From NCBI GenBank assembly GCA_016929495.1, contig JAFGIS010000355.1, positions 1-64,000 on the forward strand: a stretch of DNA of 64,000 nt. The letters are read 5' to 3'. Source of the stretch: Polyangiaceae bacterium. GTDB lineage: Bacteria; Myxococcota_A; Polyangia; Polyangiales; Polyangiaceae. Under the pieces are notes generated by a model. That model made no database searches and was not told the DNA's origin. It saw only the letters and a list, made by a program, of their open reading frames with translations. Each line of letters begins with the position of its first letter. Positions within the stretch are counted from its first letter, which is position 1. This document shows, piece by piece, positions 1-64,000 of the stretch. The position numbers and the translations under genes are program-made.

Positions 1-47
1 CTCGGTCGGGGAACGCTGGCCAAGTGTCCTGTCGCCAAGACGGGGCG

Positions 48-1370
48 CTAGAACCCGAACACGCCGCCGATCGAGGGCTCGACCACGAACCCTGTCGCAG
101 GCAGGAAGTACATGAGGTTCAGATGGCCCTGGACGCCGATGCCATCCGTCAAGTCGTACACGGCGCCGCCTCCCAGGCGAAGGAAGATCTGTCCCATCTT
201 CTTGAAGGCATCGTAGTTCACGTCCTCGGAGGCGTCACCGATGTCCCGGGTTTGGTTGGTTACGCTGACGGGGGCATCGACCTGAGCCAGGCCGGCCCCT
301 GCCCCGACATAGGGTCGCAGCCCCGGCTTGCCCAAGGGCGCCAGCCAATACGAGCCGAACAACTCGCCGTGCAGCGGTAGGAACTTGGGCGACCCGCCGA
401 AAGAGAAGCCGGCACGAACGCCAGCCGTCACCTGTTCCGCCATCACGCGTTCGAACGACGCTAGCACGCGTGGCCCGGCAAGGATCGGTGTCGTCGAGAG
501 ATCCGACGAGAAGTCCGGCTGCTGATTGCCGGCATTGGTGCGGATGGTATCGCCGTCGTCGTTGTAGCAGCGGAACCCGCTGTTCCAGCCCTCTCTGGCA
601 CAAATCCTCCAGCCGCTCACGATCGCGATGTCCGGCGCGAAGTGCAGCCCGACCCAATAGAGCCGCGCGCGTGGAGGGGCCTTCTTCGGCGCTTTCTGTT
701 CGTCGAAGGGCTCGCCTGTCTCGGGCATCACGCAATATCCCTTGAGGCACTCGCCCAGCGGGCAGTCAGTGCCGCGCGTGCAGCGCGGAGCTGGCACACA
801 CACGTTCTCCTTGCAGTACAGGCCGGTGTCGCACTCGTCGGAGGCAGCACACGTGTCGCCCTTGAGCCCCATGCCCGGAGTCACGCAGCCGGGGGAACCC
901 GGCTGGCAGCGCTCTGCCTCCGACGAGGATGCCGGCGTGGCGTCAGAACCAGGACGCTTCGCCTGAGCCTCTTCGAAGGCTTTGGTCGCATCGGGCGTAG
1001 CGAGCTCGCTGTCGAGAGTAACGCTCGGATCGAGCTCGAGCGCCTTGTCGAAGGAACTACGCGCTGCAGCCTGGTCCTCGTAGCCGACGCTCTGCACGAG
1101 GCCGATGCGCATCCAGGCTCGTGCCATCACCGGTGGGCTGCAACGATCGGCGCATGTGGCCAGCACGGCGCGCAGGCTCTTCTCCGCCTTCTTGAAATCC
1201 GCTACCAGGAACGACTCCGTAGCGCTTTCTATCTTGTTCTTTGCTTCCTCGTCGTCCGCTGGCAGAGCGAGAACCAAACGCGCCGGTCCCACGACCGACA
1301 GGGCAGACAGCAAGAGGACGAATCGGCGATACACGGATAGCCTCCGAAGAAGACGAGTCAGCTTGCGCAT
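48..1370 (-). CDS. TPR-containing outer-membrane beta-barrel-like protein
   Basis: 440 residues. A basic N-terminus and hydrophobic segment (about residues 14-36) form a signal peptide. Residues about 45-130 read as TPR-like helices (AARSSFDKALELDPS). A Cys-rich stretch follows at about 150-215, with pairs such as CAASDECDTGLYC. The last ~200 residues alternate hydrophobic and polar residues and end in Phe (PSIGGVFGF), as outer-membrane barrels do. I infer an envelope protein exposing a Cys-rich spacer between a periplasmic TPR and a barrel. No enzymatic motif is visible. It is a single gene, divergent from the lipoprotein at 1822. Exact family not recognised. Confidence 0.75.
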   Translation of the reverse strand: MRKLTRLLRRLSVYRRFVLLLSALSVVGPARLVLALPADDEEAKNKIESATESFLVADFKKAEKSLRAVLATCADRCSPPVMARAWMRIGLVQSVGYEDQAAARSSFDKALELDPSVTLDSELATPDATKAFEEAQAKRPGSDATPASSSEAERCQPGSPGCVTPGMGLKGDTCAASDECDTGLYCKENVCVPAPRCTRGTDCPLGECLKGYCVMPETGEPFDEQKAPKKAPPRARLYWVGLHFAPDIAIVSGWRICAREGWNSGFRCYNDDGDTIRTNAGNQQPDFSSDLSTTPILAGPRVLASFERVMAEQVTAGVRAGFSFGGSPKFLPLHGELFGSYWLAPLGKPGLRPYVGAGAGLAQVDAPVSVTNQTRDIGDASEDVNYDAFKKMGQIFLRLGGGAVYDLTDGIGVQGHLNLMYFLPATGFVVEPSIGGVFGF

Positions 1371-1821
1371 GTGCGTTCGTTCCAGCTCGGACGGGCCGGC
1401 ACCCGAGTCATTCTGATCAAGACGTGTGACAAGGTGAGCGGTTCTGCTCCAACGCGACGCTATGGGCAGGACGGGAGCGCGTCCGCAGGCTCGCGACCGA
1501 CGTGAGGTGAATCGGGCCGAGCAGGCAGAGCGTCACGATGGGAGGTCGGGCCATTTTACCCACACTGGAGCGACTTGTCGCCTGCACCGTTTGCGTGGAG
1601 AAGGCATTCAGCAGAGTTGGATCGGCTGTTTGGTTGGCCGGCCTCATTGGGGTCGCTCGCGGAGTCTGGAGGGGGCGACCGCCCAAATGGACGAGCCGTC
1701 GCCTCGAGACCGAGTCTCTGCATGGCACCGCAGCAAGCAGCGACGAGGCGGTCTTGTCGGCCGCCCCGTACAATGGCATGGACTGACGTGGCCGGCCGGC
1801 GCCTTCGGAGGTTTTGCCGCA
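1371..1821. other. intergenic region, divergent promoters expected
   Basis: About 450 bases between two divergent genes. Open frames here have poor codon usage and no recognisable product. A ribosome-binding site GGAGG at 1807-1811 sits 10 bases before the ATG at 1822. No RNA gene or repeat was recognised. Confidence 0.5.
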
Positions 1822-2184
1822 ATGAGTACTTCGAGAGTTGAATCGGTCGCAGTGGTCCTCGGCCTGGTGGCTCTGCTCGGTGCAGCATGCTCAGCAGCAG
1901 AGTCCGAGGGTGATGTCGACTTTCAGGAGAAGACGGGCGGCAGGCCCTCCAGCGGCACTGGCGGCAACGGGGGGCGCGGTTCTGGCACGTCCGGCGGGAC
2001 CAGTGCTGGAGGATCGGCGACTTCGGGAGGAGGACCCGCCAGCGGAGGTGCCGCCGCCGGCTGTCCAGCTGCCAAGCCCACTCAAGGCGCGCAGTGTCCT
2101 TCAGGGGGCATGGTATGCCCGTACGATGACGGCACGACCTGCACATGCAGAATGCGCAGCGGGTGGGACTGCTCCGGCCCCTAG
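1822..2184 (+). CDS. small lipoprotein with Gly/Ser-rich linker
   Basis: 120 residues. The N-terminal hydrophobic segment ends in a lipobox (LLGAACSA), so export and lipidation are predicted. A Gly/Ser/Thr-rich linker covers about residues 35-80. A short C-terminal domain has six Cys (CPAAKP, CPSGGMVCPY, CTC, DC), probably disulfide bonded outside the cytoplasm. The start was chosen because GGAGG lies 10 bases upstream and the signal peptide begins directly at this ATG. Upstream in-frame extension lacks coding character. Function unknown; the same linker type recurs in several lipoproteins of this window. Confidence 0.75.
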   Translation: MSTSRVESVAVVLGLVALLGAACSAAESEGDVDFQEKTGGRPSSGTGGNGGRGSGTSGGTSAGGSATSGGGPASGGAAAGCPAAKPTQGAQCPSGGMVCPYDDGTTCTCRMRSGWDCSGP

Positions 2185-2196
2185 CGGTGCTTTCGA

Positions 2197-3858
2197 CTAT
2201 CCGTGCGCCGTCAAGAGCACGGAGCTGACCATCGCCTGCGCCTCTGCGAGCACCTGCTCGAGGTGGACCGGACCTTTGAAGCTCTCGGCATACACCTTGT
2301 AGAGGTTCTCGGTGCCCGAGGGTCGCGCGGCGAACCAGCCGTTTTCGGCAACGACCTTGATACCGCCGATACTGGCTCCGTTGGCCGGAGCCCGACTGAG
2401 CTTCGCGACAATGGGTTCGCCCGCCAGGCTGCTCGCGCGGATGCTGTTGGGCTCCAGGCGCGCGAGCGCTAACTTCTGCTCGGCGGTGGCAGGCGCATCG
2501 ATCCGCGTGTAGCTCGGCTCGCCGAACCGTCGCGTGAGCTCTCGATAGTGCTCTCCCGGATCGCGCGAAGTCTTGGCGGTGATCTCCGCGGCCAGCAGAG
2601 CGAGCAGCAGCCCGTCCTTGTCCGTGGTCCAGACCGTGCCGTCGCGACGCAAAAATGACGCGCCGGCGCTCTCCTCACCGCAGAAGCCGTACTCGCCGGA
2701 CCGAAGCCCGTCCACGAACCACTTGAAGCCGACGGGAACCTCGCAGAGCCGGCGACCCATGCTCGCGGCAACACGGTCGATGAGCGAGGAGCTCACCAGG
2801 GTCTTGCCGACCGCCGTGTTGGGTCCCCAACCCGGGCGATGCTCGAAGAGATAGCTCGTGGCCACCGCAAGATAGTGATTGGGCTGCATCAGGCCGCCGC
2901 TCTTGGTGACGATACCGTGGCGGTCGGTGTCCGGATCATTGCCCACTGCGATATCGAACCGGTCCTTGAGCTCGATGAGCCGTGCCATCGCATAGGGAGA
3001 CGAGCAGTCCATCCGGATCTTGCCATCGCGGTCGAGGGTCATGAACGAGAACGTCGGATCCACGGAGTCGTTGACGACTTCGATGTTCAGCCGGTACTTG
3101 TCCGCAATTGGCGCCCAGTAGCCCACCCCGGCGCCGCCCATCGGGTCCACACCGATCTTGACTCCGGCGCTTGCGATGGCTTCCATGTCCAGGACGTTCG
3201 CGAGGTCGGCAACGTACGGAGTGACATAGTCGTGGTCACGGGCGACCGCGCGCGCCTTGGCGTAGACCATGCGCTTGACACCGGCGCAGCCGTCAGCGAG
3301 CAGCACGTTGGCCGCGCGCTCGATGGCCGAGGTGACCTCACCCCCGGCGGGGCCCCCGTGCGGCGGATTGTACTTGAAGCCACCGTCCTCGGGCGGGTTG
3401 TGCGACGGCGTGATGACGATCCCGTCTGCCAGCTGCGAGCTCCTGCCGCGGTTGTGGTGCAGGATGGCGTGCGAGATGACCGGGGTCGGCGTGAAACCTC
3501 CCCGGCTGTCGACCATGGTCTCGACGCCGTTGGCGGCCAGCACCTCGACCGCCGTCGCGAACGCAGCCTCCGAGAGCGCGTGGGTGTCGATGCCCAAGAA
3601 CAGCGGTCCGTCGATGCCGGCTTGCCTCCTGTAGTCGCACAGGGCCTGGGTCGTAGCGAGGATATGAGCCTCATTGAAGCTACTGGTGCGCGAGGAGCCT
3701 CGATGGCCCGACGTGCCGAAGGAGACTCGCTGCTCCACGGCGCTCGGATCGGGGCGCAGCACGAAGTAGGCCGTGAGCAATCTGGGGATGTTCGAGAGCG
3801 CAGCCTTGGGGGCAGGCTTGCCCGCGAGAGCGTTGGTTCTGGATTCGGCCATGTTCAC
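2197..3858 (-). CDS. pgm: phosphoglucomutase (alpha-D-glucose phosphate-specific)
   Basis: 553 residues, the normal length for bacterial Pgm. It interconverts glucose-1-phosphate and glucose-6-phosphate in the cytosol, feeding glycogen and cell-envelope sugar synthesis. All four family signatures are present: active-site phosphoserine loop [12 protein letters not shown] (Ser152), metal-binding loop NDPDTDRHG (Asp308/310/312), sugar-binding GEESAG (394-399), and the C-terminal phosphate-binding loop RPSGTEN. It is a single gene, converging on the lipoprotein at 1822-2184 with only 12 bases between stops. A functional link to glgX at 17 kb is plausible by pathway but they are not in one operon. 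Confidence 0.97.
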
Positions 3859-3885
3859 GTGCCTGGAGCGTCTCTGAGTCGCACC

Positions 3886-4239
3886 CTACCCGAACGTTCC
3901 CCCATTGAACCCCCACAGGTGCCCCGGCGCGTCGGCGAACTCGATGTAGATCCGGTCGGGTGCCACGCCAAGCTCGGCGTTGAGGGTAGCGCAGAGCTTC
4001 TTGCTCAGCGCCTCGGTGGTTTTGGGTGTGATGTTGCCGATGCTCTTGACTTCCACGTAGCAAGCAGGAGCATCGGTGCCCCCGAACGTCATCTGAGCGC
4101 GCGGAGTCAAGGAGGTCATCACGTAGCTCTCTGGTTTGCGCAGCTCGGTGGCGAGCAGCTTGGATAGCTGGCGAAGCAGCGCGCTCGCTCGGTCGTCCGG
4201 GAGGGAAGGAGCGGAGGTGTAGACGTTGACGAGAGGCAT
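3886..4239 (-). CDS. MIF-like tautomerase (macrophage migration inhibitory factor superfamily)
   Basis: 117 residues, typical for MIF monomers. The start MPLVNVYTS leaves Pro as residue 1 after Met removal; Pro1 is the catalytic base of the tautomerase superfamily. The C-terminal half (DRIYIEFADA, then GFNGGTFG) matches the MIF beta-hairpin and end. The family catalyses keto-enol tautomerisation of phenylpyruvate or dopachrome analogues in vitro; the natural bacterial substrate is usually unknown. A longer reading frame upstream was rejected because the Pro1 start is diagnostic. It lies 27 bases upstream of pgm on the same strand, so cotranscription is possible. Confidence 0.88.
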   Translation of the reverse strand: MPLVNVYTSAPSLPDDRASALLRQLSKLLATELRKPESYVMTSLTPRAQMTFGGTDAPACYVEVKSIGNITPKTTEALSKKLCATLNAELGVAPDRIYIEFADAPGHLWGFNGGTFG

Positions 4240-4406
4240 GCACTGAGCCTCGTACACTCCCTGGAGCGATTCAAGGGAAGGGCGACGGCTGACGGGCCGG
4301 ACCGTGGACGTGCCGATCGGCGCATGAGGCCGTAGCATCGAGGGACGGCTCAGCCGTCTGGCCCATGGTCCCCGACGGACGCCGACCCCGTGCCCTGTCT
4401 CCGTGA

Positions 4407-4463
4407 TTCGCCGCAGAACTCGACGGCCTCGAACGGGGCGAAGCCGTCGAGTTGTGCGGCGAA
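4407..4463. repeat. long near-perfect inverted repeat (21-bp arms)
   Basis: Arms 4407-4427 and 4443-4463 are reverse complements except for one mismatch, separated by 15 bases. It would form a very stable hairpin between the divergent tautomerase and hydrolase genes, inside what would be the extended 5' end of the latter. It could be a REP-like element or a regulatory hairpin. Confidence 0.8.
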
Positions 4464-4524
4464 TGCTCGCAGTCTGAGCCAGGACACGGGTTTTGGGTTG
4501 CAGCCGCGCGAGACAAGTCGCGCG

Positions 4525-5490
4525 GTGCCCGCGCACTGGGCGTGGGGCCTTCTGGCGCTCGCTCTGTGCGGGGCCCTGTGGCTCGGCGCCCAATCGTGGT
4601 CAGGCCAACAGCAGGCACAGGGGCCAAGCGTTGCGCTGGAGCGGTCCGCTCCAGCGATAGCCGACTGGCTCGCTCGCCGCCTGGTGAACGTACACACCTG
4701 GACGGTAGCTCCGGAGCTGGTCTCCGATCCTTTCGAGCGCTTGATGTCGAAAGCCGGCAATACGGTGCTCATTCCAGCAGACTGCCTGCCCTGGGACGGA
4801 CCCTACGACGTCATCATCCACTTCCACGGCGTGTACACGGCGCTCGAACCCGCGCTGGCCCGGTCTGGACTGGCCGCGGTGATGGTCATCACCGAGGACG
4901 GCATCGGCGCGCGAGCCTACTCGCAGAAGTACCAATTCGAGGGATCCCTCGACTGGCTGCTTCGCGGGGTACAGACCCTCATGCAGGCGCGCTGCCCCAT
5001 GCCAGGGCGGCGCATTGGTAGAGTGACGCTCAGCGCCTGGAGCGCGGGATACGCTGCAGTGCAGCAGATCCTGTCCTGGCCGGAGAACTTCGACCGCGTG
5101 GACGCCGTCCTGCTCGAAGATGGTCTGCATGCCCGGCTGAACGACGACGGAACGGTCGCCGAGCGGGACATGAGGCCCTTCGTCGACTTCGCCCGTGAAG
5201 CCGTGGCCGAGAACCGGCTCATGGCGATCACGCATTCAGCGATTGTGACGAACGGATACGCGAGCACGACCGAAACGACGGACTACCTTCTCGATGCGCT
5301 CGGAATCGAGCGCGTGTCGGAGTCGGGCGCCGTCAATAGCTACGGCATGGTCCTGACCTCTTCGGCCGACGAGGGAGCGCTGCATCTTCGAGGCTACGCC
5401 GGTGAAGACCGAGCGGCCCACGGAGCCCACCAACGTGCCGTGGGCATCACCCTGCTGCCTACCCTGCGGCAGTGGTGGTCGGCGCGATGA
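4525..5490 (+). CDS. membrane-anchored alpha/beta-hydrolase-like protein
   Basis: About 321 residues from GTG 4525, giving an N-terminal hydrophobic helix (WGLLALALCGALWLG) as signal or anchor. The body looks like an alpha/beta hydrolase: strand followed by VIIHFHGVYTALE (oxyanion-type HG), then the nucleophile elbow SAWSAGY, and a late His region. Substrate unknown. An in-frame GTG at 4390 would add 45 residues, but that segment contains the 21-bp inverted repeat and has weaker G/C third-position bias, so I prefer 4525. Neither start has a clear ribosome-binding site. Its stop lies 6 bases from that of the convergent lipase gene. Confidence 0.7.
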   Translation: MPAHWAWGLLALALCGALWLGAQSWSGQQQAQGPSVALERSAPAIADWLARRLVNVHTWTVAPELVSDPFERLMSKAGNTVLIPADCLPWDGPYDVIIHFHGVYTALEPALARSGLAAVMVITEDGIGARAYSQKYQFEGSLDWLLRGVQTLMQARCPMPGRRIGRVTLSAWSAGYAAVQQILSWPENFDRVDAVLLEDGLHARLNDDGTVAERDMRPFVDFAREAVAENRLMAITHSAIVTNGYASTTETTDYLLDALGIERVSESGAVNSYGMVLTSSADEGALHLRGYAGEDRAAHGAHQRAVGITLLPTLRQWWSAR

Positions 5491-5496
5491 AGTCGT

Positions 5497-6651
5497 CTAC
5501 CGGGAGTCCTGGGGCTCCGCCGCCTCGAGTTGGAAGCGGGCCACAGCGTCCATGAGCGACGCGAATCGCTCGCGGTTGAACCGAGCGCCGCTCGTCATCC
5601 AGTCGACATGCCGTCGCGGCTTCTGGTCGTCGTGGAAGTGGCCCAGTACATCGAGATGGTCACCCTCCCCGCACCAAATCAGCTTGCCCCAGACCATGCT
5701 GAGCGTCGGAACGACGCCGTCGTTGGATCGAGGCGTCACGGGGTCACTGCCGCACCAACCCAGCATGCGCTCCTGTTCCTCCGAGGGCTCGGCGTAGGGG
5801 TACGTGCGCGGCTTCTGGCTCGAAAACTGATACAGTGTGGAGTACAGGGCGGCGGTCAGCGCCGCATAGGGGTGCCATATGCGCCGTATCAAGCGGGTGG
5901 GCTGGGGGAATGGCGCGGAGGTGGCCACGGAGCCGTAGCGAACGGCCGCGTCGTTCTCCGTGGCTGCGTTGAACAGATCCATTGCTTCCGGCATGACCTG
6001 GATGATTCCGCCCTGGTCGCTCTGCACCCTCTCGAGATAGCCGCTGATCTCGGCGCGCCCCGCCTGGTCCACGAACCGGAGCGCCAGATCGGTGACTCGA
6101 CTCACGAGCTTGAGGTCCCCGCCGAGCAAGGAATCGACGCCACCCAGAGCGCCGAGCATTTTGGAGAACACCGCCAGTGAAGGCCCCCCGAGCGACAGGG
6201 ACAGAACCGTCAGCAGACTCAGGGCGTACAGCACCCGTGTTCCGGACACGGTCGAGAAGTACCCGGCGAGCGGGGTTCCATAGTGCGGGCAGCTCATCGT
6301 GGTCGCGCTCCGCGTTCGCGCAACCCAGCCGGTCCGGCCTTCGGCGATGCCCAGATTGCTCGAGGGCGAGAGCACCAATCGGACGTCGAGCCCACCGGTC
6401 GAGTGCCCCAGCAAGTGGATGGGCGCGTCATCCGCGCCGGCCGTGTCGCGAACCGTCTGTGCTAAAATGCGCGCACGCAGGCGAAGGGAGGACGTCGGGG
6501 CCGTCGACACGACGTGTGTCACACAACGTTGCCCCCGGATCTCGAAGCGTTCGCGCAGCGCCTCGCGAACGTGGTGGAAATAGTCGTATCCGGCAAGGCG
6601 CCCGAACCCGAACATCCCCGGAACGAGGTAGATGTGGTGGAGGGCGGCCAT
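5497..6651 (-). CDS. alpha/beta-fold lipase/esterase
   Basis: 384 residues without an obvious signal peptide. N-terminal IYLVPGMFGFG is a lipase-type oxyanion region, and the nucleophile elbow is LLGHSTGGLD (Ser84). Further lipase-like features are PHYGTPLAG, NDGVVPT and GDHLDVLGHFHD; the last two probably supply the acid and the catalytic His. A hydrophobic stretch about residues 140-165 may be a lid or membrane contact. The expected reaction is hydrolysis of carboxylic esters such as triacylglycerols; substrate not determinable. Single gene convergent with the preceding hydrolase. Confidence 0.85.
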   Translation of the reverse strand: MAALHHIYLVPGMFGFGRLAGYDYFHHVREALRERFEIRGQRCVTHVVSTAPTSSLRLRARILAQTVRDTAGADDAPIHLLGHSTGGLDVRLVLSPSSNLGIAEGRTGWVARTRSATTMSCPHYGTPLAGYFSTVSGTRVLYALSLLTVLSLSLGGPSLAVFSKMLGALGGVDSLLGGDLKLVSRVTDLALRFVDQAGRAEISGYLERVQSDQGGIIQVMPEAMDLFNAATENDAAVRYGSVATSAPFPQPTRLIRRIWHPYAALTAALYSTLYQFSSQKPRTYPYAEPSEEQERMLGWCGSDPVTPRSNDGVVPTLSMVWGKLIWCGEGDHLDVLGHFHDDQKPRRHVDWMTSGARFNRERFASLMDAVARFQLEAAEPQDSR

Positions 6652-6909
6652 GAGACCTGGAGGAGTCTAGCCCCAGTAGCTCGCGCATGTCGAAGCGATG
6701 GGTATTTCAACGCCCCTGCCAGAGCGAGGACGTCGAAATACCCGTCGCTTGCCGCAGATCTGCTCGGCTACCCCCATGTTGTTGGGCCTCGATTCGACCG
6801 AACCGAGCCACTTGGCTTCTCGCCCGGCCAGGCGCTCCTGCGGGGGCTCCGGCGGTCGACCGGACCTCGCCTCGGTGCTAGGCGCATGTCACAATCGCTG
6901 CGATTTCGC

Positions 6910-7251
6910 ATGCACGAGTACTCCATCGTCCTGTCTTTGCTCGACCAAGTGGCTGACGAAGCCGGCCGCCACGAGGCACAGGCCGTGCGCAGCGTCCGCG
7001 TGCGGGTCGGGGAGCTTTCCGGCGTGGAGCCGGATCTGATCAGGAGTGCGTTCGAAATCGCTCGAGCCGGGACTGTCTGCGAGGGTGCCGATCTCGACCT
7101 CGTGGTCGTAAAGGCGCGTTGGACGTGCCCTCGCTGCGGAGGGAACATCGATCAACCGGCCGAGCTAGTCTGCCCGGAGTGTGGGGTGCCAGCCCGCCTC
7201 GCCGCGGGGGACGACCTGATTCTCGAAAGGCTTCTTCTGGAGGTCGCCTGA
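6910..7251 (+). CDS. hypA: hydrogenase/urease nickel incorporation protein HypA
   Basis: 113 residues, full length. The start MHEYSIV is the HypA hallmark; Met1-His2-Glu3 bind nickel. A zinc site is formed by two CxxC pairs (CPRC, Cys73/76; CPEC, Cys88/91). HypA hands nickel to [NiFe]-hydrogenase large-subunit precursor, and in some bacteria to urease, together with HypB. Its TGA overlaps the ATG of hypB (TGATG), so the two are translationally coupled. No hydrogenase, urease or other hyp gene lies in the window. Confidence 0.96.
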   Translation: MHEYSIVLSLLDQVADEAGRHEAQAVRSVRVRVGELSGVEPDLIRSAFEIARAGTVCEGADLDLVVVKARWTCPRCGGNIDQPAELVCPECGVPARLAAGDDLILERLLLEVA

Positions 7252-8003
7252 TGTGTGAAACCTGCGGTTGCGGCGATGCGGGCGTCGTCCCGGTCGAAGT
7301 GCAGAAGAACATCCTCGCCAACAACGACAAGGCAGCCCTACACAATCGGCAGCACTTCCACAGCGCGCGCGTCTTGGCGCTCAATCTCATGGGCTCGCCA
7401 GGCTCGGGGAAGACGGCCGTGCTCGAGGCGACGGCGCAAGCCATGCAGGGCGAGCAAACGCTGGCGGCCGTCAGCGGCGATCTGGCTACCGACGCCGATG
7501 CCCAGAGACTGAACCGCGCGGGCATCGTCTCGACTTCGATCACGACCGGCTCGGCGTGCCATCTCGACGCCGAGCTCGTGCACCGCGCGTTGCACAATCT
7601 GCCCTGGCAGCAGGCCGGCATCCTGTTCATCGAGAACGTGGGTAATCTCGTGTGCCCCGCCGTCTACGATCTGGGCCAGGAGTTCAACGTCGTCGCGTTG
7701 AGTGTGACCGAGGGCGAGGACAAGCCTCTCAAATACCCGGTCATGTTCCGCAAGGCAGACTTGGTGCTCTTGACCAAGGTGGACCTGTTGCCGCATCTGC
7801 CGAACGTGAAGCTGGAGCGTATCGAGGCCGCGCTCGCGCGTACCATGCCGGAGCCTCGATTCTTCGCTGTGTCCGCCGTGACGGGCCAGGGGCTCGACTC
7901 ATGGATCACCTGGCTTGCCGAGCGCAGACGCGAGCTCATCGAGCGCTCGCTCTCGGAACCGGTCTTGGCCGAGCACTCCCATCATCACGCTTCCGGCACT
8001 TGA
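7251..8003 (+). CDS. hypB: hydrogenase nickel incorporation GTPase HypB
   Basis: 250 residues. The N-terminus MCETCGCG carries the CxxCGC high-affinity nickel motif. The P-loop is GSPGSGKT (48-55). The G-domain metal site Cys-His (GSACHLD) and the later Cys (NVGNLVCP) are present, as is TKVDLL as the guanine-specificity motif. There is no long His-rich stretch, so a storage role is unlikely. GTP hydrolysis drives nickel insertion with HypA. The start was set at 7251 because it overlaps the hypA stop and begins with the nickel motif. No hypC-F neighbours are seen. Confidence 0.96.
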   Translation: MCETCGCGDAGVVPVEVQKNILANNDKAALHNRQHFHSARVLALNLMGSPGSGKTAVLEATAQAMQGEQTLAAVSGDLATDADAQRLNRAGIVSTSITTGSACHLDAELVHRALHNLPWQQAGILFIENVGNLVCPAVYDLGQEFNVVALSVTEGEDKPLKYPVMFRKADLVLLTKVDLLPHLPNVKLERIEAALARTMPEPRFFAVSAVTGQGLDSWITWLAERRRELIERSLSEPVLAEHSHHHASGT

Positions 8004-8085
8004 GGCTGCAGCAAAGCCCGATGCTTCGTCTTCTCCCTGTCATTGCTTCCAGCGAGGCAACCCTGCGCCTCCAGAAAGGTTCGAA

Positions 8086-8766
8086 ATGATTGCGCGTATC
8101 ATCGAGATATTGGCTGTGTTCACGACCGGTGTCATCGGATCGATGGGATATGGTGGGGTCGTGCTGCTCATGGCTATCGAGAGCGCGTGCATACCGCTGC
8201 CTTCCGAAATCATCATGCCCTTCGCCGGCTACCTCGTGTACCTGGGCACGTTCTCGTTGCTCGGCGCCGGCTTCTGGGGAGCCATCGGATGCGTGGTCGG
8301 CTCGATCCCGGCCTACTACCTCGGAATGTACGGAGGCCGGCCGCTCATCGAGAAGTACGGCCGATACGTTCTGATTTCTCACCATGACTTGGACGTCGCG
8401 GACCGGCTCTTCGCGCGTTTCGGACAGTGGGTCGTGTTGGCGGCTCGCATGCTGCCCGTGATTCGAACCTTCATCGCCTTCCCAGCCGGTGTCGCGAAGA
8501 TGAACATGACGAAGTTCATCGGCTATACGTTCATCGGCTCGTTCCCGTGGTGTCTGGGGCTGGCCTGGGTCGGCATGAAGCTCGGCGAGAAGTGGAACAG
8601 CGACCCGAGGCTCAAGGCCGCCTTCCATCGCTTCGACGCGCTGATTGGGGTCGTGTGCGTACTCGCTGCTGTCGCCTTCGTCTGGCACAAGCTCCGTGCC
8701 AACCGGCGGCCCGCGAGCACATCGGCGCAAGAGGCCGAACGGGTCGTCGCGCAGGACGAGGGGTGA
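8086..8766 (+). CDS. DedA/SNARE-associated family membrane protein
   Basis: 226 residues with about five hydrophobic segments. Family signatures: ESACIPLPSEIIMPFAGYL near the N-terminus, GSIPAYYLGMYGGRP, and the conserved Arg motif ARMLPVIRTFIAFPAG. DedA proteins are inner-membrane transporters implicated in lipid-carrier (undecaprenyl phosphate) or phospholipid recycling and membrane-potential homeostasis. The start ATG 8086 has AGAAAGG about 6 bases upstream. Lies 82 bases after hypB on the same strand, so cotranscription is possible without implying a shared function. Confidence 0.92.
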   Translation: MIARIIEILAVFTTGVIGSMGYGGVVLLMAIESACIPLPSEIIMPFAGYLVYLGTFSLLGAGFWGAIGCVVGSIPAYYLGMYGGRPLIEKYGRYVLISHHDLDVADRLFARFGQWVVLAARMLPVIRTFIAFPAGVAKMNMTKFIGYTFIGSFPWCLGLAWVGMKLGEKWNSDPRLKAAFHRFDALIGVVCVLAAVAFVWHKLRANRRPASTSAQEAERVVAQDEG

Positions 8767-8794
8767 AGCCTCGAGCCCAATAGCTGTCGCTACG

Positions 8795-10279
8795 CTACGG
8801 CGAGGGCCCGCCCGGCCCCTCCCCCACCAGCTCCTGGTGGAGCCGGGAATGGCGTTTGCCGTAGGCGAAGTAGATCAGCAGTCCGATCGCCAACCAAGCG
8901 AGGAGCCTGACCCAAGTATCGACGGGAAGAAGGGCCATCATCGCAACGCAGCACACAACACCGGCAATCGGAACCCAGGGCACACCCGGAACTCGGAACG
9001 GGCGGTGCACGTTCGGTGCCTTGTACCGAAGCAGAAGCACGCCGGAACACACGATGACGAAAGCGAGCAGGGTACCGATGCTCACGAGCTCTCCCAGCAA
9101 GCCGATAGGAAACAGACCGGCGATGGCGGCGCACAGCACACCGGTGCTGAGCGTGGTGACGTACGGTGTTCTGAACCTCGGATGGACCAAGCCGAAAACC
9201 GGCGGAAGGAGTCCGTCGCGCGACATGGAGAAGAAGATCCGCGGTTGACCGAGCAGCAGTACGAGCACCACGGAGGCCAGCCCAGCGACGGCTGCGAGGT
9301 TCACGAAGAACCCGAGCCAGGCGAGGGCAGGGCCCGCATTCGAAATGGCGACGAAAACCGGGTGCGGCACGTCGAGCGTCGGGTATTTCGCCAGCCCGGT
9401 CATGACGAGCGCCATGAGCACGTAGAGCACCGTGCAAATACCGAGGCTCGCGAGAATGCCTATGGGCATGTCGCGCTGGGGCTCGCGGGCTTCCTGGGCG
9501 GCGGTCGAGACAGCATCGAACCCAATGTATGCGAAGAACACAACGCCGGCGCCGCGCATCACGCCCGACCAGCCGAAGTGCCCGGTCTGTCCCGTGTTCG
9601 GGGGCAAGAACGGACTCCAATTCTCCGGCCGGACGTAGAAGAAGCCGAACCCAATCACGAGCAGAACGATCGTGACCTTGACCGCGACGATGACGTTGTT
9701 GAACCGCGCGGATTCGTGAATGCCCACGACCAACAGCCCCGTCATCAGGAGCACGATCAGCATGGCGGGCACGTTGAGGATCCCGCCCGGGTTCTGGACC
9801 AAGTGGTGGGTCCCCTCGACCGAAAAGGGCGCCTGGGTCAGAGAGGCCGGGAGGTTGATACCCAGCTCCTTGAGAAAGGCCGTGACGTAGCCGGACCAGC
9901 CCACTGCCACGGTCGAAGCCCCGAACAGGTACTCGAGGATGAGGTCCCAGCCGATAATCCAGGCAAACAGCTCCCCCAGGGTCGCGTAGGCGTAGGTGTA
10001 GGCGCTGCCAGCGACCGGGATCATCGCCGCAAGCTCGGAGTAGCAGAGCCCGGCAAACAGGCAGCCGAGCCCGGCGAGCACGAAGGAGAGCACGATCGCC
10101 GGTCCGGCGAAGCGGGCGGCGGCGGTGCCCGTGAGCACGAAGATCCCGGCACCGATGATCCCGCCCACGCCGAGCAGAGTCAGGTTGGTGGCCCCGAGGA
10201 CGCGCTTGAGTGTTCCGTGACCAGTAGCCCGTGCTTCGTCCTGAAGATCGTGGATGTGTTTCTTCGACCAGATGCCCAT
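8795..10279 (-). CDS. APC-superfamily amino acid permease
   Basis: 494 residues with about 12 transmembrane segments. The N-terminal [15 protein letters not shown] is the consensus first helix of APC transporters, and [10 protein letters not shown] matches the cytoplasmic loop of the cationic amino acid transporter subgroup (YfnA/CAT-like). Predicted role: proton-coupled uptake of an amino acid across the inner membrane; the specific substrate cannot be read from the sequence. Single gene, convergent with the DedA gene and downstream of the TraB-family gene on the same strand. Confidence 0.93.
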
Positions 10280-10439
10280 GGTGCCTGTCCCGGGTTGAGC
10301 CGATCGGGCGAGGACGCAACAGTCCGGCTCACCGTGCTAGCATGGGCGCTCTGCCGTGTCTCTGTCTGATGGGCCGACACGGCCCGAAGGCTTGCGATGC
10401 GGAGTGCGCCCAAGCAGGACTGACTGGACCACGAACCGG

Positions 10440-11606
10440 TCACCACAGCGCCACCAGCATCCACGCGATCCCGACGTACGCCCCCAGCGCCGAACCCAAC
10501 CCCGCCGCCAGCGTGACGAGCAACACACGCGTCAGGGGATTGCGATAGATACCGCGCAGCGTGGCGACATCGTCGTAGACCCGCTGGCAGTCCACCAGGG
10601 TGGGCCTCCTCAGCCGAGCCTCGAGCAGACCAACGACCATTCCCGTCACTCTCACGGGGCTCAGTGCCGTGACGGGCGACACGACGAGCGCCGTGAGCAC
10701 GCTCGGGATCCTGCCGCCAGCCATAGCCGTGACCACCGCGGAAAGCAGAGCGACCGGCGCGGCCCAGGCCATCAGCATCCGCAGCAATCCGTCGAGCTGC
10801 CGCTCACGGTAGGCGAGGTACGATGCGCCGAACACCACGAGAGGGACCAGCCAGCGAAGCACGCGCTTGAGCGTCGATGGCGGAGGCAGGCGAGACAGGG
10901 CTTCCCGGTCTACACGCCGACCCACGTTGGCCAGCATGCCCTGGACGTGGCCCGCTCCGACGACCGCCACGATGCGCTGCCCAGGCGCTTCCGCGATGGT
11001 GGACATCAGGTAGCTGTCCCGCTCGTCGAGGAGGGGCGCCTTCAGTCCCGGCATCTGTCGGGCGAGCTCGGCCAGCATCTCGTTGAAACCGTCACGGTCC
11101 TTGAGCCGCTCGACCTGCTCCTCGTCCACCTGTTCTTCGCCAACGAAGGGAGCAACCGCCAACAGCTCCACGAGCTTGAGCTTCTCGGTCCGTGACAGGT
11201 TGGCCCAGCTTCGCCTGAGCGTCGCCTGGATGTCGCGGTCAGCCAGGACCAGCTCGGCATGGACTTCGGCCGCCTTGCGCACGGCCGCGCGCAGCTCCGC
11301 ACCGGGTTCGACGCCGAGCCGTTTGCCGATGCGTCGCTGGTAGGCGACGAGCACGATGCTGGTGAGCAGATAGGCGGCTCGCCGCTCCCGGATCACATCG
11401 AACAGGTTCAGCTTGGCCCAGCGTTGATCGTCGATGAGGGACTCGTAGCGGGTGAGGTCGAGCTCGACACAGACGGTGTCCGGACGAACGTCGTCGATGA
11501 CCCGTTCGACTTCCTCTACGCTGCGCCGCGAGACGTGCGCCGTAGCCACGATGTGGATCTCGCGGCCCTCGATGTCGATCCGGGTGACGTGGCCTGGCTC
11601 TGCCAT
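10440..11606 (-). CDS. TraB/PrgY-family membrane protein
   Basis: 388 residues. The N-terminal domain has IVATAHVSRRSVEEV, DTVCVELDLTRYESL, and a later VVGAGHVQGM, the GxxH/Glu arrangement of the TraB (pheromone shutdown) / Tiki superfamily, whose members are putative metal-dependent proteases. The C-terminal third has about four membrane helices. TraB proteins are named from enterococcal pheromone inhibition; their role in most bacteria is unknown. The start at 11606 was chosen because the TraB fold begins immediately, and the upstream extension is Arg/Pro-rich without homology. Divergent from the PLP enzyme gene. Confidence 0.85.
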   Translation of the reverse strand: MAEPGHVTRIDIEGREIHIVATAHVSRRSVEEVERVIDDVRPDTVCVELDLTRYESLIDDQRWAKLNLFDVIRERRAAYLLTSIVLVAYQRRIGKRLGVEPGAELRAAVRKAAEVHAELVLADRDIQATLRRSWANLSRTEKLKLVELLAVAPFVGEEQVDEEQVERLKDRDGFNEMLAELARQMPGLKAPLLDERDSYLMSTIAEAPGQRIVAVVGAGHVQGMLANVGRRVDREALSRLPPPSTLKRVLRWLVPLVVFGASYLAYRERQLDGLLRMLMAWAAPVALLSAVVTAMAGGRIPSVLTALVVSPVTALSPVRVTGMVVGLLEARLRRPTLVDCQRVYDDVATLRGIYRNPLTRVLLVTLAAGLGSALGAYVGIAWMLVALW

Positions 11607-11830
11607 GCGGCGAGCCGAGCTATAGCAGCAAATCCCCACCGGACGGCTCGCGACCTGGGCGGACGTCCCAGACGAGCCGGATTTCCCGGGGGACGGGCGG
11701 CGAGGCCGGCAGCCGGTCCGAGGGGGACCGCCGCGCCTCCGCGCGGTCGAGGCATGTTTTTCCCTCGCGCGACAAGGGCAACGGTAGTAGGAGCGGGCAA
11801 CACGAACGAACAAGCCGTCGGAGGTCCTAG

Positions 11831-13036
11831 ATGCCCGGCGATAGCCATGCCAACCGCAGGAAGCGAAGTCTCTACACCGAGGCCGTGCACGCGGGCGAGC
11901 GCGAGCTGAAATTTGCGGACGCGATCACCGTTCCCATCGTACAGACGTCGACCTTCACGTTCAAGGACTGCGATACGATCCAGCGCTACACGTCGAAGCA
12001 GCTGGCTCGCTACGAATACGGGCGCTATGGCACCCCGACGCAGACGGCCGTCGAACGCAAGCTCGCCGTGCTCGACGGAGCCGAGGACTGTCTGCTCTTC
12101 GACTCCGGAATGGGCGCCATCACTTCCACGCTGCTCGCGCTGCTCAGCAAGGGCGACCACGTCGTTCTGACCGATGACGTCTACGGGCAGACGATGAGGT
12201 TCGCGACGCAGCACCTCCCGCGCTTCGGCGTGGCCTGCACGGTCGTGAAGATGGGCGACTACCAGGCCATGGAATCGGCCATCAACAAGAAGACCAAGCT
12301 CATTTTCACCGAGTCACCGACCAACCCCTACCTGAATATCATCGATCTCGAGCGCATGCGCGAGATCCGCAAGCGCCGCGGTTGCCTGACCATCATCGAC
12401 TCGACATTCGCGACGCCGCTGTTCCAGCGTCCGCTCGAGTGGGACATGGATCTGGTGATTCACAGCGCGACCAAGTACTTGGCCGGACACAACGACGTTC
12501 TGGCCGGCGCGCTGCTCGGCACCAGGCACTTGGTCGATCAGGTACGCGACTATCAGCGGGCCACCGGGTCGGTCACCGACCCGCACGCATGCTATTTGCT
12601 GCTGCGCGGCATCAAGACGTTCCCTTTGCGGGTGAAGTTCCAGACAAACTCGGCCCAGATCGTCGCGGAGCATCTGGAGCAGCATCCGGAGATCCGCCGG
12701 GTGTTCTATCCAGGTCTCCCCAGCCATCCGCAGCACGAAATCGCCAAGGCGCAGATGGATGGCTACGGCGGCGTGGTTTCGTTCTGGATCAAAGGCGATC
12801 TGGCGCGCGCCAAGAGGTTCCTCGATGCACTCCGGTCGATCCACATCGGCCCGAGCCTCGGTGGTGTCGAGACGCTGATCACGCATCCGGCCATGGTGAC
12901 CTACTATCGGATAACGCGAAAGGAACGCTACGCGTTGGGCATCACCGATCAGCTGTTCAGGCTCGCTCTGGGGGTCGAAGACCCGATGGACCTCATGGAG
13001 GACCTGGACCAGGCGCTGGCCAAGTCGGCGAAGTAG
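11831..13036 (+). CDS. trans-sulfuration PLP enzyme (cystathionine gamma-synthase/lyase family)
   Basis: 401 residues, Cys/Met metabolism PLP family. The PLP lysine is Lys215 in HSATKYLAGHNDV; the active-site region YEYGRYGTPTQ corresponds to the YSRxGNPT motif, and SLGGVETLITHPA near the C-terminus is also conserved. The family catalyses gamma- or beta-replacement or elimination between cysteine, homocysteine and cystathionine; synthase versus lyase cannot be decided here. Ribosome-binding site GGAGG sits 8 bases upstream. An OsmC gene follows after 34 bases, probably in one operon, suggesting sulfur/thiol metabolism linked with peroxide or thiol stress. Confidence 0.93.
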   Translation: MPGDSHANRRKRSLYTEAVHAGERELKFADAITVPIVQTSTFTFKDCDTIQRYTSKQLARYEYGRYGTPTQTAVERKLAVLDGAEDCLLFDSGMGAITSTLLALLSKGDHVVLTDDVYGQTMRFATQHLPRFGVACTVVKMGDYQAMESAINKKTKLIFTESPTNPYLNIIDLERMREIRKRRGCLTIIDSTFATPLFQRPLEWDMDLVIHSATKYLAGHNDVLAGALLGTRHLVDQVRDYQRATGSVTDPHACYLLLRGIKTFPLRVKFQTNSAQIVAEHLEQHPEIRRVFYPGLPSHPQHEIAKAQMDGYGGVVSFWIKGDLARAKRFLDALRSIHIGPSLGGVETLITHPAMVTYYRITRKERYALGITDQLFRLALGVEDPMDLMEDLDQALAKSAK

Positions 13037-13070
13037 CGGCCGTGCTATCTTCGCCCGGACGGAGCAACCT

Positions 13071-13511
13071 ATGAAGCTCAACCTCAGTTGGCAGGACCGG
13101 ATGGTGTTCGTGGCGGCCGCAGCAGGCTGCGAGACGAAGATGGACGCCAAGGCACCCATCGGCCAGGGCAGTGCCCTCACTCCCAAGGAGCTCGTCCTGG
13201 CCGGCCTGGGCGGCTGCACGGCCATGGATGTGATCGCTCTGATGCGCAAGCACAAGCAGAAGGTCACACGCTTCGACGTGAAAGTGGACGCCAGCGTGTC
13301 CCAGGGCGGACATCCCGTGGTGTTCACGGCCGCGACCCTCACCTTCGAGCTCGACGGCGAAGTCGACCCCTCCGTGGCGCTCGAGGCCGTGAAGCTGTCC
13401 CAGACCAAGTACTGTGGCGTTTCCACCATGCTGAGCAAGGCATTTCCCATCCGCTGGGAGCTGGTCGTCAACGGAACGTCTGCCGGACAGGGGCAGGCCG
13501 AGTTCGGGTGA
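13071..13511 (+). CDS. OsmC/Ohr family protein
   Basis: 146 residues. Two redox cysteines are in family positions: Cys49 in LAGLGGCTAMDV and Cys115 in TKYCGVSTM. OsmC/Ohr proteins reduce organic hydroperoxides with these thiols; the YhfA-like subgroup has less clear function. Thirty-four bases downstream of the PLP enzyme gene, so likely cotranscribed. Its stop lies only one base from that of the convergent sigma-factor gene. Confidence 0.9.
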   Translation: MKLNLSWQDRMVFVAAAAGCETKMDAKAPIGQGSALTPKELVLAGLGGCTAMDVIALMRKHKQKVTRFDVKVDASVSQGGHPVVFTAATLTFELDGEVDPSVALEAVKLSQTKYCGVSTMLSKAFPIRWELVVNGTSAGQGQAEFG

Positions 13512-13512
13512 G

Positions 13513-14313
13513 CTAGCCGCTCCTGCGGACCAGGCACGCCTGGATGGCCGCTTGCACGCGCGCCTGAACCTCCGGGCGCACGTGCTCGACCGCGGAGCTA
13601 TTACAGGCGGCAAGCGCCGATCGCACCGCGTCGCATACGGCCGTACAACGGGGGCAACCTTCCAGATGATGCTCCATGGAAGCGCAGTCCTGTTGCGTGA
13701 GTTCGCCTTCGAGCTTGCGGGAAAGCATCAGCACCACGTCGGGACAGCCCGGAGCCGGCACCAGACTTGGACTCTCGAGCACGGGCTGGAGCTGTTGGCG
13801 CAAAGCCGAGCGGGCGCGGTGCAGCCGGCTCTTGACCGCATCGACCGAGGTGTCGAGCGCACTGGCGACCTCGGGGGCAGTGAGCCCCTCCACGTCGCGC
13901 AGGAGGATCACCTCGCGATAGTCGTCCGACAGCCGGTCCAGGGCCTCACGAAGCGCCTGGCTGAGCTCACGCTCGACCACGATCTGCTCCGGGCTCGGCT
14001 CGCCGCCAGCCTGATGGAGCAGTACCGCATCGTCCACTGGCGGCTGGTTCTTGAGCCCCCGCCGTTTCCGGGCACACGCACTGCGCGTCAGCGCAAAAGC
14101 CCAGCTCGGCAGTGAAGACCGTCCCTGGAACTCACCGAGCTTGGTCGCGACGAGCAACAGCGCATCCTGCAGCACGTCGTCCGCGTCGTGCTCGCTTTTG
14201 CACATGCGAAGACCGAAACGGTGGATCGCCGGAGCGATCGTGGACAAGAGCTTTTCCAGCGCCTTCGGCTCGCCGCGCTGGGCTTGCTCGACCAATGCCG
14301 TCATGTCGTCCAT
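13513..14313 (-). CDS. ECF sigma factor with C-terminal zinc-finger (anti-sigma-like) domain
   Basis: 266 residues, longer than a usual ECF sigma (~180-200). Region 2 covers about residues 5-75 (DADDVLQDALLLV, LPSWAFALTRS) and region 4 about 115-175 (DYREVILLRDVEGLTAPEVA, VKSRLHRARSAL). After a short linker comes a CPDV...LEGELTQQDC...MEHHLEGCPRC segment (about 195-235) with the HxxxCxxC ligand set of zf-HC2 anti-sigma domains. I infer a sigma factor carrying its own redox- or metal-responsive inhibitory domain. Preceded on the same strand by an SRPBCC gene; a hairpin lies between. Confidence 0.88.
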   Translation of the reverse strand: MDDMTALVEQAQRGEPKALEKLLSTIAPAIHRFGLRMCKSEHDADDVLQDALLLVATKLGEFQGRSSLPSWAFALTRSACARKRRGLKNQPPVDDAVLLHQAGGEPSPEQIVVERELSQALREALDRLSDDYREVILLRDVEGLTAPEVASALDTSVDAVKSRLHRARSALRQQLQPVLESPSLVPAPGCPDVVLMLSRKLEGELTQQDCASMEHHLEGCPRCTAVCDAVRSALAACNSSAVEHVRPEVQARVQAAIQACLVRRSG

Positions 14314-14342
14314 GGCTCAAGACTCTATGTAGCCGAGTCTCG

Positions 14343-14389
14343 GGCCGGGGCCAGGGCAGGCCGCCAGTGGCGGTTTGCGGGCCCCGGCC
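14343..14389. terminator. GC-rich hairpin between SRPBCC and sigma genes
   Basis: Perfect 10-bp arms at 14343-14352 and 14380-14389 (GGCCGGGGCC / GGCCCCGGCC) with a smaller nested stem inside. It lies after the stop of the SRPBCC gene and before the start of the sigma gene on the minus strand, so it could end transcription of the first or attenuate entry into the second. There is no clear U-tract. Confidence 0.45.
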
Positions 14390-14428
14390 TCAGGGAAGGC
14401 CGCAGACGGTGTCCGGCTTCGCCCCCGT

Positions 14429-14875
14429 TCAGCCTGGAACTTCGGCTTCCACCAGCTGCGCCAACGACGCCAGCGACTCCTGCCAACCGAGGTAGCAGGC
14501 CTCCAGAGGGATCATCTCCGGTACTCCCTCCTGCACCACTCGGAGCTCCGTCCCGCAGGACACTGTCTTCAGCGAAACCGTGGTGACCATTTCGCCGGAG
14601 AGGCTGGTGTCGTCGAACCGATCCGTGTGTCGAATGCGCTCGTTCGGCACCAGTTCGAGAAACTCCCCTCCGAATGACTCGCTCTTGCCCGTGCTGAAGT
14701 TGGTGAACGACATCTCGAAGTTGCCACCCACCCTGGCATCGAGGTGAAGGACCTTGCCCGTGAACCCATTCGGCGGCAGCCATTTGATCATCGCATCGGG
14801 ATCGACAAAGGCGCGATAGACTCGCTCCGACGGGGCGCGGAGCACACGGTGCAGCTGGACGGTACCTGCGGCCAT
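14429..14875 (-). CDS. SRPBCC/AHSA1-family protein
   Basis: 148 residues. N-terminal VQLHRVLRAPSERVYRAFVD and the centrally placed TGKVLHLDARVGGNFEMSF match the START-like AHSA1 fold that binds small hydrophobic ligands. C-terminal GWQESLASLAQLVEAE is the usual last helix. Function is not predictable beyond ligand binding. The start at 14875 has AAGGTGA upstream; an extended N-terminus to 14941 lacks family similarity. Followed by the sigma factor gene 115 bases later on the same strand; SRPBCC genes are often found near ECF sigma genes. Confidence 0.88.
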   Translation of the reverse strand: MAAGTVQLHRVLRAPSERVYRAFVDPDAMIKWLPPNGFTGKVLHLDARVGGNFEMSFTNFSTGKSESFGGEFLELVPNERIRHTDRFDDTSLSGEMVTTVSLKTVSCGTELRVVQEGVPEMIPLEACYLGWQESLASLAQLVEAEVPG

Positions 14876-14986
14876 GATCGGTTCACCTTGGGATGGAGGG
14901 CTGGGGCGAAGCGCTTCAGGCGATAGGTAGGGCCCGGCCAAGGCAAGCGCAAGGGCACCGTGGCTTCCACGGGAACGGCGAGCGGT

Positions 14987-16078
14987 CTACAGCAGCTCTC
15001 GCAGTCCGCGCTTCTCCAGTTCCTTCAGCAAGGTCTTGAGATCCCTCACGGAACCTTTGTCGACGATCAGGGTGACGTCCGGCAGCTCCACCACGATGAG
15101 GTTCGATACGCCCATCGCGACCACCGGCTTGTCGGTGCCGTTGTAGATGAAAGCGTCCTTCGTGCACAGATCGACGACGTGCCCGCGAGTGACGGTCTCG
15201 TCGGGTGAGCCCTGGAGTGCCTCCTTCAGGGCACTCAGGTTGCCCGGGTCGACCCAGCCGAGGTCCGCCTTCAGTAGACAAGCTTGATCGCGAGGGATCT
15301 GAGTAAGGATGACTTCGTCGAAACTGCTGGGCCGAAGCTGCGGGTAGAGCTCGTCGAGCCTCGAACGCTCTTGTGGAGTCCCGCGGTACGAGACGATTCG
15401 CTCGACCATCGCGGCCAGATCGGGCGCGCGTGAACGAAACGACGAGGTCATGAACTCGACCGAGGTGACGAAGTGTCCGGTGTTCCACACCCACTGTCGC
15501 GACTCGAACATCTCCGCGCAGCGTTTCTTCTCCGGTCGGTAGACCCATTCTCCGAAGGAATGGAAGGGCACGCCTTCCACCGTGTTCACCGGGGCTTCCA
15601 CCTTGATCCAGCCCAGGTTGTCGTTCGCGAACCGGGGCTCCTGCGCAATGATGACCAGCCCCGCGGTCTTCGATTCGATGAGAGCCCTGCCTGCGGTGAA
15701 CAACCTGAGGAGTGTTTCCGATTCGCTGACGTAGTGGTCAGACCACTGGAATATGACCGGGCCCGTGACGCCGTCCTTTTCGAGGGTGAAGAAGGCCAGC
15801 GCGACCGCAGCCGCGACGTCACGGCGGCAAGGTTCCAGGAGGTAGTTGTGCTCGGACAGCTGTGGCAGTTGTGTGCGCAGGATGTCCGCGTAGGCGCGGT
15901 TGGTTGCCACGAAGATCCGTGAGGGCTCCACGACGCGCAGCAGCCTCTCGAGCGCCAGCTGAATCGATGACTTCGAGGTTCCCGTGTCAACGAGCGGCGT
16001 GAATTGCTTGGGGCTGTTCATTCGGCTCAACGGCCACAGCCGTTGCCCCGAACCACCGGCAAAGATGATAGCGTGCAC
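14987..16078 (-). CDS. manC: mannose-1-phosphate guanylyltransferase
   Basis: 363 residues, the length of monofunctional GMP enzymes. The N-terminus is MHAIIFAGGSGQRLWPLSR, the nucleotide-binding loop with pyrophosphorylase signature; SPKQF follows. QWVWNTGHF matches the W-N-(S/T)-G-(I/H)-F sugar-binding motif, and FDEVILTQ matches the SIDYAV region in position. It makes GDP-mannose from mannose-1-phosphate and GTP for exopolysaccharide or O-antigen. The usual FxEKP loop appears altered to WVYRPEKK. No C-terminal isomerase domain. Single gene; no other GDP-mannose genes nearby. Confidence 0.9.
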   Translation of the reverse strand: MHAIIFAGGSGQRLWPLSRMNSPKQFTPLVDTGTSKSSIQLALERLLRVVEPSRIFVATNRAYADILRTQLPQLSEHNYLLEPCRRDVAAAVALAFFTLEKDGVTGPVIFQWSDHYVSESETLLRLFTAGRALIESKTAGLVIIAQEPRFANDNLGWIKVEAPVNTVEGVPFHSFGEWVYRPEKKRCAEMFESRQWVWNTGHFVTSVEFMTSSFRSRAPDLAAMVERIVSYRGTPQERSRLDELYPQLRPSSFDEVILTQIPRDQACLLKADLGWVDPGNLSALKEALQGSPDETVTRGHVVDLCTKDAFIYNGTDKPVVAMGVSNLIVVELPDVTLIVDKGSVRDLKTLLKELEKRGLRELL

Positions 16079-16375
16079 GTTGAGACTGCGGGCGAAGGGG
16101 ATCTTCGAGTGGGGCGTGATCCGCGCTCGTGAGAGCGTCTAAGTACCAGGGGTCGCAGGCGTTTTCCACCGCCTCGACCGGGCGCCGTGGACCGAGCGGG
16201 CAGTGCGTCCCACCCAGGCACGCATGCCACGACGCCGTTTGCCCCACGTCACCACGCGAACCGCAGCGCCGGCCGGCCAGTAACGAAATCGTGGCGCATC
16301 GCGACAGGCCACTGGGCCGACACGCGTCGCGCACTTGGAAGCCCACGAGCATCGTCCCTGCCATGCAGGCGCGGC

Positions 16376-16909
16376 TCAACGCGAGCTCGGCTCGCTCGCT
16401 CTGCCCTGGACATTCTTGAGTGCATATTCATATCTGTTCTGCCACATGGGACTCAGGGGCTGATCCGTGTGTCGCAGACGCTCGATCAGTGTTGCGAAAT
16501 CACGCCTCGACCACAGTTCTTCCGCGTTCGGGAACGGCCTAAAAGGAACCAGGCTGGACAGATCGCCTCGCAGAATTTCCTGGCACTCGTTCCTCAATCG
16601 GAATGCTCGCTCTTGCAAGTCATCCAACTGCTTCTTGCCGGTGGTCGCAGTGAGCTTCCTGTCGAAGGAAGTAACGTATTGCGAATACGGAAGTTCTTCA
16701 TCGCCCAGGTTCAGCGACATGTGGCCGCTCGCGCCCCAGCCCCAACCCCATACGCGGACACTCATGGGGCCGTTGGAGTAGACAACGCGGAACTGGTCCT
16801 CTGCATCCCATTTCTTGTTGAACCCGTACTCCGTTTCCAGGAAGCCGAACTCAGCCTCAACGAACTGAACGTATTGCTCGTGGGAAGGGCGCTGGATCTG
16901 CTTTCTCAT
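16376..16909 (-). CDS. unknown protein translationally coupled to glgX
   Basis: 177 residues, no signal peptide or membrane segment. Rich in aromatic and charged residues (VRVWGWGWGASGH, FNKKWDAEDQFRVVY); the C-terminal half looks helical. I do not recognise a family. Its ATG overlaps the glgX stop codon (ATGA), so translation is probably coupled and the proteins may be needed in fixed ratio. A role with glycogen is guilt by association only. Confidence 0.75.
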   Translation of the reverse strand: MRKQIQRPSHEQYVQFVEAEFGFLETEYGFNKKWDAEDQFRVVYSNGPMSVRVWGWGWGASGHMSLNLGDEELPYSQYVTSFDRKLTATTGKKQLDDLQERAFRLRNECQEILRGDLSSLVPFRPFPNAEELWSRRDFATLIERLRHTDQPLSPMWQNRYEYALKNVQGRASEPSSR

Positions 16910-19356
16910 GTGTCCAACCGCCTCACTCCCTGCAGCACGACCACCGTATACGGATGCGCTCCGTAGCGCGCCTCCGCCGTGATGAGGGTGCCTCGCCCGG
17001 GATCCCAGGCGTTGCCTTCCGGCTCGGCCCAGGCGGCGGTGTCGACGACACGGCGCCACTCGCGCTGACCTCGTGCAGGCGGAACGCGCAGCTCACAAGG
17101 CTCGTGGCGCATGTTCAAGAGCAGGAGAAAATCGTCCTCCCCGATCGCGCTGCCGTCGATCCACCATTCGAGAGCCCGGTCGCCAGCCTCGAGCGCCGAG
17201 CTCGCGTCGGGACGCGAAAAGAGGAAGGTCACGTTGTCTCCACCGCCGAGCGCGAAGTCGCCGAACACCGTCTGGCGCAGGCAGCGGTAGCGTCTGCGAA
17301 TGCCGAGCAGGTGGCGGACGAACAGGAATAGGCCGTTCTTTCCGCTCCTCCCCTCGTCAACCCCGTAGTTGTCGTGGTACGCGGCGCTGCAGCCGGTCGG
17401 CACCCGGTGGGGCGCATTCGTCGCGATCATGTCGTAGTTGGTCCAGGTGGCCACGGTGTCGAGCGACCAGGGGTTGTTGTTACCGTTCTGCGTTCGCCCG
17501 AGCTCGTCACCATACACGTTCATCGGCACGCCACGCGCGAACATCTGCAGGGTCAAGAAACTCCGCAGGCGCACGCGGCGCAGGGCATGGTCGCCCCCCG
17601 AGTCCCAGGACAAGTTGTCGTCCGAGCCGCCATCCGAAGGCCCAAAGGGCGGCGGCTGAGCGTTGTTCTTGTGGTTGTAGCTCACCAGATCCGCCAACGT
17701 GAAGCCGTCGTGAGCGGTGATGAAGGTGATCGACTTGTGCGGGCCGCCCTGGTCGGCGAAGCGCCAGTAGTCGCCGTTCACTGCGCCGGCGAAGGCCAAG
17801 GCCTGGCCCGGATCGCCTTTGACGAAGCGCCGCAGCACGTCGCGGAAGTTGCCATTCCACTCGGCCCACCCCGGCGGGAAGTTGCCGACCTGGTAGCCCG
17901 CCGGGTACTCGCAATCCCAGGCCTCGGCGATCACCTCGATGTCCTCGGCAGCCGCCAGACGCGCAATCGCCTGGAGCAGCTCGGAACCGCCCGTGAAGCG
18001 GTAGTCAATGACCGCGTCGCGGCCGAGCACCGTCGCCAGATCGAAACGGAAGCCGTCCACGCCCATCTCGCGGCACCAGTACTCGAGCGAATCGAGAACC
18101 AGACGCTGAACGATGGGGCGCGAGCAGTCGAGGTTGTTGCCGCAGCCGGTGCTCACCCAGTACTGACGCGGATCCGCCTCGCAGAGCGCGTAATACCGTG
18201 CGTTGTCGAGCCCGCGGAACGCGAACATCTCCGCGGTGTCGAAGTCGAGCTCGCCGGGGCGCTCCGGGTGTACGTACGGGCCGCCCTCGCCGGTGTGGTT
18301 GTAGACGACGTCGAGGTAGACTTCGAGCCCTGCATCGTGGAAGGCGCGGACCATCTCCTTGAACTCCCGCGTCGGTCCGCCGAGCGAGCGGTCGTGGGCA
18401 TATCGGCGATCGGGCGCGAAGTACCCGAGGGTCATGTAGCCCCAGTAGTTGCTGCGCGTTGCCGTGGCGTTCTCGAGCGGCTCGTGCGAGAGAAGGCCGT
18501 TCGAGAACTCGTGCACCGGCAACAGCTCGATCGTCGTATAGCCCAAGGCGCGGAGGTAGGGCGCCATCATGGCTGCGCCGCGGTAGGTCCCACGTAGCTC
18601 CGGGGGCACCGAGGCCACGGATTCGAAGCCCGGGATCCCAGCCAGGACCTCCGCGAGTCTGGCAGACGACGGATGACGCGTGAGCCCGCGAACGTGCGCT
18701 TCGTAGATGATCGCGTCCGCTGCCGGGAGCCTTGGTTTCGTGCCGTACGAGGTGGTGTCGTGAACGACGACGGACTTGGGAGCATAGGGCCCCGTGTCGA
18801 ACCAACGTCGCGGCTCGAGCTCACCCGTCGGCGCTCGGTACGGGTGCGGACCCGAAGCGTAGATCGCCACATCGTGTCCCGCGGCCACGAAGGCGGGAGT
18901 GACCGGGTCATGCGACAGCTCGCGCGCGTAGGGATCGAAGAGCAACTTGTTCGGATTGTATCGGTTGCCCTGGCTGTCGACGTCGGAGCGAAACCCCGCC
19001 ACCGAACCACCGCGTCGCCATGCCGGATCCCACTCGAAGTTCGGCCCCCAGCACCGCAAGCCGTAGAGCGTGCCCAGGGGCAGCTCCGCGAGCTCGGCGA
19101 ACCAGGTCCCGTCGCTTGCGCGGGCCATGAAGTAGTCGTAGCGCGCGGCCTCGTCAGTCGGCGTGCCGTAGATCTCGAGCAGCACGCGCGAGGCGTGCTC
19201 CGCGTAAATGGCAAAGGTCGTCGACCGCTCGGTCCAGTGCGCCCCGAGTGGGAAGCTGGCCCCGGGCCAGCGCTCGGGCGTCACAGGGGCGAAGGCGCCG
19301 GCGTGTGGGTGGTTCGCGCCGGTCTCGGAAGCGGGGGTATGAAGGGCACCGGGCAT
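16906..19356 (-). CDS. glgX: glycogen debranching enzyme GlgX (GH13)
   Basis: 816 residues, a little longer than typical GlgX (~650-710). An N-terminal CBM48-like domain (about 35-140, FPLGAHWTERSTTFAIYAEH) precedes a GH13 barrel with nucleophile GVDGFRFDLA, acid/base EVIAEAWD and third acid FITAHDGFT. It hydrolyses alpha-1,6 branch points of phosphorylase-limit glycogen in the cytosol. The start 19356 is preceded by AAGGAG at 8-base spacing; the open frame extends much further upstream but is Arg/Pro-rich without homology. Its stop overlaps the start of the unknown gene at 16909. The glycogen genes glgA/B/C/P are not in the window. Confidence 0.94.
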   Translation of the reverse strand: MPGALHTPASETGANHPHAGAFAPVTPERWPGASFPLGAHWTERSTTFAIYAEHASRVLLEIYGTPTDEAARYDYFMARASDGTWFAELAELPLGTLYGLRCWGPNFEWDPAWRRGGSVAGFRSDVDSQGNRYNPNKLLFDPYARELSHDPVTPAFVAAGHDVAIYASGPHPYRAPTGELEPRRWFDTGPYAPKSVVVHDTTSYGTKPRLPAADAIIYEAHVRGLTRHPSSARLAEVLAGIPGFESVASVPPELRGTYRGAAMMAPYLRALGYTTIELLPVHEFSNGLLSHEPLENATATRSNYWGYMTLGYFAPDRRYAHDRSLGGPTREFKEMVRAFHDAGLEVYLDVVYNHTGEGGPYVHPERPGELDFDTAEMFAFRGLDNARYYALCEADPRQYWVSTGCGNNLDCSRPIVQRLVLDSLEYWCREMGVDGFRFDLATVLGRDAVIDYRFTGGSELLQAIARLAAAEDIEVIAEAWDCEYPAGYQVGNFPPGWAEWNGNFRDVLRRFVKGDPGQALAFAGAVNGDYWRFADQGGPHKSITFITAHDGFTLADLVSYNHKNNAQPPPFGPSDGGSDDNLSWDSGGDHALRRVRLRSFLTLQMFARGVPMNVYGDELGRTQNGNNNPWSLDTVATWTNYDMIATNAPHRVPTGCSAAYHDNYGVDEGRSGKNGLFLFVRHLLGIRRRYRCLRQTVFGDFALGGGDNVTFLFSRPDASSALEAGDRALEWWIDGSAIGEDDFLLLLNMRHEPCELRVPPARGQREWRRVVDTAAWAEPEGNAWDPGRGTLITAEARYGAHPYTVVVLQGVRRLDT

Positions 19357-19472
19357 GGCAAGACTCCTTGGAGCCGGAAATGCTACCGCAGTCGCGGTCA
19401 TTGCGGGCCGGCGAAGGCGCGCCCGTGGCATGCGCGGCGGGTGTCGCGCTATCCTCGGCCCCGCAACACGGC

Positions 19473-20591
19473 ATGCAGAGCATGACGACCCATCCACGGC
19501 CGGCGGACTGGCGGTGCCCACCTCGGGTTCGAACGCTGCTTTTCGCCGGCGCCCTGGCGAGTGCGCCGGCGGCGGCTTACCCCGACCGAGCTCGCGCCCC
19601 AGCCCGGCCTGAACCTGTGCTGATCCTGGTCGACCCTGCCAGCGGCTGCGTGACCGCGCGCGGTTTTCTCGAGCAAGTCCGGAGTCGCACACCACGGGCC
19701 CGCGAGGCTGAGTCCGGCGAGTCTGCTCGCCGCTTCCGCGTGACGATCGAGGGCAGCGTGCCCGTCGTCGGCAGACTCCTGGCCGAGAACACCGACGGTA
19801 CGACGGCCGTACGCGAGGTCCAGGGCACCAGCTGCCAGGAGGTGGCGGACGCTCTGGCGTTGGTGGTCGCCGTAACGTTGGATCCACTGGCTGACCAGAG
19901 CCCTGGCCCGGGCAACACCCGAGCGTACCGGCCGGGGAGGGCTCCGCGGTCGTCGGGTGCGGCTGCGCCCCACCCTTCGGTCCGCACCACGCACGCGCCG
20001 CGCCGGCCCGAGCCCATGGCGCGCTGGCGCCATGCCCTGGGCGGGGAGGCCTTGGTCAGGGCGTGGCTGGTCGATGAGTCCATGCCAGGGCTGGGTGCAC
20101 GCTACTGGGGCTCGCTGGCAAACGACGCAGCCGCGGGTCTGCTCGTTACGGTCGGTGCGTTCGCCACCTTTGCCGCCGACGCTCAGGCAGAGTCTCCGGC
20201 GAGCGAGCCCGACCGCTACGTCGGCGGCGTGATCCGCTATCATCTGCTGGGGCTCGACGCCGGTGCATGTCCGTTCGGTGCTAGCCTGGGCGCGCGGGTG
20301 CGTCTGTACCCCTGCGGGGCATTCACTCTGGGCCAACTGCGGGCCCAAGGACAGCGCCAGCTCCCCGGTGCTCAATCGGACAGTACGCTGTTCGTGGCTG
20401 CGGCGCTGGAGGGTCGCTGGATCATCCACATCGCTGGCCCGCTCGGCTTGGTGGGCGCAGTCGGCCTGTCGGTGCCATTGCAGAAGAAGTACTCACTGGT
20501 GATGACCACTTCAGGAAACGAACAGCCGGTCGGCAGCACCAGACCAGTGGGATTCGTTGGCGCGCTGGGCCTGTTGTTGAGCACACTCTGA
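19473..20591 (+). CDS. exported envelope protein preceding ECF sigma factor
   Basis: 372 residues. Hydrophobic signal peptide about residues 18-35 (VRTLLFAGALASAPAAAY). The N-terminal region (VLILVDPASGCVTARGF, later GTSCQEVADALALVVAVTLDP) resembles the small periplasmic domain that precedes barrel-like C-termini in myxobacterial ECF loci. The C-terminal half is Gly/aromatic alternating (GLGARYWGSL, LGLVGAVGLSVPLQ) and may be an outer-membrane barrel. The sigma gene starts 31 bases later, then its coupled membrane partner, so a three-gene signalling operon is likely. Start at 19473 or 19482 (both ATG). Confidence 0.72.
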   Translation: MQSMTTHPRPADWRCPPRVRTLLFAGALASAPAAAYPDRARAPARPEPVLILVDPASGCVTARGFLEQVRSRTPRAREAESGESARRFRVTIEGSVPVVGRLLAENTDGTTAVREVQGTSCQEVADALALVVAVTLDPLADQSPGPGNTRAYRPGRAPRSSGAAAPHPSVRTTHAPRRPEPMARWRHALGGEALVRAWLVDESMPGLGARYWGSLANDAAAGLLVTVGAFATFAADAQAESPASEPDRYVGGVIRYHLLGLDAGACPFGASLGARVRLYPCGAFTLGQLRAQGQRQLPGAQSDSTLFVAAALEGRWIIHIAGPLGLVGAVGLSVPLQKKYSLVMTTSGNEQPVGSTRPVGFVGALGLLLSTL

Positions 20592-20622
20592 GCGACGCTG
20601 ATCAGAAAGTCCGGCTCGGACC

Positions 20623-21237
20623 ATGGCGCAGTGGACGACCGTGCACATGGCGCTCGAAACTGAAACTCTCGGGGTCGCATCTGCGGCCGGCCGAGCGTCT
20701 CTGGCGCCGAATCAGTCTCTGCGCCTCCGAGCGCTGGTCGACCAGTACTTCGACTTCGCATGGCGGTCGCTGCGCCGGCTCGGCGTGCCCGAGCCGAGCG
20801 TGGACGATGCGGCCCAACAGCTGTTCGTGGTGTTGGCCACGAAGCTCGACGCTGTCGATCCTGAATGCGAGCGCTCCTTCGTCTTTGGCACGGCCGTGCG
20901 CATCGCATCCGACTACCGTCGTGCGCTGCGGCTCGAACGCGAACGCCGTTCGGGCGATACCGGCGCGCTCAGCGATCCGCTGCCCGCGCCTGATGAGCTT
21001 CTGGACCACAAGCGCGCTCGCGAATTGCTGGATCGCTTGCTCGATGCGTTGCCCATGGAGCTTCGCACTGTGTTGATCCTGGCTGAAGGCGAGGGCATGA
21101 CCATGTCCGAAATCGCAGGCCTGTGCGAGATCCCCCGGGGCACCGTGGCCTCGCGCTTGCGTCGCGCGCGAAGCTCGGTACTGGGGATGCTCGAACAGAT
21201 CCAGGCGCGCACGCACCGCACGGGAGAGTCGTCATGA
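20623..21237 (+). CDS. ECF RNA polymerase sigma factor
   Basis: 204 residues. Region 2 about 30-95 (LVDQYFDFAWRSLRRLGVPE, VDDAAQQLFVV) and region 4 about 135-190 (LPMELRTVLILAEGEGMTMS, GTVASRLRRARSSV). It directs RNA polymerase to a stress or envelope regulon, target unknown. The gene lies between an exported envelope protein and a membrane protein whose ATG overlaps its stop (ATGA), the arrangement of a sigma factor with its membrane regulator. Confidence 0.93.
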   Translation: MAQWTTVHMALETETLGVASAAGRASLAPNQSLRLRALVDQYFDFAWRSLRRLGVPEPSVDDAAQQLFVVLATKLDAVDPECERSFVFGTAVRIASDYRRALRLERERRSGDTGALSDPLPAPDELLDHKRARELLDRLLDALPMELRTVLILAEGEGMTMSEIAGLCEIPRGTVASRLRRARSSVLGMLEQIQARTHRTGESS

Positions 21238-22055
21238 ATACGCCGGGAGCTCAGGGACCGAAGGACCCCGAACGCACACTGCAGGCGCTGTTCGGCTCTA
21301 TGTCGGGCGACGCTCCGCGTCCCGGCGCCAAGCAGGCAACGCTGGCTGCGCTCGGCCTGAGCGCCGCCGCTGCCACCGTGGCCGGGACGGCAGGCGCGCT
21401 CGGCACGGCCGGCATGGTGGCCAAATTCGTGGGTCTGGGCGTGCTGGCGGGTGTCGTGACGACCGGAGCCGTGGTCGGAGTGCGACACGGGCTATCGCCA
21501 GCGCCTCCGAACCACGCGCACCCGACGGCGGCTTCGACGTCCACGCCGCGGGCGCTCGGTCGGCCCCATGGGCCCCAACGTACGCCGGCGGCTGTGCCCT
21601 CGGCTCGGCTGGGCGATCGGATCCAAGTCGAGAGCACCCCGGCCACGCCCGCCGCCCACACGCGGATCGCGCCGCATCCACCGTTGGCCACTGTGCGGGT
21701 CGAACCCGAGGGCAATCCGATCGGCCAAGTGTCCGGCTTCGAGGAACCGCCTCCCGTGGCCGCGGGCGACGCATGGCCGGCCGCCGACTCGTCGCTTCGC
21801 GGTGAGACCGCCCAGCTCGACCGGGCGCGGTCAGCAATGGCCGCTGGCAACGCCCAAGCCGGCCTGGCCGAGCTCGACCGCTACCACAGCGCGTTCCCGC
21901 GGGGCGCGCTCGGGCCAGAGGCTGCCCTGCTGCGCATCAAGGCGCTCGTCATGACCGGCGACCGTGCCGGCGCGCGGGCCCTGGCTCGTTCGTTCGCTAC
22001 CAGCCACCCCGCAAGCCCCCATCTCGAACAGCTCCGTTCCTTGCTGGAGCCGTGA
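21234..22055 (+). CDS. single-pass membrane protein with C-terminal TPR-like domain, probable sigma regulator
   Basis: 273 residues. Short cytoplasmic N-terminus, then one long hydrophobic Ala/Gly region (about 35-85) that could span the membrane, a Pro/Thr-rich spacer (about 90-185), and a helical TPR-like C-terminus (ARSAMAAGNAQAGLAELDRY; AALLRIKALVMTGDRAGARA). The ATG overlaps the upstream sigma stop (ATGA), so synthesis is coupled. By position it is likely an anti-sigma or signal sensor, but no zinc-finger anti-sigma motif is visible. Confidence 0.75.
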   Translation: MNTPGAQGPKDPERTLQALFGSMSGDAPRPGAKQATLAALGLSAAAATVAGTAGALGTAGMVAKFVGLGVLAGVVTTGAVVGVRHGLSPAPPNHAHPTAASTSTPRALGRPHGPQRTPAAVPSARLGDRIQVESTPATPAAHTRIAPHPPLATVRVEPEGNPIGQVSGFEEPPPVAAGDAWPAADSSLRGETAQLDRARSAMAAGNAQAGLAELDRYHSAFPRGALGPEAALLRIKALVMTGDRAGARALARSFATSHPASPHLEQLRSLLEP

Positions 22056-22105
22056 TCAGTCAACGCGGGTCCGTCCATGGCACGACTGAAACCGGAGAGG
22101 AACCC

Positions 22106-23473
22106 ATGACGATGACGAGCAGGCTACCTTCAGGCGTACTGACCCTCTGTCTCGTGGCGTGCAACAACGCGCTCATGGTGGGACAAGAGACGGGCGGCAC
22201 TGCGGGCGCCGGCAATGCTGCCGGGGCACCCGGATCGGGCGAGCCGACGGGAGGGAAAGGCGCGCTCGGCGAAGGAGGAGCCGGACTCGCCACGGGTGGC
22301 GTTGAGCAGAGCGAAACAGGAGGCACGCGTGCCACCGGTGGAACCACCCCGAGCGAGGGCGGGGCCGTACTCGTTACCGGTGGAACCACCCCGAGCGAGG
22401 GCGGGGCCGGACTCGCTACCGGCGGAACCACCCCGAGCGAGGGCGGGGCCGGTAGCCTGCCTTGCGACGTCCTGCGCCGGGCTGGCCACAGGTGCGTGGC
22501 GGCTCACAGCACGGTGCGACTCATTGTCTCCGCCTACTCCGGGCCCCTGTACCAGGTCTGTAGCGGAACCGCGTTTGCTGGGCCGAGTTCTTGCCAGGGG
22601 ACGGCCCTGGACATCGGAGTCGTGGACGGCCATGCGGACGCCGCTGCGCAAGACAGGTTCTGCTCCGACACCGTCTGCACCCTATCGAAGATTTACGATC
22701 AGTCCGGACTGGGAAACGACCTCGAACCCGCGCCCGCCGGTGGCAACAAACCTACCCCCGACAACCCGGCAAGAGCCGCGGATCTCCCGGTCAACATCGA
22801 CGGGCACAGGGCCTATGGCATCCTGTTCAGACCCGGTATGGGCTATCGCGCCGGCTGTGGCAGCTGCAACACCAAGGTTGGCAACGGGACGGCACAAGGC
22901 GACGAGCCAGCGAGCATCTACATGGTGAGCAGCCAGAGGGATCTGATCAACGGCTGCTGCTTCGACTACGGCAACGCCGAAACGACGGGCAACAACGACG
23001 GCAACGGCATGGTGGAAGCGGTCTACTTCGGGGGAGGCGTCATTTGGGGCACCGGCAGTGGTGGGCAACCGGGCCCGTGGGTCATGGCAGATCTCGAAAA
23101 CGGCCTCTATGCCGGCTGGGAGAACGGGCAGGACCAGAGTATTTCGACCAATGTGCCCCTGCAGTACGACTTCGTCACGGCCGTGCTGGTCGGCGACGTG
23201 GCAGACAAGAACGGCGGCAAGGGCCGCTTCGCGCTCTATGGCGGCGACGCGAGGTCCGGCGCCCTGACCACCATGTACGACGGAATACGCCCGGAAAAAC
23301 CCGGCTACGCTCCCATGCAGAAACAGGGATCCATCGTGCTCTCGATCGCCGGAGACAACAGCGACGCTGGTGGAGGACGCTTCTACGAAGGCGCCATGGT
23401 CAGCGGCGCTGCGAGCAAGGAGACCCTGGACGCCCTGCAGGACGCGATCGTCGCTGCGGGATACGGGAAGTAG
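22106..23473 (+). CDS. lipoprotein with GH54 alpha-L-arabinofuranosidase catalytic domain
   Basis: 455 residues. Lipoprotein signal ends at Cys19 (LCLVACNN), then a Gly/Thr linker with three 14-residue repeats. From about residue 120, LPCDVLRRAGHRCVAAHS, SGPLYQVCSG, TLSKIYDQSGLGND and CCFDYGNAETTGN match the GH54 catalytic domain, which removes alpha-L-arabinofuranosyl side chains from arabinoxylan or arabinan. Glu in GNAE and Asp in IAGDNSD fall where the GH54 catalytic pair sits. The C-terminal arabinose-binding CBM42 of fungal GH54 enzymes is absent. GGAGAGG precedes the ATG. Surface-anchored polysaccharide degradation is inferred. Confidence 0.9.
   Translation: MTMTSRLPSGVLTLCLVACNNALMVGQETGGTAGAGNAAGAPGSGEPTGGKGALGEGGAGLATGGVEQSETGGTRATGGTTPSEGGAVLVTGGTTPSEGGAGLATGGTTPSEGGAGSLPCDVLRRAGHRCVAAHSTVRLIVSAYSGPLYQVCSGTAFAGPSSCQGTALDIGVVDGHADAAAQDRFCSDTVCTLSKIYDQSGLGNDLEPAPAGGNKPTPDNPARAADLPVNIDGHRAYGILFRPGMGYRAGCGSCNTKVGNGTAQGDEPASIYMVSSQRDLINGCCFDYGNAETTGNNDGNGMVEAVYFGGGVIWGTGSGGQPGPWVMADLENGLYAGWENGQDQSISTNVPLQYDFVTAVLVGDVADKNGGKGRFALYGGDARSGALTTMYDGIRPEKPGYAPMQKQGSIVLSIAGDNSDAGGGRFYEGAMVSGAASKETLDALQDAIVAAGYGK
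22334..22452 (+). repeat. tandem 42-bp repeats encoding lipoprotein linker
   Basis: Units start at 22334, 22376 and 22418, each 42 bases (last one partial), encoding TGGTTPSEGGA-type repeats. Units differ by only a few bases, suggesting recent expansion or ongoing slippage in the linker. Confidence 0.9.
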
Positions 23474-23736
23474 GACAGCTTGCAGGCTGGGCCGGTTGTC
23501 CCGTGCCCTTCAAGGGAGTGCGTTGCGTGCGGGGCCTGCAGGTTGGCGGCCGCAGTCCGATTCCAATCGAAGGACATTGACCCGCGCGCCTTCACTCGCC
23601 TGGGCGCGCCAGGCCCTGCCCGGCATCCGCCAGCGGACGCGAACGACGTGTCGCTCTTCTTTTCTGGACCAATCCGTGAGGGGTGAGCGGCTGCACGGCA
23701 TTGAACACAAGTCTCTGCCCGTGCCGAGGTGCATCG

Positions 23737-25161
23737 ATGAGAGCCGGACGTCTGTCCAGAAGGCTGTTGATGGTCGGGATCCTGAGCATCGCCTGCGGCG
23801 AGTCGGGTGGTGGCGATACTGGCAGCGGCGGAAGCGCGAGCCCTGGGGCTGGCTCTGGTGGCGTGGCCGCGGGGGGTGGAGCAACCAACGCTGACTCGGG
23901 CGGCAACACAGGTGCCCCGGGCGGCAGCACGGGCCAAGGAGTGACGGGCGGGGCGACGGCCAACGGCGGCAGCGTCGCGTCCGGCGGGTCGACGGGTGGA
24001 CAGCCAGATGGGACGACGGGGGGCGACGGCCAACCGGGCGGGGGCGGGCAAGGCGGACGACGTGGCCAGACCGGAGGCGCGACAGGAACGGGCGGGCAGA
24101 CCGAACAGGAGACGGGTGGGCAAGCTCAGTCCGGAGGCGCGACCGGGATGGGCGGTCGCTCTGCCACCGGCGGGCGAGCCGGAACCGGGACAGGCGGAAC
24201 GGGACAGCCAGGAGGCACGACGGGAACCGGCGGGCAGGTGGACAGCGGCGGGCAAGGCGGACAGAGCGCGGGCGGAAGAACTCAGACGGGCGGCACGACC
24301 GGCGTCGGCGGGCAGACGGGCGCGGGCGGGCGGATGATTTCCTTCGGCACCTTGCTGGATCCGCAGGCGGTGATGACCGCGGCACAAGAGCTTGCGAAGT
24401 CCCTGGCCGATCCCGGTTCGTCACAGTGGCAGGCCAAGGGTGACCAGCACAGAACCTACCACTTCGCGGACGCCAACGCGGACGAACCCTACCGGCTCTA
24501 CGTTCCGACCAACTGGGACGGCACGTCGGACTTGCCCCTGGCCATGTTTCTCCATGGCTCTGGGAGCAACGAAAACACCTACGTGGACATGAACAACAAA
24601 CAGATGCTCAATCTGGCCCAGGAGCATGGCTACCTCCTGGTCGCGCCGCTGGGGGACAAAGGAGCCTATGGGAACTTCCTGAGACTGTCGGCCCCCTTCG
24701 GCAACGAGCAAGGTGCGGCGGACCTCATGGCCCAGGTGACGGCAGACAGCGAACGTACCAACGAGCTCAGCGAACAAGACGTCATCAACGTCCTGGAACT
24801 GGTTCTAGCCGAATATCCGATTGACCGTGCCTCGATGTTCCTTTTCGGGCACTCCATGGGAAGCGGCGGTACATGGTACATCGGTGGCAAGTATGCCGGC
24901 TACTGGAGAGGCCTCGCACCCATGTCCGGACCGTTCGTGCAGGAGACGGGCTATCCATGGGAGGAGGTCCGCAAAATCTCCCTCTTCGTGACCGAAGGAA
25001 CGCAAACCCCGTCTCTGGACGGCAGCAGGGCATTGCGGGACTGGCTGGCAGAGAACAACTTCGATGCCGAATACGAGGAAGTCAATGCAGACCACGGGGG
25101 GATGATACCGCTCGTGCTACCCGACATATTCGACTTCTTCGACCGCTCGCGCGCCCCTTGA
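23737..25161 (+). CDS. lipoprotein with polysaccharide/PHB-type esterase domain
   Basis: 474 residues. Signal peptide with lipobox LSIACGES (Cys20), then a ~185-residue Gly/Thr/Gln linker. The C-terminal ~270 residues are an alpha/beta hydrolase of the feruloyl-esterase/PHB-depolymerase type: RLYVPTNWDGTSDLPLAMFL with FLHGSGSN (oxyanion), nucleophile FLFGHSMGSGG, and catalytic His in NADHGGM. The preceding gene encodes a GH54 arabinofuranosidase on the same strand, and esterases of this class de-esterify arabinoxylan side chains, so a shared plant-polymer role is plausible. ATG 23737 chosen for the signal peptide. Confidence 0.85.
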   Translation: MRAGRLSRRLLMVGILSIACGESGGGDTGSGGSASPGAGSGGVAAGGGATNADSGGNTGAPGGSTGQGVTGGATANGGSVASGGSTGGQPDGTTGGDGQPGGGGQGGRRGQTGGATGTGGQTEQETGGQAQSGGATGMGGRSATGGRAGTGTGGTGQPGGTTGTGGQVDSGGQGGQSAGGRTQTGGTTGVGGQTGAGGRMISFGTLLDPQAVMTAAQELAKSLADPGSSQWQAKGDQHRTYHFADANADEPYRLYVPTNWDGTSDLPLAMFLHGSGSNENTYVDMNNKQMLNLAQEHGYLLVAPLGDKGAYGNFLRLSAPFGNEQGAADLMAQVTADSERTNELSEQDVINVLELVLAEYPIDRASMFLFGHSMGSGGTWYIGGKYAGYWRGLAPMSGPFVQETGYPWEEVRKISLFVTEGTQTPSLDGSRALRDWLAENNFDAEYEEVNADHGGMIPLVLPDIFDFFDRSRAP

Positions 25162-25211
25162 AGTCCCCAGCGGCGCCCCCGAACCCAGGCCAGCAGCGAG
25201 TTGGAGCAGGC

Positions 25212-25622
25212 CTACGAACAGATGGACGAGCAGGGCTCGGGTCCGCCTTTGAGCATCAAGGAGACCAAGAAGTCCTGGCAGGTCGCGTCCGCCAGAGCCA
25301 TGAGGCACTGATCGGCCCGATCGGCATGATAGCTCTTCCCGCCAGGACACATGGCGTTCGCATCCGCATTGCGGGCGCGCATGTTGTCTTTGCACTCCTC
25401 CACCGAGTCGCCCGTTTCCGGCACCAGCAGGCGGATGGCCTGGATCTGCGACGAATCGAGGCATTCGTGGATGCGTTCGCACGTCAGGTCGTTGATCTCC
25501 GTGGCCTGTTCGCGTACGGCCGCATTCTCGCTGGGGTCGTCGTTGCCACCGCCGCACGCGGTCGCCGCGATGAAGACGAGTCCAAACAGAAAACGTGTGG
25601 CTTGAGTGCTGCGAATCTTCAT
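25212..25622 (-). CDS. small Cys-rich lipoprotein
   Basis: 136 residues. Signal peptide and lipobox AATACGGG. The mature part has eight Cys (LTCERIHECLD, EECKDN, MCPGG, QCLMA, TCQDF, PCSSICS) in a mostly helical context, suggesting a disulfide-stabilised secreted domain. No family recognised. The start at 25622 has GGGAG about 7 bases upstream. Convergent with the esterase gene. Confidence 0.75.
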   Translation of the reverse strand: MKIRSTQATRFLFGLVFIAATACGGGNDDPSENAAVREQATEINDLTCERIHECLDSSQIQAIRLLVPETGDSVEECKDNMRARNADANAMCPGGKSYHADRADQCLMALADATCQDFLVSLMLKGGPEPCSSICS

Positions 25623-25879
25623 TTTCGTTCTCCCATGTTTGGGTGGTTCGAACGAGCCCTGTAGCATCGGGCGTGCCAGCCCGAGCGCTGGTGGGCCTGG
25701 CGGCTGTGCCGCGCGGATCGAGCGCACCAACCGCCTGAGGTGCGTTGCCGAACGCCCACGGCGCAGCGCACGGGAGCGCTGTCGGGCCCTCGTGCCCTGT
25801 CCGACCAGCGTCCGTCCGCGCGGTCGGACACTGCGGGGGCGCGGCGCTTTCCGCCCCTCAACTCAATGGACACGCGGCG

Positions 25880-27565
25880 CTAGACGCGCCCCGGGGTCGC
25901 CTGCGCGCGCGGCAAGTGCACGGCGAACACGCTACCCACGCCAACGTCCGACGAGACCGCAACGAATCCAGCATTCTGCCGAACGATGCCATAGACCGCC
26001 GCCAGACCGAGCCCCGTGCCTTGGCCCGGCGGTTTGGTGGTGAAGAACGGTTCGAAGATGCGGGCCATGACGTCCGGCGCCATCCCCGCACCCGCGTCAG
26101 CAACCTCGACGCAAACGTACGGGCCCGGTGTAGCGTCCGGATGCTCCCTGCAGTCATCCGGCCCGATCTGGACCTCGCGGCTGCGCACGGTGAGGACGCC
26201 CCCGCTCGACATGGCGTCGCGCGCGTTGACGCACAGATTGACCAGGATCTGCTCGACCTGGCCGGGATCGACGTCCACGGGGCCGAGCGCTTCCGCCAAG
26301 TCGAACTCCAGCTTCACGTCGTTGCCCACGAGACGCAACAGCACGCTGTGCAGGCCGGCAACGACATCGTTGACGTTCAGGATCTGGCGGGCCACGTCCT
26401 GCTGCCGACCCATGGCCAAGAGCTGCCCCGTCAGACGCGAGCCGCTCTCGGCTGCACGTTGCAGCGAGTCGAGCAACTCTCCCTGGTCGCGGGACAGTGG
26501 CTTCGTTTGGCGCAAGAGTGTGGCGTTCCCCGAGATGCACGTCAGAAGGTTGTTGAAATCATGGGCCACGCCGGCTGCCAGGCGGCCGACGAGCTCGAGC
26601 TTCTGCACTTGGCCCATGCGCTCGCGGAACCGGATGCGATCCTGTTCCGCCTGAAGGCGATCGCTGATGTCACGCATGGCCACGATACGCAGAGTCCGGC
26701 CCATGTACTCGAGGCTGCGCCCATGCGTTTCGCCGGGAAACGTCGAGCCGTCGCGCCGGATCGCCGTGACCTGCAGCGGCACGTCGCCTCCTGCCGTCAT
26801 TCGTTCGTGCACCCGGACCCGCGACTCCTCGCTTAGCATGAAGTCGAGGCCGCGTCGGCCCAGCAGGTCTGCCGGACTGGCGTATCCGAAGATCTCGGCG
26901 AATCTCTGGTTTGCATCGATGATCACGCCGCGATCGTGGATCATCAGCCCCTCGAAGGCCGCGTCCGAGAGCGTTTGTGCGCGCAGGCCATTGTCGCGGG
27001 CGATCCGAAGCGCCCGTCGCATCTCTCGCTGCGCGAGGTACTGGGCCACGGCGATGACGGGAAAGAGGACCGCGCCCACGATCCACACTGAGGCGGGCGG
27101 GTCCGGAGGCGCGAAGTGGATGTAGCCTCCGGCCTCGGCGCGAAGCATGAGGTAGCCGAACGAAGCCGAGAGCAGCCCGACCGCCAGCGCAACCCGAAAA
27201 CCAAGCAACATGCCGGCCAGTACGACGACCAGGCAGTAGCCGGTCTGGTAGGCCTGGCTGTGCACCCCGGCGCTCGTGAGCGCCGTCACCGTCATGAACA
27301 GCCACAGCGCCCCGACCTGCAGACGAGACGCCCATCGGACATGGCCGGCTCGCATCATCCAGATGAGCAGGAAGTTGACGCCCTCGCCTGCCAGCGCCTG
27401 GATCGACACGCGAGGGACATTGGAGGGATGGCTGATGAGCGTGTATGTCCAGTAGGGGATCGGAACCAGCACCATCGACCACAGGACCACGTGCAGCAGA
27501 AAGGCCTGGTGGCTCTTGGCCTCGTCCTCGAAGACGGGCGGCACTAGGATCCTGGTTAGTTTCAC
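25880..27565 (-). CDS. membrane PAS-domain sensor histidine kinase
   Basis: About 561 residues from GTG 27565. Six or so hydrophobic segments (about 20-175), then a PAS domain (about 195-310: GVIIDANQRFAEIFGY), a dimerisation/phosphoacceptor region with LAAGVAHDFNNLLT (phosphorylated His) and an HATPase domain with N-box NLCVNARDAM, G1 VADAGAGM and G2 GTGLGLAAVYG. The HDFNN H-box is of the HPK4 type. No receiver domain or adjacent regulator, so it is an orphan kinase. A TTG at 27610 could start 15 residues earlier; GTG 27565 has GAGG upstream. Confidence 0.9.
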   Translation of the reverse strand: MKLTRILVPPVFEDEAKSHQAFLLHVVLWSMVLVPIPYWTYTLISHPSNVPRVSIQALAGEGVNFLLIWMMRAGHVRWASRLQVGALWLFMTVTALTSAGVHSQAYQTGYCLVVVLAGMLLGFRVALAVGLLSASFGYLMLRAEAGGYIHFAPPDPPASVWIVGAVLFPVIAVAQYLAQREMRRALRIARDNGLRAQTLSDAAFEGLMIHDRGVIIDANQRFAEIFGYASPADLLGRRGLDFMLSEESRVRVHERMTAGGDVPLQVTAIRRDGSTFPGETHGRSLEYMGRTLRIVAMRDISDRLQAEQDRIRFRERMGQVQKLELVGRLAAGVAHDFNNLLTCISGNATLLRQTKPLSRDQGELLDSLQRAAESGSRLTGQLLAMGRQQDVARQILNVNDVVAGLHSVLLRLVGNDVKLEFDLAEALGPVDVDPGQVEQILVNLCVNARDAMSSGGVLTVRSREVQIGPDDCREHPDATPGPYVCVEVADAGAGMAPDVMARIFEPFFTTKPPGQGTGLGLAAVYGIVRQNAGFVAVSSDVGVGSVFAVHLPRAQATPGRV

Positions 27566-28002
27566 GCCGACGCCTCGAGCCAACCCCGGCGCGGCGCTCC
27601 GCCGTCCCAATGGCGCCGTGGCTCGAGTTCACTATGGTACGGCGGATAGGGCCACGCCGAGCACACAAAAAACCTTGCGCCGCGTCCGAGCCCGGCCAGC
27701 GGCCCGGCACCGAGTTCGACACAGGCCTACACGTGAACGCCGACGGGCGCTGATGCTCCCCCGGCGTCCGTGCGGCATGGGGTCGACTGCCGGGACCCCA
27801 ACCTGCGTGGGTGAAGCCGAAGCATGGGTTGGGCGGCTTCGCGCCGCTCCGCGCGGCAGGTTCCCTCTGACCTGGTGCCGGACCAGCACCAGCCGAGGGT
27901 CCCGCATACAGGATCGCCCGGCGTGTCGTCGAGCGAATCGGACCAGGAGAGTTGGGATCTGGTCGGCCTCGGCCCGAACCACGAGCTACGACGATAGCAC
28001 GC
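27566..28002. other. intergenic region without recognisable gene
   Basis: About 440 bases between two minus-strand genes. Open frames here are Arg-rich and lack homology. A GC-rich imperfect hairpin sequence is at about 27841-27857. The promoter of the histidine kinase gene probably lies here. Confidence 0.4.
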
Positions 28003-29460
28003 TCAATCGCTGCGGTAGAATCCGGACTCGAACGCCTCGCACAGCGTTGGCTGCCATTCGGTCGCTGGGAAATCGCACGGGAACGAGATGCGCTCGGGCG
28101 GGGCGTCTGGTGAGAAGTAGATCCAGCGGTAGTAGCTCGTCTGAACGGGCAAATCGTAGCGGAGGATCCGATCATCCGCATCGCACTCTCGGACGCGCAC
28201 TACCAGATGTGCGCGCGTCGCCTCGAGGCGCACATGCCCGACGAAGTGCGAGCCCTGCCCGCCGACGTCCTCGAGCAAGCTGAAGAGCGCGGTCCCTTGT
28301 TCGTAGTAGATGACGTCGCTCTTGCAGGGCCCGTCGGAATTGACGCCCTGCAGCGCCAAGGCCGTCTCGTAGCCGTCGCCAGCGAAGCGGAGCCACTGGT
28401 GGGGGCTGCCGTTGAGCTCGGGGAAGTAGAAATCTCCGGTTTCGGGATCGAAGAACTGGCTGTCCGTGCCGTCGTCGCCGACCCAGAACCCCTGCAGCTC
28501 GGCGTAGGGGGGATCCTCACCGAGCACGAAGTCCGACGGCTGATCCGGCTGTGCGGGAGACCCGAGCGGCGCGCGATGAACGAGCATCAAATCGTAGGGA
28601 TGCGGTCCGCCGGTCGCCTGCATCGACCAGGTGCGGATGTGGCCGTACTCGTGCCATGCGTCACTCACCACGATATCGAGCGCTACCGGGTCGGTGCCCA
28701 GGTCGAGCGAGGTCGAGCCGCTGCAGTCCTGGACGTCGAGACGCCGCTCGGATGGACGGAGCGTGAGCGTCGCGCCCTCGAGCGCGGCGATCCCCACCGA
28801 CTGCTCGAAGTGCGTCACGTGTGCACAGCTCGCAGAGACCCCGGAGGCAAAATGGGCGAGGTAGTACGAGCCGTCGGGAGCGATCTTGAGCTGTACGCTG
28901 AAGCCCGAGGTCATGGAGAAGTCCTGGCCGTACGCGTTCGTGTAGTCGCCGGAGGAGGCACGGGTCTCTTGCCAAATCCCGACGAGCTGCGCGGGTACCG
29001 AGGCCTCGGGCGGTACCGATTCGGTGTCACCCCCGGCACCGCCGCGGCCGGCGTGGCCGTCCCCGGTTCGGGTGCCGCCCTCACCGAGACGGGTGGCGCT
29101 GGCCCCGGCCGAGGGGGCGCCGCCTCGGTTGGAGGGAGCGCCCGCGGCCGCATCGCGGCCGTCGGTCGGAGCGGCGCCAGAGTATCCCCTTCCGCTGTCG
29201 CCGTCCGGGACGACCGCCGGCGTGCCGCCGCCGACGGCGCTCGATTCGCCACCGACATCGTCGCTTCGAACGGCAGCCACGCCGCCTCCGCCCGCCTCGC
29301 CAGCGGTATTTTCGCTGCCGCCGTTGGGCTGGGCGGGACTCTGCCGAGCCCCGGCCGCCCCGTCTTCGGAAGCGTCGTCGCTCGCCTGGGTACAAGCGAC
29401 GAGCGCAGGGACGAGGAATGCGACCCAACGAGCGTTGAGGTGCAGGCTAGACATGCGCAT
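28003..29460 (-). CDS. large lipoprotein with Ala/Gly-rich linker
   Basis: 485 residues. Signal peptide with lipobox PALVACTQ. Low-complexity Ala/Gly/Asp linker about residues 25-150. The C-terminal ~330 residues are rich in aromatic residues and beta-type sequence (LVGIWQETRASSGDYTNAYG; LRFAGDGYETALALQG), with two similar Trp-containing starts (VGIW, LQGFW) suggesting two lipocalin- or DUF-like beta domains. No catalytic motif recognised. Surface-anchored or periplasmic role inferred. Divergent from the DUF4395 gene. Confidence 0.78.
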   Translation of the reverse strand: MRMSSLHLNARWVAFLVPALVACTQASDDASEDGAAGARQSPAQPNGGSENTAGEAGGGGVAAVRSDDVGGESSAVGGGTPAVVPDGDSGRGYSGAAPTDGRDAAAGAPSNRGGAPSAGASATRLGEGGTRTGDGHAGRGGAGGDTESVPPEASVPAQLVGIWQETRASSGDYTNAYGQDFSMTSGFSVQLKIAPDGSYYLAHFASGVSASCAHVTHFEQSVGIAALEGATLTLRPSERRLDVQDCSGSTSLDLGTDPVALDIVVSDAWHEYGHIRTWSMQATGGPHPYDLMLVHRAPLGSPAQPDQPSDFVLGEDPPYAELQGFWVGDDGTDSQFFDPETGDFYFPELNGSPHQWLRFAGDGYETALALQGVNSDGPCKSDVIYYEQGTALFSLLEDVGGQGSHFVGHVRLEATRAHLVVRVRECDADDRILRYDLPVQTSYYRWIYFSPDAPPERISFPCDFPATEWQPTLCEAFESGFYRSD

Positions 29461-29781
29461 CTTCCTTCGCCACAGCCGATCGCAGCTGCGCTTCCCGGTG
29501 TTGTGCGGCCCGTGAACGCGCCGTCAAGCCCGGACCTCGGCGCGCGCCCCGTCGAGCTTCGGGCTTGACGCCACGCACCCGAGCACCATGAGTCACGCCG
29601 ATGGCCAGCGGATGCGCGTGTAGCAGCTCATGTCCCGGGTGGAGGAGCCCCCTTCGATCCGGCGGCACTTGAGACGAACCACCGCCGCCATCGCAATTCG
29701 GAGCCCGCCGCCCACCAGGGTCGCGGGCTTTGGCGTCTCGCGGCCCCGGGCGGCGAGCTCCCACGACGGAGCCACAGAACA
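29461..29781. other. divergent intergenic region
   Basis: About 320 bases between the divergent lipoprotein and DUF4395 genes; must carry both promoters. No RNA gene, repeat or clear sigma-54 box recognised. Confidence 0.4.
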
Positions 29782-30273
29782 ATGACAAGAGGCAGCCCCT
29801 TGGGTTCCCAAACAAACGATCGCTCGGCGCGGGTCCTGGCCGCGTGCATCCTGGTGACGATAGCCGCTGCGTGGTCTATCGGCGCCCGCTGGGTACTACC
29901 CGTGCTCGCCGTCGGATTCGTGGTGCGCGCGCTGTGGGGACCGCGCTATTCGATGCTCGCACGGCTGGCATCGGCGGTCGCGAATCGCCTGGGGCCGGTT
30001 CGGCTGGTGTCAGCCGCCCCGAAACGATTCGCCCAGGCCATCGGCGCAGGGTGCCTGACCCTATCCTCGCTGGGCGGCTATCCGAGGGTCGGTTGGGCCA
30101 TCGGAGGCGCGGTGGCGCTGTTCGCTGCGCTGGAGGCGACGCTGGGGTTCTGCTTCGGCTGCTGGCTGTACGGAACGTTGGCAGCGAGAGGCCTGATGCA
30201 GCCGGACATCTGCGTCGACTGCGTGCGCCCTGCTGGCGGCGTCGACAGTCCTTCGTTGCCGTACTCCGATTGA
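29782..30273 (+). CDS. DUF4395 family membrane protein
   Basis: 163 residues with about four hydrophobic helices. GPRYSMLAR and the terminal GFCFGCWLYGTL (two Cys in FCFGC) match the DUF4395 family, often found fused to or next to thioredoxin/rhodanese-type or sulfur-handling proteins. Function unknown; the conserved Cys pair suggests thiol chemistry at the membrane. No operon partner nearby. Confidence 0.82.
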   Translation: MTRGSPLGSQTNDRSARVLAACILVTIAAAWSIGARWVLPVLAVGFVVRALWGPRYSMLARLASAVANRLGPVRLVSAAPKRFAQAIGAGCLTLSSLGGYPRVGWAIGGAVALFAALEATLGFCFGCWLYGTLAARGLMQPDICVDCVRPAGGVDSPSLPYSD

Positions 30274-30387
30274 TCAGGTCGTCGAAGGCAAACGGTCGAG
30301 AATGCGGCTCGCCTCGGCGCTCGCCCTCGGAGCGGGCCGCGTCCATGCCAGAGGCGCGGTCGCCCTCTCGACGGGCCGCACGGAGAT

Positions 30388-30906
30388 TCACTCCCCTTCG
30401 AGCCGAAACTCCGGGGTGTCGAACCAGAATCCGAGTCCCCCAACACAGTCCAGTTCCGCCTGGACGATGGCCTGGTGGCCCTCCTCGATCTCGACGAACC
30501 GCTCGAACAGCTGCCGTCCCTCCGCGTCGAGGGTGCGCACCATTTCCTTGTAGAAGTTGGCTGTCTCCACCTCCGCAGCCAACGCCTGCTTGAGGGCCTC
30601 CGTCTCGACGTCGTAACCCGGACGCGGCGCACCGGACACCTTGTGCTTGAGTTGCTCCACGCCGGCCGCGATCGCCGCACGACTCGGAATGGCCGTGCTG
30701 AGTTCCGCCACGGTCACTCTGCCGCTCTCGCGCCACTCGGTGAGTCGGTCGTGTAGGTACGCGATGTGCAGCTTCTCCTCGTCGCAGAGCGTGCTGAAGA
30801 CGCGCTGGGCTATTTCGTGCGTCGCAGCCCGCGAGGCTTCGAGATAGGTCCTGTGGACTCGTCCTTCGTATTCGAGCGCGGTCTTGATGGCTTGTTCCAG
30901 GTTCAC
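30388..30906 (-). CDS. ferritin-like/rubrerythrin-type diiron protein
   Basis: 172 residues from GTG 30906 (AGGTG upstream). Predicted four-helix bundle. Helix motifs ALEYEGRVHRTYLEA, CDEEKLHIAYL, EVETANFYKEM and IEEGHQAIVQAE carry the Glu and ExxH ligands of a ferritin-like diiron site. It lacks the C-terminal rubredoxin domain of true rubrerythrin. Probable role: peroxide reduction or iron handling in the cytosol. Single gene. Confidence 0.85.
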   Translation of the reverse strand: MNLEQAIKTALEYEGRVHRTYLEASRAATHEIAQRVFSTLCDEEKLHIAYLHDRLTEWRESGRVTVAELSTAIPSRAAIAAGVEQLKHKVSGAPRPGYDVETEALKQALAAEVETANFYKEMVRTLDAEGRQLFERFVEIEEGHQAIVQAELDCVGGLGFWFDTPEFRLEGE

Positions 30907-31092
30907 GCTGGAACACCTAGTACATCGGGCGCGCCGCCGCGAGGGGTGCGCCAGCGAGCGCGGAGCGCATCGTGGGCCGGCTCGCCGAGCGGGGAAGTCA
31001 GGCGTGTGGCGGCCGGAAGCGTCGATTGCGGGGCGAGGCGTGGCCGGGACCCTCGGATCCGCTGGCGCCCGAGCCGCGGGCACTCGAAGCCG

Positions 31093-31707
31093 TTATCCCT
31101 TCGTGATCTTCTGCCCTCGCATGACGATGTCGCGGCTGGCCTTGACGTTGATGTTGCCGGATCCCACGACGGTGATGTCCTTGCCGCGGATCTCGATGGA
31201 GCCGTCCTTCTTGAGAACGATGGAGGCCGCACCCGTGCGCAACGTCAGCGAATTCCCTGCCTCGATGACCGTATCCTTGCCCGTGCGCAGCACCAACGCG
31301 TCCCCCGCCTCGATGCTCACACCCTTGTGGACCGTGAGCGAGTGTGCACCCTCGATCCGCGTCTCACTGTCACCCGCTATCGACACGCGCTGTCTGTTGC
31401 CGATGGTGAGGGTCTGACCGCCGCCGATCGTCGTCTCCTGGTTGCCTCCAATGGAGGTCTGCTCAGCGCCGCCGATCGTCGTCGCGCGCGACGCGCCCAC
31501 CGCAGCGGTCTGGTTCTGACCGACGGACACCGAATCATTGCGATCGATCGTTGCGGACCGGTTGCCCGTCACGCGGACGACCTGATCCCCCGCCACGGTC
31601 GCCAAGGGCGTACCCGGGCCGCCCGGCTGCGGCGACCCGTCCCACGCCAAACACAATACGGTCAGTACCATGAGCCCGATGAGTCTACGGTCTGGTGTCG
31701 TTCTCAC
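31093..31707 (-). CDS. exported stand-alone VgrG-needle-like beta-helix protein
   Basis: 204 residues from GTG 31707 (GGAG 8 bases upstream). N-terminal hydrophobic segment (RLIGLMVLTVLCLAW) resembles a signal peptide. The rest is a run of short TIGGxxxTxIG-type repeats (TTIGGGQTLTIGN, TVHKGVSIEAGDALVL, SIVLKKDGSIEIRGKDITV), ending like the C-terminal needle of VgrG/phage gp5, a trimeric triple-stranded beta-helix. The N-terminal VgrG gp27/gp5 head domains are absent. It is not beside T6SS genes. Role unknown. Confidence 0.8.
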   Translation of the reverse strand: MRTTPDRRLIGLMVLTVLCLAWDGSPQPGGPGTPLATVAGDQVVRVTGNRSATIDRNDSVSVGQNQTAAVGASRATTIGGAEQTSIGGNQETTIGGGQTLTIGNRQRVSIAGDSETRIEGAHSLTVHKGVSIEAGDALVLRTGKDTVIEAGNSLTLRTGAASIVLKKDGSIEIRGKDITVVGSGNINVKASRDIVMRGQKITKG

Positions 31708-31790
31708 GATGACAGCTCCTGTTGCCTGGACGAACACGCAAGCGTAGCACGCGGGGCGATGCCGGCAGCGCGTGTCGATTGAGACAGCGC

Positions 31791-31986
31791 ACTCGACGAT
31801 GCGCACGCCGGCGCTCAAGAGCTTGGAACAGTAGGAGCGCGAGGCGAGTGTCACGAGCAGGCTGTCGGACTTGGCGGGCAGGAGCGGCCACACGTCCGCG
31901 CCGCGCAGGGCCCGTGATCGCCGCCAGGATGGCCTGGCTCGGGACGAAACACGGATTGGTGATCCAGACGCGCTCGCAGGCCAGGG
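31791..31986 (-). pseudogene. decayed fragment of cardiolipin synthase gene
   Basis: Reads closely like bases 40015-40214 of the intact cardiolipin synthase gene, same orientation. The minus-strand translation contains LPAKSDSLLVTLASRSY and, in another frame, ACERVWITNPCFVPSQAI, both near-identical to the intact protein. A 5-base deletion (GGCCGCGACCGTG in the intact gene, GGCCCGTG here) shifts the frame. Only about 65 codons of the C-terminal half remain, without either HKD motif complete. Confidence 0.9.
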
Positions 31987-32287
31987 CGCCCTCTCGATCG
32001 TCGACCGCTGAGCCGGACGGGACAGCACGATTCTGGATTCTGTTCAGTGCGACAAGGCAACCGAGGCACGTGTCGCGCCGCCCGTCCAGTCGAAGGGTTG
32101 CATTTGCAGAGCACGGTCTTCGACGAGATCGCCGCAGCTTGCGACTGCGCGACTTCCGGACGCCGCGCCAACGGCAGGGACGTCTGGAAAAGTGATGTAC
32201 CTGCCTGCCAGCCCGGATGGCCGCGGACGAAGACGATGAAAATGGGTATGGCTTTGGGGCCACGCCTGCTGTAGCATCACGCTCGCA

Positions 32288-33346
32288 ATGAGGTGCAAGA
32301 GGTCCGCGGCGGGCGCGGCAGGTATCTTTGTGCTCCTTCTTGGCGCATCGGGTCAGGCCCAGAATGCCGACAAGAGCGCAGCGGTCACGCTCTACGATCA
32401 AGCCCAGCAGCTCATGCAGCAGGGCCGCTATGAAGAAGCGTGCCCCAAGTATGCCGAAAGCAATCGCCTGGATCCGCAGCTCGGGGTTCTGCTGCACCTG
32501 GCTGACTGCTACGAAAAGGAGGGCAGGTTCGCCAGCGCCTGGGCGACGTTTCGCGACGCCGCCGATCTGGCGGATCGTCGAGCAGATGCCCGCAGTCTGG
32601 CAGCCAAGGACCGTGCCAGTGCGCTCGAAGGCCGGCTTTCTCGCTTGACCATTTCCGTGCCCCCCGAGTCCGCGGTTTCTGGGCTCGAAGTGGAGCGGGA
32701 TGGCACGACGATCGGTTCGGCTCTCTGGGGCACCGCTGTGCCAGTGGACCCTGGATCGCACACGGTGCGAGCTACCGCGCCTGGAAAGGTACCGTGGGAG
32801 TCGACGGTGGAGGTGACGGAGGTCGGAGCTGCAGCCGCCGTCACGGTGCCTGCGTTGGCCGACGCTCGTTCTGTCACGACTGGGACCCAGCAGGCAGTCG
32901 GGCACAACGCGACCTGGGAGTCGGGCGGCGACACGACCGCCGCGGGGCGGGGGTCGGGCCCGCAGCACCCGGGTGAGGAACGTCTCGTTTCGGGACCCAC
33001 CCAGCGCATCCTGGGCTATGTGGCAGGCGGACTGGGTGTGATTGGGGTGGGCGTGGGGATCGCGTATCTGGTCGAGCGCTCGGACGCACTCGATGACCGC
33101 GACGCAATCTGCCCGGCGTCGGTCGATTGCGCGCCCGGCGACCAGAGGAGAATCGACGAGTTGACGGATCGGGCACGGGACGCTTCGACGTTGGGCGCGG
33201 TCGGCTTGGTGGTTGGTGGTGCCCTGCTGGCTGGCGGAGCGGCGCTTGTCCTGACCGCGCCGGAGGACGGCGCCCGGCAAGGACTGATGGTGGCTCCGCT
33301 CGTCGGCAGGAGCGACGCAGGATTGCTGGTGAGGCAGGTCTGGTAG
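32288..33346 (+). CDS. TPR/PEGA-like envelope protein
   Basis: 352 residues. Signal peptide about 8-25 (AAGIFVLLLGASGQAQ). TPR-like helices about 30-110 (YDQAQQLMQQGRYEEACPKY, DPQLGVLLHLADCYEKEG), then a PEGA-like beta domain about 115-185 (VERDGTTIGSALWGTAVPVD). Two hydrophobic segments in the C-terminal half (about 238-258, 300-320). This architecture is common in Polyangia; the role is probably envelope assembly or scaffolding. Could begin the run of same-strand genes to 36922 (68 bases to the next). Confidence 0.78.
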   Translation: MRCKRSAAGAAGIFVLLLGASGQAQNADKSAAVTLYDQAQQLMQQGRYEEACPKYAESNRLDPQLGVLLHLADCYEKEGRFASAWATFRDAADLADRRADARSLAAKDRASALEGRLSRLTISVPPESAVSGLEVERDGTTIGSALWGTAVPVDPGSHTVRATAPGKVPWESTVEVTEVGAAAAVTVPALADARSVTTGTQQAVGHNATWESGGDTTAAGRGSGPQHPGEERLVSGPTQRILGYVAGGLGVIGVGVGIAYLVERSDALDDRDAICPASVDCAPGDQRRIDELTDRARDASTLGAVGLVVGGALLAGGAALVLTAPEDGARQGLMVAPLVGRSDAGLLVRQVW

Positions 33347-33414
33347 GCACAGACGCCAAGAGCCCGGACACGAGTCCGAGCTCGCTGGTGGGGCAACGGG
33401 TCGAGGGACACAGG

Positions 33415-34236
33415 ATGCGGGAACTCAGAATGAGACACAGAGCTATTCGTGGTCTGGTGCTGGGTGGCGCCGCGCTTGCGGGGATTGCCACCGCTTGCGG
33501 GGTCAGTGAACGCAGCGTGCGCGAGGCTGAGGGTGGCCACGCGGGCGTGGCCGCTGCCGCGGGTAGCCGATCCACAGAATCCAACGCTGGGACGGCTGGC
33601 ACTCCGTCCGGATCCGACACCGGGGGCAAACGTGGCAGCGCAGGCGGGTCGAGTGAGACCGGCGGCACAGCAGGCACCCCCTCCGAATCCGACACCGGGG
33701 GCAAACGCAGTGGCACGGGCGGGTCGAAGGCGACAGCTGGCGGCGCAGCAGGCACCCCCTCCGAATCCCATACCGGTGGCAAACGCAGCGGTACGGGCGG
33801 TTCGAAAGCAACCGGCGGCGGCACAAACCGCGCGGAAGGGGGCGAGGGAGGCGGAGCTCTGGTCGTTCCCACGGGCGGCGCGGGCGGCGCACCGTCGGGT
33901 GGCACGTCCGGCGAAGCAGGCAGCACCTCCGAGCCGACGGCGGGAGCACCCAACCCGGGAGCGTGCACCGACGGGGCCCGGCGTTGCGCCGGAGACACCC
34001 CAGAGAAGTGCGTGGATGGGCAGTGGGTCAAGCAGAAGCAGTGCAGCGGCACCACACCCGTGTGCAGCAACGGGATCTGCGGCGTGGCTCGCCTACGTGG
34101 CGGGCTCGTCACAGTCGGAGGCGCCATCAGCACAGGCACGATTCGCCTGGTCGACCACGGGTTCGAGTACCTGGCGCGATCCTGCGGCACGGTGAAAGAA
34201 GAGACGGTCTGCGTAGCGGGGGCAATTCGCCCATAG
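33415..34236 (+). CDS. lipoprotein with repeat-rich linker and Cys-rich C-terminus
   Basis: 273 residues. Lipobox GIATACGVS after a short signal peptide. The linker (about 40-175) contains three imperfect 25-26-residue repeats built on GTPSESDTGGKRSGTGGSKA. The C-terminal domain has ARRCAGDTPEKCVDGQW and CSGTTPVCSNGICG, a two-disulfide module frequent in myxobacterial surface proteins. GAGGGA precedes ATG 33415; ATG 33430 is an alternative. Only 14 bases before the first of three tandem paralogues, so cotranscription is likely. Confidence 0.75.
   Translation: MRELRMRHRAIRGLVLGGAALAGIATACGVSERSVREAEGGHAGVAAAAGSRSTESNAGTAGTPSGSDTGGKRGSAGGSSETGGTAGTPSESDTGGKRSGTGGSKATAGGAAGTPSESHTGGKRSGTGGSKATGGGTNRAEGGEGGGALVVPTGGAGGAPSGGTSGEAGSTSEPTAGAPNPGACTDGARRCAGDTPEKCVDGQWVKQKQCSGTTPVCSNGICGVARLRGGLVTVGGAISTGTIRLVDHGFEYLARSCGTVKEETVCVAGAIRP
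33595..33822 (+). repeat. imperfect 75-78-bp tandem repeats in lipoprotein linker
   Basis: Three consecutive units each encode a GTPSxSxTGGKR...GG peptide of 25-26 residues. The second and third units are closely similar at the DNA level, suggesting duplication by slippage or recombination. Confidence 0.8.
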
Positions 34237-34250
34237 GTCTTGGAGGTCCC

Positions 34251-35156
34251 ATGATGAACAGAAGACGCATTCTGGTCGGGCTGCTGGCAGCAGGGCTCAT
34301 CAGTGGCGGTTTCATTGCTGGTCGCGTGCTCGCGGCCGGGATCCCTGCCACAGGCGCGCTCACCTACTCGGGAGTGCTCGAAGGCGAGGACGGCAAACCG
34401 CTGACTGGAAAGCACACCGTCGAGGTCAAGTTCTGGGCCACCGAGAGCGGCGGAGACGAGGCGCTTTGCACCAACAACGGGGAGGAAGTCACCCTCGTCA
34501 ACGGGCGGTTCTCCGTGGCTCTGCCCGATGGCTGCACGGACGAAGTCAAGGCCAACCCGGATCTGTGGGTAGAGGTCAGGGTGGACGGTGCGTCGCTGGG
34601 GCGCGCCAAGGCGGGAGCGGTGCCGTTTGCGGTCGAGGCAGGCAACGGCGCTCCCATTGCCAGCATCGTCGCCAGCCTGCTCGACGAAACAGAATTCGCT
34701 GCCGTGCAGGGCCCCGGCTGGGTGCTCGCCGACGGGCGCGACGTGACGGGCTCGGCGTACCACGAGCTCGGCAAGGGCACGAACGTGCCGGACCTACGCG
34801 GCATGTTTCTGCGCGGGAAGAACAACGGACGGGAGGACGAGCTGGCCAATCCCGAGGGCGAGTTCGCGCTGGGCGAGGTCCAGGAAGCGCAGCTGGCACA
34901 GCACGGGCATTCGGTGACGGACCCTGGGCACGACCATCAGGCGCCCACTACGGACGGGAACACCGGCAGTGTCGAGGTGGCCAGTCCGACCTCGGGCGGC
35001 TTCGACTACATCTCCGCCGGGAGTCCCATGACTTCGTCCAACGATACCGGCATCACCATCGGCAACGCCTCCGCCACGAGCGCCGACCCCGCTGCCGTCG
35101 GAGACGAAACGCGCCCGCAGAACGTCACCGTCAACTACTTTATCCGTGTAAACTGA
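34251..35156 (+). CDS. exported constant-region protein with phage tail-collar-like C-terminus
   Basis: 301 residues. Signal-anchor (LVGLLAAGLISGGFIAGRVL), then a ~115-residue constant region shared with the next two genes (GALTYSGVLEG, LTGKHTVEVKFWA, VALPDGCTDEVKANPDLW). From about residue 145 the C-terminus is unlike the paralogues: VPDLRGMFLRGKN, LAQHGHSVTDPGHDHQ and ETRPQNVTVNYFIRV are the signatures of phage tail-collar domains. GGAGG lies upstream of the ATG. I infer a cell-surface fibre-like or binding protein; actual partner unknown. First of three tandem paralogues. Confidence 0.8.
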   Translation: MMNRRRILVGLLAAGLISGGFIAGRVLAAGIPATGALTYSGVLEGEDGKPLTGKHTVEVKFWATESGGDEALCTNNGEEVTLVNGRFSVALPDGCTDEVKANPDLWVEVRVDGASLGRAKAGAVPFAVEAGNGAPIASIVASLLDETEFAAVQGPGWVLADGRDVTGSAYHELGKGTNVPDLRGMFLRGKNNGREDELANPEGEFALGEVQEAQLAQHGHSVTDPGHDHQAPTTDGNTGSVEVASPTSGGFDYISAGSPMTSSNDTGITIGNASATSADPAAVGDETRPQNVTVNYFIRVN

Positions 35157-35192
35157 CCCATCACCGCACGCCGCTGCTGTTCGGAGGCTCCC

Positions 35193-35999
35193 ATGTTGAC
35201 AAGAACACGCATGCTTCTCTGCCTCGCAACCACAGGCCTCATCGCCGGCGCATTCCTGGCCGGTCGTGTGCTCGCCGCCGGGATCCCTGCCGCAGGCGCG
35301 CTCACCTACTCCGGAGTGCTCGAAGGGGAAAACGGAGAGCCCCTGACCGGAAAGCACACAGTGGAGGTGAGGTTCTGGGCCGCCGAGTCCGGCGGTGACA
35401 ACGCCCTTTGCACCAACTACGGGCAAGAGGTCGCGCTTGAGAGCGGTCGCTTCTCGGTCGCGCTGCCGGATGGCTGCACGGACGCCGTCAAGGCCCACCC
35501 GGATCTGTGGGTCGAGGTCGTGGTGGATGGCGCGTCGCTGGGACGCGCCAAAGCGGGAGCGGTGCCGTTCGCGGTGGAGGCGGGGCATGCGACGAGCGCG
35601 GATAGCGCTGCCAGCGCAAGTGAGGCGGTCACGGCCACAAACGCGACGCATGCCACCAGCGCGGACAGCGCGACGACAGCGACCAACGCCGCCCAGCTCG
35701 CAGGCGATGGTCCCGAGTCCTTCCAGCGGCCACTCGACGGCTCCTGCGATTCTGGAATTGCAGCTGTCGCGGCGGACGGCACGACAACGTGCACCAAGTT
35801 CGTCGTGTTTCAGAAGCCCGGCAACAATGGAACAGCCTCGTGCGACACCTTCTGCGCAGGCTCCGAATGGGGCGCCACCGGGACTTGTGTGGGTGCGCAG
35901 AAGGCCGATACACTTGAGTACGTCACCTGCCACGATACGAACGTTCCGGAAGGCAACCTCAATGGACTGTACTGCTGGTGCAGTCGTCCGGTCATATGA
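35193..35999 (+). CDS. second constant-region paralogue with Cys-rich C-terminus
   Basis: 268 residues. Same signal-anchor and constant region as its neighbours (GALTYSGVLEGENGEPLTG, VALPDGCTDAVKAHPDLW, DGASLGRAKAGAVPFAVEAG). A short Ala/Thr/Ser repeat (about 132-170, HATSADSATTATNAA) leads to a distinct ~95-residue C-terminus with about eight Cys (SCDTFCAGSEWG, GTCVGAQ, VTCHD, YCWCSRPV), probably disulfide-rich and extracellular. Starts 36 bases after the first paralogue. No family recognised for the C-terminal domain. Confidence 0.78.
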   Translation: MLTRTRMLLCLATTGLIAGAFLAGRVLAAGIPAAGALTYSGVLEGENGEPLTGKHTVEVRFWAAESGGDNALCTNYGQEVALESGRFSVALPDGCTDAVKAHPDLWVEVVVDGASLGRAKAGAVPFAVEAGHATSADSAASASEAVTATNATHATSADSATTATNAAQLAGDGPESFQRPLDGSCDSGIAAVAADGTTTCTKFVVFQKPGNNGTASCDTFCAGSEWGATGTCVGAQKADTLEYVTCHDTNVPEGNLNGLYCWCSRPVI

Positions 36000-36121
36000 G
36001 GTCGCTTCTCGCTCAGCCTCCGCTGCCCAGAGCGCCTCTCCTCCAGTCATGAAGCACTCGCTGTCTACAGCACTCCAGACCCCTGCCATTCGGCTCCGCA
36101 GCTGACGCCCGGAGATTCCCC

Positions 36122-36922
36122 ATGACGACCAGAGAACGCATCCTGATCGGTCTTGCAGCAACGGCCCTCATCGCCGGTGCATTCCTGGCTGGCCGCACGC
36201 TCGCGGCTGGTATTCCTTCCTCGGGCGCGCTCACCTACTCGGGAGTGCTCGAAGGCGAGAACGGAGGGCCCCTGACCGGAAAGCACACGGTAGAGGTCAA
36301 ATTCTGGGCCGCCGAGACCGGCGGTGACATGGCGCTCTGTAGCAACAACGGCCAGCAGGTCACGCTCGTCAATGGGCGCTTTGCCGTGGCTTTGCCGGAC
36401 GGTTGCACGGACGCCGTCAAGGCCCACCCGGATCTGTGGGTCGAGGTCGTGGTGGATGGCGCGTCGCTCGGGCGCGCCAAGGCCGGGGCCGTGCCGTTTG
36501 CGGTGGAGGCGGGGCATGCGACGACTGCGGACAGCGCCACGACTGCAGACAGCGCGGAGACGGCCACAAGCGCCACGACTGCAGACAGCGCGGAGACGGC
36601 CACAAGTGCCGAAACAGCCACGACCGCGGAGACGGCAACCAGTGCGCAGACCGCTCTCTCGGCCGAGAAGTGTACCAGCGCCCAGAACGCGGCGACCGCG
36701 ACCAGCGCCAATGTGGCCGATAGGGTCACGCTTCACTACGCAGACCTCGTTGCCGAGGACGAGCCCGGCGGGCATGCTCAATGGTGCATCGAGAACAGCG
36801 GCGACGGTGTCTCGTGCACAGTCGCGGCGAACCGAAAATGCGCAGCGCTGGGGTACTCAGGGGGATGGTTCGTCGGAGAGTCGGCGGATGGGACGCATCG
36901 AAGCATCATGTGCCTGCAATAG
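36122..36922 (+). CDS. third constant-region paralogue with Ala/Thr repeat stalk
   Basis: 266 residues. Signal-anchor and constant region as in the previous two genes, with part near-identical at the DNA level. A long stalk of ATTADSAETATSA-type repeats (about 135-180) follows, the periodicity expected of a trimeric or coiled fibre-like shaft, then a ~70-residue tip (LHYADLVAEDEPGGHAQWC, KCAALGYSGGWFVGES) with several Cys. Tip family not recognised. The set of three suggests modular exchange of tips on a common base. Confidence 0.78.
   Translation: MTTRERILIGLAATALIAGAFLAGRTLAAGIPSSGALTYSGVLEGENGGPLTGKHTVEVKFWAAETGGDMALCSNNGQQVTLVNGRFAVALPDGCTDAVKAHPDLWVEVVVDGASLGRAKAGAVPFAVEAGHATTADSATTADSAETATSATTADSAETATSAETATTAETATSAQTALSAEKCTSAQNAATATSANVADRVTLHYADLVAEDEPGGHAQWCIENSGDGVSCTVAANRKCAALGYSGGWFVGESADGTHRSIMCLQ
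36536..36607 (+). repeat. tandem 36-bp repeat in stalk of third paralogue
   Basis: Two adjacent 36-base units (36536 and 36572) are identical except for the final base, and diverged units flank them. They encode the ATTADSAETATS stalk, so the stalk length can change by unit gain or loss. Confidence 0.85.
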
Positions 36923-37202
36923 GGAATCCCTTCGCCCGAGCACGCCTCGTCGACGCGCCGGCTAGGCGTCTGACCTTTTCGCTGCAGTCGGCCGAGACCG
37001 CCGAGCATGCCGCGGAGCAGGCAACCCCTCGAGATTGCTCGGTTCACTGCGCGCTTCCCGGATTGGAGTCGCGACAGGAGTCTGCTGGTCCAGTCGGCCC
37101 GCGAATCGATCCAATCGCGACCGCAGCGCACCGTTGGGCCCCATACTGCGTTGCAGCCCCCTGATCCTCGGAGCTAGAGTTGTCCGCGGAAGGCATCGGG
37201 GA

Positions 37203-38657
37203 ATGACCGTACCTGTTGAGCCTGGAACCGTTTTGGCGGACAAGCTTCGGATCGAGGCGGTCATCGCGAAGGGCGGCATGGGCGTCCTGGTCGCCGCGCA
37301 TCATCTGAAGCTCGACCAGCGCGTGGCGGTGAAGTTTCTGCTTCCCGAGGCGCTGGCCAACCCCGAGGCCGTCGACCGCTTCGAGCGCGAAGCCCGGGCA
37401 GCTGCGAAGATCCAGAACGAGCACACCGTCCGTGTCATCGATGTCGGCACCCTGGACTGGGGCGCGCCGTACATGGTCATGGAGTACTTGCGCGGCTGCG
37501 ACCTCAGCGCCCTGCTCAGCGCGCGGGGCCCGATGCCCGTAGAAGATGCGGTCGACTACGTACTGCAGGCCTCCGAAGCCATCTCCGAGGCGCACACGCT
37601 CGGCATCGTTCACCGCGATCTCAAACCGTCGAATCTCTTCCTCATCGAGCGCCCGGACGGCACCCCCTGCATCAAGGTCCTCGATTTCGGCATATCCAAG
37701 GTGACGGGCGGCTCCGACCTTCTGGAACAAGCCAAGATGACGAGCACGGGTGCGCTGCTCGGATCACCGCTGTACATGTCTCCGGAGCAGCTGCGCTGCT
37801 CGCGGGACGTGGACATGCGAACGGATGTCTGGGCCCTGGGTACCATCTTGTTCGAGCTGCTCGCGGGACGGCCGCCTTTCGTGGCCGAGACCATGCCCGA
37901 GCTCATCACGGCCCTGCAATCGGGCGAGCTGCCGTCGCTCAGGATGATTCGGCCCGATCTGCCGGACGGGCTCGAGTACGCGGTAGAAGCGTGCCTCGAG
38001 CGCGAGCTCCATCGTCGCATTCCGTCCGTTGCCGAACTCGCCGCTCGGCTCGCGCCCTATGCGCCCAAGCGGTCGCGTGTATCGATCGACCGGATCCTTC
38101 GGGTCTCTCAGGCCAGCGGCCTCGCCATGAGCGTGCTGCCGCCCCCCTCCTCTGATCCAACCTCCAGGAACGGCGAACAGACAGCAGGCGAGCTCGTACG
38201 GACCAATCGGGTCCAGTCACGTTCAGGGCGACGCACGCTGATCGGCATGGCGGCTGTGGGCATAGCAGGGCTTGTCCTGGCGACCGTCTACTTGGCCAAG
38301 CGGACGCCCGCCGAGGCTACTCGGGTCGAACGTGCAGCTTCGGATCCGCAGGTGTCCGGAGCCCAGATCCCTGCGGCCGAAACCGGATCTGTTTCTGGCG
38401 CGCCGATCGACAACGGACCCGTGGTATCGCCTGTGCCATCGGTCGCGAACACCGCGACGGCTGAGGAGGACAGCCGTGAACAGCCCGACGCAGGAAAGGA
38501 ATCGGCGGACAAGCGTCGTGCCGCCGCACCGCGAGCGCCCTCGGCGCGTCCGCCCACAGGTGCCCGGGTCGGCGTCGTGCCCCCCGGCTCCGCTCGTAGT
38601 CCTGCTGCGCCTGCGCCAACGGCCAACAAGAAAGATCCCCTGGGGGGCCGGCTGTAG
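37203..38657 (+). CDS. membrane-anchored Hanks-type Ser/Thr protein kinase
   Basis: 484 residues. Kinase domain about 12-280 with Gly-rich loop AKGGMGVLV, ATP lysine Lys44 (VAVKFLL), catalytic loop VHRDLKPSN (Asp139), DFG Asp161 (DFGISK) and GSPLYMSPEQ in the activation segment; all residues needed for activity are present. One transmembrane helix about 345-365 (TLIGMAAVGIAGLVLATVYL), then a Pro/Ala-rich extracytoplasmic tail without a recognised sensor domain. ATG 37203 precedes the kinase fold directly. 280 bases after the third paralogue, probably its own promoter. Confidence 0.95.
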   Translation: MTVPVEPGTVLADKLRIEAVIAKGGMGVLVAAHHLKLDQRVAVKFLLPEALANPEAVDRFEREARAAAKIQNEHTVRVIDVGTLDWGAPYMVMEYLRGCDLSALLSARGPMPVEDAVDYVLQASEAISEAHTLGIVHRDLKPSNLFLIERPDGTPCIKVLDFGISKVTGGSDLLEQAKMTSTGALLGSPLYMSPEQLRCSRDVDMRTDVWALGTILFELLAGRPPFVAETMPELITALQSGELPSLRMIRPDLPDGLEYAVEACLERELHRRIPSVAELAARLAPYAPKRSRVSIDRILRVSQASGLAMSVLPPPSSDPTSRNGEQTAGELVRTNRVQSRSGRRTLIGMAAVGIAGLVLATVYLAKRTPAEATRVERAASDPQVSGAQIPAAETGSVSGAPIDNGPVVSPVPSVANTATAEEDSREQPDAGKESADKRRAAAPRAPSARPPTGARVGVVPPGSARSPAAPAPTANKKDPLGGRL

Positions 38658-38865
38658 GTGACCTGCCCGTCAGAAGCCTGACGAGGCAGCATCGGGCCGC
38701 CCTCTGAGCCCGTGGGGGCGACGGCGCGACTGCGGCGCGAATCCGCCGTAGCGTCGGGGTCGGACCTCAACCGGGAAGGCTGGCCGCGGCCTCCAATACC
38801 TTCCCGCAACCAGATGCGCTCGCCCTGCGTCTGCTCGGACACCCGCTTGCGGACTGTCGGCGGTT

Positions 38866-38880
38866 GGGACATATTGTCCC
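38866..38880. promoter_or_regulatory. palindromic operator-like site upstream of vapB-like gene
   Basis: GGGACATATTGTCCC is a perfect 6-bp inverted repeat with a 3-base centre, ending two bases before the antitoxin ATG. TGTCCC recurs at 38884-38889. Antitoxins of this class repress their own operon by binding such palindromes. Confidence 0.65.
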
Positions 38881-38882
38881 TT

Positions 38883-39167
38883 ATGTCCCATTCCTCGAGT
38901 CGCAACGTATCGCTGGCAGAGACGAAGAGCCGACTCGCAGAATGCGTTCGCGCAGCCGAAAGGGGCGAAAATGTGGTCATCACGCGACATGGCAAGCCCG
39001 TCGCAGCGCTCGTTTCGACGCAGGACCTCGCGCTGATCTCTCGGCTCCGCGCGGCGAAGCAAGGAAAGGGGCTGGCGGCTCTGGCCGGTGGTTGGGCCGG
39101 ATCTGCGGAGCTGGTCGAGCATGCGCTGACGCGGCGTCGTACGTCCCGACGGCGGACCAGGGAGTGA
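38883..39167 (+). CDS. Phd/YefM-type antitoxin
   Basis: 94 residues. NVSLAETKSRLAECVRAAER and NVVITRHGKPVAALVSTQDL match the Phd/YefM DNA-binding fold that neutralises toxins and represses its own promoter. The C-terminus (LTRRRTSRRRTRE) is basic and probably flexible, the usual toxin-binding part. The PIN toxin gene starts 12 bases later. A palindrome lies immediately upstream. Confidence 0.9.
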   Translation: MSHSSSRNVSLAETKSRLAECVRAAERGENVVITRHGKPVAALVSTQDLALISRLRAAKQGKGLAALAGGWAGSAELVEHALTRRRTSRRRTRE

Positions 39168-39179
39168 GCGAATCAGGCC

Positions 39180-39611
39180 GTGCCCTACCTTTTCGATACC
39201 GATGCCATCTCCGAGGTCCTCAAGCCACGCCCGGCAGCAGGCTACGTCGAGTGGCTGCGGCACGTGCCACAGGAGGAACAGTTCACGAGTGCCATTTGTA
39301 TCGCGGAGTTGTTCGAAGGTGCCTTTGTCGCGCACCAGCGCGATCGGCACCTGCGGAACATCGAGGAACGCGTGCTCCCGCAGCTGATCGTTCTGCCATT
39401 CGACGTGGACACCGCGCGCGTCTTTGGCGAGCTGGCTGCCGTGTTGCGTCACTCGGGTCAGGTGCTCGCAGACCCTGATCTGCAGATTGCCGCCACCGCG
39501 GTTCGTCACGACCTCGGGCTCGTCACCGGCAACGTCCGGCATTTCTCCCGCGTTCCGGGACTCTGCCTGGAGCGGGCGCTGGCGGAAAGCCGCCCGGGCA
39601 AGGCGCCGTAG
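39180..39611 (+). CDS. VapC-type PIN-domain toxin ribonuclease
   Basis: 143 residues from GTG 39180. PIN acidic residues are visible: LFDTDAISE (first Asp), SAICIAELFEGA (Glu), and ADPDLQIAATAV (Asp pair), followed by GLVTGNVRHFSRV with typical end. VapC toxins cleave tRNA or rRNA in a metal-dependent way. Lies 12 bases downstream of the Phd-like antitoxin, so one operon. Antitoxin type Phd with PIN toxin is a known pairing. Confidence 0.92.
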   Translation: MPYLFDTDAISEVLKPRPAAGYVEWLRHVPQEEQFTSAICIAELFEGAFVAHQRDRHLRNIEERVLPQLIVLPFDVDTARVFGELAAVLRHSGQVLADPDLQIAATAVRHDLGLVTGNVRHFSRVPGLCLERALAESRPGKAP

Positions 39612-39632
39612 GCGTGCTGCCGGCGTGCCCCC

Positions 39633-39653
39633 AGCCCGGGCAGGGCCCGGGCT
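39633..39653. terminator. hairpin between toxin and cls genes
   Basis: Perfect 9-bp arms AGCCCGGGC (39633-39641) and GCCCGGGCT (39645-39653) with a 3-base loop, between the convergent toxin and cls stops. It can act on both strands, though no U-tract follows. Confidence 0.55.
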
Positions 39654-39744
39654 AAGGCGGGCACCCGCCCCCGCAGCCGAAGGTGAGGAGGCGGACCGAA
39701 CCCCGACGCTTCACCCCGGGGGGCATCACCCGATCCGCCGCGCG

Positions 39745-41214
39745 CTACAGCAACGGCGACAGCAGCCGCGCCACCGCTCTGGCCAGCCGCCGTACCAGCC
39801 GCACGCGACGCTCGCGTTGGGCCGTCACCTCGATAGCGGCTTCGAGGTCGAGCTCGAACCGGTTCGCCAGATCGCGGCACAATGCCGGACCGAAGACGAA
39901 CGCGTTGAGCTCGAAATTGAGGGTGAAGGAGCGCATATCCATGTTTGCGGAGCCAACGGTCGCGAGCCACTCGTCCACGACCATGGTCTTGGCGTGCACG
40001 AAACCGCGGGCGTACTCGAAGATGCGCACGCCGGCGCCCAAAAGCTCGGAGTAGTAGGAGCGCGAGGCGAGCGTCACGAGCAAGCTGTCGGACTTGGCGG
40101 GCAAGAGCAGCCGCACGTCGACGCCGCGCAGGGCCGCGACCGTGATCGCCGCCAGAATGGCCTGGCTCGGGATGAAATACGGATTGGTGATCCAGACGCG
40201 CTCGCAGGCCAGTGCGACCGCCTGCGCATAGTAGAGCTCCATCGCCGGCCAACGCTGGTCCGGTCCCGAGTCGATCACCTGGACCAGGCAATCCCCCGAC
40301 GAGGGACTCTCGGGGAAGTATCGTTCGTCCTCCAGCCGCTCGCCGGTGGTCATCAACCAGTCGTGCAAAAAGGCCTGCTGGAGGCTCAGCACGGCCGGAC
40401 CCTCGATGCGCACGTGCGTATCGCGCCAGGCCCCGATTTCCGGGTCCAGGCCGAGATACTCGCGTCCGACGTTGATGCCGCCCGTGAAGCCGGCCCGACC
40501 GTCCACCACGACGATCTTCCTGTGATTGCGGAAATCAGCGCGATCGCGCCTGCGGATCCTGGGAATGAGCTTGGTAAGCGGACCAAAGACGGCGGCGTGT
40601 CCACCCGCTGCGCGAAGCGGCTGCCAGAAGTCCGAGGGCAAGGCATAGCTACCGATGGCATCGCAGAGCACCCTCACCTCTATACCGGACGCGGCGCGCC
40701 GGGCCAGCGCGTCGCGCAACGCGGCGCCGACGGCATCGGGTTGGATGATGTAGAACTGAACGTGGATATGGTCCTGGGCCTGGTCGATGGCTTCCAGGAT
40801 CTCCGGGTAGGTCACGGCGGCGTCGTTGAGCACGCGCGTGGCGTTGCCCGAGCTTGCCGGCGTGCTCGCCAGAGCGTTGCCCAACGCGACCTGCGCCAGG
40901 GTGCGCGCCTCTGCCGCACCGCCGCCACGCCCCTGCAACCGATCCCGCACATTGTGCTGGGAGAGCACGTGCTCGAGCCGCGCCACCGCCCATGCAGAGC
41001 GTTTGACCGTGCGGCGCATGCGCGTGCGGCCCAGGAGCAAGTAGCCGAGCACGCCCAGGACCGGCGCGAACACGATGAACAGCACCCAGGCCAGCGTGGC
41101 CGTGGGGTTTCGGCGACGCGCGAGCAGTACCCAGCCGATGATCGCGACGTGCAGACCCAGACCAGCAAGCTCGAGCACGAAGGTTAGGACCACGGGGTCG
41201 ATATCGGGCGACAT
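39745..41214 (-). CDS. cls: cardiolipin synthase (phospholipase D family)
   Basis: 489 residues, typical. Two N-terminal transmembrane segments (about 7-30 and 38-62), then two PLD domains with HKD motifs: FRNHRKIVVVDGRAGFTGG and VHAKTMVVDEWLATVGSANM. It condenses two phosphatidylglycerols into cardiolipin at the inner membrane. The catalytic His/Lys/Asp are all present. The intact copy; a decayed ~200-base copy of its C-terminal half lies at 31791-31986. Confidence 0.95.
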   Translation of the reverse strand: MSPDIDPVVLTFVLELAGLGLHVAIIGWVLLARRRNPTATLAWVLFIVFAPVLGVLGYLLLGRTRMRRTVKRSAWAVARLEHVLSQHNVRDRLQGRGGGAAEARTLAQVALGNALASTPASSGNATRVLNDAAVTYPEILEAIDQAQDHIHVQFYIIQPDAVGAALRDALARRAASGIEVRVLCDAIGSYALPSDFWQPLRAAGGHAAVFGPLTKLIPRIRRRDRADFRNHRKIVVVDGRAGFTGGINVGREYLGLDPEIGAWRDTHVRIEGPAVLSLQQAFLHDWLMTTGERLEDERYFPESPSSGDCLVQVIDSGPDQRWPAMELYYAQAVALACERVWITNPYFIPSQAILAAITVAALRGVDVRLLLPAKSDSLLVTLASRSYYSELLGAGVRIFEYARGFVHAKTMVVDEWLATVGSANMDMRSFTLNFELNAFVFGPALCRDLANRFELDLEAAIEVTAQRERRVRLVRRLARAVARLLSPLL

Positions 41215-41317
41215 TCGGGCGGCCAGCTTACGCGCTCGGGCGGGCTGGGCTCAACAGCGGGTGACCATCGAGTCACCTACCGGCCTAGGGCGGCGCGGGG
41301 GCATACTGCCTTTCGTC

Positions 41318-42325
41318 ATGAATGCTCTCGTACTCATCGATTCCGTGGTACGGCAGACGACGGTTCTGATTGCCCAGCTGGCCACCTCGGGCGGGATACG
41401 GGCGCCGCTCGCGCACCTGGCGAACCAGGTCTTCCTGGAACTCGCCAACGAGCTCGAGGCGCAAGGCCTCAGCCGCAAGGTCAGCGCGGACATGTTCGGC
41501 ATGGCGCTGCGCGCCTACATCCGCAAAGTCAGGCGACTGAGCGAAGGACAGAGCGAGCAGGGGCGCACCCTATGGCAGACGGTGCTCGACTTCGTCAAAG
41601 ACTCGCGGCTCGTTACCCGGGACCGCATTCTCGAACGCTTCACGCGAGACGGGGAGCTCGAGGTCTCGGCGGTCCTCCGGGACCTGACCGACAGCGGCCT
41701 CGTCTTCTGCTCGGGCACGGGTCGCTCGGCGGTGTTTCGCGCAGCCACGGACGAGGAAGTCGGACAGGTTTCGGAGCTCGCCTCGGATAGCGGGCTCGAC
41801 GAGCTCGCCTGGGTGCTCACCTACCGGCACGGTCCCTTGTCCGAAGAAGAGCTCGCCAAGCATCTGCGCAGGGAGCCAGCGACTGCACGCGAGGCTCTGG
41901 AGCGGCTGCTCGCGTCGGGACGAATTCAGCGCGCGCCGAGCGGGCAATGGACGGCCCAGGATTTCGTGATCCCCTTGGGGTCGAGCGTCGGGTGGGAGGC
42001 CGCGGTGTTCGATCACCTCCAGGCAGTCGTGCAGACCATCTGCCAGCGCCTGCGTCAGGCCTCGTTCGACTCCGAACCGAGCCACATCGTCGGCGGGAGC
42101 ACGTATTCCTTCGATGTGTGGTCCGGTCACCCCTTGGAGCAAGAGGTCAGACGGCAGCTCGCTGAGCTGCGCGAGCGGCTGGGCCAGCTTCGGCAGCAGG
42201 TGGATGCCCACAACCGAAACCATGAGCCCGGACCGGAGCGCGCGCGCCAGCAAGTGATCACCTACGTGGGGCAATGCGTGCTTGATCGCGACCAAGAAAC
42301 AGAGGAAGAACTGGAGAGGACATGA
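41318..42325 (+). CDS. probable winged-helix regulatory protein coupled to lipoprotein
   Basis: 335 residues, no signal peptide. Residues about 5-75 (TVLIAQLATSGGIRAPLAHL, KVSADMFGMALRAYIRK) resemble a helix-turn-helix unit. Two further winged-helix-like segments follow: TRDRILERFTRDGELEVSAV, DLTDSGLVF, and then HGPLSEEELAKHLRREPA, LLASGRIQ. C-terminal coiled coil about 285-315 (LRERLGQLRQQVDAHNRN). The family name is unknown to me. Its TGA overlaps the ATG of the following lipoprotein (ATGA), so the two products are coupled. Role inferred: transcriptional or signalling regulator. Confidence 0.7.
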   Translation: MNALVLIDSVVRQTTVLIAQLATSGGIRAPLAHLANQVFLELANELEAQGLSRKVSADMFGMALRAYIRKVRRLSEGQSEQGRTLWQTVLDFVKDSRLVTRDRILERFTRDGELEVSAVLRDLTDSGLVFCSGTGRSAVFRAATDEEVGQVSELASDSGLDELAWVLTYRHGPLSEEELAKHLRREPATAREALERLLASGRIQRAPSGQWTAQDFVIPLGSSVGWEAAVFDHLQAVVQTICQRLRQASFDSEPSHIVGGSTYSFDVWSGHPLEQEVRRQLAELRERLGQLRQQVDAHNRNHEPGPERARQQVITYVGQCVLDRDQETEEELERT

Positions 42326-43659
42326 AAACCATGGCAGCGCTGGGTGGACGCGGACACGTCTTTCGGATGATCGCGCTGGGGCTCGTCATCGGCGCGTGCG
42401 GCGGCACGACCGGGGCCGCCAACGGCGGGGAGTCTCATTTCCTGCGCGCCTGCGACGGGGCGTGCGGGGCGGGGCTCAAGTGCATTTCCGGCGTTTGCAC
42501 CCGGGCGTGCGTGCTCGGGAAAGACTCGTGCGCCGACCTCGCGACCAACGCCGAGTGCACCGACCAGAGCATCGAGCCCGGCGCCGTGGTGATCTGCGAT
42601 GTGGGTTGCTCGCGGGATAGTGATTGCTCCTCCCTGGGCGAGGGCTACGAGTGCCAGGCGGGATTCTGCAGAGGGAAGGCGCTGTCGAGTGGCGCGGCGG
42701 GCGGCGAGGGCAACGCTGGCGGCTCGCCGGGCGCAACCGGCGGCCAGAGCAATGCAGGCGGATCCGTTGACGCAACCGGTGGCCAGAGCAACACCGGTGG
42801 CTCAGCCAACCGGGGCGGGAGCTCCTCCGGAGCCGAGGGCGGAGCTGGGAACGACAGCGCCGGCGGCGCGGCTGGTGTCGATGGAAGCTGCAGGGTGCTG
42901 CATCAGACGTATCCGTCGGGTACGACCGACATCCCCGACCCAGCAGGGTGCGGGACGTGCGAGTGCCACGACTGGGAGCTCTCTTGCCAAGAGCCCGGGT
43001 GCGAGATCGGGCCTCTCGTCTTCCCGTGCCCGGACGATATCGTCTCTGACCTGGTCGACGTCGACTACTACTCCATTCAGGGCGACAAGCTGGTCCTCGA
43101 CGCGCGCTACAGCGGAGGCTGCAAGAGCCATGACTTCGGAGTCTGCTACGAAGAAACCTTCCGCGAGTCGAATCCAGTACAAGGTACGCTGCGCTTGCTC
43201 CACGACGCCCACGACGACACGTGCAAGGCCATCGTGTCCTCCAACCTGGTGTTCGATCTACGCCCCTATGCCGACTACTACCATGACCTGTACCCGGCGG
43301 ACGGAGGGCTCATCTCGACCAACTACGGCCTGTACGCATTCGGAACGCTGACCTGTGACGAGCGCACGCAGGCGGCGAGTGCGCAGATGGATTCGGTGGT
43401 CGCCCAGCTCTCGTTGACCTGCTCCTCGGCCGACGACTGCGAATGGGCCGAGAACGTCACGGCTTGCTCGGATCGCTGCGGCGTGCTCATCGCCCGCTCT
43501 CAGGAGGATCGACTCAAGCAAGGCCTGGACGCCATCAGTGCTTCCACGTGCGCCGGCTTCGAGGAGGATGGCTGCACGCTGATCGTGCCGCCGTGCATCG
43601 TTCCTACCGCGCTCGACTGCATCGACGGCCAGTGCGCCGTGGCGTCGGCGGTGCAGTGA
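42322..43659 (+). CDS. Cys-rich lipoprotein with Gly-rich linker
   Basis: 445 residues. Lipobox VIGACGGT. Two Cys-rich modules (CDGACGAGLKCISGVCTRAC; CDVGCSRDSDCSSLGEGYEC) flank the N-terminal part. A Gly/Asn/Ser linker (about 120-185) leads to a ~255-residue C-terminal domain with further Cys pairs and a repeated CSSADDCEWAENVTACSDRC-like module near the end. No catalytic motif. Translationally coupled (ATGA) to the upstream regulator-like gene. Confidence 0.78.
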   Translation: MKTMAALGGRGHVFRMIALGLVIGACGGTTGAANGGESHFLRACDGACGAGLKCISGVCTRACVLGKDSCADLATNAECTDQSIEPGAVVICDVGCSRDSDCSSLGEGYECQAGFCRGKALSSGAAGGEGNAGGSPGATGGQSNAGGSVDATGGQSNTGGSANRGGSSSGAEGGAGNDSAGGAAGVDGSCRVLHQTYPSGTTDIPDPAGCGTCECHDWELSCQEPGCEIGPLVFPCPDDIVSDLVDVDYYSIQGDKLVLDARYSGGCKSHDFGVCYEETFRESNPVQGTLRLLHDAHDDTCKAIVSSNLVFDLRPYADYYHDLYPADGGLISTNYGLYAFGTLTCDERTQAASAQMDSVVAQLSLTCSSADDCEWAENVTACSDRCGVLIARSQEDRLKQGLDAISASTCAGFEEDGCTLIVPPCIVPTALDCIDGQCAVASAVQ

Positions 43660-44153
43660 GCTTTGCCTGAGCAGCCTGTCCGCTCGCCGACGCCCGGGCA
43701 TCAGAGCGGCACACCCCGACCCACCTCATCCGGGGCCGACTCGTCGGGGCCCGCGACCATCCGGAGGTCCGGCGGCTGTTTGTCCACAGGTGGTCGCGGT
43801 GCACCTTGGGAACCGTTGCGCCGCATGGGATGCAGTTCGGGACCCGAGTCACGAACGCAGCCGTGGGTGAGTGGGCCCGGTTTCGCCGTGGATTTCATGC
43901 TCTCGGTCGGCAGCCTCGGCCGCGACGACTCCCGTGGCTGCCAGACCCTGTCCACAGGCCGTGCACCGCGTCGCGGGTGCACGTACAGACCCGCACCCAA
44001 GACTACGAAGCCGGACGCTGTTCTTTTCTTTTCCGGATCGTCTAAACGAACACGTTGCGCGATCCGCTATGCACATCATGACCAGGGACATGGTGGTTCC
44101 GGAAGGCCACGATGGGAAGCAGGCGGGCCCCCGGACAATGCAAGGCGTGAGTG
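43660..44153. other. intergenic region with two DnaA-box-like sequences
   Basis: About 490 bases without a convincing gene. Two sites match the high-GC DnaA-box style: TTGTCCACA at 43780-43788 and CTGTCCACA at 43948-43956. The region just upstream of the next gene (about 44000-44055) is relatively T-rich. Two boxes alone do not make an origin. Confidence 0.35.
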
Positions 44154-45197
44154 ATGCACATGGCTGACGCAAAAGCGCAGTGTCCCGAGTGTGGACGCGA
44201 GATCGAGGGCAGCGGCAACAAGTTCTGCACGTCATGCGGCGCCTCCTTCGTCGGCGGCGGTGCGGAACGTGAGTCGAAGCGACTCGCGTCTGACCCGGCG
44301 ATCGTATCGACCGACTCCGACTCGGAGGACACGTCGAGCGAAAGACTGTCCCTCGACGAGTGGGAAATCGTCTCCATCGCGCCGCCGCCTGGGCCAGCAG
44401 AGGAAGGCAACACGCCGGCTTCTGCGGAGACCAAGCCGTCGCTTTCCGAGACGGACGCGCGCGTCAAACCTATCGGCACGGCGGGCGCGCCGGCGGCTTC
44501 CGCGCCTCCGACTCCCGCATCGGTGTCGGCGGCTTCACCGCCACGCACGCGATCCAGCCATGACTCTGGCGCAGATCCCAAGCCGACTCCCGCTCGAACG
44601 TCGCGGGAGGGGCTCTCGCCTGACAACTCAGTTACCCCAACACCTGGCAAGCACAGGGCGTCACCGACTTCCGCCCGAGGAAAGGACAACCAGATGGCCA
44701 ACGTCAACCCGCCGGTTCAGGAGAAGCGCACAGTCGTAGAGGAAGGCACGTACCTCAAGGGCAACCTGGAATCCGCTTGTCCGGTCGTGGTCCATGGCCG
44801 CGTACAGGGCGACGTGCAGGCTCCGTCTCTGACGGTGAGCGCCACCGGTGTAGTCGAGGGCACGGCGAAGGTTGGCGCCATTCGATGCGAGGGCGAGCTC
44901 GCCGGAGAGTTCGACGCCGAGCGGGTGGAACTGTTTGGATCCGTGAAGGACAACACGATCATCCGCGCCACGACCATCGAGATGAAGCTCACGGGCAAGC
45001 GCGGCAAGAAACAGATCATCTTCGGAGAAGCGGAGGTGACGGATTTCGAGCAGCCCGCGACAGACTCCGCCTCGAAGTCCTCGGCGCTGCCGGACTCGGA
45101 AGCCTCGGAAACGCGTGTCGAGGCGACTCCCGCGCAAACCGATGGCCCGTCGAACGGGTCCGCGTCGGTGCGGCCCAGCCAGGCTCCGCCTCCCTGA
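44154..45197 (+). CDS. zinc-ribbon bactofilin
   Basis: 347 residues. The N-terminus has a zinc ribbon (CPECGREIEG, FCTSCGASF; two CxxC pairs). A long disordered acidic/Pro-rich region (about 40-185) follows, then a bactofilin domain (about 190-290: VVEEGTYLKGNLESACPVVV, VHGRVQGDVQAPSLTVS, ELAGEFDAERVELFGS), a beta-helical polymer-forming cytoskeletal element. Bactofilins in myxobacteria help position ParABC and shape cells. Zinc-ribbon fusion is uncommon and may mediate partner binding. Start GTG 44151, ATG 44154 or ATG 44160. Confidence 0.85.
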   Translation: MHMADAKAQCPECGREIEGSGNKFCTSCGASFVGGGAERESKRLASDPAIVSTDSDSEDTSSERLSLDEWEIVSIAPPPGPAEEGNTPASAETKPSLSETDARVKPIGTAGAPAASAPPTPASVSAASPPRTRSSHDSGADPKPTPARTSREGLSPDNSVTPTPGKHRASPTSARGKDNQMANVNPPVQEKRTVVEEGTYLKGNLESACPVVVHGRVQGDVQAPSLTVSATGVVEGTAKVGAIRCEGELAGEFDAERVELFGSVKDNTIIRATTIEMKLTGKRGKKQIIFGEAEVTDFEQPATDSASKSSALPDSEASETRVEATPAQTDGPSNGSASVRPSQAPPP

Positions 45198-45257
45198 GCG
45201 CCCCGTCGAACGAGTGAGCGTGGGGCGCGGCTCGGTGCCGCTGCCTGCATCCAGGCC

Positions 45258-45775
45258 TCATCGTAGCCGCTTGCTGAATCGCAGCGCCGAGAGCGTCAAG
45301 ATCACCGTCCCAAACATGGCCAGGGCCACCAGCTGCCCGCTGAGCTCCTGAAATCCGGCTCCCTTGAGCAGAATGGCACGGATCGCTTCGACGAAGTAGC
45401 GAACCGGATTGAGCCGCGTGATGGCCGCGAGCCAGTCGGGCATGGCGCGGATCGGCGTCATGACGCCGCTGAGCAGGATGGCGGGCATGGCGAACAGAAG
45501 CCCGCCGAGAAAGGATTGCTGCTGGTTCGCGGAAACCGTGGAGATGAGCAGCCCGACGCCCAGAGTCGACAAGAGATAGAGGCAGGTTGCGACGAGCACC
45601 ACGCCAAGCTCTCCGCGCACGGGTACATCGAACACGGTAGCGCCGGCCACGAGCGCCAGGGCAACGTCGAGGATGCCGATGATGAAGAACGGCGCCATTT
45701 TGCCGAGCAGCAGCACCAGGGGTCGAATGGGAGTCACGAGCACTTGCTCGAGCGTCCCGCATTCCCGATGGCGCT
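45258..45775 (-). pseudogene. C-terminal half of ABC-2 type permease
   Basis: About 170 residues matching the second half of ABC-2 exporter permeases: it begins at RECGTLEQVLVTPIRPLVLL, the cytoplasmic loop motif found mid-protein, then about four membrane helices (FFIIGILDVALALVAGATVF, GLLFAMPAILLSGVMTPIRA) and the family end PVRYFVEAIRAILLKG. The usual N-terminal half (~190 residues with the first helix and large loop) is missing. Further upstream the frame is merely the antisense of the histidine kinase gene. No ATPase partner nearby. Confidence 0.8.
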
Positions 45776-46751
45776 GCTCTGCGGCTCGTTTCTCGGGCGC
45801 CGGCTGGCAGGCATCCTCGCGGCGTTTCAGATATCGGCGGTCTGCGCCTTGGCCTACGTGGCTGCGCACCGGCTCGTGCCTGACTTGCACCTCGTGGTGC
45901 TCGGCGGCGGAGCAGGCCCCCCTGTTCCCGCAACGTACATCTACTCGCACGCGGCAATGGTCTCTTTCGTAATCGTGATCACGGGGCAGCTCGGGCGCAC
46001 CCTGGAACGGGTGTTCCGCACGACCCTGCGCCGCTCGATCGCCGCGCAGCAGGAGTCGCTCGACGTGTACAACGATAGGGTGCGCGAGCTCACCGCGCTG
46101 AGCGCCGAGATCGCTCACGAGCTGAAAAACCCGCTGGCGAGCGTGAAGGGCTTGGCGGCTCTGTTGGCCCAGAACGTTCAGGAGGGCAAGAGCACCGAAC
46201 GGCTCGGCGTTCTGCGCGGCGAGGTGGACCGCATGCAGTCCGTGCTCGAGGAGTTTCTGACCTTCTCACGGCCGCTCTTGCCTCTGGCGCTCGTGCCCTG
46301 CGACCTCGCCGATATCGCCAAGGAGGTCGTGGCATTGCACGAAGGCCTGGCCCAGCCCTGCGGGCTACGCATCACGACCAGCGGCAGCTCCGTCCCCGTG
46401 CGTTGTGACCCGCGCAAGCTCAAGCAGGTACTCATCAACCTCGTCCAGAATGCGATCGAAGCGAGCCCGGCGGGCTCCACGGTCGAAATCGAGACGCGCC
46501 GGGTCGAACAGAGCGCCCTCGTCCGTGTGAGCGACCGCGGTCACGGCGTGACGCCTGCGCTCGGCGACCTGTTCGAGCCGGGTGTGACGAGCAAACCAAG
46601 CGGGAGCGGCATCGGGCTCACCATCGCGCGGGCGCTGGCGCGGCAGCATGGGGGGGAGCTCGACCTCGGGCCGCGCGAGGGAGGCGGGAGCGTCGCGGAG
46701 GTGCGGTTGCCGGTGGGGGGCGAGGTGCAGAGCGGGGCGCAGGCGCAGTGA
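45768..46751 (+). CDS. sensor histidine kinase, probably 5'-truncated
   Basis: About 327 residues from ATG 45768. Two hydrophobic segments (about 15-35, 65-85), then H-box SAEIAHELKNPLASVKG, N-box NLVQNAIEAS, G1 VSDRGHGV and G2 GSGIGLTIAR: a complete HisKA/HATPase core. No ribosome-binding site precedes the ATG, and upstream sequence is antisense permease, so the original N-terminal sensor is probably lost. Still possibly expressed. The NtrC-type regulator at 49704 could be its partner, but two genes lie between. Confidence 0.8.
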   Translation: MALLCGSFLGRRLAGILAAFQISAVCALAYVAAHRLVPDLHLVVLGGGAGPPVPATYIYSHAAMVSFVIVITGQLGRTLERVFRTTLRRSIAAQQESLDVYNDRVRELTALSAEIAHELKNPLASVKGLAALLAQNVQEGKSTERLGVLRGEVDRMQSVLEEFLTFSRPLLPLALVPCDLADIAKEVVALHEGLAQPCGLRITTSGSSVPVRCDPRKLKQVLINLVQNAIEASPAGSTVEIETRRVEQSALVRVSDRGHGVTPALGDLFEPGVTSKPSGSGIGLTIARALARQHGGELDLGPREGGGSVAEVRLPVGGEVQSGAQAQ

Positions 46752-46761
46752 CTCTCCGGCC

Positions 46762-48741
46762 TCAAGACCCCCCGGACCGATCGCCGACGCCCGCTCGTGG
46801 AGCCACCGGTACGCCGATGGCACCCGCGATCGCGCGGAAGAGCTCGCCTTCTTCGATCGAGACCTGCCCGTCGTGAAGGATGCCCCGCTCGCACGCCGAG
46901 AGCAGCCGCCTGCGGTCGGCGAACGTTGCAGAGCGCAGCACGTCCAGAGCGAAGCTCGTCCGGGTGAACTCGGTGCGGCCTGCGTAGGCGAGCGGTGGCG
47001 TGTACCCCGCGGCGGCGGACAGCTCGGTCACCACGCCCGCTGCCTGGTCCGGGTCGTGCACAGCGCTCGAGACCACCGCAGAAAGCACGGAAGCCGCTGC
47101 TCCACGGATCTCTTCGGGCGGCGGCGGCCGCCCGGCAAGCGGGTCGTAGGCCTGCGCTGTCATGCTGGGCAACAACCGGTCGTGAACGATGCGTCGCAGC
47201 ACGAACTCGAACAGGTCGACACGCTCGTCGACCAGGATCATGGCGTCGATATGCGCGTCCAGTCGCCGCAGCACTCGACCCGGAGCTGCTCGCAATGCCG
47301 GGATGGATAGCTCGAGCAGCGGCAATCGCCAGGCCGGCGTGAGCTGCTGCATGTTCGCCGACAGGCCACGCATCGCCTCGAGGACCTCGGGGTCGACGTC
47401 ACCTTCCAGCGCGTGCCATTGCCGCGCGCGGCGCTCCGGGTCCGGATGCAGCAGCAGAACGTAGACGAGGGCTTCCGCGCCGACCGAGGCCATCAGCGCT
47501 TCCCGGATCTCGCCTGGGATCTGCGCCAGCAGGTCTCGCGCGTAGCCGAGCTCAGGCGCACGCAGCAGCCCCACGAACGCCCCGAGCGCTGCCTGGGCCG
47601 CAACGGCCTGCGCCGTCGGCTCCGGCTCGCGGCGAGCGAGCATCCGGCCATCCCATTTCGCGTCCACTGCCAGGATCCGTTGCTCGAGCGGAGGGTGCGT
47701 CCTGAACCGACCTGCCAGAAAATCATAGGCTGTGTTCGCGAAGAAACAATGCGCCAGTGCGGCTGCGCCGGCTGCCTCGACGACCGAGTCGTGGCCGCCG
47801 ACACGTCGGAGCGCGTTGGCCACGGCGACCGGATTGCGCGTGAACTGAACCGCCGAGGCATCGGCCAGAAACTCGCGATTGCGCGAAACGCCGGACTGTA
47901 TCAAGCGAGCGAAGAACGACCCAATGAACCCGATCAGAGTGACCAGAGCGATCACCACGACCACGGCCACGGCGATCGCAGGATATCCGCCGACCTTCCA
48001 CCGGATCTTGGCGTCGTCATCGCTGCTCTTGAGCCTCAACTTCCAGCGAATACGGACACTCGGCAGCTCGGACGCCCCTTCGGAGGAGTCCGATTCGCGC
48101 GAGAAGAAGACGCGCCGAACAGCGCGGGCGAAGATCGTCAGAACCAGGATGCCGTGCAGCAGGGAAACGAGCCGCAGGTTCAGCCGCATGTCTCCATTGA
48201 GAATGTGGCTGAACTCGTGGGCGACCACTGCCTGAAGCTCGTCGCGGTCGAGCTCGAGCAGAGCGCCCCGGGTCACGACGACGGCGGCATCGTTCAGGGT
48301 CAGGCCGGCTGCGAAGGCATTGATCGCAGGCTCGCCCTCCAGAACGTAGACCATGGGCATGGGGACGCCGGACGCAATCGACATCTCCTGCACCGTGTCG
48401 ATGAGCTTGCGGTCAAACCGGTCGCGCGTGCCCATGTCGACCGGACGGGCGCCGAGCGACGCGCAAACCGCGGGACCGCCGGCGCGAAGCTGGGCGTGCT
48501 TGTACAGCGCCGCGAACAGGATCAGCCCCAGCGTGCAGCCCAGCGTCACCGCGAGCCGCTGGCTCGTGAAGACGCGGGTCCGATAGCCTTGCGGGTCCTG
48601 GTCGAGGTGTTCGAATACGAAGAACCCGACCGTGACGGCAAAGTACACAGCCGTCAGGATGACCACAACCGCGATGGCATAGTAGACCAGCAGGCGCCGC
48701 GTACGCTCCCGCGCGTCGTCCTGAGCTTGGAAGAAGTCCAT
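46762..48741 (-). CDS. M48-family membrane zinc metalloprotease
   Basis: 659 residues, longer than HtpX (~290). Two N-terminal membrane helices, zinc site VVAHEFSHILNGDMRL (HExxH), a long charged loop, another pair of helices (about 250-275) and a third-ligand motif NREFLADASAVQFTRN. The C-terminal ~350 residues are helical and have no recognised domain. Likely membrane-protein quality control. Its partner LemA starts 23 bases upstream on the same strand; M48-LemA pairs are recurrent. Confidence 0.92.
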   Translation of the reverse strand: MDFFQAQDDARERTRRLLVYYAIAVVVILTAVYFAVTVGFFVFEHLDQDPQGYRTRVFTSQRLAVTLGCTLGLILFAALYKHAQLRAGGPAVCASLGARPVDMGTRDRFDRKLIDTVQEMSIASGVPMPMVYVLEGEPAINAFAAGLTLNDAAVVVTRGALLELDRDELQAVVAHEFSHILNGDMRLNLRLVSLLHGILVLTIFARAVRRVFFSRESDSSEGASELPSVRIRWKLRLKSSDDDAKIRWKVGGYPAIAVAVVVVIALVTLIGFIGSFFARLIQSGVSRNREFLADASAVQFTRNPVAVANALRRVGGHDSVVEAAGAAALAHCFFANTAYDFLAGRFRTHPPLEQRILAVDAKWDGRMLARREPEPTAQAVAAQAALGAFVGLLRAPELGYARDLLAQIPGEIREALMASVGAEALVYVLLLHPDPERRARQWHALEGDVDPEVLEAMRGLSANMQQLTPAWRLPLLELSIPALRAAPGRVLRRLDAHIDAMILVDERVDLFEFVLRRIVHDRLLPSMTAQAYDPLAGRPPPPEEIRGAAASVLSAVVSSAVHDPDQAAGVVTELSAAAGYTPPLAYAGRTEFTRTSFALDVLRSATFADRRRLLSACERGILHDGQVSIEEGELFRAIAGAIGVPVAPRAGVGDRSGGS

Positions 48742-48764
48742 GGCCGCGGCTGGCTCGCGAGTCT

Positions 48765-49367
48765 CTAGAACGCTACCTTCGGAGCCTCACGCTGCTCGTC
48801 GGAGGTGATCACTTCCAGGAGCGACGCCTCGTGGAAACCGAACCCCGGTGCCAGCACAACCGCAGGGAACTTCTCCCGCTCGGTGTTGTACTCCATGACC
48901 GAATCGTTGTAGTGCTGCCTGGCGAACGCGACCTTGTTCTCCGTGCTCTTGAGCTCTTCGCCGAGCTCGCTCATGGTCGTCTGCGCCTTCAGGTCGGGGT
49001 ACGCTTCGCTGAGCGCAAAGAGCTTCCCGAGCGCCAAGGTCAGCGCCCCTTCGGCACCGGCCAGGGCCTGCATGGGCCGCGGTTCGCCGGGGCTCAGCAC
49101 GGCGTCCGCGCGCGCCTGGGAGGCCTGATTGCGGGCCTGGATGACCGCCTCCAAGGTGTCCTTTTCGTGCTCCAGGTAGCGCTCGGCCGTCACCACCAGG
49201 TTCGGGATCAGATCATGCCGGCGCCTGAGCTGCACGTCGATCTGGGCGAACGCGTTCCGGTAGCGATTTCTCAGCTTCACCAGGCGGTTGTAGATCGCCA
49301 CGGCGACGAGCCCCAACACAAGCAGGACGGCCAGGAGGATCGAGACAATGAGGACTGTGGCGGCCAT
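48765..49367 (-). CDS. LemA family protein
   Basis: 200 residues. One N-terminal transmembrane helix (LIVSILLAVLLVLGLVAVAI), then the LemA signature YNRLVKLRNRYRNAFAQID and VQLRRRHDLIPNLV. Predicted coiled helical bundle exposed to the periplasm. LemA proteins are membrane-associated and commonly encoded beside M48 peptidases; their biochemical role is unknown. The ATG at 49367 starts right before the helix; the further upstream frame is Arg/Gly-rich. Confidence 0.93.
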   Translation of the reverse strand: MAATVLIVSILLAVLLVLGLVAVAIYNRLVKLRNRYRNAFAQIDVQLRRRHDLIPNLVVTAERYLEHEKDTLEAVIQARNQASQARADAVLSPGEPRPMQALAGAEGALTLALGKLFALSEAYPDLKAQTTMSELGEELKSTENKVAFARQHYNDSVMEYNTEREKFPAVVLAPGFGFHEASLLEVITSDEQREAPKVAF

Positions 49368-49703
49368 ACGGGTGCTCCAAGCTGGTAGTAACAGAGCCAG
49401 CGGGGCTCGCGCAATGCCGAGCCCTAGGCCGACCCAGGCCGATGCACCGCCCGCTCGCCGCCCGGGCCCCCGCCCCGAGCTACGAGGGGCTTGGCGGGCC
49501 CCGCCGAGCGGCGCTCCGCGCCGCTCGGCGAACGCACGGCGACGCATACCCTCGGGGGCAGCACCACAAGATTTCTCGCCGACCGGAACAGCCTGCCGAA
49601 CAGCCGTGCCCAAGCGGCCGCGCAGGAGCTACGATGCCCGCGTGTTCGAACTCGACGCAGCCACCCAACCGAGCGGGAGCGACATCGCGCCACGGAGGCG
49701 ACG
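49368..49703. other. divergent intergenic region between LemA and NtrC-type genes
   Basis: About 336 bases carrying the promoters of both genes. It holds a strong 12-bp-arm hairpin (see 49502-49530). A ribosome-binding site GGAGG lies 6 bases before GTG 49704. Confidence 0.4.
49502..49530. repeat. 12-bp-arm inverted repeat
   Basis: Arms CGCCGAGCGGCG (49502-49513) and CGCCGCTCGGCG (49519-49530) are perfect reverse complements around a 5-base loop. Located in the divergent intergenic region; could be a terminator-like structure or a protein-binding dyad. Confidence 0.7.
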
Positions 49704-51074
49704 GTGACTCGTCCCACCGCCCGCGTGCTCGTGGTCGACGATGACCCGGCGCTCTTGTACACCTTGAAGGAAATCCTCGAATCCGAGGGCCTCGAAGTGC
49801 TCACGGCCCGCGATGGCCTCGAGGGCGAGAAGGCGTTCGAGGACTCACCGGTGCCGCTCGTCGTCACCGATTTACGCATGCCCGGGCTCGACGGCATCCA
49901 GCTGTTGCGGCGCCTGCTCGACCGCGCCGCTGCGCCCAAGGTCATCGTCATCACGGCGCACGGCTCCGAACGTCAGGCGGTCGAGGCGATGAAGGCAGGC
50001 GCCTACGACTACCTCCGCAAGCCGTTCGAGATGGACGAGCTCCTGGCGGTCGTACGCAGGGCCATCCAGGTGGTCGCGCTCACGATCGAGAACGAGCAAC
50101 TCGCCGGCGAGCTCGCCCTGGCTCGCTCCATGGTGTTCGTTTCCGAACCCATGCAGCGGCTCGCGGTCCTGGTCGCGCGCGTAGCCCCACGCGACGTCAC
50201 CGTGCTCCTGAGCGGAGAAAGCGGCACCGGCAAAGAACGCGTGGCCGAAGCCATCGTCCGCGCCTCGTCGCGAGCCCATCGGCCCTACGTGCGCTTCAAC
50301 TGCGCCGCGCTCACCGCGGAGCTCGCCGAGGCGGAACTGTTCGGCCACGCCAAGGGCGCCTTCACCGGCGCCGTGCGCGCGCGTCCGGGCCTGTTCCGCG
50401 AAGCCGACCATGGAACGCTCTTGCTCGACGAGGTTGGCGAGCTCGGGCCGTCCACTCAAGCCAAACTCTTGCGGGTACTGCAGGAAGGCGAGGTTCGCGC
50501 CGTCGGTGAAGAGCGTTCGCGCAGCATCGACGTGCGCGTCATCGCCGCCACGCACCGAGATCTCCCCGAGCTCGTCCGCGATGGCCGATTCCGCGAGGAT
50601 CTGTTCTACCGGCTCAACGTGGTGCCGCTACGCATCCCGCCGCTGCGCGAACGCCCCGCGGACATCGAGCCCCTGGCGCGCACCTTCCTCGCCCGCTACG
50701 CCGAGCGCTTCGGCCTAGACCCCCTCCCCGTGCCCGAGGCTCTGTTCGATCGCCTCGCAGCCTACGGCTGGCCCGGCAACGTCCGCGAGCTTCAGAACGC
50801 CATCGAAAGCCTGGTCGTCCTCTCGCCCCCTGGCTCGCTCGACCTATCGCTCTTGCCGGGCGCCGCCAGCGGTTCGCCGAACGGCACCGCCGGCGAGCTC
50901 ACGCTCAAGCAGCGCATGGACGCCCATGAACGCGGGCTCATCGTCGAGGCGCTGCGCGCCTCGAACGACAATAGAAGCGTCGCGGCCACTCGGCTCGGGA
51001 TCTCCCGCGTCACGTTGCACGAGAAGCTGAAGAAGCACGGTATCGCACGAGGGGGGGACGAGGAGGAGGGGTGA
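49704..51074 (+). CDS. NtrC-family sigma-54-dependent response regulator
   Basis: 456 residues from GTG 49704. Receiver domain 5-120 with phosphoacceptor Asp56 (VVTDLRMPG). AAA+ domain with Walker A GESGTGKE, sigma-54 contact loop GAFTGA, Walker [10 protein letters not shown] and R-finger region. C-terminal Fis-type HTH ([20 protein letters not shown]). Activates sigma-54 promoters when phosphorylated. A ribosome-binding site supports the GTG start. The nearest histidine kinase on the same strand is at 45768. Confidence 0.96.
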
Positions 51075-51181
51075 GGCCCGGCAGTAGCCGGACGTTCCGG
51101 TCATGCTGTTCCTGGCCGCGGATCCGTGTCTCTGGCCGGCCCTCTGGCGCCCGACCGCGCTCTGTTGCTATAAGCAGAACC

Positions 51182-51583
51182 ATGACGCATGAAACCATCT
51201 TGGGCACGGCGATCGTGGGTGCGGCGTTCGTCCTGGGCGCCTGCTCCGGCACCATGGCTGCGGACAAGCACGCGAGCTTCTATCACTGCGACTCGGGCCA
51301 AGTGACGACCGAGGATCTCCCCTCCACCGGCCACACGAAGCTCAAGACCACCGGTTGCGGACATGAAGAGATCTTCTACTGCATCGGGGCCAAATGCCGG
51401 TCCGCCAGGATCCTCGCGATCCGTCTGTTTGCCGGTGACCACGCGTGCACCGACGACAAGACCACGGCCACGGCCGAGGGAGAGGACGGCATGACCTGGG
51501 TGGCCAGCGGCTGCGACCAGACCCAGAAGTACCAGTGCAAGGAAGTGCCTCGCGAAGTGCTCCAGTGCGATCCGGTCCAGTAG
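51182..51583 (+). CDS. small Cys-rich lipoprotein
   Basis: 133 residues. Lipobox VLGACSGT (signal about 1-21). The mature part has a regular Cys pattern (FYHCDSG, TTGCGHEE, FYCIGAKC, HACTD, SGCDQ, QCKE, QCDPV), so a disulfide-stabilised exported domain. Function unknown. Separated by 18 bases from the next lipoprotein gene, probably one operon. Confidence 0.78.
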   Translation: MTHETILGTAIVGAAFVLGACSGTMAADKHASFYHCDSGQVTTEDLPSTGHTKLKTTGCGHEEIFYCIGAKCRSARILAIRLFAGDHACTDDKTTATAEGEDGMTWVASGCDQTQKYQCKEVPREVLQCDPVQ

Positions 51584-51601
51584 ACCGGTGCCCAACGAAC
51601 C

Positions 51602-52471
51602 ATGACTCGTCTGGGACGTGTTCCGTTCTCTGCGTTCTGGACGCTCCTGATCCTCGTTTCAGGCTGCCGGCGTGACGATCCGTTTGCGATCAAGCCCCAC
51701 AAGCCCTACGACGACACGCGGGCTGCGGCCCCGGCGCCAACGCCCGCCGTGCCCGCCCCGGCGCCGACGAGGCCGGCAAAGAGGCCGGAGAATCCCGTGC
51801 AGCGGCTGGTCATGGCCTGGAACGCGGCGCTCGACTCCCAAGACGTCAATCAGCTCGTGCCCCTGTATGGTCCGCGCATCTTGTTCTATGGCGTCAAGAG
51901 GAACTCCGAGCAGGTCTTGGAAACCAAGCGCAGGCAACTGAAGAGGAGCCCCGACTACCGACAACGCATCGACAACGTGCGCATAGCACGCAGTCCGAAC
52001 GGATACGTCGTCGAGTTCGACAAATGGAGCGGACCGAAGGCAGGCTCCCGCGTCAGAGCGCGACTGGTGCTGGAGACCATCGCGGGCCGTCTGTTCATTG
52101 CCGAAGAAAGCGACGCCGTGACGGACAGGCGCCTGCGCAAACCGCCTCGGAACACGTGCGCCGACGCGGCACTGTCCGCGGCCGCGGGCGTGTCGGCCAT
52201 CATGCGGGAGCAAGAACGCGTGGCGGCCGAGATGCCGGGCGTGAGTCCGGGCGGGATCGTCTATCAGGCCGATGACAGCAACGTGGAAGCCGGCTCCGGC
52301 TTCTTCCATGCCGAGCGTTTCGAAGCGCGGTGGTGGATCGATGTCGTGGCCGGCGAGATCACCGTCCGTGATGCCTTGACCGGCGACATCCTTCCCGTTG
52401 CAGAGGAGGAGCGCGAACGAGTCCGGCAGACGTGCTCGGGAGCGGATCGCACGGACGCCGGTGGGGGCTGA
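51602..52471 (+). CDS. lipoprotein with NTF2/SnoaL-like domain
   Basis: 289 residues. Lipobox LILVSGCRR, Pro/Ala spacer about 40-62, then a SnoaL/NTF2-like segment (NPVQRLVMAWNAALDSQDVN, LVPLYGPRILFYGV) typical of calcium/calmodulin-kinase-association-like folds, and a C-terminal beta domain (ARWWIDVVAGEITVRDALTG). No enzyme signature. Start directly after the preceding small lipoprotein. Confidence 0.75.
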   Translation: MTRLGRVPFSAFWTLLILVSGCRRDDPFAIKPHKPYDDTRAAAPAPTPAVPAPAPTRPAKRPENPVQRLVMAWNAALDSQDVNQLVPLYGPRILFYGVKRNSEQVLETKRRQLKRSPDYRQRIDNVRIARSPNGYVVEFDKWSGPKAGSRVRARLVLETIAGRLFIAEESDAVTDRRLRKPPRNTCADAALSAAAGVSAIMREQERVAAEMPGVSPGGIVYQADDSNVEAGSGFFHAERFEARWWIDVVAGEITVRDALTGDILPVAEEERERVRQTCSGADRTDAGGG

Positions 52472-52544
52472 GCACGGGTCCGCCTGCCTCGGCCGGTCAA
52501 CCTGGCCAGATCAGGGGCAGGTCGCCCCGGCTGCGGCGTCGACG

Positions 52545-52799
52545 AAGGCCCCCTCCCCCATCCTTCACCCGCACCCCGTACTGCTCGTGGGCAGCTACAG
52601 CGCGGAGGGCAAACCGAACCTCATGAACGCTGCCTGGGGCGGTATCTGCTGCAGCGAGCCGCCGTGCGTCGCCGTTTCGTTGCGCGAGGCGACGCTCACC
52701 TGTCACAACATCCTGCACACCCACGCCTTCAGCGTAGGCATCCCGTCACGGGCACACGTCGAGATCGCCGACTACGTTGGCATCGTCTCAGGCCGTCCG
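52545..52799 (+). pseudogene. truncated flavin-reductase-like (FMN split-barrel) gene
   Basis: In one frame 52545-52799 reads HPVLLVGSYSAEGKPNLMNA, AWGGICCSEPPCVAVSLREA, AFSVGIPSRAHVEIADYVGI, the N-terminal ~85 residues of the flavin-reductase-like FMN-binding family. The remaining ~100 residues are absent; after VSGR the sequence turns Arg-rich and unrelated. No start codon or ribosome-binding site precedes it. The break lies about 60 bases before the nucleotidyltransferase module. Confidence 0.85.
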
Positions 52800-52855
52800 G
52801 GCACGTCTTTGCGCAGGGCTGGCGGCGTCCGGGCTCGGGCAGTAGACTGGATGTC

Positions 52856-53194
52856 ATGGCGAAGCCAGCCCGCGTTCTCGACGAGGACTCAGCCCTCCCG
52901 AGCACTGACGCTCGCGTCGTGGCGCGCGGGCGAGGCCCGGGCGAGCGCGAGGAGGCCGGGCATGAGGAGAGCGAAGCGAGGGCGGCCAGAGCGTTGTGTA
53001 GGGCGCACTACCCGGGTGAGGTGGTACGTAGCGGCGCTCCGAAACCGGCGCTCTACGCTGGGCTGTCGCCGATGGAGCGGCTCGCGCACATGTCCGAGCT
53101 GTGCCGAGCGATGTGGGTCGCTTCCCGGCACGAAATCGAAGTGCGTCCGCGGTCAGAGTGGCCGGGCGAAGTATTCGTGATTCGTCGTGGCTGA
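52856..53194 (+). CDS. putative antitoxin-like partner of nucleotidyltransferase
   Basis: 112 residues. The first ~60 are charged and low-complexity; the C-terminal half LYAGLSPMERLAHMSELCRA continues to MWVASRHEIEVRP and is helical, a motif seen in small genes upstream of MNT/AbiEii-like nucleotidyltransferases. The stop overlaps the next gene by 8 bases. No DNA-binding motif visible. I infer a two-gene module, toxin role unproven. Confidence 0.6.
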   Translation: MAKPARVLDEDSALPSTDARVVARGRGPGEREEAGHEESEARAARALCRAHYPGEVVRSGAPKPALYAGLSPMERLAHMSELCRAMWVASRHEIEVRPRSEWPGEVFVIRRG

Positions 53195-53663
53195 GATCGG
53201 TTTGAATCAGGACTTCCGCGACCTGTTGGTCGCTCTTGTGGACGCAGGAGTGGAGTTCCTGCTGGTCGGCGGATGGGCGTTGGCGCTGCATGGCAACGGC
53301 AGGGGCACGGACGACATGGATGTGTTGGTGCGGCCAACAGCGGAGAACGCTCAGGCGGTGTTCAGGGCGCTGGCCACCTTCGGTGCTCCGGTTGCCGCAC
53401 ACGGCGTGACGCCGGGACTGTTTGCGCAGGAGGGCTATGGCTATCGCATGGGGCTTCGGCCGAACGTCATCGAGGTGCTGACGAGCATCGACGGTGTCAG
53501 TTTTGATGAGGCCGCGGCGGAGTGTCGTTTCTTCGAGGTCGAGGGGCGGAGGGTTCCGTATATCGGGAGACGCGCGCTGCTGAAGAACAAGCTCGCCGCC
53601 GGCAGAGCCAAGGATTTGGCTGATGTGGAGTGGCTGAGGGAGCATCCGGGGGAGGGGAGCTGA
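53187..53663 (+). CDS. nucleotidyltransferase (MNT/AbiEii-like)
   Basis: 158 residues from GTG 53187, overlapping the upstream gene by 8 bases. FLLVGGWALALHGNGRGTDD is the polymerase-beta-like nucleotidyltransferase core (GGxA...DxD, with MDVLV providing the second Asp). C-terminal KNKLAAGRAKDLADVEWL is typical. Such proteins act as AbiEii-type or MNT toxins/antitoxins by transferring nucleotides to tRNA or proteins. Coupled to the upstream helical protein. Confidence 0.82.
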   Translation: MAEIGLNQDFRDLLVALVDAGVEFLLVGGWALALHGNGRGTDDMDVLVRPTAENAQAVFRALATFGAPVAAHGVTPGLFAQEGYGYRMGLRPNVIEVLTSIDGVSFDEAAAECRFFEVEGRRVPYIGRRALLKNKLAAGRAKDLADVEWLREHPGEGS

Positions 53664-53816
53664 GCCTCGCCCGGACTGCGGCCTGACATATTGTCGCTGG
53701 TCCGCTGTGGGTTTGGACGCATTGTCTCGGTAGCCGGCTAGCCCACCGCTGTGCCACGATACCGCGCCGACGCCGGACTTGGTCCGGCGCTTGCATCCAG
53801 GGACCAGGCAGCCAGC

Positions 53817-55361
53817 ATGAGCAACCTCGATTCGCTGCTGAGCTTCATGAAGCAGGCCGACGCCGACGAGCTTCGACTCGGCAGCGGCAAACAGCCGCAG
53901 ATGCTGTCGCGCGGCGTCCCGAAGCGGATCACCATAGCGGCCACCGATGATTCCACGCTCCGGTTTCTTCTCGCTGGCATTCTCACGCCCGAGACCGAGA
54001 CAGCGCTGGCTGCCCGCGGCGAGCTCGAGCTTGCGCACGATGCGGGCGCACTCGGCAAGTACCGGGTCGCACTCAAGTCGCGAAACCATGAGCGAGGCTT
54101 CGATGCGGTCGTGCGGGTAGGCGTCGAGCACGAGCAGGTGGCCGCGGGCGAGCAGAGCGTCGAAGCACACGCGGTGGCCTCTGCTCCGGCGAGCGTCTCG
54201 GCGCTCTCCCGGCTCGACCCCAAAGACGCCGAGCGCGTCGAGCCGGCGCCGGGAATGATCGAGCCCGCGCCAGAAATGCCAGCACACGTGGTCGCCCCTT
54301 CCGCTGCGCTTCTGCTGCTGCTCCGGACTGCGGTGAGCCGCAAAGCGAGCGACATCCACCTCGCGCAGGGCGCTGGCCCGACCCTGCGCATCGACGGGAG
54401 GCTTCATGCTTCCGCGGATGATTCGCCGGTCGACATGGGCGCTCTGTTGCAGCTCGGCAGCCGAGCCCAGGAGCAACTGAGCCGCGGCCATTGCGTGGAG
54501 TTCTCCGTGTCCGACCCTGGCGGAGGCAGCGCTCGTGTGCACGTGTACTCGACGGTCGACGGAATCGCTGCCGCGATCCGTCTGCTGCCACCCCACGCGC
54601 CTTCGCTCGATTCGCTCCACCTGCCCATGCCGCTCGATGATCTGGTGACGTTGCCGCACGGACTGGTGCTGGTCGCCGGTGCGAGTGGCTCGGGCAAGAG
54701 CACGACCATCGCGGCCCTGGTGCAGGCCGCCCTGCACAGGCGTTCGGTCGTGGTCATCACCCTCGAGGATCCGATCGAGTACGTGCTGGAAGCGGGTTCG
54801 GCGTCGCTGGTCCGGCGTCGAGAAGTGGGGCGCGACGTGCGAAGCTTCGCGGACGGTCTGCGCGACGCTCTGCGCGAGGATCCGGATCTACTGCTGGTCG
54901 GCGAGCTCCGAGATGCCGAGGCCATCCAGATGGCCGTCACCGCGGCGGAAACGGGCCACCTGGTGTTCGCGACGCTGCACGCGCGTTCGGCGCCCTCGGC
55001 GATCACGCGCCTGATCGACGCGTACCCCGCCGGACAACAGGAGCAGGCGCGGCGTCAACTGGCCGAGTCGTTGCGCGCCGTGGTCGCACAACGGCTTCTG
55101 CCCCGTGCGCGGCCGCCCGGTCGCGTGCCAGCCGTCGAGGTGCTCAGGGTCAACCACGCGGCAGCGAGCCTCATCCGGGAGGGCAAGACCTCGCAGCTCG
55201 GCACGGTGATGCAGGCGGCGCAGGGCGAAGGCATGGTGCTGCTCGAGCGATGTCTCGCCAACCAGGTCAAAGACGGCATCATCACGCTCGAGGCCGCCAG
55301 AGCCGCTGCCAGTGACCCGTCGTCGCTCGAGGTGCAGCTCGGCGCCGGGACACCGCGCTGA
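53817..55361 (+). CDS. PilT-like type IV pilus retraction ATPase with extra N-terminal domain
   Basis: 514 residues (canonical PilT ~350). Residues 1-105 (LDSLLSFMKQADADELRLGS) look like a degenerate PilT N-domain, followed by a Pro/Ala-rich spacer, then a second, complete N-domain (SRKASDIHLAQG) and the RecA-like ATPase: Walker A GASGSGKST, Asp box ITLEDPIEYV, Walker B LLLVGELRDAE, His box GHLVFATLH. All catalytic residues present. No pil genes beside it. A secondary PilT/PilU-like motor is inferred. Confidence 0.88.
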   Translation: MSNLDSLLSFMKQADADELRLGSGKQPQMLSRGVPKRITIAATDDSTLRFLLAGILTPETETALAARGELELAHDAGALGKYRVALKSRNHERGFDAVVRVGVEHEQVAAGEQSVEAHAVASAPASVSALSRLDPKDAERVEPAPGMIEPAPEMPAHVVAPSAALLLLLRTAVSRKASDIHLAQGAGPTLRIDGRLHASADDSPVDMGALLQLGSRAQEQLSRGHCVEFSVSDPGGGSARVHVYSTVDGIAAAIRLLPPHAPSLDSLHLPMPLDDLVTLPHGLVLVAGASGSGKSTTIAALVQAALHRRSVVVITLEDPIEYVLEAGSASLVRRREVGRDVRSFADGLRDALREDPDLLLVGELRDAEAIQMAVTAAETGHLVFATLHARSAPSAITRLIDAYPAGQQEQARRQLAESLRAVVAQRLLPRARPPGRVPAVEVLRVNHAAASLIREGKTSQLGTVMQAAQGEGMVLLERCLANQVKDGIITLEAARAAASDPSSLEVQLGAGTPR

Positions 55362-55380
55362 AGCGTGCAGCCCCGGTCCG

Positions 55381-56376
55381 CTAGCGTTCCCGCCGCGATC
55401 GCAACACGCGCTCGATGACTGGGCCGAGACGCGCGCCTCGGTTCTCGGTTGCGGCTTGCCGCACGCGCGCCATGAGCTGCTCGTCGTAGTGGTGCACGGC
55501 GAGCGCTTCGACGGCCGCGCGCGCCCGGGCTGGGCTGCCCTCCCGGACCAGGCCGAGCAGATAGGTGCGCGCGGACTCGAGTCGGCTCAGTCCGAGCGCG
55601 CGCACACCGAGCTCGATGTCTCGCTCGAGCACGACCTCCTCGACCCACGCGACGAGCGCCGCGGTCGCCGCCGGGTCCCTGCTCTGGCCCAGCGCCAGCG
55701 CAGCCGCCTCGCTCATGACCTCGTCGACAGAGCCGAGCAGCGCCCGCACGAGCCCGAGCCCGAAGTCGCCCGCCACCGCGAGCAGCGCAACGGCGCATTC
55801 GGCGAGCACGTTGGGCTCGGCGTCACCGGACCGGAGCTGGTGCACGAGCAGGGGCCCGGCGGCGCGATCGCCGTAGTAGCCGAGCGCGCGCGCCACGCCC
55901 GCGCGCACCTGAGCATCGGCATCGGCCATGAGCTCGCCCGCGAAGAGCGAAGCATCCGGGTAGAGCTGGCGCAACAGCGCCGACAGCGCTCTGACCCGGA
56001 CGCCACCGGCCGTGTCGATCCGGCCGCCCGCCACGGGCTCCAGCTGCCGATAGCGGATCGCTGCCAGAAAGGGGTCCGGATCCAAGATCTCCAGCTGATC
56101 GAGCGCCGTCAGCGCGGCCTCCTTGGCGCGGCACCCCGGGTCGGTCTTGGCCGGGTTCTCGACGAAGCGAGGCCAGATCCCGAGCAACGCGTCCTTGAAC
56201 CCCTCGAGCCTGTGCTCGCCCACGACCGCAGCCGCTTCACTCGCGACGAGCCAGCTCTTGTCCCCGAGCGCAGCGCGCAGATCGCGCTCGGCGGACTCGC
56301 CGTGAGGGTTCTCGCGAGCTCGACGCACGGCCTCGAGCTTGGCGTCGAAGGAGGAGGCTCGGGTCGAACGGGGCAT
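55381..56376 (-). CDS. HEAT-repeat protein
   Basis: 331 residues, no signal peptide. Repeated paired helices of 30-40 residues throughout: ALGDKSWLVASEAAAVVGEH, VRVRALSALLRQLYPDASLF, VRAGVARALGYYGDRAAGPL, SEAAALALGQSRDPAATAAL. These form an alpha-solenoid that binds protein partners. Convergent with the PilT-like gene (stops 20 bases apart). Function unknown. Confidence 0.85.
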   Translation of the reverse strand: MPRSTRASSFDAKLEAVRRARENPHGESAERDLRAALGDKSWLVASEAAAVVGEHRLEGFKDALLGIWPRFVENPAKTDPGCRAKEAALTALDQLEILDPDPFLAAIRYRQLEPVAGGRIDTAGGVRVRALSALLRQLYPDASLFAGELMADADAQVRAGVARALGYYGDRAAGPLLVHQLRSGDAEPNVLAECAVALLAVAGDFGLGLVRALLGSVDEVMSEAAALALGQSRDPAATAALVAWVEEVVLERDIELGVRALGLSRLESARTYLLGLVREGSPARARAAVEALAVHHYDEQLMARVRQAATENRGARLGPVIERVLRSRRER

Positions 56377-56609
56377 GGCGTGACCGCAGTCTGACAGGTG
56401 TTGCGGGCGGACGCTCGGGTCCGGCTCTGTGGGGCGGCCGGCGCGCACGCATTCGGTGTATGCGTCCCCCGCAACGCCGTTGATGTCTGAGCAGCACGCC
56501 GGAAGCTCTACCGAGTGCAACGGTGTTCGATTTGGGGGCCTCGCTGCAGCCCGCCTCCCGGCCCCCGCTCTGTGGCAGCGCCAGGTACCCAAGTCCGGCC
56601 GCAGAGCAC

Positions 56610-57953
56610 TCAGCCGTCGATGAGCAACAGATCGGGACGCTCCAGGTACCGGATGATCTCCTGGGCGAAGGCCGCTCCGACGTGACCATCGATGATGCGG
56701 TGGTCGAACGAGAAGCTGAGCAGCATCACCTCTCCGATGGCGATCGTGTCGCTTCGCACGACTGGCCGCTTCTTGATCTGGTGCACGCTCAAGATCGCAA
56801 CCTCGGGGTAGTTGATGACCGGCGTAGCGAAGAGCCCCGCTTGCTTGCCGAGTGACGTGATGCTGAAGCACGACCCGCCGAGGTCCTCCGGACGAGTCTT
56901 CCCGGCACGTGCCGCCGTCGCGAGCCGCCCGATCTCCCGCGCGAGATCGAGCATGCTGAGGCGATCCGCTCCCCGCAGCACCGGCACGATGAGTCCGGCC
57001 TCGGTGGCCATGGCGATCCCGATGTCGAACGTCTCGGGCTGGACGAGTTCGAGCGCCGAGTCGTCGACGAGGACGTGGAGCTCGGGATGCTTCCGGAGCG
57101 CTCCCACCACGGCCTTCACGATGAACGGCAGATAGGACAGCTTGACGCCCTGCTCGGCGGCGAGTGCGCTCGCCCGCTCGTGGACGGCGAGCAGCGCCGT
57201 GACATCGCACTCGTCCACGTACGTGAAGTGCGCTGCCGTGTGCTTGGAGCGCGCCATGTTCTCGAAGATCCGCTTGCGCAGCCCGCGGATGGCCGTGCGC
57301 GACGCGCCGGCGGGAAGGGGAAGCGGGCCCCCGGGCGCGGCAGAGGTCTCTATCGGGACCGCCGCTGCCGACCGAGCTGCGGTCGACCGAGCCAGTCCCG
57401 TGGAGTGCTGGACCTTCTCCAGGTCCTCTCGTGTCACCTGGCCGCTCTTGCCGGTGGGCACGACCCGACGCAGATCGATGCCCTGCTTGCGCGCCAGCGC
57501 ACGTACCGCCGGAGAAGCGAGCGGCTTGTCCGCGAGATACACGGCAGGCTGCTCGGGCTGCGCGGGGACCGGGTCCGCGATGAGCTCGGTCCCGGCAAGC
57601 TCCGCCTGGATGTCACCCACGGCCGAAGCAATCGTGTCTTGCTGCGGCTTCGGCGAGCCGGACGCAGGGTCCACGACGGGAGCGGCTGCCGAGCCCGCAA
57701 GCCCCGTTGCTTCGGCCACGTCGAACACCACCAGCACGCTACCCACCCCGACGACGTCCCCGGCCTTGGCTCGGAGCTCGGTCACACGCCCCTCCTTCGG
57801 CGCACCGATGGTCACGGTCGCCTTGTCGGTCATCACCTCGACCACGTCCTGATTCTCGGTCACTGCGTCCCCGACGCCGACGAGCCAGTTGACGACCTCC
57901 CCCTCCGCAATGCCCTCGCCGATGTCCGGCAACTTGAACTCGAATCGCGCCAT
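56610..57953 (-). CDS. bkdB: branched-chain 2-oxoacid dehydrogenase E2 (dihydrolipoyl acyltransferase)
   Basis: 447 residues. One lipoyl domain (1-78) with lipoyl-lysine VMTDKATVTI, peripheral subunit-binding domain about 145-180 (ASPAVRALARKQGIDLRRVV), and catalytic acyltransferase domain (about 215-447) with active-site LSFSFDHRIIDGH. It transfers branched acyl groups from lipoate to CoA in the cytosolic complex. The last of three same-strand genes (37 bases after E1 beta). E3 is not in the window. Confidence 0.95.
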   Translation of the reverse strand: MARFEFKLPDIGEGIAEGEVVNWLVGVGDAVTENQDVVEVMTDKATVTIGAPKEGRVTELRAKAGDVVGVGSVLVVFDVAEATGLAGSAAAPVVDPASGSPKPQQDTIASAVGDIQAELAGTELIADPVPAQPEQPAVYLADKPLASPAVRALARKQGIDLRRVVPTGKSGQVTREDLEKVQHSTGLARSTAARSAAAVPIETSAAPGGPLPLPAGASRTAIRGLRKRIFENMARSKHTAAHFTYVDECDVTALLAVHERASALAAEQGVKLSYLPFIVKAVVGALRKHPELHVLVDDSALELVQPETFDIGIAMATEAGLIVPVLRGADRLSMLDLAREIGRLATAARAGKTRPEDLGGSCFSITSLGKQAGLFATPVINYPEVAILSVHQIKKRPVVRSDTIAIGEVMLLSFSFDHRIIDGHVGAAFAQEIIRYLERPDLLLIDG

Positions 57954-57990
57954 ATGCCTCGCGTAGCTCCAGGTGGTGGACCGCACTCTG

Positions 57991-58965
57991 TCACGCGCGA
58001 GCCACGTCGACAATCGCGGGCAGGATGCGGTGCGCGAGCGGCAAGTACTCGGTCTCCAGCGTGTAGGGAAAAGGGGTATCGAACCCGGTCACCCGAACGG
58101 GCGGCGTTTCCAGGTGGTAGAAAGCCTTCTCACACACCAGTGCCACGAGTTCGGCGCCGAATCCGCACGTTCGTGGGGCCTCGTGGACCACGAGCAATCG
58201 TCCGGTCTTCTTGACGCTCACCAGCACGGTGTCGATATCGACCGGCCACAGGGTGCGCAGATCGATCACCTCCGCCTGCACGCCCAGCTCGGACGCCTGT
58301 TCGGAGGCATGGAGCGCCTCGTAGAGCATCGCGCCATAGGCCAAGAGGGTAACGTCGCTGCCGACACGCGCCACGCGGGCCGACTCGAGAGGCACGAGGT
58401 AGTGTCCTTCGGGGACCTCGGTCTTGGCGGCGCGATACACGCGCTTCGGCTCGAAGAAGAGCACCGGATCCGGATCCGCGATCGCCGAAAGCAACAGCCC
58501 CTTGGCGTCGTACGGATTCGACGCAATGACGACCTTGAGTCCTGCCGTGTGGATGAAGGGCGCCTCGGGATGCTGCGAGTGGTAGTGGCCGCCGCGGATC
58601 CCGCCGCCCACCGGGCTTCGGATCACGACCTTCGCCTTGTACTCCCCTCCGGATCGGTAGCGGTACTTGGCGAGTTCGTTGACGATCTGGTCGTACGCCG
58701 GCCAGATGAAGTCGGCAAACTGGATCTCGGCCACCGGGATCATGCCGTACAAGGCCATCCCCACCGCTGTCCCGATGATACCGTTCTCGCTCAGCGGGGT
58801 GTCGATCACGCGCTGCTCTCCGAACTCGTCCCGAAGGCCGGCCGTGACGCGAAAGACCCCTCCCACGCGGCCCACGTCCTCTCCCATCACGACTACGCGC
58901 TCGTCGCCGCGCAGTGCCCAACGCAACGCATCGTTGATGGCACCCACCATGTTCATCTGACTCAT
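57991..58965 (-). CDS. bkdA2: branched-chain 2-oxoacid dehydrogenase E1 beta
   Basis: 324 residues. Family signatures: VVVMGEDVGRVGGVFRVT, IDTPLSENGIIGTAVGMA, EIQFADFIWPAYDQIVNE, and the C-terminal APRTCGFGAELVALV. Forms the TPP-dependent E1 heterotetramer with E1 alpha and decarboxylates branched-chain 2-oxoacids. AGGAGAG lies about 5 bases before ATG 58965. Between E1 alpha (82 bases upstream) and E2 (37 bases downstream), one operon. Confidence 0.96.
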   Translation of the reverse strand: MSQMNMVGAINDALRWALRGDERVVVMGEDVGRVGGVFRVTAGLRDEFGEQRVIDTPLSENGIIGTAVGMALYGMIPVAEIQFADFIWPAYDQIVNELAKYRYRSGGEYKAKVVIRSPVGGGIRGGHYHSQHPEAPFIHTAGLKVVIASNPYDAKGLLLSAIADPDPVLFFEPKRVYRAAKTEVPEGHYLVPLESARVARVGSDVTLLAYGAMLYEALHASEQASELGVQAEVIDLRTLWPVDIDTVLVSVKKTGRLLVVHEAPRTCGFGAELVALVCEKAFYHLETPPVRVTGFDTPFPYTLETEYLPLAHRILPAIVDVARA

Positions 58966-59047
58966 TCGGCTCTCCTGCCTCGATTCACTGGAATCGAGGC
59001 CCCCGAGGTCGTCCACTCCGCCATCGCAATCCATCGGCACATCGGAT

Positions 59048-60238
59048 TCAATGCGTCCGCGGCGGTCGCGGGCCAAGAAGCAGCTGGTCTCGCTGCTCGC
59101 GCAAGTGCCAGGGAAGCTTGGCGTACACGTCGTCGAACATGGACGCCAACGGAGGCGGGGGGACGGCTTCCGCTGAGGCCACTGCCGCCCGGAAGGCCGA
59201 CTCGACCTCCTGGACGAAACGACGCTCCTCCTGGATGCTCCAACAGCCCGTGAGCTCCAGGTGACGCCGCAAACGATCGATGGGATCCCGTCGCAGCCAA
59301 GCCCCGACCTCGGCCTTGGGGCGGTACCGGTCCGGGTCGTCGCTGGACGAGTGCCCTCCGGTGCGATAGGTGACGGCCTCCACGAGGGTCGGTCCCTCCC
59401 CGCGCACGGCTCGCCGCACGGCATCGCGAACCACGGAGACCACGGCGAACACGTCGTTTCCGTCGACCGAAACCCCTGGCATCCCGTAGGCCTCCGCCTT
59501 GATGGCGAACGAGGAGGACGCGGTCTGCTGCTCTGAAGGAACACTGATCGCCCAGCCGTTATTTCTGCAGAAGAAGATCACCGGGGTCCGGTAGACGCCC
59601 GCGAAGTTCAAGCCGCTGTGGAAGTCGCTCGAGCTGGTGGCGCCGTCGCCGAAGTAGACGAGCGTCGCGACGTCCTCTCCTCGAAGCTGCGCAGCCCAGG
59701 CGAAGCCAACGGCTTGCGTGATCTGCGTCCCCACCGGCGAGCTCACCGACGCGTAGTGCTTGTCACGACTCGTGATGTGGTCCGGCATTTGGCGACCGCG
59801 CGCCACATCCCGCGCATTGCCAAACAAGTTGTCCAGGTAGGGCTCTAGCTCGAAGCCGCGGACGAGGGCAGCTCCCTGTTCCCGGTAGCAGGGGAACACC
59901 CAGTCTTGTTCCCGCATGGCGTAGGTCGCTGCGCAGACGGCGGCCTCTTCGCCCTGAGCCCCCACGTGGAAACCGATTCTGCCCTGGCGCTGCAAGGCGA
60001 ACAGCCGGTCGTCGACGAGCCGGGTCTTGAGCATGGTCTGGTACAGGCTCACGACTTCCGCCGGTTCGAGCCCGGGGTCCCGCGCCGGATCCAGTGTTCC
60101 ATCGTCCCGCATGACTCGAACCACCGAATCGCGCTTGGGCACGGCCTGGGAGTGACTGATTGCTGAGAGCGCCATCTCGTTGATCGGTGCTGCCCCCAAA
60201 GGCGACCAGAGCGTAGTGCCCGGATCGGTCGATGTCAC
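59048..60238 (-). CDS. bkdA1: branched-chain 2-oxoacid dehydrogenase E1 alpha
   Basis: 396 residues. TPP-binding motif begins GDGATSSSDFHSGLNFA and ends FFCRNNGWAI; the phosphorylation-loop-like YRTGGHSSSDDPDRYRP is typical of branched-chain rather than pyruvate E1 alpha. Decarboxylates 2-oxoisovalerate and relatives and hands acyl groups to E2 lipoate. GTG 60238 is the longest start; ATG 60175 (MALSAISHS) is an alternative, neither with a good ribosome-binding site. First gene of E1a-E1b-E2. Homologous esg genes in Myxococcus support iso-fatty acids and E-signalling. Confidence 0.94.
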   Translation of the reverse strand: MTSTDPGTTLWSPLGAAPINEMALSAISHSQAVPKRDSVVRVMRDDGTLDPARDPGLEPAEVVSLYQTMLKTRLVDDRLFALQRQGRIGFHVGAQGEEAAVCAATYAMREQDWVFPCYREQGAALVRGFELEPYLDNLFGNARDVARGRQMPDHITSRDKHYASVSSPVGTQITQAVGFAWAAQLRGEDVATLVYFGDGATSSSDFHSGLNFAGVYRTPVIFFCRNNGWAISVPSEQQTASSSFAIKAEAYGMPGVSVDGNDVFAVVSVVRDAVRRAVRGEGPTLVEAVTYRTGGHSSSDDPDRYRPKAEVGAWLRRDPIDRLRRHLELTGCWSIQEERRFVQEVESAFRAAVASAEAVPPPPLASMFDDVYAKLPWHLREQRDQLLLGPRPPRTH

Positions 60239-60287
60239 CCGCGCAGCCGGACGTTCGGCACTGACGCGTCGGTCATCGTGAATGGGT

Positions 60288-60807
60288 TCACGGACGGGTC
60301 CGGCCTCGACACCACTGGCAGTAGGAACGCAGCAATGCGCGGATCTGCTGGCCCGACTCGCTCAGCTCCGCGTCGCTCCAATGCCCCGACGCCCTGGCGC
60401 CGGGTCGCAGCACGGAAATCGTCTCGCCCGCCTTGTCGGACACGGAGCAGTTGAGCCAGCTGATCCGGTTCTTCTCCATGAATGTAGTACTGCGGCCACC
60501 AGTTGTGCCAGCCGAACGCTTGCCCACGCACCACCACGGGCTCGCCCTTCGCGTCCACCAGCTGAGCGCCCCTGACACTCAGTTGCCCGTAGCGCGCCAC
60601 CGGCGTCGTCCGCTGCCCAGGCGCGGGCACCGGCGTTGTCCTAGAGGCCTGCACGAGCCCGCCTCCCTGCGGCAGCGCGGCCGGCGCGCTCACGCTCTGA
60701 CCGGGTCCTGCCGCGGGTGTTGCCTCACGCCGCGGGATGCAGGCACTGACGAGACCCAGGCCGATGAGAAGCCCCAGCTTGGCAAGGGAGTTTCCGGTGC
60801 GATCCAT
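60288..60807 (-). pseudogene. GH5 endoglucanase lipoprotein gene lacking its catalytic core
   Basis: Starts as a normal lipoprotein (VSACIPRR lipobox) and GH5 N-terminus: VARYGQLSVRGAQLVDAKGE, VVVRGQAFGWHNWWPQYY. It then jumps, near 60475-60490 and in another frame, to the GH5 C-terminal end: KNRISWLNCSVSDKAGE, VLRPGARASGHWSDAELSES. The ~190-residue barrel with both catalytic Glu is deleted and the frame is broken. The stop of the original frame lies just inside the start of the E1 alpha gene. Confidence 0.88.
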
Positions 60808-60994
60808 GAGCATCATCCTCGACGTTGGAGTCAGGCACGCGAAATCAGGCCGGCGCGCCATGGGCGCTCGACAGGGCTCGGTCCAACCATGGGGACCGCC
60901 AACGTGTCAACGCGCTCGGCAGAGCGACTGTCATGCGCCCACCAGCGAAGAGTGCTACCCTGAGCGCTCGTGGTTGGCTTGGAGAGGTGATCGA

Positions 60995-62317
60995 ATGGCA
61001 TCCAGGAGCGTCGTTCTTCTCTACAGCACAGTGTTCCTTTCGCTCACGACAGCGGTGGCCTGTGGCGGACAATCCGCAACATCGGAGGACACGCGCGCCA
61101 CGGGGGGATCGGCAGCCGGTGCGGACACCGGGGGCGCCAAGGCCACCGGCGGACAGGGCACGGGCGGGCACCGTCCAGACGGCGGAGGGACGAGCACCAG
61201 GGACACGGGTGGTACGGCCAGCGGCGGCTCCAAAACCGGCGGCCAGGGCGCGGGCGGGCGCAGTGCGAACACCGGAGGCCTTGGCGCCGGCGGCACGGCT
61301 GGCAGCGCCCGCGGTGGCCATGAAGGTACCGGTGCGGCGGCTGCCGGCGGTCAGGCGACAGGTGGCACGGGTTCGGGCGGCGCCCACGCCGGAGGCGCGG
61401 CGGCCGGGGGCCGAGCGGGCTCTGGTGGCACGACAACCGGCGGCGGCGCGAGCGGCGGTTCGCCGATGGGAGGCAGCAGTGTGGGGGGCAGCCCAACCGG
61501 CGGCACCGGGGCCTCGCCCACGGGCGGCACGTCGTCGGGCGGCACCGGCACCGGCACCGGTGGGAGCATCCCAGCCGAGCCTTGCGTGGCGGAAGACTGC
61601 CTCTGTGACGCCGACAGCTGCAGCTACGTCTGCGAGACCAGCCCCGGCAGCCCTTGCGAATTCGGCTGCGCGAACGACGCGGACTGCGACTTCACCTGCC
61701 CGGGCGGCGGCTGCGGCGCCGACTGCCGGTCTTCCTCCTGCAGGCTCGACTGCTTCGGAGGCTGCAAGCTCAGCTGTGAGGAATCGAGCTGCAACGTGGC
61801 CTGTGAACAGGGCGGTTGCAGCGTAGACTGTCGGACCAACTCGACCTGCAAGACGGTCTGCCCCACGGGCGGTTGTACGGACAACTGCGCCAGCGGTGCC
61901 GAGTGCCTGATGGACACCTGTGCTGGCGGTTGCCGGATGGTCTGCTCGGAGGGGGCGAGCTGTTGGCTCGGCAGTTGCACGGGAGGTGGCTGCAGCATGG
62001 ACTGCGACGGGTTGAGCTGCGACATCGACCAGTGCGTGGCCGGTTGCAGCATTGCTTGCCATCCGGGTCGAACCTGTCGCATCGGCGCATGCGCCCAGGG
62101 GAGCTGTCACATCGGTCCAAGCGGCACGCCGGACCCGGATACGGGGGCTTCGACCCTGCTCATCGAGGACTGCGCCGGCGGCGGCTGCAGCCTCGAATGC
62201 AGAGCCGGCGACAGCTGCAAGATGGGGCCGTGTCCCGGCGGCGAGTGCGTCATCGCCTGTGAAGCGGGCGCGACGTGCGATTGCGGTGACGACGGCTGCA
62301 CGGTGGAAGCGCTGTAG
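60995..62317 (+). CDS. large lipoprotein with Gly-rich linker and Cys-repeat domain
   Basis: 440 residues. Lipobox TTAVACGGQ, GGAGAGG before the ATG. Gly/Thr/Ala linker about 30-195. The C-terminal ~245 residues are a run of Cys-rich repeats of roughly 10-20 residues (for example CSVDCRTNSTCKTVCPTGGC, CRMVCSEGASCWLGSC, CIVDCDG-like units), over 50 Cys in all. This looks like a tandem disulfide-rich surface array; family not recognised. Divergent from the GH5 pseudogene. Confidence 0.8.
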   Translation: MASRSVVLLYSTVFLSLTTAVACGGQSATSEDTRATGGSAAGADTGGAKATGGQGTGGHRPDGGGTSTRDTGGTASGGSKTGGQGAGGRSANTGGLGAGGTAGSARGGHEGTGAAAAGGQATGGTGSGGAHAGGAAAGGRAGSGGTTTGGGASGGSPMGGSSVGGSPTGGTGASPTGGTSSGGTGTGTGGSIPAEPCVAEDCLCDADSCSYVCETSPGSPCEFGCANDADCDFTCPGGGCGADCRSSSCRLDCFGGCKLSCEESSCNVACEQGGCSVDCRTNSTCKTVCPTGGCTDNCASGAECLMDTCAGGCRMVCSEGASCWLGSCTGGGCSMDCDGLSCDIDQCVAGCSIACHPGRTCRIGACAQGSCHIGPSGTPDPDTGASTLLIEDCAGGGCSLECRAGDSCKMGPCPGGECVIACEAGATCDCGDDGCTVEAL

Positions 62318-62334
62318 AGGCGGTCGGGCTCGAC

Positions 62335-62438
62335 CAACGACGTGTCAGCGTGTACAGCTCGAATGGTTGGTGCTGCGGGACACGAATCCGTCCGCGTCGT
62401 CGCAGCCGTCTGAACCCAGGTAGCCCACGACCGTCCAG
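62335..62438 (-). repeat. 104-bp direct repeat, copy 1
   Basis: 101 of 104 bases identical to 63557-63660, same orientation. On the minus strand it encodes RWTVVGYLGSDGCDDADGFV and a TGA-ended tail, the same C-terminal peptide as copy 2. It directly follows the nucleotidyltransferase gene on that strand. Confidence 0.93.
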
Positions 62439-62472
62439 CGCGCCGCCGAACCTCGGCAATCTCCGACGGTTG

Positions 62473-63150
62473 TTACTTCCGGGTCGCCTTCCGACGCGTT
62501 CCGACGGCAGAACGAGTCGCTGGTCCGCGAGCTCCGGGCACGCGCGTGCTCCTGGCACGCGCCCGTCGCGCGCTCGCGATCAGAGCCTCAAGCCCACGCT
62601 CGATTTCGGGCTCGTCCGCAAGCATCGCGAGCTGTCGGAGGTGGTGTCGCACGCGTACCAGGTCGATATCGAGATGCATCGATAGCAGCGCTTGCGCGTC
62701 CTCGACGTCCTTGGGCCGATGCGCCATCGCCTTGTAAATGACCAGATCCTCGGGGCGGGCCATCGGGACAGCCACCCTCCCGAATCGAACATACTCCCGG
62801 GCGCCGAGGGCCTCCTGCTCGAACGCAGTCCAGGCGAGCGAGATATCCAGGTCGACGCCCGTCGGCTCATGACGCACCAAGAGCACCAGATTGGCGCGCG
62901 CGAACTGCTCTGCCCTGGGAATGCGCGGCACAATCCGTTTCTTCATCAGGGCATCGACCAGCCGCTCGAGTTCGACCGCGTCGCCGCGCACGGCCGCATC
63001 GATATCGGTGGTCATGCGTCTGACTCCGCGAGCGATCACGGCAATCCCTCCGATGATCATCCACGGAGCGCCGGTGGCATCGAGAGCCGCCTGGAGCGCA
63101 CGCAGCGCGTCCTCGATTCGGCGCTCACCGCGACCGCGCTCGCCTGGCAC
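62473..63150 (-). CDS. nucleotidyltransferase (AbiEii/MNT-like)
   Basis: 225 residues. WMIIGGIAVIARGVRRMTTD followed by IDAAVRG gives the GGxA...DxD nucleotidyltransferase core; KRIVPRIP and VDLDISLAW follow. PRPEDLVIYKAMAHRPKDVED is the typical C-terminal region. The last ~35 residues are very basic. Overlaps by 26 bases the small gene upstream, and the pair lies between 104-bp direct repeats. Toxin-antitoxin or modification-type role inferred. Confidence 0.82.
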   Translation of the reverse strand: MPGERGRGERRIEDALRALQAALDATGAPWMIIGGIAVIARGVRRMTTDIDAAVRGDAVELERLVDALMKKRIVPRIPRAEQFARANLVLLVRHEPTGVDLDISLAWTAFEQEALGAREYVRFGRVAVPMARPEDLVIYKAMAHRPKDVEDAQALLSMHLDIDLVRVRHHLRQLAMLADEPEIERGLEALIASARRARARSTRVPGARGPATRSAVGTRRKATRK

Positions 63151-63376
63151 GCCTCTGCACCTTCGCCCACCGGCGTCGTAGCCGTCTCACGCCGGCTTCG
63201 CTGATCGGATCTCTGGGCCCCGGCCAAATACCAAGGTCACGGGCCGCATTGAGAGCCGACAGTGATTCGGCGACGGCCTGCTCGACACGCGGTCCCTCGA
63301 TGGCCCTGACCTTGCGGGCACGCCGCTCTGCTGCGCGCTGACCTGCCAACCAGCGCTTGACCACGCCTTGGTCCAC
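63125..63376 (-). CDS. small basic partner of nucleotidyltransferase
   Basis: 83 residues from GTG 63376. Helical, very Arg-rich (WLAGQRAAERRARKVRAIEG, ESLSALNAARDLGIWPG, RRLRRRWAKVQRRARR). No transmembrane or DNA-binding motif certain. Overlaps the nucleotidyltransferase gene by 26 bases; by analogy to other MNT/AbiEii pairs it is the likely antitoxin or partner. Confidence 0.6.
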   Translation of the reverse strand: MDQGVVKRWLAGQRAAERRARKVRAIEGPRVEQAVAESLSALNAARDLGIWPGPRDPISEAGVRRLRRRWAKVQRRARRARSR

Positions 63377-63556
63377 GGCCCAACGATAGCATCTCCGAGG
63401 ACCGGCCGCTCCGCGGCGTTGGGCGGCTCGTGCGATGTGGACGGTACCGACGTGAATCGCCGGCCGACAGGCGGAATCGGGGTGGGGGCGGGCGGCACGA
63501 GACGTGGCGGCAACGGCGGCGGCGCCAGGGAACGAGACCAAAAGGGCAGCCGATGA

Positions 63557-63660
63557 CAACGACGTGTCAGAGTGTGCAGCTCGAATGGTTGGTGCTGCGG
63601 GACACGAATCCGTCCGCGTCGTCGCAGCCGTCTGAACCCAGGTAGCCCACGACGGTCCAG
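63557..63660 (-). repeat. 104-bp direct repeat, copy 2
   Basis: 101/104 identical to 62335-62438. On the minus strand it is the end of a longer open frame (SWTVVGYLGSDGCDDADGFV...). The two copies bracket the nucleotidyltransferase pair, 1.1 kb apart. Confidence 0.93.
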
Positions 63661-63802
63661 CTCGCCGGTACGGCGAGCACCGGCGAGACACGGTCGAAGT
63701 CAGGCACCACGATGCGATAGGACCGCTCCGAGTCCGCCACCACGTACAGAACGGCCTGATGGTCTGCTGGATGATCGAGTGGATGAGAAGATCGGCATTC
63801 AC
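63567..63802 (-). pseudogene. scrambled gene remnant sharing the repeat
   Basis: At 63802 a good start reads MNADLLIHSIIQQT, resembling the N-terminus MNALVLIDSVVRQT of the gene at 41318, but it then runs into another frame that reads AVLYVVADSERSYRIVVPDF and ends with the repeat-encoded peptide. So an N-terminus of one family appears joined, out of frame, to the C-terminus of another. I take it as a decayed fusion; the C-terminal family is not recognised. Confidence 0.5.
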
Positions 63803-63894
63803 GGCAGTACCTGACGCTTAGTCTACGGGCCCGCGCCAGGGCGTGTAGTGACAAAAACGTCAGTGTGAAGTCCCGCGAGAAGGGGATTGCGCCT

Positions 63895-64000
63895 TCAGCG
63901 CACAGGCGCGACGTCGAGCTCTACCGGCTCGGCGTGGAAGAGCGACCGACCGTCGCCCAGAGGCGCGTGCTCACGCCGCCCCCAGCAGACGACATGGCCC
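63895..64000 (-). CDS. 3' end of RCC1-repeat-like gene (partial)
   Basis: The last 34 codons of a gene entering from the right edge: HVVCWGRREHAPLGDGRS, then PVELDVAPVR and a TGA at 63895. VxCWG...LGDGxS...PV is the RCC1/BNR beta-propeller repeat, common in secreted myxobacterial lipoproteins. The start lies outside the window. Confidence 0.65.
   Translation of the reverse strand, partial: GHVVCWGRREHAPLGDGRSLFHAEPVELDVAPVR

What the first reader, a model, noticed from the sequence alone, without database searches (positions are those of the whole stretch)
31093..31707. Exported stand-alone VgrG-needle beta-helix without a T6SS
The protein consists of a signal-like N-terminus and only the TIGG-type repeat needle of VgrG/gp5, lacking gp27/gp5 head domains and any T6SS neighbours. 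Together with the tail-collar protein 3 kb away it puts two phage-tail-like modules on cell-envelope proteins. Possibly a domesticated beta-helix used as periplasmic or surface spike.
Basis: partly seen in the sequence, partly recalled or inferred. Interest (0 to 1): 0.65.

Follow-up and report, generated by a model that had tools for sequence, protein, structure and literature searches.

The report
Exported stand-alone VgrG-type needle protein
A bacterium carries a small protein that looks like only the needle of the type VI secretion spike fitted with an export signal, and shorter look-alikes recur in distant relatives, which suggests that this phage-type needle has been reused outside the injection machine.

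Summary
The gene (31093-31707, minus) has an AGGAG box 8 nt before a GTG start. Residues 1-36 are signal-like: 4 of 3,007 open starts in the window match its hydrophobicity and charge. Residues 37-204 align with the VgrG/gp5 beta-helix to the VgrG C-terminus; an AlphaFold2 model agrees. No head or OB domain lies upstream. Elsewhere the genome has a T6SS locus and a full-length VgrG. No ortholog was found in 317 class genomes, but tip searches found six further distinct short proteins with hydrophobic, signal-like N-termini and a VgrG-tip octad segment, in six genomes of the phylum; four from one genus show purifying selection. For two of the six the signal is only moderate. Best reading: an exported, self-trimerising needle used as a rigid envelope spike. 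Export and fold class are well supported by sequence; trimerisation, location and role are inferred. Closest known: needle-only Francisella VgrG (a T6SS part) and Bdellovibrio MAT fibres.

The parts
31093..31707 (-). exported needle gene, 204 aa, GTG start
   Evidence: GC by codon position 0.59/0.52/0.82, GC3 like neighbouring genes
31716..31720 (-). AGGAG, Shine-Dalgarno-like, 8 nt before the GTG
   Evidence: read directly
31600..31707 (-). codons 1-36: signal-like N-terminus (RTTPDRR + LIGLMVLTVLCLAW) and a Gly/Pro linker; likely cleavage after CLA (read by eye)
   Evidence: homology to VgrG starts between residues 32 and 38 in 29 of 34 rows
31096..31599 (-). codons 37-204: VgrG/gp5 triple-stranded beta-helix, 21 octads, with the VgrG C-terminal tip motif
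31787..31988 (.). broken partial copy of the cls (cardiolipin synthase-like; name recalled) gene, upstream of the needle
   Evidence: 88.9-89% identical DNA to 40010-40216
30388..30906 (-). downstream neighbour on the same strand: ferritin/rubrerythrin-like protein, about 190 bp away; no evidence of a link
   Evidence: no terminator-like site found in 30300-32400
34248..35156 (+). neighbouring exported-looking protein with a T4 gp12-like receptor-binding/collar tip
35193..35999 (+). paralog of the N-terminal part of the protein above with another C-terminus
   Evidence: by eye; no Pfam match
36122..36922 (+). second paralog of the same N-terminal part
   Evidence: by eye; no Pfam match

Best explanation
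The gene encodes a Sec-exported, stand-alone triple-stranded beta-helix. The first 20 or so residues carry the chain across the inner membrane (cleaved, or kept as an anchor). The 168-residue octad domain then trimerises by itself in the periplasm into a rigid needle of roughly 100 A (scaled from T4 gp5, 187 residues = 100 A) with a VgrG-type tip. Lacking the gp27-like head and OB fold, and being exported, it is unlikely to serve as a T6SS spike. It most likely works as a rigid envelope or surface spike, stalk or adhesive fibre, in the way Bdellovibrio uses other phage-tail-like trimeric fibres. Shown by computation: the ORF, the domain boundary, the needle fold class, the signal-like N-terminus, the absence of head domains, and the recurrence of short relatives. 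Inferred: cleavage, trimerisation, location, role.
For: VgrG homology begins between residues 32 and 38 in 29 of 34 VgrG rows (37 or 38 in 21) and runs to the VgrG C-terminus in the best ones (L037 498-668 of 670), so the cut falls at the domain edge rather than at random. Pfam Gp5_trimer_C 8.7e-19. Model mean pLDDT 85.5, ten-residue means of 87 or more over residues 41-200; top Foldseek hits are VgrG needles, 4mtk at 1.0 A over 108 columns. The signal-like N-terminus is matched by 4 of 3,007 window starts with a positive n-region, or 19 of 4,493 on hydrophobicity alone. AGGAG box before the start. Six further distinct short proteins in six genomes combine a hydrophobic N-terminus with the VgrG-tip octads. 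In genus g36, pS is 0.36-0.42 against pN 0.12-0.26, with octad-core pN 0.09, and L163 lacks exactly one 8-residue repeat. In G370 the frame that opens right after the small needle's stop has a lipoprotein-like start (by eye, about 40 bp on), and the next is a predicted outer-membrane barrel. The T4 gp5 beta-helix 'can fold on its own' (PMC4576200, part 1 of 8 read).
Against: The window protein itself has no ortholog: none in 317 class genomes, none of 78 candidate stretches confirmed in GTDB contigs (sensitive to close relatives only), so selection on it cannot be measured. A broken cls-like copy lies 80 bp upstream, so the locus has been rearranged. The short relatives share only the ~75-residue tip, not the long octad array. 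L151 and L162 have only moderately hydrophobic N-termini (8% and 4% of background starts do as well). The trees group the exported rows on one side of a branch only weakly (89/71 with L162; 86/48 without it). VIA-align Z is at most 7.1, a middling value. No signal-peptide program, multimer prediction or expression data was available.
Confidence: 0.6

Rival explanations
1. Remnant: a VgrG gene was cut by a rearrangement (the cls duplication) and the leftover 3' part happens to sit behind a start codon and a signal-like stretch; no function.
For: Orphan in all searches; broken cls-like copy directly upstream; the window is from a fragmented genome of 675 contigs with 7% contamination.
Against: No VgrG hit better than E 0.15 in any frame at 31708-32300; the cut is at the domain edge; AGGAG box; signal-like N-terminus matched by 4 of 3,007 window starts; octads uninterrupted over 168 codons with coding-type GC3 0.845; similar exported proteins recur elsewhere.
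Confidence: 0.22
2. Needle-only VgrG that serves a T6SS or other contractile system, as in Francisella, with a separate hub protein supplying the head.
For: Francisella VgrG is 164 aa and lacks head and OB fold, with PdpA as likely partner (PMC5924787, passages); weak NCBIfam hit to that family, below cut-off; the genome has a T6SS locus and a separate GPD-like hub with a CIS tube protein on C90.
Against: [quoted passage not shown] cholerae VgrG lacks a signal sequence (PMC5924787, passage), whereas this one carries a strong signal-like N-terminus; it is not located with either system; a full-length VgrG is present.
Confidence: 0.1
3. Periplasmic decoy or plug against incoming or own T6SS spikes: the exported needle tip binds PAAR-type tips or docks with effectors.
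For: The C-terminal tip motif that ends VgrG is conserved; TvpC/DUF6484 proteins are partial VgrG mimics used in spike assembly (PMC13373197, passages).
Against: No direct evidence; short relatives of genus g36 extend past the tip with other residues.
Confidence: 0.08

Closest known systems
VgrG/TssI C-terminal beta-helix (T4 gp5 C-terminal domain)
   Same: octad beta-helix and C-terminal tip motif, about 37-46% identity to the VgrG rows listed (first 13 rows)
   Different: no gp27-like head, no OB fold, signal-like N-terminus, not in a T6SS locus
Francisella VgrG (164 aa, needle only; PDB 6u9e chain B)
   Same: needle without head or OB fold
   Different: part of a T6SS with PdpA; the new protein has a signal-like N-terminus and only a sub-threshold match to its model
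TvpC / DUF6484 VgrG-mimic proteins
   Same: separate small protein ending in a VgrG-tip-like segment
   Different: those carry an OB-fold domain and act in T6SS spike assembly (PMC13373197, passages); by eye not of the exported type
Mosaic adhesive trimer (MAT) fibres of Bdellovibrio
   Same: exported phage-tail-like trimeric beta-fibres (PMC10769870, passages)
   Different: MATs have a conserved ~130-aa domain after the signal peptide and other tips; the needle gene has neither, though its neighbours at 34-37 kb look MAT-like

Membership tests
VgrG/TssI (canonical T6SS spike) | gp27-like head domain (Phage_GPD) | tested here: not met
   absent from the ORF and its in-frame extension, and no VgrG homology in six frames upstream
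VgrG/TssI (canonical T6SS spike) | C-terminal beta-helix of octad repeats with tip | tested here: met
VgrG/TssI (canonical T6SS spike) | cytoplasmic, no signal sequence | tested here: inconclusive
   signal-like N-terminus by hydrophobicity and charge against window background; no signal-peptide program or experiment
Francisella-type needle-only VgrG | match to NF041249 above its cut-off | tested here: not met
   26.5 bits against a cut-off of 100
Francisella-type needle-only VgrG | member of a T6SS locus with a PdpA-like hub | tested here: not met
   Pfam on six neighbours at 28-37 kb shows no T6SS gene; PdpA itself was not searched for
gp5-type self-folding beta-helix | VxGxxxxx octad repeat and beta-helix model | tested here: met
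gp5-type self-folding beta-helix | forms trimers on its own | not testable with these tools
   no multimer prediction here; literature only for T4 gp5
DUF6484 / TvpC | DUF6484 (OB-fold) domain | tested here: not met
   no DUF6484 in the window protein, present in L177
MAT fibres | conserved ~130-aa domain after the signal peptide | tested here: not met
   needle homology starts at about residue 37; MAT definition from passages

The most novel reading that the evidence does not exclude
The window protein is the longest found member of an unnamed group of Sec-exported mini-needles in this phylum (seven distinct sequences in seven genomes), in which the VgrG/gp5 beta-helix has been taken out of the injection machine and reused as a small trimeric envelope spike, possibly for contact with neighbouring cells.
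Probability: 0.45. Interest if true: 0.65.

Novelty: new variant of a known kind. Interest (0 to 1): 0.5.

Why it matters
It would show that the self-folding needle of phage tails and T6SS can live as an exported protein on its own, extending the theme of bacteria reusing phage-tail parts on their surface (such as the MAT fibres of Bdellovibrio) to the central spike. It also gives a simple, testable small protein, and a set of shorter relatives under purifying selection, for asking what a needle does without a sheath.

Tried and rejected
Upstream start giving a full VgrG: rejected. Stand-alone candidates that turned out not to be: L018 (VgrG-like gene broken across frames), L046 and the G055:C93 frame (they run off a contig end), L164 (split VgrG). 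Long relatives: of 304 loci the best 80 were kept, and all 80 are VgrG-type frames; 3 of them run off a contig end.

Short frames: I fetched those under about 420 aa among the rows printed (the print was cut, so more may exist), plus the one. Of the 56 frames scored, 7 are the exported type (6 distinct, because the L167 and L168 genes are identical DNA from two genomes, probably one cross-binned contig). The other 49 look by eye like DUF6484, OB-fold spike or broken VgrG frames; only one of them, L177, was confirmed by Pfam.

Two frames not judged to be exported, L177 and L218, scored above L151 in the crude hydrophobicity test. That test demanded a positive n-region, and L162 scored only 1.31 there. 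Phage records gave no match. Synteny: the ferritin-like neighbour occurs in 5 of 106 family genomes counting this one; the one flank I read, L147, shows no needle-like frame of 120 codons or more. Origin: tip trees do not settle whether the exported rows are one family; placing the window with the proteobacterial rows is not rejected, p-AU 0.144.

I found no report of an exported stand-alone VgrG needle in the searches, which cover only the open PMC library and were read as listings; passages of papers were read.

Full report
What is there. On the minus strand at 31093-31707 lies a 204-codon ORF. It starts with GTG at 31707-31705, preceded 8 nt upstream by AGGAG. GC by codon position is 0.59/0.52/0.82, with GC3 like its neighbours. 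Pfam finds Gp5_trimer_C at 8.7e-19. The octad rhythm is strong: 17 V/I and 12 G pairs at distance 8, with 0 of 10,000 shuffles reaching either.

Domain edges. Compared with 34 VgrG-type frames from this and related genomes, homology begins between residues 32 and 38 in 29 rows (37 or 38 in 21) and runs to the VgrG C-terminus in the best ones (L037: 498-668 of 670). At 31708-32300 no frame resembles VgrG better than E 0.15, and the in-frame extension to 32028 adds no domain. The upstream DNA 31787-31988 is instead a broken partial copy of a gene at 39745-41214 (cls-like, name recalled), 89% identical, so the locus has been rearranged.

Signal. Residues 1-8 carry net +2 and are followed by LIGLMVLTVLCL (mean hydropathy 2.93). 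Of 3,007 window starts with 40 open codons, 4 reach that value with a positive n-region. On hydropathy alone 19 of 4,493 do, and that background includes real exported genes. No signal-peptide program was available. The Cys at 19 does not sit in a classical lipobox (recalled motif), and a cut after CLA is my reading by eye.

Fold. AlphaFold2 with 43 VgrG C-termini gives mean pLDDT 85.5, low only in the N-terminus. The best Foldseek matches are VgrG needles, for example 4mtk at 1.0 A over 108 columns. VIA-align gives Z up to 7.1, middling, with VgrG rows on top. Trimer prediction was not possible. The T4 gp5 beta-helix can fold on its own (PMC4576200, part 1 of 8), and short gp5 needle chains of about 96 residues appear in the PDB search.

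T6SS. The genome is not T6SS-free. Contig C645 carries TssK, TssJ, Hcp, TssB, TssC, TssF and a ClpV-like ATPase, and C497 carries a 696-aa VgrG. C90 carries a GPD-like hub and a CIS tube protein. Apart from the needle, these searches gave no hit on the window's contig.

Relatives. With the full protein, 26 of 317 class genomes, this one included, match at E <= 1e-12. Apart from the window all those frames are VgrG-sized except one cut by a contig end. In GTDB contigs the first scan confirmed 0 of 78 candidates. The second, with a profile, found 304 relatives, of which the 80 kept are all VgrG-type. A phylum sample of 377 genomes, however, gave a 148-codon frame in G547 that encodes a hydrophobic N-terminus and the VgrG tip. 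Searching with it (367 genomes) returned the window protein as best match outside itself (53% over 62 residues), plus short frames in G370 and G056. A profile of the four (306 class genomes; 71 genomes of G547's class) added G053, G058 and G059. In all there are seven distinct exported-type sequences in seven genomes, the window's being the longest (204 aa against 116-135 aa).

Are the short relatives real genes? Four from genus g36 (L163, L166, L168, L169) share signal, octad core and a C-terminal SEIF. Pairwise pS is 0.36-0.42 and pN 0.12-0.26; the core pN is 0.09 and the signal pN 0.14. L163 lacks exactly one octad. Their N-termini rank in the top 0.3-2% of the background; those of L162 (4%) and L151 (8%) are weaker. 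In G370 the next frame on the same strand has a lipoprotein-like start (by eye) and the one after it a predicted outer-membrane barrel.

One family or several? On the 85 tip columns, the exported rows lie on one side of a branch with weak support (89/71 with L162; 86/48 without it). A single origin and repeated origins from VgrG both remain open.

Mechanism. [quoted passage not shown] cholerae VgrG lacks a signal sequence (PMC5924787, passage). An exported needle without head or OB fold is unlikely to take that place. The best-supported role is a rigid self-folding spike or stalk in the envelope. Export and fold class rest on sequence evidence; trimer, location and purpose are inferred. The nearest functional precedent is the MAT fibre set of Bdellovibrio, trimeric phage-like fibres on the predator surface (PMC10769870, passages). 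Three neighbours at 34-37 kb resemble that architecture by eye, one with a T4 gp12-like tip.

Known or new? Needle-only VgrG exists in Francisella but as a T6SS part. Small VgrG mimics exist as TvpC/DUF6484 but with an OB fold, in spike assembly. Exported phage-like fibres exist as MATs. The combination, an exported needle alone, I did not find in print in the searches and 87 of the open PMC library. I therefore rate it a new variant of a known kind.

Noticed in passing
window 34248-36922, +: Three tandem exported-looking paralogs share an N-terminal domain and differ in their C-termini; the first ends in a T4 gp12-like receptor-binding domain (E 2.8e-6). The layout resembles the MAT fibres of Bdellovibrio.
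   Followed up: partly
window 31787-31988 and 40010-40216: Broken 0.2-kb copy of the cls-like gene, 89% identical to the parent 8 kb away.
   Followed up: partly
L065 (G000:C90): GPD-like baseplate hub next to a contractile-injection-system tube protein: a second contractile system, possibly eCIS or prophage.
   Followed up: no
L061:3429-6524, minus (G000:C645): A 1,032-codon frame with a transglycosylase SLT domain inside the T6SS locus beside Hcp, possibly a cell-wall enzyme of that locus.
   Followed up: no
L167 and L168: Identical gene DNA in two genomes of one genus, probably one contig binned twice.
   Followed up: partly

Follow-up and report, generated by a model that had tools for sequence, protein, structure and literature searches.

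The closest described systems to the one treated here are the mosaic adhesive trimer (MAT) fibres of Bdellovibrio bacteriovorus, reported in 2024, in which varied tips are placed on an invariant N-domain; it has been proposed that Bdellovibrio recognises its prey with them (PMC10769870). As a superfamily the MATs are characterised by homotrimeric, surface-exposed beta-prism fibres with a part in prey handling. In all 21 MATs a conserved beta-rich domain of ~130 aa comes right after the signal peptide, the proteins measure about 630-1,150 aa (typically about 1,000 aa), and the tips include TNF-like, C-type lectin and S74 domains (PMC10769870). What holds the N-domain at the surface is not known according to the authors, and the words 'operon' and 'lipoprotein' are absent from the main text of their paper (PMC10769870).

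Here we analysed a window of 64,000 nucleotides (contig JAFGIS010000355.1, positions 1 to 64,000) from a soil-type bacterium of the Polyangiaceae, where three tandem genes encode exported proteins with a common base and unlike ends. The first-pass annotation of this DNA knew of no described system with such a make-up; this view had to be given up, as the Bdellovibrio MAT superfamily has the same design (PMC10769870). The design itself is thus already known from the MATs, and what is new here is a lipoprotein tail linked to the bases.

A shared base related to the MAT N-domain

The three genes lie next to each other on the forward strand and encode fibre-like proteins of 301 aa (protein 1, 34251-35156), 268 aa (protein 2, 35193-35999) and 266 aa (protein 3, 36122-36922). 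Residues 1-131 align without gaps across the three proteins, and a direct repeat of 300 nt starting at 34248, 35190 and 36119 is 78-79% identical. The base domain (~103 residues, residues 29-131) occupies 34335-34643, 35277-35585 and 36206-36514 in proteins 1, 2 and 3, where it is matched by the A2 profile at E 3e-41, 1.8e-42 and 2.9e-42, respectively, and the three show 84-88% protein identity over residues 29-134. Past residue ~135 the identity drops sharply, with nucleotide identities of 0.27-0.40 between protein 1 and proteins 2 and 3. The adjacent same-strand genes, shared base and different C-termini proposed by the first-pass annotation were hence all recovered, with the open reading frames where they had been placed.

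The same annotation had joined the constant region to a signal anchor. The constant region stands, while the anchor does not: an A/V-x-A signal-peptidase-I site is found directly N-terminal to the base in nearly all homologues, and the N-terminus of the trio is predicted to be a cleavable Sec signal peptide. For the base codons of the trio we obtained a dS of ~0.6 and a dN of ~0.08 (dN/dS ~0.11-0.16). The duplication is therefore not very recent, and the trio consists of old paralogues with strong purifying selection on the base; the likeness at the DNA level that had been pointed out is real as a repeat, and is not a sign of very recent duplication. Between proteins 2 and 3, codons 91-131 give a dS of 0.39 compared with 0.81 upstream, which could reflect gene conversion, the segment being too short for such a claim. 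Promoter and terminator searches at the locus gave nothing above chance level.

The AlphaFold2 model of the protein 1 base, with a pLDDT of about 90-98 over mature residues 10-90, is a beta-sandwich with one helix. Pfam has no family for the base at a meaningful score, Foldseek returned no solved structure for the base model at E<=0.001, and the best VIA Z of 6.7 may reflect only the common beta-sandwich arrangement.

Protein 1 matched the Bdello_MAT_N model (NF053851) at 14.4 bits (E 0.025), far below its curated cut-off of 60 bits, and proteins 2 and 3 gave no match to it; the best direct match of the base to this model had an E-value of 0.0042. When aligned by hhalign with the Myxococcota domains recognised by MAT_N, the base reached a probability of 98.3 (E 1.2e-14), and the base profile also recovers 19 of the 40 MAT_N places. 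By these profile comparisons the base is a Cys-containing, Myxococcota-type sister or distant relative of the MAT N-domain, with homology at the superfamily level.

Like the MATs, the trio places a conserved beta-rich domain directly behind the signal peptide, and the common N-domain carries diverse C-terminal tips (TNF/C1q-like, lectin-like and phage-like domains among them). Unlike the MATs as described, the base in Myxococcota contains a pair of conserved cysteines and scores below the MAT_N cut-off, and the genes are compact, in tandem and linked to a lipoprotein. The proteins are also short, 266-301 aa compared with the long fibres of about 630-1,150 aa, and because of this length we use the name MAT-like and not MAT in the strict sense; the trio is a MAT-like variant outside the curated Bdello_MAT_N subfamily.

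Different tips on one base

Tip 1 (34644-35153) resembles the receptor-binding region of the T4 short tail fibre gp12 (phrog_523, E 1.2e-15; PDB 1ocy, E 2.8e-6), and tblastn with this tip matched 229 phage records at a best identity of 33%. The Pfam scores of protein 1 stay under the gathering thresholds for both S_tail_recep_bd (PF14928, 20.5 vs 23.8 bits) and Collar (PF07484, 16.7 vs 24 bits), and tip 1 is of low confidence in the AlphaFold2 single-chain model. The trimer core of the T4 gp12 receptor-binding domain has H-x-H as its metal-binding motif; protein 1 has HGH at 218 and HDH at 227, which may or may not be in register with gp12.

In protein 2 an Ala-rich AxxA stalk and linker (35586-35798, repeat family D2) leads to a Cys-rich module (35799-35996), a relative of which is present six times in one secreted protein of another genome (G164), and a moderate-confidence model of this tip gave no useful PDB match. 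The Ala-rich stalk of protein 3 (36515-36718) is encoded by 18/36-nt DNA repeats with a 97% match over 36533-36610, and ends in a short Cys-containing tip (36719-36919) for which no relative was found at E 1e-3 among 194 genomes. The three tips form three separate clusters with no detectable similarity between them, and they are probably sticky.

A gp12-like tip, along with a T4 gp5/VgrG-type trimerisation fragment on the opposite strand at 31093-32028, might suggest that the trio are tail fibres of a contractile injection system, a tailocin or a prophage. We regard this as very improbable and rejected such an origin: each of the three proteins carries a Sec signal peptide, whereas tail fibres assemble in the cytoplasm, a search of 50,697 phage records with the base gave no hit at E up to 1, and among the 20 other ORFs scanned in the window only the gp5-type fragment was phage-like, with no tail module. 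A phage tail would in addition have no place for a linked lipoprotein. Compared with T4 gp12 (PDB 1ocy, 1pdi) and the tail-collar proteins, the phage-like part is the tip alone and includes neither base nor signal peptide, and the trio is not accompanied by phage tail genes. A constant N-terminal part with swapped C-terminal modules is also shared with polymorphic toxins and other modular tip systems; unlike for polymorphic toxins, we found no toxin domain, immunity genes or recombination cassette.

Bases in the contigs of other genomes were found through an alignment scan; a single-sequence scan gave no match. The C-termini of 42 proteins with the Cys-type base fall into 21 clusters, giving about 20 unrelated tip families, so the constant region does not always occur with the same C-terminus. 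Collar tips on relatives' bases score 76 and 72 bits (genomes G112 and G156a; cut-off 24), and C1q and FGE-sulfatase tips occur as well. In the base tree the window trio makes up one 99/97 clade with three tips, and G080a/b one 100/99 clade with two tips. This supports tip replacement within supported base clades, and bears out the reading of a constant base with variable tips. The exchange of tips on a common base proposed at first thus stands as far as the tip families and mixed-tip clades go. We saw nothing to indicate that an exchange mechanism is active or was so recently, and with a dS of ~0.6 over the base, recent or ongoing exchange through near-identical DNA is not supported.

A lipoprotein tail linked to the base

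The trio is preceded by the two genes expected from the first reading, one for a TPR protein that matches PEGA weakly and one for a Gly-rich protein with a plausible lipobox. The secreted TPR protein (352 aa, 32288-33346, forward strand) is encoded by the first gene of a recurrent unit and matches Pfam TPR_2 at 27.0 bits (at the cut-off) and PEGA at 13.5 bits (below the cut-off). Homologues are found upstream of the lipoprotein and base, with order and strand kept, at 7 loci in 5 other genomes; because the protein has 23 paralogues in its own genome, the adjacency is weaker evidence. The recurrence of this order, and the Ser/Thr kinase gene that follows the trio (37035-38657), could point to a surface sensor whose tips bind ligands and whose signal is relayed by the TPR/PEGA protein and the kinase. 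With so many matches to the TPR/PEGA protein in the genome, and no transmembrane link evident in the fibre-like proteins, we find a sensor improbable.

The second gene (33415-34236, forward strand) encodes a small lipoprotein of 273 aa with a signal peptide followed by a lipobox-like ATAC, a Gly-rich linker with 78-nt coding repeats at 33598-33819, a Cys-containing domain and a C-terminal tail. This tail of about 48 aa (34090-34233; ...GFE..R.C....CV.G..xP-stop, alignment A3) is the conserved part of the lipoprotein, the remainder being low-complexity. A crude scan found lipobox-like N-termini in 41 of 55 relatives' lipoproteins.

In the relatives, searched genome-wide at E<1e-4, the Cys-type tail adjoins a base gene at 19 of 19 places (in one case the gene is a truncated remnant of a base), and in other classes of the phylum it lies beside a base at 4/4 places (4/4 genomes). 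The base is present in 16/16 genomes with a tail and the tail in 16/18 genomes with a base (Fisher p 1.5e-21), no tail being found in G192 and G170. It should be noted that genes upstream of bases served as seeds for the tail profile, and part of the linkage is thus ascertained; outside the profile seeds it was found in G157, in G159 and in the four genomes from other classes, and tails were read by eye in L076, L081, L084, L085 and others. The MAT-type bases go with a separate tail type, directly adjacent at 61 of 75 places. About 11 of the 75 MAT-type tails are away from any detected base, and the tail is therefore not used with bases only. No significant similarity between the Cys-type and MAT-type tails was detected by hhalign. 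The lipoprotein, which the first-pass annotation had listed, like the TPR gene, only as a neighbour, proves to be a conserved part of the unit.

Alternatively, tandem duplication and domain shuffling might have produced ordinary adhesins, secreted or at the surface, with the lipoprotein as a functional neighbour (e.g. a secretion helper, or a surface lipoprotein acting on its own) and not a mount for the bases. Old paralogues under purifying selection would suit such adhesins, as would the orphans among the MAT-type tails, and secreted proteins often have mosaic tips. We nevertheless find this explanation rather unlikely, as it leaves unexplained the two base subfamilies, each with its own conserved tail across many genera, and the conservation of the tail against the low-complexity rest of the lipoprotein.

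A model for surface display

The reading we favour, and to which we give about an even chance, is a myxobacterial operon for MAT-like surface display, in which the lipoprotein mounts the bases and tips are exchanged on the shared mount. The genes would be transcribed together, and the three fibre-like proteins would be exported through the cleavable signal peptide. In the mature form, a beta-sandwich base containing Cys would be followed by a linker or Ala-rich stalk and then by a recognition tip that differs between the proteins, in protein 1 a phage short-tail-fibre-like receptor-binding region. The lipoprotein would be anchored in the outer membrane through a lipidated N-terminus and extended outward by the low-complexity linker, presenting the conserved tail, which would bind the base domain. 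We propose that the need for three bases to fit one lipoprotein keeps the base constant and leaves the tips free to change; one mount would then carry several specificities, with tips replaced freely. The proteins may trimerise and be displayed at the surface as fibres, and may adhere to prey, other bacteria or polysaccharide.

More tentatively, tail and base may be the two halves of a general docking system, undescribed so far, by which fibres with exchangeable tips are mounted on the outer membrane. The tail would serve MAT-type N-domains as their partner at the surface, and the pair would exist in two matched versions (Cys-tail with Cys-base, and YRL-GG-tail with MAT-type base).

The almost exceptionless linkage to one lipoprotein tail offers a concrete candidate partner for MAT-type N-domains. 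Further, a homologous MAT-like system in the Myxococcota, a phylum that includes many predators, widens the group of bacteria with exchangeable-tip fibres, and the tips that occur naturally on one base form a series for studying recognition specificity.

Three tandem genes with a common base

The products of three genes on the same strand, gene 1 (34251-35156, 301 aa), gene 2 (35193-35999, 268 aa) and gene 3 (36122-36922, 266 aa), were found by sequence comparison to have their first ~131 residues in common, and all-against-all comparison placed their C-termini in separate clusters. This confirms the constant region with different ends described in the first-pass annotation; we refer to the shared, Cys-containing domain as the base and to the variable ends as tips 1-3. 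Gene 1 loses similarity to genes 2 and 3 sharply past residue ~135, and similarity between genes 2 and 3 stops beyond an Ala-rich stalk. The three copies are marked by a 300-nt DNA repeat (78-79% identity), and the mature base, from residue 29, is 84-88% identical among them. As base dN is ~0.07-0.09 and dS ~0.57-0.64, indicating purifying selection, the genes are old paralogues and not a fresh duplication. An A/V-x-A site immediately N-terminal to the base is kept in nearly all homologues, which indicates a cleavable signal peptide here and not the signal-anchor first proposed.

The source genome is a 9.56 Mb draft of 675 contigs (91% complete, 7% contamination). Base relatives were detected in 34 of 194 related genomes by single-sequence search. 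A profile search set apart from a weaker group a strong group with conserved cysteines (E<1e-22, 18 genomes). This strong group extends to further classes of the phylum, and 22 named loci also carry it, almost all of them Myxococcota going by their titles. It should be noted that the genomes searched are drafts, in each of which part of the first-look candidates was scored. Tandem cassettes occur elsewhere: locus L035 (G126:C58) holds three bases, two lipoproteins and two TPR genes, and on G305:C4 a single lipoprotein precedes three bases.

The order with the upstream TPR/PEGA gene (32288-33346) is kept in seven other loci, but this gene has 23 matches in the window's genome. Nearby, an ORF at 31093-32028 (-) looks like a remnant: in it, a trimerisation domain of the T4 gp5/VgrG type (PF22178, E 5e-13) is fused to a fragment duplicated from the phospholipase-D-like gene at 39745-41214 (31787-31991 against 40010-40219, 89-90% identity). 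A Phd/YefM antitoxin and PIN-domain toxin pair lies at 38712-39611 (+).

Tips and their replacement

The base does not always carry the same C-terminus, as ~20 different C-terminal families were found on strong-group proteins. Some of them match domains known from adhesion or phages, namely Collar (E 2e-21 and 5e-20), C1q (E 9e-8) and FGE-sulfatase (E 9e-13). Tip 1 matches the receptor-binding region of T4 gp12 (PHROG E 1.2e-15; PDB 1ocy E 2.8e-6). Tip 2 is a Cys-rich module for which the window's copy gave no Pfam match; its relatives occur six times in a row in a different secreted protein, encoded in genome G164 (L108, G164:C264; pattern GNNGTASC..YC....WG..GTCVGG...C...C.C). Tip 3 is rare in related genomes.

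In the base tree the window trio forms a supported clade (99/97) bearing three tips, the G080a/b clade (100/99) bears two, and at least five changes are needed to account for the collar tips; tip replacement has therefore happened repeatedly. The earlier proposal of tip exchange on a common base thus stands as regards replacement, but we saw no sign of a mechanism devoted to such exchange.

The base as a relative of MAT fibres

The NCBIfam model Bdello_MAT_N (NF053851), of the N-domain of the mosaic adhesive trimer (MAT) fibres of Bdellovibrio, matches the window base weakly (E 0.025, 14 bits, with 60 bits required). Profile evidence for kinship is much stronger: the window base profile also detects 19 of the 40 places detected by MAT_N in related genomes, and aligns with the MAT_N-side profile at E 1.2e-14. 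Single-chain AlphaFold2 prediction gave a confident model of the base, a beta-sandwich that includes one helix, and a low-confidence model of tip 1. A PDB search with the base model gave no close match, in agreement with the MAT authors' remark that their N-domain is without structural homologue in the PDB (PMC10769870). The MAT plan of a signal peptide, a conserved ~130-aa beta-rich domain and variable tips (PMC10769870) has the same order as the window proteins, so that the supposed lack of any described system of this make-up no longer holds. Taken together, the weak model score, the strong profile kinship and the shared plan make the window base a sister branch outside the curated Bdello_MAT_N subfamily. 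Myxococcota members may already figure among the further bacteria in the supplementary tables of that paper (PMC10769870).

The window's own assembly holds a second, MAT-type fibre gene (L048, G000:C93:7394-7967), which, neighbours in the frame included, scores above the cut-off of MAT_N and has a Gly-rich lipoprotein with a tail upstream; it could stem from contamination of the assembly.

The upstream lipoprotein as a putative mount

Reading of neighbouring genes revealed, upstream of base homologues, a small lipoprotein-like gene (33415-34236 in the window) with a variable low-complexity body and a conserved tail of the final ~48 residues, ending ...CVxGG(L/I/F)xP. Tail and base are genomically linked: the profile of this Cys-type tail gave 19 places at E<1e-4 among the 194 genomes, all 19 adjoining a base gene, and the base is present in 16/16 tail-bearing genomes and the tail in 16/18 base-bearing ones. 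Since the profile was seeded from upstream genes, cases independent of the seeds weigh most, namely G157, G159, four genomes elsewhere in the phylum and tails recognised on visual inspection at several further loci. The tail in G157 directly adjoins a truncated remnant of the base, and a complete base gene lies 1.2 kb upstream; at this locus (L050, G157:C59:137103-137580) the lipoprotein is followed directly by an open frame beginning within the base (RKLGAVPYAVEAE...), as though the N-terminal part of the base had been lost.

In Myxococcota, bases of the MAT type are likewise preceded by a lipoprotein, whose tail is different and ends ...YRLxGGLVGAT. Among the 75 places found with the profile of this tail, a base comes directly after it in 61, shares a cluster with it in 3 and was undetected in 11. 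A crude scan counted 41 of 55 lipoprotein N-termini as lipobox-like and passed over some that can be made out by eye. MAT-type tails of divergent sequence, matching at E 1e-7 to 1e-6, occur in one genus-level group (G055, G014, G076, G085, G092 and G096; L188-L193), with no detected base adjoining.

The linkage of tail and base is an observation; lipidation, base-tail binding, trimerisation, surface exposure and the ligands of the tips are inferred. Most likely, the lipoprotein would be held in the outer membrane and would bind the base through its terminal tail, so that one mount could serve several fibres bearing different tips. Such a mount would account for a constant base with free tips, for a lipoprotein that varies except at its conserved extreme C-terminus, and for the matched base-tail subfamilies.
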